Origin: Frankiales bacterium
Lineage (GTDB): Bacteria > Actinomycetota > Actinomycetes > Mycobacteriales > SCTD01
Assembly (NCBI GenBank): GCA_025965615.1
Contig: JAOPWP010000068.1
Location: forward strand, 1-34,541
Reading direction: 5' to 3'
Length of the DNA stretch: 34,541 bases
Shown: piece after piece, positions 1 to 34,541 of the stretch
Layout: each line of letters opens with the position of its first letter
Position numbering within the stretch: position 1 is the stretch's first letter
Program-made: the position numbers and the translations under genes
Notes under the pieces: generated by a model
What the model saw: the letters and a program-made list of their open reading frames with translations, nothing else
Told to the model about the DNA's origin: nothing
The model's database searches: none

Positions 1-666
1 CCGCCGGCGCAGCTCGGCGATCTGCTCCGGCCAGCTGCGCAGGTCGTGGTGGGCGGGCAGGTGCGCCGAGGTGAGGTCGAGCAGGACGGCGTCGTACGCC
101 CGCCCGCTGGCCAGGCCGAGGGCCTGCTCGGACATCGCTCCGGTGTCGGTCGCCCACAGCAGCCGGCTGCCGTCGGGGCCGGTGACGTCGTAGAGCAGGG
201 CAGGGCCGGCCTCCGCTCCGGAGTGCGTCGCCGGCAGTGCCACGACCTCGTAGCCCGCGACGGCCCGCCGGTCACCGGGCCTGAGAGCCACAGCGGTGAC
301 GGAGGGGTCCAGGTGCGGCTGGGCGGCTGTCACGACCGCCTGCGGGCCCAGCAGGGTCAGGGCAGACGGGCCCTGCACCCACCCGCGCCACATCCAGGCC
401 GGAGCGGCGTGGTGGTCGGGGTGGGCGTGGGTGACGAGGACGACGTCCAGGCGCGACAGGTCCACGCCGAGGCGCACCGCCGCCCGCAGGCCGTCGTGGC
501 CGAGCTCGATCAGCAGCCGGTCGTCCAGCAGGGCGCTGGTCTGACCACGGAGCACCCCGGCGGCTGCGGCGGCCGAGCACGAGGCGCAGCGGCACCACGG
601 GTTCGGCCACCCGTCCGCCGATCCCGTCCCCAGCATTCGCACCCGCACGGCGACAGCCAACCGCAT
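1..666 (-). CDS. MBL-fold (PhnP-like) metallo-hydrolase, 3' end truncated by window edge; possibly the N-terminal domain of a CobU fusion
   Basis: Minus-strand reading from ATG at 666 is open to base 1: MRLAVAVRVRMLGTGSADGWPNPWCRCASC...VTHAHPDHHAAPAWMWRGW...LLDLTSAHLPAHHDLRSWPEQIAELRRR; HxHxDH metal motif; divergent from cobT. CobU fusion is not visible here. Confidence 0.75.
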   Translation of the reverse strand, partial: MRLAVAVRVRMLGTGSADGWPNPWCRCASCSAAAAAGVLRGQTSALLDDRLLIELGHDGLRAAVRLGVDLSRLDVVLVTHAHPDHHAAPAWMWRGWVQGPSALTLLGPQAVVTAAQPHLDPSVTAVALRPGDRRAVAGYEVVALPATHSGAEAGPALLYDVTGPDGSRLLWATDTGAMSEQALGLASGRAYDAVLLDLTSAHLPAHHDLRSWPEQIAELRRR

Positions 667-710
667 CCCCCGCCCGACGGGTCGAGGCGTCGCTGTGGTC
701 GAGTCGGACC

Positions 711-1769
711 ATGACGCTGCTCGACGAGACCCTCGCCGCCCTCCGCCCCCTGGACCCTGAGGCCGTGCGCGCCGCGCAGGAGCACCAGGCGCGGCTGACC
801 AAGCCGAGCGGTTCGCTGGGCGAGCTCGAGGCCATCGCCGTCCAGCTCGCCGGCCTCGCCGGGATCGACCCCCCGCCGCTGCCCGAGCCGGCAGCGGTCG
901 CCGTCTTCGCCGCCGACCACGGGGTGCACGCCCAGGGCGTGACCGCGTGGCCGCAGGAGGTCACGGCGCAGATGGTCGGCAACTTCCTCGCGGGTGGAGC
1001 GGTCGTGAACGCCCTCGCCGCCCAGGCGGGCGCCACGGTCGTGGTCGTCGACGTGGGCATCGCCAGCGAGCTGGGTCCTGCCGCGGGGCTGCGGCAGCAC
1101 AAGGTGCGGCCCGGCACGGCGGACATGACGGTCGGGCCGGCCATGACCCGGGACGAGGCGCTCGCCGCGATCGAGGTCGGCATCGCCGTCGCGAACGACC
1201 TCGTGGCGTCGGGCTCGCGGTGCCTGCTCACCGGCGACATGGGGATCGCGAACACCACCGCGTCGGCCGCGTTGATCGCCGCGATGCTCACCACCGACGC
1301 TGGCCAGGTGACCGGACGCGGGACCGGCATCGACGACGCCCTGCTGCGGCACAAGGTCGACGTCGTGCGCCGTGCGCTCGCCCTGCACTCGCCCGACCCC
1401 ACCGACCCGGTCGGGGTCCTGTCGGCGGTGGGCGGTCTCGAGCACGCGGCGCTCGTGGGGTTCATCGTCGCGGCGGGCGCCCTGCGGGTCCCCGTCATCC
1501 TCGACGGCGTGATCGCGGGGTCGGCGGCCCTGGTCGCGGCGGCCCTGCACCCGGACGCCCTGGTGGCGTGCGTCGCCGGCCACCGCTCGGCGGAGCCGGG
1601 TCATGCCCGCGCCCTGGCCGCCCTGCGCATGCGGCCCCTGATCGACCTCGACCTCCGGTTGGGGGAGGGCTCCGGCGCCCTGCTCGCCCTGCCGCTGGTG
1701 CAGGCCGCGGTGCGGGTCCTGCGCGACGTCGCCACCTTCGACAGCGCGGGCGTGACCGACAAGGCCTGA
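711..1769 (+). CDS. cobT: nicotinate-nucleotide--dimethylbenzimidazole phosphoribosyltransferase
   Basis: 352 aa; LTKPSGSLGELE, FAADHGVHAQGVTAWPQEVTAQMVGNFLAGGAVVNALA, GDMGIANTT motifs typical of CobT. Confidence 0.96.
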   Translation: MTLLDETLAALRPLDPEAVRAAQEHQARLTKPSGSLGELEAIAVQLAGLAGIDPPPLPEPAAVAVFAADHGVHAQGVTAWPQEVTAQMVGNFLAGGAVVNALAAQAGATVVVVDVGIASELGPAAGLRQHKVRPGTADMTVGPAMTRDEALAAIEVGIAVANDLVASGSRCLLTGDMGIANTTASAALIAAMLTTDAGQVTGRGTGIDDALLRHKVDVVRRALALHSPDPTDPVGVLSAVGGLEHAALVGFIVAAGALRVPVILDGVIAGSAALVAAALHPDALVACVAGHRSAEPGHARALAALRMRPLIDLDLRLGEGSGALLALPLVQAAVRVLRDVATFDSAGVTDKA

Positions 1770-1809
1770 GCGGGGAGCGCCAGCCGGGGCGTGCGCGAGA
1801 CTGGAGCCC

Positions 1810-4800
1810 GTGACCCTGCTCCTGATGTCCACCGCCGACACCGACCTGCTCGCGGCCCGCACCGTCGTCGAGCCCGCCCTGCCGCTCCGGCTGGCGAACC
1901 CGGCCCGGGTGGACGACCCGACGGCCCTGCTCGACGGCGTGCAGATCGCCGTCGTCCGGCTGCTCGGGGGCCGTCGTGCCTGGGACGGGTTCGACGCGCT
2001 GCGCGACGCGTGCGCCGCCCGCAGGATCCCCCTCGTCGCCGTCGGCGGGGAGGGCGCGCTCGACGCGGAGCTCGCTGACGCCTCGACCGTGCCGGCCGGA
2101 GTGGTGAACGACGCCGCGGGCTACCTGCAGGAGGGCGGCCCCGAGAACCTGGGCTCGCTCGTCGCGTTCCTGTCCGACACCCTGCTGCTCACCGGAGTCG
2201 GCTTCGCCGCCCCGACGGCGCTCCCTGCGTACGGCGTGCACGGCACCCGCGCGGTCGACCCTGCCCGGCCGACGGTCGGGGTCGTCTTCTACCGGGCGCA
2301 CCAGCTGTCCGGGAACACCGCCTTCGTCGAGGTGCTCTGCGACGCGCTGGAGGCGCGCGGGGTGAACGCCCGCCCGGTCTACGTGGGCTCGTTGCGCCCG
2401 GCCGACGACGGCCGCCTGCCCGTCGTCGACGAGCTGCTCAGCGACGTCGACGCCCTGGTCGTGACGGTGCTGGCGAGCGGTGGCTCCAACGCGAGCGACG
2501 CCGAGGGCTGGGACGCGACCGCCCTCGCGCGCCTCGACGTCCCCGTGCTGCAGGCTCTGTGCCTCACGAGCAGCCGGGCCGACTGGGACGCCTCCGACGC
2601 CGGCGCCGCCCCGATCGACGCGGCGATGCAGGTGGCGATCCCCGAGTTCGACGGCCGGCTCATCACGGTCCCCTTCTCCTTCAAGGAGACCGGCGAGGAT
2701 GGCGTGCCCACCTACGTCGCCGACCCCGAGCGGGCCGCGCGGGTCGCGGGCATCGCGGCCTCGCACGCCCGGCTGCGCCACGTGCCCAACGCCGACAAGC
2801 GGGTGGCCGTCGTGCTGTCGTCCTACCCGACCAAGCACTCCCGCGTGGGCAACGCGGTGGGCCTCGACACCCCGGCGAGCGCGGTCTTCCTGCTGCAGGC
2901 GATGCGCGAGGCCGGTTACGAGGTGGGCGAGTTCCCCGAGGACGGCGACACTCTCGTCCACACGCTGATCGCGGCCGGGGGCCACGACGTCGAGTGGCTG
3001 ACCGAGGACCAGCTTCGTTCGGCCGTGGCGCGCGTCCCGCTCGCCGACTACACCGCCTGGTTCGACACGCTCCCCGAGTCACTGCGCGCGGGGATGCTCG
3101 AGCACTGGGGGCCCCCGCCCGGCTCGCTCTACGTCGACGGCGACGAGATCGTCCTGGCCGCCCTGCAGTACGGCAACGTCGTGCTCGCGATCCAGCCGCC
3201 GCGCGGCTTCGGCGAGAACCCGATCGCGATCTACCACGACCCCGACCTGCCGCCGAGCCACCACTACCTCGCCGCCTACCGGTGGCTCGCAGCCCCGGTC
3301 GCGGAGGGCGGCTTCGGCGCCGACGCGGTGATCCACCTCGGCAAGCACGGCACGCTGGAGTGGCTGCCCGGCAAGGGGCTCGGGCTGTCGGCGGGGTGCG
3401 CACCCGACGCGGTCCTCGGCGACCTGCCGCTGTTCTACCCGTTCATCGTCAACGACCCCGGTGAGGGCACGCAGGCCAAGCGCCGCGCCCACGCCACCGT
3501 CGTCGACCACCTGGTTCCGCCCATGGCGCGGGCCGAGTCCTACGACGAGATGGCCCAGCTGGAGCAGCTGCTCGACGAGTACGCCCAGGTCCAGGCCATG
3601 GACCCGGCGAAGCTGCCGACGATCCGCGCCCAGATCTGGGAGCTGGTCGAGGCCGCGCAGCTGCACCACGACCTGCACGTGTCGGAGTCACCGAGCGACG
3701 AGGAGTTCGACGACTTCCTGCTCCACGTCGACGGATACCTGTGCGAGGTCAAGGACGTCCTGATCCGCGACGGCCTGCACGTGCTCGGCCAGGCGCCGGT
3801 CGAGCTGCCCCGGGTCGACCTGGTGCTCGGCATCCTGCGGGCGCAGCAGACCTGGGGCGGCGATGCGGGGTCCCTGCCCGGGTTGCGGCGGGCCCTCGGC
3901 GCGGCGTACGACCTCGTCGAGGACGACCGGGTCCAGGCCGACCGGCTCGAGGAGATGGCGCGCGAGCTGGTCCTCGCGGTCGACGCCAACGACTGGTCCT
4001 CAGAGGCCGTCCACGGCGTGGTCGCGTCCCTGCACGACCGTCCGCTGCCCGAGGTCGAGCGGGTCCTGCGCTTCGCCTGCGACGAGGTCGTGCCCCGGCT
4101 CGCCCGGACCACGGACGAGCTGGACCACCTGCTCCACGGGCTGTCCGGGGGGTTCGTCCCCGCCGGTCCCTCCGGGTCTCCCACCCGAGGGCTCGTGGGC
4201 GTGCTGCCGACCGGCCGCAACTTCTACTCCGTGGACCCCAAGGCGATCCCGTCCCGGAACGCCTGGGCGGTGGGCGTCGCGCTCGGCGACTCGCTGCTCA
4301 CCCGCTACCTGGCCGACCACGGGGAGTACCCCGCGTCGGTCGGGCTCGTCGTGTGGGGCACGTCGGCGATGCGCACCTCCGGTGACGACATCGCGGAAGT
4401 GCTGTGGCTGCTGGGGATCCGGCCTGTCTGGGACCAGGCGTCGCGCCGGGTCACCGGCCTCGAGGTGGTGCCCCTGGAGGAACTGGGCCGTCCCCGCGTC
4501 GACGTGACCCTGCGGATCAGCGGGTTCTTCCGGGACGCCTTTCCCCACGTCGTCGAGATGCTCGACGAGGCGGTCCGCATGGTCGCGGACCTCGACGAGC
4601 CGGCGGAGCAGAACTTCCTGCGGGCGCACGTGCAGGCCGACCTGGCCCTCGGCACCGACGAGCGACGCGCGACCGCACGCATCTTCGGCAGCAAGCCCGG
4701 GGCTTACGGGGCCGGCCTGCTCCCGCTGATCGACTCGCGGGACTGGAAGACCGACGCCGACCTGGCGGAGGTCTACGCGGTCTGGGGCGGCTACGCGTAC

Positions 4801-5403
4801 GGCAAGGACCTGCCGGGGGTGCCGGCCCGTCGCGACATGGAGCGGGTCTACACGCGCATGCGGGTCGCGGCCAAGAACCAGGACACCCGCGAGCACGACA
4901 TCGTCGACAGCGACGACTACTTCCAGTACCACGGCGGCATGGTCGCGGCGGTGCGCGCGCTGACCGGCGAGTCCCCGGAGGCCTACGTCGGCGACAGCGC
5001 CGTGCCCGACACCGTCAAGACCCGGACCCTGCAGGAGGAGACGCACCGCGTCTTCCGCGCCCGCGTCGTGAACCCCAAGTGGATCGCGGCGATGCAGCGC
5101 CACGGCTACAAGGGTGCTTTCGAGCTGGCCGCGACCGTGGACTACCTGTTCGGCTACGACGCGACGGCCGGGGTCGTCGACGACTGGATGTACGAGAAGC
5201 TCGCCAGCGCCTACGTGTTCGACGAGACCAACCGGGCGTTCATGCAGAAGAGCAACCCGTGGGCGCTGCGCGGGATCAGCGAGCGGCTGCTCGAGGCGGC
5301 CGACCGCGGCCTGTGGGAGTCGCCCGAGCAGGCGACGCTCGACGGGCTGAAGCGCACCTACCTCGAGCTCGAGGGAGACCTCGAGGGCGGCCCGGAGGCC
5401 TGA
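1810..5403 (+). CDS. cobN: cobaltochelatase subunit CobN (ChlH/BchH-type large subunit)
   Basis: 1197 aa, GTG start; VIHLGKHGTLEWLPGKGLGLS, FGSKPGAYGAGLLPLIDSRDW, NPKWIAAMQRHGYKGAFELAATVDYLFGYDATAGVVDDWMYEKLA. Confidence 0.96.
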   Translation: MTLLLMSTADTDLLAARTVVEPALPLRLANPARVDDPTALLDGVQIAVVRLLGGRRAWDGFDALRDACAARRIPLVAVGGEGALDAELADASTVPAGVVNDAAGYLQEGGPENLGSLVAFLSDTLLLTGVGFAAPTALPAYGVHGTRAVDPARPTVGVVFYRAHQLSGNTAFVEVLCDALEARGVNARPVYVGSLRPADDGRLPVVDELLSDVDALVVTVLASGGSNASDAEGWDATALARLDVPVLQALCLTSSRADWDASDAGAAPIDAAMQVAIPEFDGRLITVPFSFKETGEDGVPTYVADPERAARVAGIAASHARLRHVPNADKRVAVVLSSYPTKHSRVGNAVGLDTPASAVFLLQAMREAGYEVGEFPEDGDTLVHTLIAAGGHDVEWLTEDQLRSAVARVPLADYTAWFDTLPESLRAGMLEHWGPPPGSLYVDGDEIVLAALQYGNVVLAIQPPRGFGENPIAIYHDPDLPPSHHYLAAYRWLAAPVAEGGFGADAVIHLGKHGTLEWLPGKGLGLSAGCAPDAVLGDLPLFYPFIVNDPGEGTQAKRRAHATVVDHLVPPMARAESYDEMAQLEQLLDEYAQVQAMDPAKLPTIRAQIWELVEAAQLHHDLHVSESPSDEEFDDFLLHVDGYLCEVKDVLIRDGLHVLGQAPVELPRVDLVLGILRAQQTWGGDAGSLPGLRRALGAAYDLVEDDRVQADRLEEMARELVLAVDANDWSSEAVHGVVASLHDRPLPEVERVLRFACDEVVPRLARTTDELDHLLHGLSGGFVPAGPSGSPTRGLVGVLPTGRNFYSVDPKAIPSRNAWAVGVALGDSLLTRYLADHGEYPASVGLVVWGTSAMRTSGDDIAEVLWLLGIRPVWDQASRRVTGLEVVPLEELGRPRVDVTLRISGFFRDAFPHVVEMLDEAVRMVADLDEPAEQNFLRAHVQADLALGTDERRATARIFGSKPGAYGAGLLPLIDSRDWKTDADLAEVYAVWGGYAYGKDLPGVPARRDMERVYTRMRVAAKNQDTREHDIVDSDDYFQYHGGMVAAVRALTGESPEAYVGDSAVPDTVKTRTLQEETHRVFRARVVNPKWIAAMQRHGYKGAFELAATVDYLFGYDATAGVVDDWMYEKLASAYVFDETNRAFMQKSNPWALRGISERLLEAADRGLWESPEQATLDGLKRTYLELEGDLEGGPEA

Positions 5404-5418
5404 GCGGGAGGCGCCGGC

Positions 5419-7914
5419 TCAGCGGCCGGGGTAGCGCCCGGTGAGCACCCGGCTCGTGAGCCAGTCGTCGAAGGCCGCCGGCGGCATGGGGCGGCTGATC
5501 AGGTAGCCCTGTGCGACGTCGCACCCCAGCGTCCTGAGCAGGTCCCGGCTGCCGACGTCCTCGAGCCCCTCCGCGACCACCAGGAGGCCGAGACTGTGCC
5601 CGAGGTTGCAGATCGCCGCCACGATCGCGGTGTTGCCCGCGTTGCTCGTCAACGACATGACGAACCCCTTGTCGATCTTGACCTCGTCGACGGGCAGCCG
5701 TTGGAGGTAGGCGAGCGACGAGTAGCCCGTCCCGAAGTCGTCGACCGACAGCTTCACCCCGACGTCGTGGAGGCTCTGCAGGACGGCGATCGCCGCGTCG
5801 GGGTCGGTCATGACGCTGTTCTCCGTCACCTCCAGCGTCAGCATGGGGGCGGGGACGCCGTGCAGGGCCAGGCTGGCGCGCACCTCGTCGACGAACCCGG
5901 GAGCGAGCAGCGCGCGCGGTGAGACGTTGACGGCGACGCCGAGGCCCCACTCGTCGGCCCAGGCGCTGCACTGCGCGAGGGCCGTGTCGAGCACGACGCG
6001 GGTCAGGTCCACGATCAGGCCGGTGTGCTCGGCGATCTGCACGAAGTCGTCCGGTGGGATGAGTCCGAGCACCGGGTGCGGCCAGCGCACGAGGGCCTCG
6101 GCCCCGGTCACCCGTTCGTCCCTCAGCCTGACCTTGGGCTGGTAGTGGACCAGCAGGCCGTCGTGCTCGATGGCGGTGCGGAGCTCGCCGACCAGGGCCA
6201 GCTTGCGGGGGCTCGCGTGGTCGGCGGCAGGGTCGTAGACGCGGGTGGGCACCCGGGCGCTCTTCGCGGCGTACATGGCGACGTCTGCGCGCTGCAGCAG
6301 CTCCGCGCTGTGCTGGCCGTGCTCGGGGAACAGCGCGATGCCGAGCGAGGCGCGTACGTCCACCTGTACGCCGTCGAGGGTGCAGGGCACGCGCAGGGCC
6401 AGCTGCAGCGCCTCGGCGAACGTCAGCGGGTCCTCGTCGCTGACGCTCGAGGGGACCAGCAGGGTGAACTCGTCCCCACCGAGCCGCGCCACCGTCACCT
6501 CCGGCGGCACCGCCCCGGTGAGCCGTCGTGCCACCTCCCGGAGCAGCTCGTCGCCGTTGTGGTGCCCGAGGGTGTCGTTCACCTCCTTGAAGCCGTCGAG
6601 GTCGAGCAGCAGCACGGCGCACCGCTCGCCGGGGTGCCGCTTGGTGAGGCCCTCGAGCCGCTCGTGGAACAGGGCGCGGTTCGGGAGGCCGGTGAGCAGG
6701 TCGTGCGTGGCGTCCTGGCGCAGCCGGGCCAGCAGGCTGCTGTTCTGCAACGCCACGTTGAGCTGGGTCGCGACGACCGTCAGCAGCCGGAGGTCGGCGT
6801 CGTTCAGCGACGACATCGACCCGAGCCGGTTGGCCACGAGCAGGAACCCCTGCTCGCCGCGGTCCGACGGCAGCGGGAGGCCGACGGCGTCGTGCAGCCC
6901 CGCTTCAGGGGCCAGGCCGGACCGCCGGTGCCGGGCGGGCGTCGTCGGGCGCAGGATCTCGACCGCGTGGAGCGCCGCCGAGCGCATCAGCTCGGCCTGG
7001 ATCGGCGGTGCTCGGCGGACGGTTTCGTCCTCCCGCAGCACGTAGACGTCACCGGACCCGACCACGCGGGCCCCCGGCAGGATCAGCAGGGCCGTCTCGG
7101 CGGAGAGCAGGTCGCGGCTGTGGTGGAGCACGGTCTGCACCAGCTCCTGCGTGCTGCGACTGCCGGCCGCGGCGACCATGAAGTCGTGGACCTGCTCGAG
7201 TGAGCGGTGGCGCCGCAGCAGGACCGAGTAGGCCCGGTAGGCGCCGCCGAGGGAGAAGGCGACGACGAGCAGCAGCCCAGCCGCCTCGGGCTCACGATCG
7301 AGCAGGACAACGACGATCAGCGCGAGGCTCGTGTTGAGGGCAGCCGAGAACAGCAGCGGTACGACGGTCAGCGGGATGTCCCCGGCCTTCGGGGGACCGT
7401 GCAGCAGGCGGACCGCCAGGAGCAGCAGGAGTCCGCTCAGGGTCGTCACGACCATGACCGCGCCGAAGGCGCGCAGCCACGCCATGGCGCCCCCGCCGGC
7501 ATCGAGCTCGCCGGCCACGGTCACGAGGACCGCGACCTCGAGGCCGTACAGGGCTGCGTTGAACGTCGCCTTGTGCGCCACCGTGCGCCGCACGAAGGCG
7601 ACGAGCAGGGCTCCGGCGAGCCGGCCCACCAGCAGCGGCAGCGGCGCGGCCAGGAACAGCCCGACGACCATGGGGAACTCGCTCAGGGACAACGAGACCG
7701 TCTGGCGGTTGAGCTCGACGTGGATCTGCGTCGTCTCGGCGAGCGCGAAGGCGATGGTGAGCAGGCCCACTGCCACCCAGAAGCCGTCGAGGTCGTCGAG
7801 GGCGCGGGGGGCCAGGAACGCCCACAGGGCAGCGGCGCAGACCGCCACGGCGACGGTCAGCGGCGCCAGCTGACGCCCCGGGGAGCGGACCTGAGGGGAG
7901 GGCGGCGGGATCAT
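5419..7914 (-). CDS. membrane-associated GAF-GGDEF-EAL protein (putative bifunctional diguanylate cyclase/phosphodiesterase)
   Basis: ATG at 7914 with GGTGGAGG upstream (ORF opens at 7935); N-terminal hydrophobic segments; RLGGDEFTLL (GGDEF), GAEALVRW (EAL), DDFGTGYSSLAYLQRLPVDEVKIDKGFV. Confidence 0.93.
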   Translation of the reverse strand: MIPPPSPQVRSPGRQLAPLTVAVAVCAAALWAFLAPRALDDLDGFWVAVGLLTIAFALAETTQIHVELNRQTVSLSLSEFPMVVGLFLAAPLPLLVGRLAGALLVAFVRRTVAHKATFNAALYGLEVAVLVTVAGELDAGGGAMAWLRAFGAVMVVTTLSGLLLLLAVRLLHGPPKAGDIPLTVVPLLFSAALNTSLALIVVVLLDREPEAAGLLLVVAFSLGGAYRAYSVLLRRHRSLEQVHDFMVAAAGSRSTQELVQTVLHHSRDLLSAETALLILPGARVVGSGDVYVLREDETVRRAPPIQAELMRSAALHAVEILRPTTPARHRRSGLAPEAGLHDAVGLPLPSDRGEQGFLLVANRLGSMSSLNDADLRLLTVVATQLNVALQNSSLLARLRQDATHDLLTGLPNRALFHERLEGLTKRHPGERCAVLLLDLDGFKEVNDTLGHHNGDELLREVARRLTGAVPPEVTVARLGGDEFTLLVPSSVSDEDPLTFAEALQLALRVPCTLDGVQVDVRASLGIALFPEHGQHSAELLQRADVAMYAAKSARVPTRVYDPAADHASPRKLALVGELRTAIEHDGLLVHYQPKVRLRDERVTGAEALVRWPHPVLGLIPPDDFVQIAEHTGLIVDLTRVVLDTALAQCSAWADEWGLGVAVNVSPRALLAPGFVDEVRASLALHGVPAPMLTLEVTENSVMTDPDAAIAVLQSLHDVGVKLSVDDFGTGYSSLAYLQRLPVDEVKIDKGFVMSLTSNAGNTAIVAAICNLGHSLGLLVVAEGLEDVGSRDLLRTLGCDVAQGYLISRPMPPAAFDDWLTSRVLTGRYPGR

Positions 7915-7986
7915 GCAGCCTCCACCCCGAGCCACTCGCGCCGCCGTCGCGAGCCCCTTGCTCAGCGTGGGCGGCAGGAGATCAGG

Positions 7987-8241
7987 CTAGTTCAGCGATC
8001 CGCCGTTGAGCGATCCGCCGTTGAGGGACCCGCCGTTGAGCGATCCGCCGTTGAGCGACCCGCCGTTGAGCGACCCGCCGTTGAGGGACCCGCCGTCGAC
8101 CGTCACCACCGGGGTCTTGGCCTTGCCGCCCGCGGCGCTGTCGAGGCCGAAGGTGGCGCCCTGGAACGCCAGGCAGATGCTCGCCACAGCGACGGAGAGG
8201 GCGAGGGCGATCGTGCGGGCCGGCGTGGTGACGCGGGTCAT
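7987..8241 (-). CDS. small secreted protein with seven tandem C-terminal GGSLN pentapeptide repeats
   Basis: 84 aa MTRVTTPARTIALALSVAVASICLAFQGATFGLDSAAGGKAKTPVVTVD(GGSLN)x7 stop; signal-peptide-like N-terminus; AAGGAG Shine-Dalgarno just upstream of ATG. Confidence 0.8.
   Translation of the reverse strand: MTRVTTPARTIALALSVAVASICLAFQGATFGLDSAAGGKAKTPVVTVDGGSLNGGSLNGGSLNGGSLNGGSLNGGSLNGGSLN
7990..8094 (-). repeat. 15-bp x 7 in-frame tandem repeat (GGC GGR TCS CTS AAC)
   Basis: Seven contiguous 15-bp units read directly; differ only at codon third positions. Confidence 0.97.
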
Positions 8242-8524
8242 GTCTGCTCCTTGGTGGCTGCGGCTTGCGCGGGTTCGCGCTGGGTTGCGTGCCTTGCGTA
8301 TCGGCCGCTGGGACAGGCATCTTGACGATGCAGAGCACCCAGTGCGTCACAACCGCTCCGCCTACCCGGGCCCCTTACGGTCCGTCGGAACCGGCTTCCG
8401 CCTCGGCGGGCGCGAGGACCACGTGCACCCTGAGGTCCTCGCTCGCGCCGACGAACCGGTGTGGGACACCGGAGCAGCTCCCGGTAGGCCCTGCTCCCGT
8501 GCGCCTGCAGGGAGTGGCGATCGG

Positions 8525-9421
8525 TCACTGCCCGTTCTCGCTGAAGTGCATGTAGTCCTTGTGGCTGCGCCAGGTGCCGCCCCACTCCCATCCGATGCCG
8601 GCGAAGGCCCGCACCGCTGGGCCCCCCGCTGCGTGCATGCCAGGCCGGGTCGGGGAGCGGTCGGCGTAGGAGCTGGCGAGCTCGGGGAGGACGAGGTCCG
8701 GCTTCACCAGCGGGTTGTGGAAGGGGTTGACGTCCACCGCTGTGCCGTGGGCGTGCTGCGACCAGCGCGTCTGGCCGCGCGCCGGACGGCAGAGGAAGGC
8801 CGCGGTGTTGTTGCCGTCCCCCGTGGCCGCGGCATCCAGGTCGGCGTCGGTGACCAGGCGCATCTGCTCGATCGGGAAGTCGGCCGCGAACAGTTGCTCG
8901 AAGACCCCGACGACGTCGACGGCGAAGCTCGCAGCCACCACGAGCTCCCCGGTGTGCGCCCCGCTGTCGAAGCCGCGGAAGGACACGGTCACGTAGCGCA
9001 GGTCGGCCAGGGCCACGGGGCACTCCGGCGACCAGGTGCGCCCCATCCTCGCCCGGACCTCGGGGCCGATCGGTCCGACGGTCGAGCGGAACACGCCTCC
9101 CGGCGGCGGCGGCAGCGCGCTTCCAGCCGTCATCGCCCGCTCGCGAAGCACCTCGGGAGTCGGGAGCACCTGACCGAAGCCGTCCGGTCGCAGTGGCAGG
9201 GGCGAGGCCCCGACGACCCAGCCGGGGGTCTGGGCGGGCGCGGCGACCGGCGCGCCCGGGACCGGCAGCGGCGCAGACGGCGAGGCTGCGGGCATCGAGG
9301 CTGCGGGCACCGAGGGGGGCACCGAGGGGGGTGAGGAGGGGGGCGCGGCGCCGGGCGAGGCACCGGTCGGTCCGCACGCACCCAGCAGGAGGGCGGCGAC
9401 AGGGAGCAGGAGTCGACGCAC
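8525..9421 (-). CDS. M15-family (VanY-like D-Ala-D-Ala carboxypeptidase) putative lipoprotein
   Basis: GTG 9421 gives VRRLLLPVAALLLGACGPTG (lipobox-like LLGAC), Pro/Ala/Ser-rich linker, then QHAHGTAVDVNPFHNP...HKDYMHFSENGQ typical of M15_4 peptidases; ORF extends to 9517 with alternative ATG 9469. Confidence 0.8.
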   Translation of the reverse strand: MRRLLLPVAALLLGACGPTGASPGAAPPSSPPSVPPSVPAASMPAASPSAPLPVPGAPVAAPAQTPGWVVGASPLPLRPDGFGQVLPTPEVLRERAMTAGSALPPPPGGVFRSTVGPIGPEVRARMGRTWSPECPVALADLRYVTVSFRGFDSGAHTGELVVAASFAVDVVGVFEQLFAADFPIEQMRLVTDADLDAAATGDGNNTAAFLCRPARGQTRWSQHAHGTAVDVNPFHNPLVKPDLVLPELASSYADRSPTRPGMHAAGGPAVRAFAGIGWEWGGTWRSHKDYMHFSENGQ

Positions 9422-9467
9422 CGGACGATCCTCCCACCTGGGCCGGCGGCGCCCTACCCTCGTCGCC

Positions 9468-10466
9468 ATGCCCGCAGCCGCACTCCTCGGGCTCCGGTGC
9501 GCGCAGCGGTGGCCCACCGCGACCGGGCTCGGCGCCGGCCTGCTCGCGGACGCCGTGCTGGGAGACCCCCGGCGCGGTCACCCGGTCGCCGGGTTCGGCT
9601 CCCTCGCCGCCGCCGTCGAGCGGCGGGTCCACCACGACTCGCGTGGAGCAGGAGCGGCGTACGCCGGAGGTCTCACCACGGCGACGGCTCTCGTCGGAGT
9701 CGCCGCCGTCGCCGTGACGCGAGGGCGGCCCGGGGCCCGCGCGACGCTGACCGCCCTCGCCACCTGGACCGTCGTCGGGGGAACCAGCCTGAGGAGGGAA
9801 GCAGCTGCGATGTCCGCGCTGCTGGAGGGAGGGGACGTCGACGGGGCACGCGACCGGCTGAGCCACCTCTGCGGTCGCGACCCGGCAGCCCTCGACACGG
9901 CCGGCCTCGCCCGGGCCACCGTCGAGTCCGTCGCCGAGAACACCTCTGACGCCGTGGTGGGCCCGCTCGTGTGGGGGGCGCTCGCCGGCGTCCCCGGCCT
10001 GCTGGCCTACCGGGCGGCCAACACCCTCGATGCGATGGTCGGCCACCGTTCGCCCCGCTACGCGCGCTTCGGCTGGGCCGCGGCGCGTACGGACGACGTC
10101 CTCAACCTGCTCCCGTCGCGTCTGTGCGCCGCGTCGGCCGTCGTCTGCGCCCCGCTCGTCGGCGGGCGCCGCTCCACGGCCCGCACCGCGTGGCGCCGGG
10201 ACGGTCGCAAGCACCCCAGCCCCAACGCCGGCCCGGTCGAAGCGGCGTTCGCCGGGGCCCTCGGTCGCACCCTCGGCGGCCGCCTCAGCTACGCGGGGCG
10301 GGTCGAGGACCGGCCGCTGCTGGGCGACGGGCCGGCCCCGGGGGTCTCCGACATCGCGCGTGCCGCCCGCCTGTCGGGCGCCGTCTCCGTCGTCGCGGGG
10401 ATCGTGGCGGTCGGAGCTCGGGCAGCCCTCGACTCCAGGTCGATCGACGCGGGGAGCGCCCGATGA
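9468..10466 (+). CDS. cobD: adenosylcobinamide-phosphate synthase (CbiB/CobD)
   Basis: 332 aa; [67 protein letters not shown]. Confidence 0.95.
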
Positions 10467-11962
10467 CCCGCGGGGCGCTGCTCGTCGCGGGGACCACGTC
10501 CGACGCCGGGAAGTCCGTGGTCACCGCGGGGCTGTGCCGCTGGCTCGCCCGCCGGGGGGTGAGGGTCGCGCCGTTCAAGGCGCAGAACATGTCCCTGAAC
10601 TCAGCGGTGACCCTCGACGGGGCGGAGATCGGACGGGCCCAGGCGATGCAGGCGGCTGCTGCCGGCGTCGAGCCGGAGGCAGCGATGAACCCGGTCCTGC
10701 TCAAGCCAGGGAGCGACCACAGCTCGCAGGTGGTCGTGCTCGGGCGGCCGTGGGCCGAGGTCGACGCCGTCACCTACCGGACCCACAAGTCGGCGCTGCT
10801 CGACATCTCGCTGGAGTCCCTCGCCGACCTGCGACGCCGCTACGACGTGGTGATCTGCGAAGGCGCTGGCTCGCCCGCCGAGATCAACCTCCGGGCCACG
10901 GACATCGCGAACATGGGCCTGGCCCGCGCGGCCGAGCTCCCGGTCCTGGTGGTCGGTGACATCAACCCGGGCGGCGTGTTCGCCGGCCTGTTCGGCACGG
11001 TCGCGCTGCTGTCCCGCGAGGACCAGGCGCTGGTGGCCGGGTTCGTCATCAACAAGTTCCGGGGCGACCTGAGCCTGCTGCAGCCGGGGCTGGAGATGCT
11101 GCAGCAGCTGACGGGTCGCCCCACGTACGGCGTCCTGCCCTGGACCGAGGGGCTCGAGCTCGACGTCGAGGACTCGCTCGGCCTGTCCGTCCCGATCGCC
11201 CCCGTTCCGCCGCTCGGCGCCGATGTGCTGCGGGTGTCGGTCGTCCGACTGCCTCGCCTGTCGAACTGGACCGACGTCGACGCGCTGCGCAGCGAGCCCG
11301 GTGTGCTGGTGCGCTTCGCGACGACTTCCGAGGAGTTGGCCGACGCCGACCTCGTCGTCCTGCCCGGCACCCGCGCGACGGTGGCCGACCTCGCCTGGCT
11401 CCGGGAGCGCGGCCTGGACGTGGTGCTCGCCCGCCGGGCTGCCGAGGGCCGGCCCGTCCTGGGGATCTGCGGCGGCTACCAGATGCTCGGGCGCAGCATC
11501 CTCGACGACGTCGAGTCGGGCCGCGGCTCGGTGCGGGGGCTCGGGCTGCTGCCCGTGCGCACCCACTTCCGGCACCGCAAGGTCCTCGCGCGCCCGGCCG
11601 GCTCCTTCGGTGAGCACCCGGTCACGACGGCGTACGAGATCCACCACGGCGTGGTCGAGGTCGACGGTGGCGCGCCGATGTTCGAGCCCGGAGAGGGGTG
11701 CCGGTCCGGCGCCGTCTCGGGAACCGTCTGGCACGGGGCGCTGGAGAGCGACGGGGTGCGCAGGGCCCTGCTCGCGGAGGTCGCCGAGGCGTGCGGCCGC
11801 CAGTGGGTGCCCGGGACGGTGGCGTTCGAGGACGTCCGCCAGCGGCGGCTCGACGTGCTGGGCGATCTCGTCGCCGACCACCTCGACACCGCCGCCGTGC
11901 TCGCGCTGCTCGACGGGGGCGCTCCGCAGGGGCTGCCGTTCGTCCCCCCCGGAGCGCCGTAG
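10463..11962 (+). CDS. cobQ: cobyric acid synthase CobQ
   Basis: ATG 10463 overlaps cobD stop (ATGA); [45 protein letters not shown], glutaminase motif [11 protein letters not shown]. Confidence 0.96.
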
Positions 11963-11971
11963 CGGGTCGGC

Positions 11972-13459
11972 TCAGCCGACCGCGGCGGGCTCCTTGAGCG
12001 CCTGTGCGGCGTCCTCCTTGGAGACCCGCACCAGCGCGAACATCAGCACGCCGGCGAGGTAGAGGAAGCCGGCAGCCACCAGGAAGCCCGCCGACCAGCC
12101 CGAGACGAGGGCGTCGAGGAAGGCCGGGGCCTGGACCGGGTCAGCCGGGTTGCCGGAGAACAGGTCCTTCGTGCGGTTGGTGCTGACGGCGGTGAGGATC
12201 GCGAGCCCGAGCGCCCCACCGACCTGCTGCCCGGCGTTCAGCAGCGCCGAGGCGATGCCGGCGTCGGCCTTGCCGACCCCCGCGACCGCAGCGCTGGTCA
12301 GCGCCACGAAGGCCAGACCCATGCCGAGGGCGACGAGGCCGAGGGACGGCAGGATCACGCCGACGTAGCTCGAGCCGGGCTCCAGCCGCAGCCCCAGGAT
12401 GAGCATCCCGGTCCCGGCGAGGGCCATGCCGGTGACGAGCAGCGGACGGGGCCCGACCCTTCCGAGGAGCTTGGCGGAGATCCCTGCGGCCACGCCGATC
12501 AGGACGGTCATGGGCAGGAACGCGAACCCGGCCTTGATCGGGCTGTAGCCGTTGACGACCTGCATCCACAGCGTGACGAAGAAGAACATCGCGAAGACGC
12601 CGGCGCCGACGAGCAGCGCTCCGAGGTCGGCACCCAGCAGGGACCGGGAGCGGAACAGCCGGAAGGGGAGCAGCGGGGTGCGGCTGCGCCGCTGCACGAC
12701 GACGAAGGCTGCCAGCAGCAGGACGGCCAGGACGAAGACCGCGGTCTTGGTCGACGTGGCGTAGGCGTCGTCGTTGAGCTTGACCAGCCCGAACACGAGC
12801 GCCATGAGGCCCCCGGTCACCAGCACCGCGCCCGGCACGTCGAAGCCCTGGGCGTCCTCGTCCTTGCTCTCCGGCAGGTAGCGCAGGGCGCCGACGATCG
12901 AACCCAGGGCGATCGGGACGTTGACGAACAGGACGAGCCGCCAGGAGGCGTACTCGGTGAGCACGCCGCCGAGCAGAAGGCCGATGGCGGCACCTCCGGC
13001 GGTGATCGCGGAGAAGACCCCCAGCGCCTTGTTGCGCTCGGGCCCCTCCTCGAACACCACGGTCAGCAGCGACAGGGCCGCAGGGGACATCAAGGCGCCG
13101 CCGAGTCCCTGCAGCAGCCGGGCCGCGATCAGCAGCTCCTGGTTCTGCGCCATGCCGCCGAGGACCGACGCGACGGCGAACAGCACGGCCCCCGCGATGA
13201 AGACGCTCCGGCGGCCCAGCCGGTCGGCGAGCTTGCCGCCGAGGAGCAGGAAGCCACCGAAGGTCAGCGTGTAGCCGGTCACCACCCAGGACAGGTCGCT
13301 GTCGGAGGTGAACCCGAGCGAGGTGCGGATGTCGTTCAGCGCGACGTTCACGATCGTCGCGTCGAGCACGACCATGAGCTGGCTCATCGCGATGACGACG
13401 AGCGCCATGCGCTTGTTCAGCTGGCGGTGCACAGCTGGTGCGGTTCCGGTCCGTGCCAC
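11972..13459 (-). CDS. DHA2-type MFS drug-efflux transporter
   Basis: 495 aa, GTG start; MVVLDATIVNVALNDI, LLLGGKLADRLGRRSVFIAG, many hydrophobic helices; divergent from TetR gene. Confidence 0.92.
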   Translation of the reverse strand: MARTGTAPAVHRQLNKRMALVVIAMSQLMVVLDATIVNVALNDIRTSLGFTSDSDLSWVVTGYTLTFGGFLLLGGKLADRLGRRSVFIAGAVLFAVASVLGGMAQNQELLIAARLLQGLGGALMSPAALSLLTVVFEEGPERNKALGVFSAITAGGAAIGLLLGGVLTEYASWRLVLFVNVPIALGSIVGALRYLPESKDEDAQGFDVPGAVLVTGGLMALVFGLVKLNDDAYATSTKTAVFVLAVLLLAAFVVVQRRSRTPLLPFRLFRSRSLLGADLGALLVGAGVFAMFFFVTLWMQVVNGYSPIKAGFAFLPMTVLIGVAAGISAKLLGRVGPRPLLVTGMALAGTGMLILGLRLEPGSSYVGVILPSLGLVALGMGLAFVALTSAAVAGVGKADAGIASALLNAGQQVGGALGLAILTAVSTNRTKDLFSGNPADPVQAPAFLDALVSGWSAGFLVAAGFLYLAGVLMFALVRVSKEDAAQALKEPAAVG

Positions 13460-13481
13460 GTCTTCTCCCCCTGGGGTGTTC

Positions 13482-13552
13482 GCTCAACGTCTGTGGAGTC
13501 GTCGGCTCAACGACCGTGGATCCTCGCCTCTTCCCGGTCAACGAGCGTAGAG
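13482..13552. promoter_or_regulatory. three TetR-type operator copies, consensus TCAACGNNYGTRGA
   Basis: GCTCAACGTCTGTGGAG (13482-13498), GCTCAACGACCGTGGAT (13505-13521), GGTCAACGAGCGTAGAG (13536-13552) between divergent MFS and TetR genes; each is an imperfect inverted repeat. Confidence 0.7.
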
Positions 13553-13559
13553 TGAACGG

Positions 13560-14150
13560 GTGGCGGCGGACCAGGAGCACGTGAGCCGGGTCGAGAAGCG
13601 CCGCCGGACCGAGGCGGCGATCTCCGACGCGGCGCGCACCCAGTTCGCCGAGGTGGGCTTCGAGCGCACCACGATCCGCAGCGTCGCCTCGGCGGCCGGA
13701 GTCGACCCTGCGCTGGTGATGCAGTACTTCGGGAGCAAGGACGGGCTGTTCGCCGCCGTCGCTCGGCAGCAGAAGCCGCACCGCCGGCTGCTGGACGCCA
13801 CCCGTGAGGGGACGCCCCAGGCCGCGCTGGACGACCTGTTCGAGGACCTCGAGGACCCGGTGTCGCGCGACGCGCTGCTGGCCCTGATGCGCAACTGCCT
13901 CACCCACGAGCAGGCGGCGACCGTGCTGCGCGACGACGTGATGCGCCACGTCCACGAGGCGGTCGCGAGCCGCATCGCGACCCCCGACGCCGAGCTGCGG
14001 GCCGCCCTGCTCGGCGCCACCCTGGTCGGGCTGTCCATCGGGCGCTACATGCTGAGGATCCCCGGCCTGGCTGAGGCCTCGCGCGAGGACGTCGAACGGC
14101 TGCTGCTGCCGGTGCTCGCGCTCCTGGTCGAACCGGCTCCGCAGGCCTGA
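13560..14150 (+). CDS. TetR/AcrR-family transcriptional regulator
   Basis: 196 aa; TEAAISDAARTQFAEVGFERTTIRSVASAAGVDPALVMQYFGSKDGLFAAV HTH; GTG start 6 nt after TAGAGT (-10-like). Confidence 0.92.
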   Translation: MAADQEHVSRVEKRRRTEAAISDAARTQFAEVGFERTTIRSVASAAGVDPALVMQYFGSKDGLFAAVARQQKPHRRLLDATREGTPQAALDDLFEDLEDPVSRDALLALMRNCLTHEQAATVLRDDVMRHVHEAVASRIATPDAELRAALLGATLVGLSIGRYMLRIPGLAEASREDVERLLLPVLALLVEPAPQA

Positions 14151-14174
14151 GGCCGCTGCCCTGCGCCTGGCCCC

Positions 14175-15413
14175 CTACACGAAGGCGCTGTGGCCGGTGA
14201 TCCCGCGGCCGACGATCAGGGTGTTCATCTCGCGGGTGCCCTCGTAGGAGTAGAGCGCCTCGGCGTCGTTGAAGAACCGGGTCACGTCGTGGTCCAGCAG
14301 GATGCCGTTGCCGCCCAGGACCTCACGGGCGTACGACACGCTCTCGCGCATCCGGCTGGTGCAGTAGCCCTTGGCGAGCGCGGCCTGCTCGTCGGTGCAG
14401 ACGCCGGCCTCCTGCAGCTCGGCGACGCGCACCGTCATGCCGAGGGACGCCGTGATGTTGCCGAGCATCTTCACCAGGTGGTCCTGGACCAGCTGGAACG
14501 ACCCGATGGGCTTGCCGAACTGGACCCGCTCCTCGGCGTAGCGGACCGCCGCCTCGTAGGCCCCCATCTGGCAGCCCACCGAGCTCCAGGCCACCCCGCC
14601 CCGGGTCATGGCGAGCACCTTGCCGGTGTCGGCGAAGGAGTTCGCGCCCTGGAGGCGGTCGGCCTCGGGCACCCGGCAGCCCTCGAGCACGATGTCGGCG
14701 TTCTGCACCGTGCGCAGCGCGAGCTTGTTCTCCATCTTGGTCGCCGTGAAGCCGGGGTTCTCCTGGTGCACCACGAAGCCCTTGACGCTGTCGTCCTCGA
14801 CGTCGCGTGCCCAGACCACGATCAGGTCGGCGAACGTGGCGTTGCCGATCCACCGCTTGGCGCCGTCGATCACCCACTCGTCGCCCTCGCGCCGCGCGGT
14901 GGTGTCGAGCCCCCCGGCCACGTCGGACCCGCCGTTCGGCTCGGTGAGGGCGAACGCCCCGATCGTGCGCAGGGCGAACATGTCCGGCATCCACCGCTCG
15001 CGCTGCTCGTCGGACCCGAGCAGGGAGATGCTCCCCATGGCCAGGCCGCTGTGCACGCCGTAGAAGGTCGCCATCGAGGTGTCGACGCGGGACAGCTCGA
15101 GCGTGACGAAGCCGCTGAGCAACCGGCTCGCCCTGGTGTGCCCCTCCCGCTCGTAGGCCATCCCGACGATGCCGAGCTCGGCCATCAGCGGGATGACGTG
15201 GCGCGGGAACTCCGCCTTCGCCCAGTATTCGTTCGCGATCGGCTTGATCTCCCGGTGCAGCCACTCCCGCAACCGCATCAGGACCTGCTGGTCCCCGGCG
15301 GGCAGCATGTGCTCGTAGCCGTAGAGGTCGCCGGGCAGCTGCTCCAGGACGTCCGACCCGGGGGCGTCCACCGTGCGGGGCGCGGAGTCGGGAGACGTGT
15401 CGGCGGCAGTCAT
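14175..15413 (-). CDS. acyl-CoA dehydrogenase (glutaryl-CoA-dehydrogenase-like)
   Basis: ATG 15413; GAFALTEPNGGSDVAGGLDTTARREGDEWVIDGAKRWIGNATFAD; RVQFGKPIGSFQLVQ; VLGGNGILLDHDVTRFFNDAEALYSYEGTREMNTLIVGR. Confidence 0.93.
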   Translation of the reverse strand: MTAADTSPDSAPRTVDAPGSDVLEQLPGDLYGYEHMLPAGDQQVLMRLREWLHREIKPIANEYWAKAEFPRHVIPLMAELGIVGMAYEREGHTRASRLLSGFVTLELSRVDTSMATFYGVHSGLAMGSISLLGSDEQRERWMPDMFALRTIGAFALTEPNGGSDVAGGLDTTARREGDEWVIDGAKRWIGNATFADLIVVWARDVEDDSVKGFVVHQENPGFTATKMENKLALRTVQNADIVLEGCRVPEADRLQGANSFADTGKVLAMTRGGVAWSSVGCQMGAYEAAVRYAEERVQFGKPIGSFQLVQDHLVKMLGNITASLGMTVRVAELQEAGVCTDEQAALAKGYCTSRMRESVSYAREVLGGNGILLDHDVTRFFNDAEALYSYEGTREMNTLIVGRGITGHSAFV

Positions 15414-15494
15414 GGCACCTCGCAGGCGTGGCGGACCCCGGCTGGCGTCCGTGCGCGGGCATGGTCCCACGCGCCGCCGGTTACGCTGGCGGCT

Positions 15495-15597
15495 GCAAGC
15501 GACAGCAGGAGAAGGAAGCCGGTGCGACTCCGGCGCGGTCCCGCCACTGTGACCACGTCCTCCCGGACGTGGAAGTCAGACACTTCGGCTGTCGATC
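15495..15597 (+). ncRNA. cobalamin riboswitch (class I-like aptamer)
   Basis: AGCAGGAGAAGGAAGCCGGTGCGACTCCGGCGCGGTCCCGCCACTGTGACC...GGAAGTCAGACAC core; closing stem CGACAGC 15500-15506 / GCTGTCG 15588-15594; stem-loop CCACGTCC-TCCC-GGACGTGG. Confidence 0.97.
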
Positions 15598-15636
15598 CGT
15601 CCACCCGGGGCGCGGACCCCGAGGAAGGCGTTCCCC

Positions 15637-15681
15637 GTGAGTGCCCCTGCACGGCCCGACGCCGTCCGGACAGCCGCGTGA
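15637..15681 (+). CDS. putative 14-aa leader peptide (GTG start) overlapping the chelatase start codon
   Basis: GAGGAAGG (15621-15628) is 8 nt before GTG 15637; VSAPARPDAVRTAA then TGA 15679-15681 overlapping GTG 15678-15680. Confidence 0.45.
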   Translation: MSAPARPDAVRTAA

Positions 15682-17672
15682 GCTACCCGTTCTCGGCCGT
15701 CGTCGGGCTCGACGACCTGCGGCTCGCCCTGATCGTCAACGCGGTGTCCCCGGCCGTCGGCGGGGTGCTGGTCCGCGGCGAGAAGGGGACGGCCAAGTCC
15801 ACCGTCGTCCGCGCTCTCGCCTCGCTCCTCCCGCCCCTGCGCGTCGTCCCGTCCTGCCGCTTCTCCTGCGACCCGGCCGAGCCCGACCCGGGGTGCCCGG
15901 ACGGGCCGCACGACGCCGCCTCCGAAGGCGCAGGGACCGGCGCGACCCGGCCTGCCCGGCTGGTCGAGCTGCCGGTCGGCGCGTCCGAGGACCGGCTCGT
16001 CGGGTCCCTCGACCTCGAGCGCGCCCTGACGACGGGCGTCTCGGCGTACGAGCCCGGGCTCCTGGCCGGTGCCCACCGGGGGGTGCTCTACGTCGACGAG
16101 GTCAACCTGCTGCACGACCACCTGGTCGACCTGCTGCTCGACGCCGCCGCCCTCGGCACGTCGTACGTCGAGCGTGAGGGCGTGTCCGTGCGGCACGCCG
16201 CGCGCTTCCTGCTGGTCGGGACGATGAACCCCGAGGAGGGCGAGCTGCGCCCGCAGCTGCTCGACCGGTTCGGCCTGACCGTCGAGGTCACCGCCACCCG
16301 CGACCCCGTCGAGCGGGCCGAGGTCGTGCGGCGGCGCCTCGCGTACGAGGCTGACCCGTCCGGGTTCGCGGCCCGGTACGCCGCCGCCGACGCCGAGCTC
16401 GCCGGGCAGATCGCCACGGCGCGGGCCTGCCTGCCGAAGGTCGTGCTGTCCGACCACGCGCTGCAGGAGGTGACGACCGTCTGCGCCGCCTTCGACGTGG
16501 ACGGCCTGCGCGCCGACCTGGTCACCGCCAAGGCGGCGATGGCCCTCGCCGCGTGGGCCGGACGCGACGAGGTCACGACCGACGACGTACGCACCGCCGC
16601 CCGGCTCGCCCTGCCGCACCGCCGCCGGCGCACCCCGTTCGAGGCCCCTGGCCTCGACGAGCAGCGGCTCGACGACGCGCTCGACTCGGTGCCGCCGGAG
16701 CAGCCCTCTCCCGAGCAGGGGCCGCCGGACGACGACGGCAGCGACCCCTCGGGCGGGGCGCCGCCGCCGCAGGCGACCGACTCCGAGGACGACCAGGGAC
16801 AGACCTCTGACGAGGGCCGCCCGGCCGATGCGGACGCCCCGGTGGCCACCCTGCCGGCCCCCGACGCACCCCCGGCCGCTGCTGGGGAGACCTTCGCTCC
16901 CGTCGCCCTCTCGGTCCCGGGCGTCAACCGCCGCGCCGGCGCTGCCGGCCGTCGCTCGCGCACCGAGGGCGGCTCCGGGCGGCTCACCGGCGCCCGGCTG
17001 CCGGCCGGGCGCCTGCGCTCGCTCCACCTGACCGCCACGCTGCGTGCCGCGGCTCCGCACCAGCTCGCCCGCGGCCGCCGTGGCACCGGCGTCGTCGTAC
17101 GCACTCCGGACCTGCGCGAGGCCGTGCGCGAGGGGCGGGAGGGCAACCTCGTCCTGTTCGTCGTCGACGCCTCCGGATCGATGGCCGCCCGCCAGCGCAT
17201 GAGCGCCGTCAAGGGCGCCGTGCTCTCGCTGCTCACCGACGCCTACCAGCGTCGCGACAAGGTCGCCCTCATCAGCTTCCGCGGCGCCACAGCCGATCTC
17301 GTGCTCCCGCCGACCAGCAGCGTCGAGGCGGCAGCCGTGCGCCTGGCCGACCTGCCGACCGGCGGCCGCACCCCCTTGTCGGCCGGCTTGATGCGCGCCG
17401 CCCAGGTGCTCGACGTCGAGGCCGTCCGCGACCGGGCCCGTCGGGCGCTGGTCGTCGTGGTCACCGACGGAAGGCACACGAGCGGCCCCGACCCCGAGCT
17501 CGCCGCGGCGCACCTGCTCCGCACCGGAGCGGCCTTCGTCGTCGTCGACTGCGAGAGCGGCCCGGTGCGGCTCGGCCTCGGTGAGCGGCTCGGTGAGCAG
17601 CTCGGCGGCGTGGCGCTCCGGCTCGAGGAGCTGTCCGCCGACGCGCTCACCCGCGTCGTGAAGGCGGCCTGA
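15678..17672 (+). CDS. ChlI/ChlD-type AAA+ / VWA chelatase subunit (putative cobaltochelatase partner of CobN)
   Basis: YPFSAVVGLDDLRLALIVNAVSPAVGGVLVRGEKGTAKSTVVRALA (Walker A), LYVDEVNLL, acidic/Pro linker, FVVDASGSMAARQRMSAVKGA VWA/MIDAS. The listed ORF from 14190 reads through the riboswitch and antisense of the ACAD gene; GTG 15678 is the likely start. Confidence 0.93.
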   Translation: MSYPFSAVVGLDDLRLALIVNAVSPAVGGVLVRGEKGTAKSTVVRALASLLPPLRVVPSCRFSCDPAEPDPGCPDGPHDAASEGAGTGATRPARLVELPVGASEDRLVGSLDLERALTTGVSAYEPGLLAGAHRGVLYVDEVNLLHDHLVDLLLDAAALGTSYVEREGVSVRHAARFLLVGTMNPEEGELRPQLLDRFGLTVEVTATRDPVERAEVVRRRLAYEADPSGFAARYAAADAELAGQIATARACLPKVVLSDHALQEVTTVCAAFDVDGLRADLVTAKAAMALAAWAGRDEVTTDDVRTAARLALPHRRRRTPFEAPGLDEQRLDDALDSVPPEQPSPEQGPPDDDGSDPSGGAPPPQATDSEDDQGQTSDEGRPADADAPVATLPAPDAPPAAAGETFAPVALSVPGVNRRAGAAGRRSRTEGGSGRLTGARLPAGRLRSLHLTATLRAAAPHQLARGRRGTGVVVRTPDLREAVREGREGNLVLFVVDASGSMAARQRMSAVKGAVLSLLTDAYQRRDKVALISFRGATADLVLPPTSSVEAAAVRLADLPTGGRTPLSAGLMRAAQVLDVEAVRDRARRALVVVVTDGRHTSGPDPELAAAHLLRTGAAFVVVDCESGPVRLGLGERLGEQLGGVALRLEELSADALTRVVKAA

Positions 17673-18277
17673 TGCCTCCCCAGGGCCAGCCGGAGTCGGT
17701 GCCCGACGACGGGCTCACCACCCGTCAGCGCCGCAACCGGGCACTGCTCGTCGTGCACACCGGCGAGATGAAGGGCAAGTCGACCGCTGCCTTCGGGCTC
17801 GCCCTGCGCGCCTGGAACCAGGGCTGGCCGATCGGGGTCTTCCAGTTCGTCAAGAGCGCCAAGTGGAAGGTCGGCGAGGAGCACGCGCTCAAGGTGCTCG
17901 GGGCGAGCGACGAGGGTGGCACCGTCGTGTGGCACAAGATGGGCGAGGGCTGGTCGTGGACCCGCAAGCAGGGCAGCGACGACGACCACGCCGCCAACGC
18001 CCGAGAGGGGTGGGAGCAGGTCAAGCGCGACCTCGCCGCCTCGACCTACCGGTTCTACGTGCTCGACGAGTTCACCTACCCGATGAAGTGGGGGTGGGTC
18101 GACGTCGACGAGGTGGTCGCCGTGCTGCGCGACCGTCCCGAGGGGCAGCACGTCGTCATCACCGGGCGCGACGCGCACCCGACGCTGGTCGCTGCTGCCG
18201 ACCTCGTCATGGAGACGACGAAGGTCAAGCACCCGATGGACGCCGGCCAGAAGGGCCAGCGGGGGATCGAGTGGTAG
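17672..18277 (+). CDS. cobO: cob(I)yrinic acid a,c-diamide adenosyltransferase
   Basis: 201 aa; VVHTGEMKGKSTAAFGLALRAWNQGWPIGVFQFVKSAKWKVGEE, VITGRDAHPTLVAAADLVMETTKVKHPMDAGQKGQRGIEW. Confidence 0.97.
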   Translation: MPPQGQPESVPDDGLTTRQRRNRALLVVHTGEMKGKSTAAFGLALRAWNQGWPIGVFQFVKSAKWKVGEEHALKVLGASDEGGTVVWHKMGEGWSWTRKQGSDDDHAANAREGWEQVKRDLAASTYRFYVLDEFTYPMKWGWVDVDEVVAVLRDRPEGQHVVITGRDAHPTLVAAADLVMETTKVKHPMDAGQKGQRGIEW

Positions 18278-19641
18278 CGCGGCTGGTCGTCGCCGCGCCC
18301 TCCTCCGGCGCCGGCAAGACGACGGTGGCGACGGGTCTGATGGCGGCGCTGACGGCGCGCGGGATGACGGTGAGCCCGCACAAGGTCGGGCCCGACTACA
18401 TCGACCCCGGCTACCACGCGCTCGCCACCGGTCGCCCCGGCCGCAACCTCGACCCGGTGATGGTGGGGGAGGAGCGGGTCGTCCCGCTGTTCCTGCACGG
18501 CGCGGACGGCAGTCACCTCGCCGTCGTCGAGGGGGTCATGGGGCTGTTCGACGGTCGGGGCTCGACGGAGGACGGCTCCACCGCCCACGTCGCCCGGCTG
18601 CTCCAGGCGCCCGTCGTCCTCGTGGTCGACGCGTCCTCGCAGTCCCGCTCGGTGGCAGCGCTGGTCCACGGCTTCGCGTCGTACGACAGCAGGGTCCGCC
18701 TCGGCGGGGTCATCCTCAACCGGGTCGCCAGCGACCGGCACGAGCAGGTCCTCCGCGAGGCGCTCGAGGGGCGGGTCCCCGTCCTCGGGGTGCTGCGCCG
18801 GGACGTCGACGTCACCACCCCGAGCCGCCACCTCGGGCTGGTCCCGGTGGCCGAGCGCACGCCGGAGGCGGTGTCGACCGTCGACCGGCTGGCCGCGGCC
18901 GTCCGTGACGGGTGCGAGCTCGATGCCCTGGTCGCGCTCGCGCGCAGCGCCCCCGACCTCCACGAGAATGCCTGGGCCACAGGCACTCCCGCGATGCCGG
19001 CAGACGGGAGGCCCGTCGTCGCGCTCGCCGGTGGGCCCGCGTTCACCTTCTCCTACGCCGAGACGGCCGAGCTGCTGACCGCGGCCGGCGCCGACGTGCT
19101 CCTGGTCGATCCGCTGCGCGACGAGTCCCTGCCGGAGGGGACGCGTGGCCTCGTCCTCGGCGGCGGCTTCCCCGAGGTCTACGCCGAGCAGCTGTCGGCC
19201 AACGTCGGCCTGCGCGGGGACGTGGCCCGGCTCGCCGCGACCGGTGCGCCCGTCTCGGCCGAGTGCGCGGGGCTGCTCTACCTGTGTGAGGAGCTCGACG
19301 GGATGCCCATGTGCGGCGTGCTCCCCGCCAGCGGCTCGATGACGGCCCGGTTGACCCTGGGCTACCGGACCGCCCGACCCGCCTCGGCGAGCTGGGCGAC
19401 GCCGGTCGAGGCAGGCGATCCGGTCCTGACCGGTCACGAGTTCCACCGCACTGTCGTCTCGCCGCGCGCGGGCGATGCGCCCGCCTGGTGGATCGACGGC
19501 GCACCCGAGGGGTGGGTCCAGGGGGGCGTGCACGCCTCCTATCTGCACACCCACTGGGCCGGCCAGCCGGGCATCGCCGATCGCTTCGTCGCCACCGCTC
19601 GCTCGTCGGCTCCGCTCGAGCTGACCGGGAGCGCGCGATGA
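18271..19641 (+). CDS. cobB: cobyrinate a,c-diamide synthase
   Basis: GTG 18271 overlapping cobO; VVAAPSSGAGKTTVATGLMAALTARGMTVSPHKVGPDYIDPGYH, GLFDGRGSTEDGSTAHVA, SAECAGLLYLCEELDGMPMCGVLP. Confidence 0.95.
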   Translation: MVARLVVAAPSSGAGKTTVATGLMAALTARGMTVSPHKVGPDYIDPGYHALATGRPGRNLDPVMVGEERVVPLFLHGADGSHLAVVEGVMGLFDGRGSTEDGSTAHVARLLQAPVVLVVDASSQSRSVAALVHGFASYDSRVRLGGVILNRVASDRHEQVLREALEGRVPVLGVLRRDVDVTTPSRHLGLVPVAERTPEAVSTVDRLAAAVRDGCELDALVALARSAPDLHENAWATGTPAMPADGRPVVALAGGPAFTFSYAETAELLTAAGADVLLVDPLRDESLPEGTRGLVLGGGFPEVYAEQLSANVGLRGDVARLAATGAPVSAECAGLLYLCEELDGMPMCGVLPASGSMTARLTLGYRTARPASASWATPVEAGDPVLTGHEFHRTVVSPRAGDAPAWWIDGAPEGWVQGGVHASYLHTHWAGQPGIADRFVATARSSAPLELTGSAR

Positions 19642-20372
19642 GGCTCGTCGGGGTGGGCGTCGGACCCGGGGACCCGGAGCTGGTGACCGTGAAGGGCGTG
19701 CGCGTCCTCCGCGAGGCCGACCTCGTCGTCGTGCCGGTCATGGACCCGTCCGAGCGGGGCCGGGCCGAGGCGACCGTACGAGCGCACCTGGACCCGGACG
19801 CAGCAGAGCGGATCTCCCGACTGGTCTTCGCGCTCGACGACCGTGGCGGCGCCACTGCTGAGCGGCTCTCGGCGTGGGAGGCGGCCGCCGACGCCGTGGC
19901 TGCCCACCTGCGGGCCCGGGGCGGCACGGTGGCCTTCGCGACGATCGGCGACCCCAACATCTACAGCACCTTCACCTACCTGGCCGACGCGGTTCGCGAG
20001 CGGGTCCCCGGCGTCGAGGTCTCGACGGTCCCGGGCATCACCGCCATGCAGGACCTCGCCGCGAGGTCGGGAACCGTGCTCTGCGAGGGGACCGAGTCGC
20101 TGGCCCTGCTCCCCCTGACCGCCGGCGTCGAGGCCTTCGAACGGGCGCTCTCCGGCTTCGACTCCGTCGTGGCCTACAAGGGCGGACGTCAGATGCCCGC
20201 CCTGCAGGAGGTCCTCGCCCGCCACGGTCGCCTCGAGGACGCCGTCTACGGCGCGGCTCTCGGCCTGCCGGACGAGCAGGTCGGGCCGGCAGCCGGCGCG
20301 CCGGACAACGCGCCCTACCTCTCGACCGTCCTCGTACCCGCTCGACGCACCGAACGTGGAGGCAAGCTGTGA
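19638..20372 (+). CDS. cobI: precorrin-2 C20-methyltransferase (CobI/CbiL)
   Basis: LVGVGVGPGDPELVTVKGVRVLREADLVVVPVM, TIGDPNIYSTFTYLAD, VPGITAMQDLAARSGTVLCEG. Confidence 0.94.
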   Translation: MRLVGVGVGPGDPELVTVKGVRVLREADLVVVPVMDPSERGRAEATVRAHLDPDAAERISRLVFALDDRGGATAERLSAWEAAADAVAAHLRARGGTVAFATIGDPNIYSTFTYLADAVRERVPGVEVSTVPGITAMQDLAARSGTVLCEGTESLALLPLTAGVEAFERALSGFDSVVAYKGGRQMPALQEVLARHGRLEDAVYGAALGLPDEQVGPAAGAPDNAPYLSTVLVPARRTERGGKL

Positions 20373-21217
20373 CGCAGGGCCGGGTGAGTTTCGTCGGAGC
20401 CGGTCCTGGGGCTGCCGATCTGATCACGTTGCGCGGGGCCCAGCGCATCGCCGAGGCCGACATCGTCATCTGGGCTGCGTCGCTCGTGCACGAGGACGTC
20501 CTGCAGCACGCCCGGGCCGACGCGGTGATCGTCAACTCGGCTGAGCACTCGATGGAGGGCATCACCCACCACTACGAGCGGGCTGCGCGAGAAGACCTGC
20601 TGGTGGCTCGGATCCACTCCGGTGACCCCGCGCTGTGGGGTGGTACGCAGGAGCAGTGGGAGCTGTGCACCCGGCTGGGGCTCGCGACCGAGGTCATTCC
20701 CGGGGTCAGCAGCTTCACCGCGGTCGCCGCGATCGTGCAGCGGGAGCTCACCATCCCGGAGGTCGCGCAGTCGGTCGTCCTGACCCGGCTCGAGGGCGGC
20801 AAGACCCCCATGCCGTCCGGTGAGACGGTCCGTGGCTTCGCGGCGCACGGCACGACGATGGCGCTGTTCCTGTCGGCTGCACGGACCAAGCAGCTGCAGG
20901 ACGAGCTGCTCGCGGCAGGCCCCTACGACGAGTCCACGCCCTGTGTCGTCGCCTACGCCGCGACCTGGCCGGACGAGCTGGTCTTCGAGTGCGTGCTGGG
21001 TGAGCTCGCCGAGAAGGTCCGGGAGCACAAGCTCTACAAGCACACGATGGTCCTCGTCGGGCCTGCGCTGGCATCGGGAGGGACCCGGTCGCACCTCTAC
21101 GACCCGGGCCACTTCCACGAGCACCGCAAGGTCGAGGACCCCGAGCGACGCGCGGCGATGAAGGCGCGCGACCGGCTGCTGCGCTCGGCCGGTGCGCCGC
21201 AGGCTGCCCCCTCGTGA
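20369..21217 (+). CDS. cobM: precorrin-4 C11-methyltransferase (CobM/CbiF)
   Basis: VSFVGAGPGAADLITLRGAQRIAEADIVIWAASLVHEDVL, RIHSGDPALWGGTQEQ, VIPGVSSFTAVAAIVQRELTIPEVAQSVVLTRLEG. Confidence 0.95.
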   Translation: MTQGRVSFVGAGPGAADLITLRGAQRIAEADIVIWAASLVHEDVLQHARADAVIVNSAEHSMEGITHHYERAAREDLLVARIHSGDPALWGGTQEQWELCTRLGLATEVIPGVSSFTAVAAIVQRELTIPEVAQSVVLTRLEGGKTPMPSGETVRGFAAHGTTMALFLSAARTKQLQDELLAAGPYDESTPCVVAYAATWPDELVFECVLGELAEKVREHKLYKHTMVLVGPALASGGTRSHLYDPGHFHEHRKVEDPERRAAMKARDRLLRSAGAPQAAPS

Positions 21218-22350
21218 CCGGCCCCGAGCTGCGCGAGCCCGACCTGCCGCGCACCGCGAAGGTGCGCACGGGACCGCTGCGGAGCGGCTGGACGACCGGC
21301 ACCTGCAGCGCCGCCGCGGCCAAGGCCGCCACGACGGCGCTGCTCGAGCAGCAGCCGCAGTCGGCCGTCGAGGTCGTGCTCCCCGACGACCGACGGGTGT
21401 CCTTCCCCGTCGAGCGCTGCGACGTCACGACCGACGCGGCTGAGGCCGTCGTCGTCAAGGACGCCGGTGACGACCCCGACGTCACGCACGGGGCGCACCT
21501 CACCGCGACCGTCCGCTGGCGCGCCTCTCCCGGGCTCGAGCTCGAAGGCGGTGTCGGGGTCGGTGTCGTCACCAAGCCGGGGCTCGGCCTCGAGGTCGGC
21601 GGGCCGGCGATCAACCCCGTGCCGCGACAGATGATCCGCGAGAACGTCGGTGCAGTCGTCGATCTCGCTGTTCGCGGGGTGCGCGTCACGATCAGCGTCC
21701 CCGACGGCGAGAAGCGGGCGAAGAAGACCACCAACGCCCGGCTCGGGATCCTCGGTGGCATCAGCATCCTCGGCACGACCGGCGTCGTCCGCCCGTTCTC
21801 GACCGAGTCGTGGCGGGCCTCGGTCGTGCAGGCCGTGTCGGTCATGGCCGCACAGGGCGAACCGACACTGGTGCTCGCCACCGGCGGCCGCACCGAGAAG
21901 GCCGCCATCCGCATGCTGCCGGACCTGCCCGAGGTGTGCTTCGTCGAGGTGGGTGACTTCACGGGCGCGGCGCTGCGCGAGGCGGTCGACAGGGGTCTGA
22001 CCGACGTCGTGTTCGTCGGGATGGCCGGCAAGCTCACCAAGCTGGCCAGCGGTGTCCTGATGACGCACTACACGAAGAGCAAGGTGGACCCGCAGGTGCT
22101 CGTGGAGGTGACGCGGTCGGTCACCGACGACGCCGCACTGCTCGAAGGCGTAGCCGGCGCGAACACCGCCCGCCACGCCTACGAGCAGTGGGAGGCGGCG
22201 GGGGTCCTGAGGTCGGCCGGTGACGTGCTGTGCGCCCGGGTCGCCGAAGTGCTGCACCGGTTCAGCGGGCTGACCGCCCGGGTGGCCATGGTCGACCCGG
22301 CTGGGCGCGCCGTCGTCGCCGCGACCGAGCCTGACTGGGTCACCGCGTGA
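21214..22350 (+). CDS. cbiD: cobalt-precorrin-5B (C1)-methyltransferase CbiD
   Basis: RSGWTTGTCSAAAAKAATTALL, GVGVVTKPGLGLEVGGPAINPVPRQMIRENV, GGISILGTTGVVRPFSTESWRAS. Confidence 0.96.
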   Translation: MTGPELREPDLPRTAKVRTGPLRSGWTTGTCSAAAAKAATTALLEQQPQSAVEVVLPDDRRVSFPVERCDVTTDAAEAVVVKDAGDDPDVTHGAHLTATVRWRASPGLELEGGVGVGVVTKPGLGLEVGGPAINPVPRQMIRENVGAVVDLAVRGVRVTISVPDGEKRAKKTTNARLGILGGISILGTTGVVRPFSTESWRASVVQAVSVMAAQGEPTLVLATGGRTEKAAIRMLPDLPEVCFVEVGDFTGAALREAVDRGLTDVVFVGMAGKLTKLASGVLMTHYTKSKVDPQVLVEVTRSVTDDAALLEGVAGANTARHAYEQWEAAGVLRSAGDVLCARVAEVLHRFSGLTARVAMVDPAGRAVVAATEPDWVTA

Positions 22351-23540
22351 TCACCGTCGTCGGCTGTGACGGAGGGCCGTTCCCGCAGCTCGCCGTGGAG
22401 CGCCTGCGCACAGCCACGCTCGTGATGGGCGGATGGCGCCACCTCCAGGACGTGGCCCTGCCCGAGGGGGTCCGCACGATCGCCCTGCGCGACGACCCGG
22501 CGGCGGCGCTCCAGGCCGTGGCCGCCGAGGAGGGCGACGTCGTGGTGCTGGCCTCGGGCGACCCCGGGTTCTTCGGGGTCGTGCGCGCCCTGCGCAGGGC
22601 CGTCCTGCCGCGCCCGGTCGAGGTGGTGCCGGCGCTGTCGAGCATCTCGCTCGCCTTCGCCCGGGCCGGGGTGGAGTGGGACGACGCCGTCGTCGTCTCC
22701 GCGCACGGCAGGGACCCTCGCGAGGCCCTCGCCATCGCCCGCTCCCAGCCCAAGGTCGCCGTCCTCACCGACGAGCGGTGCGGTCCGGCCCAGATCGGCG
22801 CAGCCCTCGCCGGCCGGACCGACCGGGTCCTCGTCGTCGCCGAGCGCCTCGGCGCCGAGCAGGAGCGGGTCGTCGAGGTGACGCCCGACGAGGCCGCGGC
22901 GCAGGCGTGGTCCGACCCCAACCTCGTGCTGGTCCTGCCGCTCGGGCGCTCGGCTCAGGTGCCTGCCCCCCGGTCGGTGGTCGCTGGGCACCGCAGCCCT
23001 CGCGGATGGGCGCTGCCCGTGGGCCAGTTCGCCCACCGCGACTCGATGATCACCAAGCCGGAGGTGCGTGCCCTGGTCCTCGCCCGGCTCGGGCCGCGGC
23101 TCGGCGACGTCGTGTGGGACATCGGCGCCGGGAGCGGCTCCGTGGGCGTCGAGTGCGCCCGGTTCGGTGCCGATGTCCACGCCGTCGAGCGCGACGCGGC
23201 CGGAGCCGAGCTGGTCCGGGCCAATGCGGCACGGCACGGCGTGTCCGTGCACGTCGTACGCCGCTCGGCCCCCGACGCCCTGAGGGCGCTCCCGGACCCC
23301 GACTCGGTGTTCGTCGGCGGCGGCGGACCCGCCGTCGTCGCGGCCTGTGCCGAGCGCCGGCCCCGCCAGCTCGTGGCCGCGCTCGCGACGGTCGAGCAGG
23401 TCGGCCCGACCGCCGCGGCGATGCACGGCTACGAGGTCGACTCGGTGCTGCTGCAGGCGAGCGGGCTGCAGCCGCTCGGGAACGGCTCGCGCCTCGTGCC
23501 GTCGAACCCGGTCTTCGTCCTGTCAGGGCGTCGCGCATGA
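22347..23540 (+). CDS. cobL: precorrin-6Y C5,15-methyltransferase (CbiE-CbiT fusion, CobL)
   Basis: CbiE part VMGGWRHL, LASGDPGFFGVVRALRR; CbiT part HRDSMITKPEVRALVLARLGPRLGDVVWDIGAGSGSVGVECARFG. Confidence 0.95.
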   Translation: MITVVGCDGGPFPQLAVERLRTATLVMGGWRHLQDVALPEGVRTIALRDDPAAALQAVAAEEGDVVVLASGDPGFFGVVRALRRAVLPRPVEVVPALSSISLAFARAGVEWDDAVVVSAHGRDPREALAIARSQPKVAVLTDERCGPAQIGAALAGRTDRVLVVAERLGAEQERVVEVTPDEAAAQAWSDPNLVLVLPLGRSAQVPAPRSVVAGHRSPRGWALPVGQFAHRDSMITKPEVRALVLARLGPRLGDVVWDIGAGSGSVGVECARFGADVHAVERDAAGAELVRANAARHGVSVHVVRRSAPDALRALPDPDSVFVGGGGPAVVAACAERRPRQLVAALATVEQVGPTAAAMHGYEVDSVLLQASGLQPLGNGSRLVPSNPVFVLSGRRA

Positions 23541-25219
23541 GCATCGCCCTCGTCACCGCGACCGCGGCCGGAGCGCGCGCCGCCGAGCGGCTTGCCTCCG
23601 TCCTGCCCGGGACGCGGACGTACGACGTCCGCGACGTGGCCACGGCCTTCGCCGAGTGCGACGCCCTCGTCTGCTTCCTCGCCACGGGTGCCACGGTCCG
23701 CCTGCTGGCGCCGCTGCTCGCGGACAAGGCGACCGACCCTGCTGTCGTCGTCGTCGACGAGGGGCGGCGCTTCGCCGTCGCCCTGCTGGGTGGACACAGC
23801 GGGCGCGTGGACGGTGGCGCGAACGGTCTCGCGACCCGTGTCGCGGACGCCCTGGGTGCGACACCGGTCGTGACCACCGCGACCGACGCGACCGACCTGC
23901 CCGGACTCGACACCCTGGGCTGGCCGGTCGAGGGCGCCGTGGCCGCGGTCAGCCGAGCCATGCTCGACGGCGAGGCCGTACGCCTGGAGGCCGACGCCCG
24001 GTGGCCGCTGCCGCCCTTGCCCGTGGACGAGGCAGCCCCCGCGGGCGCGCCCGTGCTGAGGGTCACCGACCGCGTGGTCCCCGTCGACGAGCGCACGGTC
24101 GTGCTGCGTCCGCCCTCGCTCGTGCTCGGGATCGGGGCGTCCCGGGGGGTGCCGGTCGAGGAGGTGCTGGACCTGGTCGACCGGACGCTCGCCGCCGCCG
24201 GCCTGGCACCCGGTTCGGTGGCCGGCGTGGGCAGCGTCGACGAGAAGGCCGATGAGGCGGGGATCGTCGAGGCGTGCGCCCGTCGCGGCTGGCCCCTGAC
24301 GACGTTTCCGGCCGCGGTCCTCGCCGACGTCCCGGTCCCGAACCCCAGCGAGGAGCCCCGCAAGGTCCTCGGCACGCCCAGCGTCGCCGAGGCGTCGGCG
24401 CTCAGCCTGTCCGGCGGCGGCGAGCTGGTCGTCGAGAAGACCAAGTCCGCCGCTGCGACCGTGGCGGTGGCCCGGCGTCGACCGCGGGGCCGTCTCGCCC
24501 TGGTCGGCCTGGGCCCGGGCGCGCGGGACCTGCTCACCCCCCGGGCGCGCGAGGAGCTGCGGCGCGCGTCGGTCTGGGTGGGGCTCGACCAGTACGTCGC
24601 CCAGGTGCGCGACCTCGCCCGGCCCGGCACGCGCATGCTCATCACCGGGCTCGGCAAGGAGGAGGAGCGGGCGCACAGCGCTGTCGCGGAGGCTGAGAAG
24701 GGTTATGCCGTCGCCCTTCTGGGGTCGGGCGATGCCGGTGTCTACGCCATGGCCAGCCCCGCGCTCGAGGTCGCGGGCACCGACATCGACGTCGTCGGGG
24801 TGCCCGGCGTGACGGCGGCGCTGGCGGCCAGCAGCCTGCTCGGCGCGCCGCTCGGTCACGACCACGCCAGCATCAGCCTGTCGGACCTGCACACCCCGTG
24901 GCCGGCGATCGAGGCCCGCGTCCGGGCGGTCGCCGAGGCTGACCTCGTCGTGACCTTCTACAACCCGCGAAGTCGCGGCCGGGACTGGCAGCTGCCCAAG
25001 GCGCTCTCCATGCTGCTCGAGCACCGGCCCTCGACGACCCCGGTCGGGATCGTCACCGACGCGTCTCGTCCGAGCGAGCACGTGCTGCTCACCACGCTGG
25101 GTGCTCTCGACCCGACCTCGGTCACGATGTTCGCGTGCGTCGTCGTCGGCTCCTCCCAGAGCACCGTCGTCGCGGGGCGCATGGTCACGCCGCGGGGCTA
25201 CCGGTGGTCCGGCCCGTGA
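23537..25219 (+). CDS. CbiG (cobalt-precorrin-5A hydrolase) - CobJ/CbiH (precorrin-3B C17-methyltransferase) fusion
   Basis: ATG 23537, 560 aa; LVCFLATGATVRLLAPLLADKATDPAVVVVDEGRRFAVALLGGHSGRVDGGAN (CbiG) then LALVGLGPGARDLLTPRAREELRRASVWVGLDQYV...LLGSGDAGVYAMASPALEV...VTFYNPRSRGRDWQLPKAL (CobJ). Confidence 0.95.
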   Translation: MSIALVTATAAGARAAERLASVLPGTRTYDVRDVATAFAECDALVCFLATGATVRLLAPLLADKATDPAVVVVDEGRRFAVALLGGHSGRVDGGANGLATRVADALGATPVVTTATDATDLPGLDTLGWPVEGAVAAVSRAMLDGEAVRLEADARWPLPPLPVDEAAPAGAPVLRVTDRVVPVDERTVVLRPPSLVLGIGASRGVPVEEVLDLVDRTLAAAGLAPGSVAGVGSVDEKADEAGIVEACARRGWPLTTFPAAVLADVPVPNPSEEPRKVLGTPSVAEASALSLSGGGELVVEKTKSAAATVAVARRRPRGRLALVGLGPGARDLLTPRAREELRRASVWVGLDQYVAQVRDLARPGTRMLITGLGKEEERAHSAVAEAEKGYAVALLGSGDAGVYAMASPALEVAGTDIDVVGVPGVTAALAASSLLGAPLGHDHASISLSDLHTPWPAIEARVRAVAEADLVVTFYNPRSRGRDWQLPKALSMLLEHRPSTTPVGIVTDASRPSEHVLLTTLGALDPTSVTMFACVVVGSSQSTVVAGRMVTPRGYRWSGP

Positions 25220-25413
25220 CGCTCGCCGCCCCGTACGTCGTCAGCGACGCCTGCACCGCCTGCGGCGCCTGCCTGCTGACCTGCCCGGAGCACGCCATCG
25301 TGGTCGGGCTGCCGCTGACCGTGCGCGCCGACCGCTGCACCTCGTGTGGGGAGTGCGTCGAGGTCTGCCCCGCGGACGCCCTGCTCGAGGTCGAACCGGC
25401 GAGGACCTGGTGA
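25216..25413 (+). CDS. 2[4Fe-4S] ferredoxin-like protein
   Basis: GTG 25216, 65 aa; CTACGACLLTCPEHAI and CTSCGECVEVCPADAL motifs; overlaps neighbours by 4 nt on both sides. Confidence 0.9.
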   Translation: MTLAAPYVVSDACTACGACLLTCPEHAIVVGLPLTVRADRCTSCGECVEVCPADALLEVEPARTW

Positions 25414-26162
25414 GGCCGGGCACCGTCGCGCTGGTCGGCGCGGGACCTGGCGACCCGGGGCTGCTGACGCTGCGCGCAGCCGAGCTGCTGGGCGAGGCCG
25501 ACGTCGTGCTGGTCGACCGGCTCGTCCACCCCGACGTGCTCAAGCACTGCCGCGACGACGCGCAGGTGGTGGACGTGGGGAAGACGTCCTGGACCGGCAC
25601 GGCTCCCCGGCAGGAGGAGATCAACGGCCAGCTCGTCGAGCATGCGCACGCCGGTCGGCGGGTGGTGCGCCTCAAGGGCGGTGACCCGTTCGTCTTCGGG
25701 CGGGGTTCTGAGGAGGCGCAGGCGCTCGTCGACGCCGGCATCGACTTCGAGGTCGTCCCGGGCATCTCGTCCGCGCTCGCCGCCCCGGCCTATGCGGGCA
25801 TCCCGGTGACCGCGCGGGGCTACACCCAGGACGTCTGCGTGGTCACCGGGCACCTCGACCCGGACGACCCGTCGAGCCGGGTGCGCTGGCAGGCGCTCGC
25901 CCAGGGCCCGGGCACCCTGGTGATCCTCATGGGCCACGACCGGCTGCCGCTGCTCACCGCCTCCCTGATCCGCTGGGGGCGGGCGGCGGACACCCCTGCT
26001 GCCAGCGTCCAGGAGGGCACGACGTCTGACCAGCGGGTCGTCGTCAGCACCCTCGAGCGCCTCGCGGAAGACGTCCGCGCAGCCGACCTGCGGGCCCCCA
26101 TGACGACGGTGATCGGTGAGGTCGTCCGGCTCCGAGAGACCCTGAGGTGGTTCGACCGATGA
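25410..26162 (+). CDS. cobA: uroporphyrinogen-III C-methyltransferase (SUMT)
   Basis: GTG 25410; VALVGAGPGDPGLLTLRAAELLGEADVVLVDRLVHPDVL, VRLKGGDPFVFGRGSEEAQAL, VPGISSALAAPAYAGIPVTARGY. Confidence 0.96.
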   Translation: MRPGTVALVGAGPGDPGLLTLRAAELLGEADVVLVDRLVHPDVLKHCRDDAQVVDVGKTSWTGTAPRQEEINGQLVEHAHAGRRVVRLKGGDPFVFGRGSEEAQALVDAGIDFEVVPGISSALAAPAYAGIPVTARGYTQDVCVVTGHLDPDDPSSRVRWQALAQGPGTLVILMGHDRLPLLTASLIRWGRAADTPAASVQEGTTSDQRVVVSTLERLAEDVRAADLRAPMTTVIGEVVRLRETLRWFDR

Positions 26163-26737
26163 CCCGCACCTCCGTGCACCCGATCGAGCAGGAGTCCTTC
26201 GAGATCCTGCGCCGTCGCGTGGATCTCTCCCACCTCCGGCCGCTCAGCCGCGCCGTGGTGGAGCGGGTCGTGCACTCGAGCGCCGACCTGTCCTACGTCG
26301 ACGACCTCGTGCTCGACGAGGCGTCACTGCGTCGCGGGCGGGCGGCCCTCGCCGCCGGCGCGCCGGTGGTGGCCGACGTCCAGATGGTCGCGGCGGGCAT
26401 CACGACGGTGGACGCGCTCTGCCGGGTCCGGGAGGCGCAGGGCTCCGGTGAGCTCACCCGCAGCGCTGCGGCCGTGCGCCTCGCCTTCGCCGAGGTCGGC
26501 CCGGGCGCGGTGTGGGTGGTGGGGTGTGCCCCGACCGCGCTGTACGAGATCCTCGCCCTGCACGTCGAACCCGCGCTGGTGATCGGCCTGCCCGTCGGGT
26601 TCGTCGGCGCCGCCGAGTCGAAGCAGGCACTGCGCGAGAGCGGCCTTCCCGCCGTGTCGAACGTCAGTGAGAAGGGCGGATCCGCCGTCGCCGCCGCCGC
26701 GCTCAACGCCCTGCTGTACTTCCCGGAGGAACCGTGA
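26159..26737 (+). CDS. cobH: precorrin-8X methylmutase (CobH/CbiC)
   Basis: ATG 26159; PIEQESFEILRRRVDLSHL, VVERVVHSSADLSYVDDLVLD, VIGLPVGFVGAAESKQALRESGLPAVSNVSEKGGSAVAAAALNALLY. Confidence 0.96.
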   Translation: MTRTSVHPIEQESFEILRRRVDLSHLRPLSRAVVERVVHSSADLSYVDDLVLDEASLRRGRAALAAGAPVVADVQMVAAGITTVDALCRVREAQGSGELTRSAAAVRLAFAEVGPGAVWVVGCAPTALYEILALHVEPALVIGLPVGFVGAAESKQALRESGLPAVSNVSEKGGSAVAAAALNALLYFPEEP

Positions 26738-27615
26738 GACCTGCACTGCTGGTCATCGGGCACGGCACCAAGAGCGAGGCGGGCTGCGCCGAGTTCGCCG
26801 AGCTGGTCGACCGGGTGCAGCTGCGCGCGCCCCACGTCGACGTCGCGGGCGGCTTCCTGGAGCTCGCCCCTCCACCCATCCAGGACGCGGTCAGCCGGCT
26901 CGTCTCAGCAGGCCACCTCACGATCGACGTCGTGCCCCTGGTGCTCGTCGCGGCCGGGCACAGCAAGGGCGACATCCCGGCGGCCCTCGAGCGGGAGAAG
27001 CTCCGCCACCCGGGGCTGTCCTTCCGCTACGGCCGGCCCCTCGGGCCGCACCCTGACCTGCTCGCGGTCGCCGAGGCCCGCCTCGCCGCGGCCGTCCCTC
27101 GCGAGCAGTGGGGCGACACGGCGGTCGTGCTGGTCGGACGCGGTGCGACCGACCCCGACGCCAACTCCGAGGTGGCCAAGACGGCCCGCCTGCTGCAGGA
27201 GGGCCGCGGCATCGGCACCGTCGAGACGGCCTTCGTCTCGCTGGCCGAGCCGAGCGTGGCGCAGGGACTCGACCGGGCCGAGCGGCTCGGCTACACCCGC
27301 GTCGTCGTGCTGCCCTGGTTCCTGTTCGCGGGGGTGCTCCCCGACCGGATCACCGACCAGACCCGCGCCTGGGCCGCGGAGCACCCCGCGCTCGAGGTGC
27401 ACGCGGCCGGGCTGCTCGGACCCTGCGACCAGCTCGCCGGTGTGGTCCTCGAGCGCTGGGCGGAGATCGGCGGCGGTGACCTCAGGATGAACTGCGACAC
27501 CTGCGCCTACCGGGTCGCCCTGCCGGGGTTCGAGGACAAGGTGGGCGCTGCTCAGACGCCGCACGACCACCCCGACGACCCGGCCTCCCCGCACTCGCAC
27601 GACCACCCGCACTGA
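26734..27615 (+). CDS. cbiX: CbiX-type sirohydrochlorin chelatase with C-terminal MxCxxC and His-rich tail
   Basis: LLVIGHGTKSEAGCAEFAELVDRV; VVLVGRGATDPDANSEVAKTARLL; VLPWFLFAGVLPDRI; tail MNCDTCAYRVALPGFEDKV...HDHPDDPASPHSHDHPH. Confidence 0.9.
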   Translation: MRPALLVIGHGTKSEAGCAEFAELVDRVQLRAPHVDVAGGFLELAPPPIQDAVSRLVSAGHLTIDVVPLVLVAAGHSKGDIPAALEREKLRHPGLSFRYGRPLGPHPDLLAVAEARLAAAVPREQWGDTAVVLVGRGATDPDANSEVAKTARLLQEGRGIGTVETAFVSLAEPSVAQGLDRAERLGYTRVVVLPWFLFAGVLPDRITDQTRAWAAEHPALEVHAAGLLGPCDQLAGVVLERWAEIGGGDLRMNCDTCAYRVALPGFEDKVGAAQTPHDHPDDPASPHSHDHPH

Positions 27616-27623
27616 CGACGGCG

Positions 27624-28637
27624 ATGGCGATGGCGTACGACCTCGGCCACCACGGCGACGCCGAGACGGCTCCGGGGCTGCTCGACCTGGCCGTCAACGT
27701 GCGCGGGTCGGCCCCCCCGGCCTGGCTCCGGGGACGGCTCGAGCGCGGCCTCGACCGGCTCGGCAGCTACCCCGACCAGACGGCGGCCGTGCGTGCGGTC
27801 GCGAGGCGACACGACCGCGACCCGGCCGAGGTCCTGCTGACGGCCGGCGGCGCCGAGGCCTTCGTCCTGGTCGCCCGCGCACTGAGGCCGGACAGGGCGA
27901 TGTGCGTGCACCCCAGCTTCACCGAGCCCGAGTCGGCACTGCTGGCCGCCGGCCACCCCGTCGACCGCCTCGTGCTCGAGCCGCCGTACGTCCTCGACCC
28001 GGCGCAGGTCCCCGACGACGTCGACCTCGTCGTGCTCGGCAACCCGACCAACCCCACAGGAGTCGTCCACGAGCGGGTGGACCGCCTCTGCCGCCCGGGG
28101 CGCGTCGTGGTGGTGGACGAGGCCTTCGCCGACGCCGTGCCCGGGGAGCCCCACTCGCTGGCCGGCCGCGGTGACCTGCCGGGTCTCGTCGTCGTCCGCA
28201 GCCTGACCAAGACCTGGGCCCTGCCGGGTCTGCGGGTCGGCTACCTGCTGGCGCCGCCCGGGCTGGTCGAGCAGCTCCGGTCGGCCCAGCCGCTCTGGCC
28301 GGTCTCCACGCTGGCGCTCATCGCGCTCGAGACGTGCCTCGCGCGGGGGCCGGTGGCGAGCGCGGACAAGGACGCGCGGGTCCTCGAGCGGGAGCGCGAC
28401 CTGCTCGCAGCGGCCTTGGCCGACCTCGGTGTCGAGGTGAGCCCCGGCTCGCGGGCCCCGTACCTGCTCTGCCGGGTGGCCGGCCGCGAGGACGTACGGG
28501 AGCGCCTGCGCGACCAGGGGATAGCCGTCCGGCGGGGGGACACCTTCCCTGGCCTGAGTCCGGAGCACTGGCGGGTCGCCGTCCGGGGCCCGGCCGAGAG
28601 GGACCTGCTGGTGCAGGCGCTGGGAGCGGTGCTGTGA
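27624..28637 (+). CDS. cobC: class-II-fold PLP aminotransferase, CobC/CobD (threonine-phosphate decarboxylase)-like
   Basis: LGSYPDQTAAVRAVARRHDRDPAEVLLTAGGAEAFVLVARAL, LGNPTNPTGVVH, VVVDEAFAD, VVRSLTKTWALPGLRVGYLLAPP (PLP Lys). Confidence 0.88.
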   Translation: MAMAYDLGHHGDAETAPGLLDLAVNVRGSAPPAWLRGRLERGLDRLGSYPDQTAAVRAVARRHDRDPAEVLLTAGGAEAFVLVARALRPDRAMCVHPSFTEPESALLAAGHPVDRLVLEPPYVLDPAQVPDDVDLVVLGNPTNPTGVVHERVDRLCRPGRVVVVDEAFADAVPGEPHSLAGRGDLPGLVVVRSLTKTWALPGLRVGYLLAPPGLVEQLRSAQPLWPVSTLALIALETCLARGPVASADKDARVLERERDLLAAALADLGVEVSPGSRAPYLLCRVAGREDVRERLRDQGIAVRRGDTFPGLSPEHWRVAVRGPAERDLLVQALGAVL

Positions 28638-28641
28638 GCTC

Positions 28642-29229
28642 TCAGGGGACAGGGCCGGTCAGGTAGCGCTGCAGGGTCGGACCGAGCAGGGGTGCCAGCT
28701 CCTCGACCGGGGCCGAGGCGAGAGGCTCGACCCGCAGGACGTAGCGCACCACCGCGAGTCCGAGCAGCTGCGAGGCCAGCAGGGCCGCGCGGCGGTCCGG
28801 GTCACCGGCGCCGGCACCGACCGCGACGGGCCGCAGGATCACGCGCAGCAGCAGCTCGCGGAGCTTGTCGGCCGAGTCCTCGTGCGACACGGCCCCGCGC
28901 AGCATCGCCAGCATCGGCCCCTGGCCGGGCGTCGCGTCCCAGACCCCGAGGAAGGTGCGCACGAGCGTCTCGCCGAGCCCGTCGCGCGGGGTGGCGAGCA
29001 GGCCCTGCACGAGGACCGCCGGGTCCATCGGGAGCTCGAGGGCCGCCTCGAACAGGCCGTCCTTGCTGCCGAAGAAGTGCAGGACCAGCGACGGGTCGAC
29101 CGCGGCTGCCCGCGCCACTGCGCGTACCGACGTCGCGGCGTAGCCGGAGGCTGCGAAGGCCTCCTTGGCCGCGGCGAGGATCGCGGCCCGGGTGCCGCTG
29201 TCGCCAGGACGTCGACCGGGTGTCGTCAC
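28642..29229 (-). CDS. TetR-family regulator (second copy)
   Basis: Probable start GTG 29229 (VTTPGRRPGDSGTRAAILAAAKEAFAASGYAATSVRAVARAAAVDPSLVLHFFGSKDGLF); ORF extends to 29295 through an ABC-ATPase relic. Confidence 0.85.
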   Translation of the reverse strand: MTTPGRRPGDSGTRAAILAAAKEAFAASGYAATSVRAVARAAAVDPSLVLHFFGSKDGLFEAALELPMDPAVLVQGLLATPRDGLGETLVRTFLGVWDATPGQGPMLAMLRGAVSHEDSADKLRELLLRVILRPVAVGAGAGDPDRRAALLASQLLGLAVVRYVLRVEPLASAPVEELAPLLGPTLQRYLTGPVP

Positions 29230-29433
29230 GCGCTGCGGCGGCGCCGGGAGATCCGGCCCCGCTCTTCGCCGGACAGGCTCGACGAGTGCCCGCATCGCCG
29301 TCGTCTTCCCGCACCCGCTGGGCGCGAGCAGCCCGGTGATCTGCCCTGCGGTGGGGCGAACTCGATGCCGTGCACCGCCTCGCGCCCACCTCGCACGACC
29401 CGCAGGTCCCGTGCCTCGGGGGAGTTCATCATG
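29230..29433 (-). pseudogene. 5' remnant of a DrrA-like ABC transporter ATP-binding gene
   Basis: MMNSPEARDLRVVRGGREAVHGIEFA in one frame, then after a frameshift near 29355 TAGQITGLLAPSGCGKTTAMRALVEPVRR with intact Walker A, running directly into TetR; no permease. Confidence 0.75.
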
Positions 29434-29441
29434 CGTTGAGT

Positions 29442-29455
29442 TCTACAGCCGTTGA
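29442..29455 (-). promoter_or_regulatory. TetR operator TCAACGGCTGTAGA (same consensus as 13482-13552)
   Basis: Minus-strand TCAACGGCTGTAGAACTCAACGCATG; matches TCAACGNNYGTRGA exactly; TAGAAC -10-like box 7 nt before ATG. Confidence 0.6.
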
Positions 29456-29487
29456 ATCTTCCCAGTCAAGGCTGCGGCGTCGCCGAG

Positions 29488-29597
29488 CCGGCCGTCGAGT
29501 AGGTTCGCCTCGACCCCCTCCGCTGGGGAAGTCCGGTGAGAGCCCGGTGCAGGTGCGCTACTGACGTCTGACCTCGAGTCAGCGAGCCAGATCGCCG
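29488..29597 (+). ncRNA. second cobalamin riboswitch, divergent from the first (approximate bounds)
   Basis: CTGGGGAAGTCCGGTGAGAGCCCGGTGCAGGTGCGCTACTGACGTCTGACCTCGAGTCAGCGAGCCAGATCGCC core resembling RF00174-type elements; precedes Ni/Co transporter. Confidence 0.88.
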
Positions 29598-29630
29598 GCG
29601 GAGGTGGCCGACTCGTTCCACACCTCCGCC
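29597..29630 (+). promoter_or_regulatory. hairpin GGCGGAGGTG / CACCTCCGCC, candidate riboswitch expression platform
   Basis: Perfect 10-bp stem with 14-nt loop directly after the aptamer; contains GGAGG (SD-like) and its complement. Confidence 0.6.
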
Positions 29631-29654
29631 TACGGGGAAGAGCCGGTTCTCTCC

Positions 29655-30425
29655 ATGCTCGACGTCCTCTCCTTCGACGCGCTGCCGACGGCGCTGGCCG
29701 CCACGAGCTTCGCGCTCGGAGCCCGGCACGGTCTCGACTGGGACCACATCGCCGCGATCACCGACCTGACCGCCCCGCGCAAGGGCGACGACGGCAGCAC
29801 CGCGCGCCACGGTCGCCGCGGCCTCGGGCTCTCCTTCTGGTACTGCACCGGCCACGGGCTGATCCTCGCGGTCTTCGGCGCCCTCGTGCTGCTTCTGGGG
29901 ATCGGGCTCCCGCCCGGCATGGACGTCGCCTTCGAGTACGTCGTCGGCCTCACCCTCGTCACCCTCGGCGGCGTCGTGCTCTACCAGCTCGGCCGCTACC
30001 GCACCGACTACCGCTACACGGGCCGGATCAGCCTGGTCGTGGGAGCGCTGCGCCGTGGCTGGGCCCGGGCCAGGCGCCGTGAGGTGCCCGTCGACGTGCT
30101 CGACGTCGACCGGCGGGGCGCGTTCCTGGTCGGTTTGCTGCACGGCACGGGTGCCGAGACGCCGACCCAGGTGGTGCTGTTCGCCAGCGCCGGGGCCGCC
30201 GGCTCGACCGGGTCGGCAGCGCTCATCCTGGCGGCGTTCGTCGCGGGCCTGGTCCTGGCCGACCTGGGCATCGCTGCTGCCTGGCTCTCCGGCCTGCTCG
30301 GCACGCGCCGCGCCCCGACGGTGCAGATCGCGTTCGGGGTCGTCACCGGCGTCGCGTCCCTCGTCCTCGGCCTGCTGATCCTGACCGGCCACAGCGGCGT
30401 GGTCCCGCCGCTCGTGACGGAGTAG
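29655..30425 (+). CDS. NiCoT-like nickel/cobalt transporter
   Basis: LGARHGLDWDHIAAITDLT (variant of the NiCoT RHAxDADHI signature), FWYCTGHGLIL, GLLHGTGAETPTQV, multiple TM segments; ATG 29655 preferred, ORF open from GTG 29604. Confidence 0.85.
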   Translation: MLDVLSFDALPTALAATSFALGARHGLDWDHIAAITDLTAPRKGDDGSTARHGRRGLGLSFWYCTGHGLILAVFGALVLLLGIGLPPGMDVAFEYVVGLTLVTLGGVVLYQLGRYRTDYRYTGRISLVVGALRRGWARARRREVPVDVLDVDRRGAFLVGLLHGTGAETPTQVVLFASAGAAGSTGSAALILAAFVAGLVLADLGIAAAWLSGLLGTRRAPTVQIAFGVVTGVASLVLGLLILTGHSGVVPPLVTE

Positions 30426-30444
30426 CGCCCGGCGCAGCCCACGG

Positions 30445-31491
30445 TCAGGGACGCCCCTCCAGCACGAGGTTGAAGGGCGTCTCGGCCACCCTGCGCAGCG
30501 AGCTGAAGCCCGCTCCGACCACGACCTCTCGCAGTGCCGCCTCACCCGCCTGCGCCCCGAGGGAGGCGCCGCCGTCCTGGGCCAGTGCGTTGGGCGTGCA
30601 CAGGAAGGTCGAGAAGGCGTAGTACGCCGCCCCGACGGGGTTCAGGTTCTCCTCCACCGAGTCGCCCGCGAACGGCTCGACGAGCAGGAGCGAACCCCGC
30701 GGGTCGAGCGCCTGTCGTACGTGCGTGCAGGCACCGGCCGGGTCGCCCATGTCGTGGAGGCAGTCGAGCATCGTCACGAGGTCGTACGTGCCGGGGAAGG
30801 ACTGGGCTGCTCCGACCTCGAACCGGACCCGCTCGGTCAGCCCGGCGTCCGCGGCCCGCTTGCAGGCGACGTCGACGGACTCCGCGTGCCCGTCGAACCC
30901 CACGAACGTCGAAGCCGGGTACGCCTGCGCCATCAGCAGGGTGCTCGCGCCGTGCCCGCACCCCACGTCGGCCACCCGGGCCCCTGCGTGCAGTCGCGCC
31001 TCGATGCCGTCCAGGGCAGGGATCCACGTGCTGGTCAGTCCGTCGAGGTAGCCGGGCCGGAAGAACCGCTCGCACCCCTCGTGCACGTCGCCGTGATGGT
31101 CTCCCCAGGCCAGGCCCCCGCCGGTGCGGAAGGCCTCGGTGAGCCGGTCCGTGGCCTGCACCGATCCGAGTGCCAGCTCGAACGCGCCGATGACGCAGGC
31201 AGGGCTCGTCTCGTCGGTCAGCGGCAGGGCGTGCTCGTCGGGCAGCTCGTAGCGGTCCCCGGCCGCCAGGTGCACGTAGCCACTGGCCGACTGGGCCCGC
31301 AACCACTCCCGGACGTACCGCTCGCAGGTCCCGGTGCGCTCCGCGAGCTCGGTCGAGGTGAGCGGCCCGGCTCCCGCCATCGCCCGGTAGAGGCCCAACC
31401 GGTCACCGACGACGACGAGCGCCCCGTTCACGGCGGCCCCCACGTCCGCGACAGCTTTGCCCACGAAGCTTCTCAGCACGTTCTCGTCCAT
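30445..31491 (-). CDS. class I SAM-dependent methyltransferase with N-terminal winged-helix-like domain
   Basis: 348 aa; VADVGCGHGASTLLMAQAYPASTFVGFDGH SAM motif, TMLDCLHDMGDPAGACTHVRQALDPRGSLLLVEP. Confidence 0.88.
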   Translation of the reverse strand: MDENVLRSFVGKAVADVGAAVNGALVVVGDRLGLYRAMAGAGPLTSTELAERTGTCERYVREWLRAQSASGYVHLAAGDRYELPDEHALPLTDETSPACVIGAFELALGSVQATDRLTEAFRTGGGLAWGDHHGDVHEGCERFFRPGYLDGLTSTWIPALDGIEARLHAGARVADVGCGHGASTLLMAQAYPASTFVGFDGHAESVDVACKRAADAGLTERVRFEVGAAQSFPGTYDLVTMLDCLHDMGDPAGACTHVRQALDPRGSLLLVEPFAGDSVEENLNPVGAAYYAFSTFLCTPNALAQDGGASLGAQAGEAALREVVVGAGFSSLRRVAETPFNLVLEGRP

Positions 31492-31504
31492 GGCTCCCCC
31501 TGTT

Positions 31505-31524
31505 GTTCGGTCGTCCGACCGAAC
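31505..31524. promoter_or_regulatory. perfect 9-2-9 palindrome GTTCGGTCGTCCGACCGAAC, likely TetR operator
   Basis: Just upstream of the methyltransferase start (31491), in the divergent region with a TetR gene. Confidence 0.8.
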
Positions 31525-31627
31525 CGACGATGAGGCCCGGGCCTCCTCCCGTCAAGGCCGAGATCCCCTGCGCGGCAACGGCTTGCTTGACATCGCGCGC
31601 GCCGACGCACAGTCTCAGGGCTCACCT

Positions 31628-31647
31628 ACTCGATCGTCCGACCGAAC
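31628..31647. promoter_or_regulatory. second operator copy ACTCGATCGTCCGACCGAAC
   Basis: 17/20 identical to 31505-31524; 13 bp before GTG 31661. Confidence 0.75.
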
Positions 31648-31660
31648 GGAGCTGGTCCAG

Positions 31661-32302
31661 GTGAGCGAGCTCCCGGCCCCCCGATCCACGGCTGCGGTAC
31701 TGCTCGACGCAGCGCGCGTCCAGCTGATGGAGGACGGGTTCGCCGGCCTGTCGACCCGCAAGGTGGCGGACCGTGCGCGTGTGCCGCTCAGCCAGGTGCA
31801 CTACCACTTCGGCTCGAAGAGCGGCCTGGTGCTCGCGCTGCTCCACTCCGAGGACGCCCGTCGCCTCGCGCGTCAGACCGAGATGTACGCCGCCGACGTC
31901 CCGCTCTGGCGTCGCTACGAGCAGGCCTGCGACTTCCTGGACGAGGACCTCGAGTCCGGCTACGTCCGCGTCCTGCACGAGATGGTGGCGGCCGGGTGGT
32001 CCGACCCGGCCCTGGCCCAGGCGGCACGTGAGGTGCTGCTGGGGTGGCACGCCCTGCTCGTGTCGGTGGCGCACGAGGCAGCCGAGCAGCTCGGTGGCCT
32101 CGGACCCTTCACCCCCGAGGAGGTGGCGTCGCTGATCGGCAACGCCTTCCTGGGCTCGGAGGCGCTCCTGCTGCTGGGGGTCACCCGCCAGCAGCAACCG
32201 GTGCGCTCCTCGCTGCGCCGCATCGGCCAGGCCCTTCGGGCTGCGGAGGAAGCGGCTTCCGGCCCACCGCGCCTCCGGCCGTCGACCCGCCAGGCCGGTT
32301 AG
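31661..32302 (+). CDS. TetR/AcrR-family regulator (third copy)
   Basis: GTG 31661 (ORF opens at 31457); AAVLLDAARVQLMEDGFAGLSTRKVADRARVPLSQVHYHFGSKSGLVLALL. Confidence 0.9.
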   Translation: MSELPAPRSTAAVLLDAARVQLMEDGFAGLSTRKVADRARVPLSQVHYHFGSKSGLVLALLHSEDARRLARQTEMYAADVPLWRRYEQACDFLDEDLESGYVRVLHEMVAAGWSDPALAQAAREVLLGWHALLVSVAHEAAEQLGGLGPFTPEEVASLIGNAFLGSEALLLLGVTRQQQPVRSSLRRIGQALRAAEEAASGPPRLRPSTRQAG

Positions 32303-32312
32303 GGGACAGGCC

Positions 32313-34418
32313 GTGAGGGCCCGGGAGCCGGACCTCGTCGCAGATGTGCAGCGCGACGGCGTCCGCCTGCACTACGAGGTGCACGGGGACGGGCCCACCA
32401 CGGTCCTGCTGCTGCCCACGTGGTCGATCATGCCCAGCCGCTTCTGGAAGGCACAGGTCCCCTACCTCGCACGGCACGCCCGGGTGGTCGTCTTCGACGG
32501 CAGAGGCACAGGGCGGTCTTCCCGGCCGGTCGACCCGGCCGCCTACGCGCCCGAGGAGTTCGCCGGCGACGCGCTTGCCGTCCTCGACGCCACCGGTACC
32601 GGCAGCGCTGTGCTGGTGGGCCTCTCGCTCGGCGCCCAGTGGGGGCTGATCCTCGCCGCCGGCTCCCCGCACCGGGTGCTCGGCCTCGTCGCCATCGCGC
32701 CCGCTGTCCCCCTGGTCCCGCCGCTGCCCGACAGAGCGGTCTACGGCTTCGAGGACGACCTCGGGGTCGACGAGGGCTGGGCCCGCTACAACCGGAACTC
32801 GTGGGTGCGCGACTTCGAGGGCTTCCTGCAGTTCTTCTTCCGGCAGATGTTCCCCGAGCCCCACTCGACGAAGCAGATCGAGGACTGCGTGGGGTGGGGG
32901 CTCGAGACGGGGGCTCAGGCGCTCGCCCGGACCGTGTCCCCGTCCACCCGGGTGTCCCGGGAGGACGTCCTGGAGCGGTGCTCCCGAGTCACCTGCCCCG
33001 TGCTCGTCGTCCACGGTGATGCGGACCGGATCTCCTCCCACGGTCAGGGCGTGGCCCTCGCCGCGGCGACCGGCGGGACCTTGCTGACCATCGTCGGGGG
33101 CGGTCACGGGCCGCACGCCCGTGACCCGGTCGCGGTCAACCAGGCCCTGCGCCGCTTCGTCCAGTCGGTGGCGCCGCCCGAACCCGTCGCCCGCAGCTGG
33201 ACCCGGGCCCCACGGCGGGACAGGCGCGTCCTCTACCTCTCGTCGCCGATCGGCCTCGGTCACACCCTCCGTGACATCGCGATCGTGGACGAGCTGCGCA
33301 AGGTGCATCCCGGCGTGCAGGTCGACTGGCTGGCGCAGCACCCGGTGACGGCGGTGCTGGAGCAGCGGGGGGAGCGGGTCCACCCCGCGTCCGCGTTCCT
33401 GTCGTCGGAGGCAGCGCACGTCGAGTCCGAGTCCGGGGAGCACGACCTGCACGCCTTCCAGGCCATTCGGCGCATGGACGAGGTGCTGGTCGCGAACTTC
33501 ATGGTCTTCGCCGATCTCGTGGAGGAGCAGCGGTACGACCTGTGGGTCGGTGACGAGGCGTGGGACCTCGACCACTTCCTGCACGAGAACCCGGAGCTCA
33601 AGACCGCCGCGTACGCGTGGATGACCGACTTCGTCGGCTGGCTCCCGATGCCCTCAGGCGGCCCCGAGGAGGCTCTGCTCACCGCCGACTACAACGCCGA
33701 GATGATCCAGCAGCGCTCCCGCCACCGTCACGTGCGTGACCGGTCGATCTTCGTCGGCAATCCCGACGACGTCGTCCCGGACGCCTTCGGCCCGCACCTG
33801 CCGGGCATCCGCGAGTGGACCGAGCAGGAGTTCGACTTCTCGGGCTACGTGACGGGCTTCGACCCGGGCGAGGTGGCCGACAGGGCCGCTCTGCGCGAGG
33901 AGCTCGGCTACGGCCCGGACGAGCGGGTGTGCGTGGTGACGGTCGGGGGTTCAGGGGTCGGCGCCCCGCTCCTGCGCCGGATCCTCGCGTGCGTCCCCGA
34001 GGCGCGCGAGCGCGTGCCGGGCCTGCGCACCGTCGTCGTCACGGGACCTCGCATCGACCCGGGCTCGCTCCCGCAGGTCGAGGGGGTGGAGGTGCACGGC
34101 CACGTGCCCCGGCTCTACCGGCACCTCGCGGCGTGCGACCTGGCGGTCGTCCAAGGTGGCCTGACGACCTGCATGGAGCTGACCGCTCAGAGGCGGCCCT
34201 TCCTCTACGTCCCGCTGCGCAACCACTTCGAGCAGAACGTGCACGTACGGCACCGGCTCGACCGCTACCGGGCCGGAAGGTGCCTGGACTACGCAGAGAC
34301 GCTGCCCGGGCCGCTGGCGGAAGCGATCGCGGCGACGATCGGCGCCTCGGTGGACTACCGGCCGGTCGAGACCGACGGCGCCGAGCGTGCAGCGGCGATG
34401 CTCGCCGGACTGCTCTGA
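32313..34418 (+). CDS. alpha/beta-hydrolase - glycosyltransferase (GT1/GT28-like) fusion protein
   Basis: 701 aa; N-half FDGRGTGRSSRP, VGLSLGAQWG nucleophile elbow, VVHGDADRI, GGGHGPHA; C-half LYLSSPIGLGHTLRDIAIVDELRKVHPGVQVDWLAQHP ... CDLAVVQGGLTTCMELTAQRRPFLYVPLRNHFEQNVHVRHRL. Confidence 0.87.
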   Translation: MRAREPDLVADVQRDGVRLHYEVHGDGPTTVLLLPTWSIMPSRFWKAQVPYLARHARVVVFDGRGTGRSSRPVDPAAYAPEEFAGDALAVLDATGTGSAVLVGLSLGAQWGLILAAGSPHRVLGLVAIAPAVPLVPPLPDRAVYGFEDDLGVDEGWARYNRNSWVRDFEGFLQFFFRQMFPEPHSTKQIEDCVGWGLETGAQALARTVSPSTRVSREDVLERCSRVTCPVLVVHGDADRISSHGQGVALAAATGGTLLTIVGGGHGPHARDPVAVNQALRRFVQSVAPPEPVARSWTRAPRRDRRVLYLSSPIGLGHTLRDIAIVDELRKVHPGVQVDWLAQHPVTAVLEQRGERVHPASAFLSSEAAHVESESGEHDLHAFQAIRRMDEVLVANFMVFADLVEEQRYDLWVGDEAWDLDHFLHENPELKTAAYAWMTDFVGWLPMPSGGPEEALLTADYNAEMIQQRSRHRHVRDRSIFVGNPDDVVPDAFGPHLPGIREWTEQEFDFSGYVTGFDPGEVADRAALREELGYGPDERVCVVTVGGSGVGAPLLRRILACVPEARERVPGLRTVVVTGPRIDPGSLPQVEGVEVHGHVPRLYRHLAACDLAVVQGGLTTCMELTAQRRPFLYVPLRNHFEQNVHVRHRLDRYRAGRCLDYAETLPGPLAEAIAATIGASVDYRPVETDGAERAAAMLAGLL

Positions 34419-34541
34419 CGGCGCGGCGACCGGCAGAAGGCCCGTGCCTGGCACGACGTGGCCTGGGGGTGGCGGGCGCGCGTGCCGGGCGACGCGCCGC
34501 CGGTCGGGACGAGCACCGGCGGCGGCGCCTGACGCCCACCG

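Follow-up and report, generated by a model that had tools for sequence, protein, structure and literature searches.

What could a protein of 84 residues, composed of a leader and seven copies of one pentapeptide, do for the cell that encodes it? The question is raised by a gene of a Frankiales bacterium located in a stretch of 34,541 nt (contig JAOPWP010000068.1, hereafter the window; Table 1). The first-pass annotation described this gene by itself and overlooked what matters most, beyond the interval it covered: the gene fills a conserved slot immediately before a gene for a membrane GGDEF-EAL protein.

Table 1. Features of the window, with the evidence for each.
Feature	Position	Strand	Evidence or remarks
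Partner gene, 831 aa: multi-TM membrane domain, GAF, GGDEF, EAL	5419..7914	-	Pfam, TM segments, motif alignment
GC-rich inverted repeat CTCGCG...CGCGAG, no T-run	7915-7986	-	Between tail stop and GGDEF-EAL start; may act in translation or mRNA processing
Repeat-tail gene, 84 aa	7987..8241	-	Translation, single copy, same-genus counterpart in matching context, Shine-Dalgarno sequence
(GGSLN)7 array, seven 15-bp units	7990..8094	-	TRF; codon comparison of units
Signal-peptide-like N-terminus, basic n-region and hydrophobic core IALALSVAVASIC	8152..8241	-	Hydropathy; exact cleavage site uncertain
Shine-Dalgarno sequence AAGGAG of the tail gene	8247..8252	-	5 nt before ATG
Cobalamin riboswitch	15461-15607	+	RF00174, 45.9 bits; cobalamin genes (CobN, CobT-like, CobB/CobQ-like) also in the window

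A small gene with a repeat conserved at the peptide level

Translation of the minus strand, which the first-pass annotation had left unstated, yielded MTRVTTPARTIALALSVAVASICLAFQGATFGLDSAAGGKAKTPVVTVD(GGSLN)7 followed directly by the stop codon and confirmed the claim of an 84-aa reading frame ending in exactly seven repeats. A basic n-region is followed by a hydrophobic stretch, the linker AAGGKAKTPVVTVD and the seven units. The hydropathy profile agrees with the signal-peptide-like N-terminus proposed earlier, and the protein is predicted to be exported. Within the window, the array is the top-scoring tandem repeat (TRF score 172; runner-up 70), and the tail gene is present in one copy in its own genome.

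The seven DNA units represent four distinct sequences, which vary at third codon positions only. Over all pairs of units we counted 28 synonymous codon differences and not one non-synonymous difference. This bears out the earlier view that the variation is purely synonymous and, together with a codon-shifted counterpart in a related genome (see below), that selection acts on the peptide.

Searches for known families gave no match in Pfam at an E-value of 0.01 and none in NCBIfam at 0.1, in accordance with the first-pass annotation, which had not recognized a named family. Specifically, a Peptidase_S8 domain is absent (Pfam, E 0.01), and the Pfam search did not reveal a protease domain of any kind. 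An Rfam scan of the window detected no RNA element near the tail gene. Single-sequence AlphaFold2 modeling produced short strands every five residues, with pLDDT values of about 64 to 81 in the repeat blocks and a pTM of 0.31, a model of low confidence, for which a PDB fold search returned no meaningful match.

The five-residue period and the central Leu are shared with the pentapeptide repeat proteins (PF00805, PF01469). GGSLN differs from these in having Gly where Ala, Ser, Val or Thr is usual, and seven units amount to less than two solenoid coils. We rejected membership in this family: the protein scored 8.3 bits against PF01469 (cut-off 26.4), far below the curated threshold, and PF00805 was not among the listed hits. 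The repeat is atypical for the pentapeptide pattern, as had been noted. The counterpart in the related genome gave no hits to either family.

A counterpart in the same genus keeps the tail and the neighboring gene

Among nine genomes of the genus, including the source genome, we found the gene in one further member, G001, meaning that the homologue with signal peptide and repeat that the first-pass annotation had proposed to look for is present in a related genome. It encodes 74 aa, with a different signal peptide that carries a clear AxA-type site (...GAAPASA), followed by GGSLS(GGSLN)6. Ser is encoded by AGC throughout the G001 array and by TCG or TCC in the window array. Over seven aligned units, the two arrays differ at 29 bases, corresponding to 16 synonymous and one non-synonymous codon differences. 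The DNA of the array has turned over, and the peptide was retained.

In both genomes the tail gene is located upstream, and on the same strand, of a gene for a membrane-GAF-GGDEF-EAL protein, with gaps of 72 nt in the window and 60 nt in G001. The two GGDEF-EAL partners are 52% identical. Besides the tail gene, the window has just this one gene of at least 80 aa in common with the G001 contig of 11 kb; the flanks are otherwise unlike, and therefore the pair was conserved while its surroundings changed. Matches to the partner enzyme near 50% identity were restricted to these two of the nine genus members, the next best within the genus reaching 37%. Taken together, the GGSLN reading frame is a real gene and neither a chance occurrence nor a merely open frame.

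Across the order, (GGSLN)2 was detected in three of 399 genomes, namely the source, G001 (in matching gene context) and one with an unrelated insertion in a nucleotide-sugar dehydrogenase-like reading frame. A protein search with the 84-aa query alone mostly returned low-complexity noise apart from G001. We discarded the matches in Pyxidicoccus, Paractinoplanes, a planctomycete, Halomarina and a Lachnospiraceae MAG as motif recurrences or weak matches, and none of the readable GGSLN-type arrays (L031, L032, L033) is a small tail gene beside GGDEF-EAL. Two occurrences illustrate such settings: GGSLN x3 and GGALN x2 are inserted into the N-terminal region of such a dehydrogenase-like frame, unrelated to the tail slot (L003, G046:C248, 1273-2643), and GGSLN x5 occurs independently near the N-terminus of a lipoprotein-like frame of Pyxidicoccus fallax (L031, 5680-6891).

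The partner is a membrane GGDEF-EAL protein with intact motifs

We took the ATG at 7914, preceded by the Shine-Dalgarno sequence GGTGGAGG, as the start of the partner gene. Its motifs RLGGDEF, EALVRW and DDFGTGYSS align with the solved structure 5M3C and are intact in both domains. Because they match those of solved active proteins, the partner probably makes c-di-GMP, degrades it as a phosphodiesterase, or does both. The multi-TM domain has short loops only. No membrane family of Pfam matched it, although a single homologue out of 20 gave a weak MASE9 match, and no recognized ligand pocket was found in it.

Repeat tails are linked to this enzyme family across the phylum

For a wider survey, the membrane and GAF regions of 20 such enzymes were combined into a profile (A1), which we searched across the class, the order and the phylum. 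Upstream reading frames, delimited without a dedicated gene caller, were scored by repeat period, blind to residue identity. Each locus was counted once, provided that its upstream sequence reached 700 nt, which gave 147 non-redundant loci. A strong repeat tail just upstream on the same strand was present at 67 of the 147 enzyme loci and at 3 of 760 control anchors; all three control hits were loci originally fetched for GGSLN similarity. Since some of the profile seeds were themselves tail-linked, the resulting 46% is not an unbiased prevalence; without the 19 model seeds, a hand count gave about 54 of 128 loci. The phylum search added 25 loci for which upstream sequence was available, and about 12 of them have a tail as judged by eye. 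A third or more of the enzyme homologues have no tail upstream. Conversely, in the 24 genomes of the family, all six GxxW arrays (at least three consecutive matches, downstream sequence present) directly precede GGDEF-EAL genes. The tail and the GGDEF-EAL gene are linked across the phylum.

The window pair belongs to this pattern. The GGSLN gene directly precedes, in the same orientation, the gene of an enzyme that matches the A1 profile with about 343 bits, its stop lies 237 nt before the profile start, and its tandem repeats occupy the extreme C-terminus with a penultimate Leu. Of the 75 repeat tails found by period alone, 53 carry Trp at this position; GGSLN and GASLT have Leu and GPSFN has Phe. 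The C-termini of tail partners at many loci (e.g. L002, L049) follow a rule of Trp, Phe or Leu, one further residue and the stop, and the protein end itself may be the recognized element.

The commonest occupants of the slot, found in many genera, are S8 subtilases with Trp tails such as GSTWS, GLRWN, ASSTW, SATSW and SSARW; three were identified by Pfam, and the others are presumed to be subtilases from their length and the similar sequence before the tail. One of them belongs to a second, paralogous locus in the same genome as GGSLN (G000:C225), an S8 protease ending in WAGRTWATGSWS before a GGDEF-EAL gene. Like the GGSLN gene, these subtilase genes are upstream of GGDEF-EAL on the same strand; their products are exported, as is predicted for GGSLN, and share the five-residue period of the type small-small-S/T-hydrophobic-polar at the extreme C-terminus. 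In contrast to GGSLN, with its 84 aa, Leu and no protease, they have a protease domain, Trp and a length of about 400 to 740 aa.

Two other groups came up in these searches. Some of the homologues found first, the LigA-flanked GGDEF-EAL genes, lack the A1 membrane domain, and a separate clade of A1-type enzymes (L071, L081, L086, L099, L157 and relatives) has an upstream transporter-like (MFS-like) reading frame and no tail.

Tiny proteins fill the slot in many lineages

In many lineages the slot is filled by a small protein without an enzyme domain. The filler in G427 consists of 122 aa with GASLT x18 and a classical signal peptide, in which the AxA site is clear; unlike GGSLN, it passes the PF00805 threshold (104.5 bits, cut-off 20.2). 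Other tiny repeat fillers carry GASWN x3 (G489), ASNGWQ x4 (G429), DGAGWG x2 (G027), DIVWQ x4 (G232) and GTRWG x2 (G425), and a GPSFN peptide is also found upstream of GGDEF-EAL. Unrepeated tiny fillers end in FDWN, FSWN, VEWT, HKWY and AIWG; they were chosen partly for their W ending and are weaker evidence. A few fillers are without a signal peptide, among them MNGPSFNGPSFNGPSFN (G403), MSDTKTPGTGWH... (G446), MSQTVIATDVTPGALWGYTSGALWG (G029) and DGNTWTFV x5 (G031); the leaderless, repeat-bearing fillers at L162, L163, L064, L060 and L208, of which MNGPSFNGPSFNGPSFN is an example, measure 17-47 aa.

In a tree of 158 enzymes, the tiny partners were strongly clustered, with 8 label changes against 29.5 after shuffling; none of the 500 shuffles gave so low a number. 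The enzymes next to GGSLN, GASLT and GPSFN share one tiny-rich group, whose fork is not strongly supported. Adjacent genes that are inherited together cluster on trees anyway, so the tree is no proof of contact.

A possible role as input of the GGDEF-EAL partner

For most membrane GGDEF-EAL proteins, no input is known to date. We propose, at roughly even chances, that the GGSLN protein acts as an exported tail in its own right and is the cognate partner or input of the downstream enzyme. The tail, cleaved or membrane-tethered, would be displayed outside the membrane and engage the multi-TM sensor domain of the GAF-GGDEF-EAL protein; its amount, array length or processing would then alter c-di-GMP synthesis or breakdown. 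Export of the tail, its contact with the membrane domain, its role as input instead of output and the control of c-di-GMP turnover are the presumptive parts of this reading.

We favor it because the G001 counterpart keeps the tail despite a different N-terminus and different Ser codons, because the pair persists while the flanks differ, and because of the excess of strong tails at enzyme loci over controls and the invariable GGDEF-EAL neighborhood of the GxxW arrays. It also draws on the occupation of the slot by GASLT, GPSFN, GASWN, DGAGWG and other tiny proteins, on their clustering in the enzyme tree, on the intact GGDEF and EAL motifs and on the S8 version with a Trp tail in the same genome. 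Against it stand the short loops of the membrane domain and its lack of a recognized pocket, the tail-less homologues, a third or more of the total, and the Leu of GGSLN at a position held by Trp in most tails. What an extracellular ligand chiefly leaves unexplained is the absence of a signal peptide from some fillers, those of 17-47 aa.

Those same short, leaderless fillers speak for a leader or arrest peptide, whose translation, through repeat codons or the nascent chain, would control how strongly the downstream GGDEF-EAL gene is expressed, as is the case for SecM and MifM and their downstream genes. The position immediately ahead of the enzyme gene at every locus found and tails that end exactly at the stop, mostly as W-x-stop, are in agreement with this, but many tails terminate full-length S8 proteases, the main observation which this model does not explain. 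In addition, arrays of at least 18 perfect units far exceed the need of an arrest motif, G001 and G427 have classical cleavable signal peptides, and the downstream gene has its own Shine-Dalgarno sequence; we regard this explanation as quite improbable. Somewhat less doubtful, although still rather unlikely, is a surface, cell-wall-binding or structural element that is co-expressed with a c-di-GMP enzyme for surface life without direct contact. The usual fusion of the tail to an S8 protease is expected of an anchor, and Trp/Ser/Gly repeats could bind glycans. However, tiny tail-only proteins would carry no cargo, the linkage concerns one specific enzyme family and GGSLN lacks aromatic residues. 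We regard a neutral minisatellite that closes a dispensable small frame as very improbable: GGSLN arrays inside unrelated reading frames (L003, L031, L033) indicate that such repeats can arise independently, but the synonymous-only variation, the codon-shifted counterpart, the conserved pairing and the phylum-wide slot are disfavoring it.

The direction of signaling could also be reversed, with a membrane GGDEF-EAL protein sensing internal c-di-GMP and holding or releasing an exported protease or free tail. In the LapD-LapG system, a membrane GGDEF-EAL protein controls an exported protease (PMC3032545). The window pair resembles this system in the genetic tie between a membrane GGDEF-EAL protein and a partner predicted to be exported, and the slot is most often filled by exported proteases. 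The GGDEF and EAL domains of LapD are catalytically degenerate, in contrast to the motifs here, which are intact against 5M3C. The membrane domain is different as well, the slot proteases are S8 serine enzymes whereas LapG is a cysteine protease, and the window tail offers no LapG-type or any other protease to control. We do not assign the pair to the LapD-LapG systems and consider this direction improbable.

Returning to the tail as an input, a wider version is less likely than not: a system across the Actinobacteria in which exported Trp, Leu or Phe tails, free or on proteases, could be cognate ligands of membrane GGDEF-EAL enzymes, a form of peptide-to-c-di-GMP signaling with a lineage-specific tail code. 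In the open-access literature we found no published description of GGSLN, of the S8 subtilases with Trp tails, of GGDEF together with S8/subtilase and repeats, or of a MASE9 link; a description elsewhere is possible. The slot suggests an undescribed route that feeds a signal into c-di-GMP control. With a leader and seven pentapeptide copies, the GGSLN protein would be a minimal, synthesizable candidate input for a membrane GGDEF-EAL protein, and the many tail variants beside homologous enzymes make specificity swaps testable. For the repetitive C-terminal tails of actinobacterial subtilases, which sequence searches leave unnamed, this would be the first proposed role.
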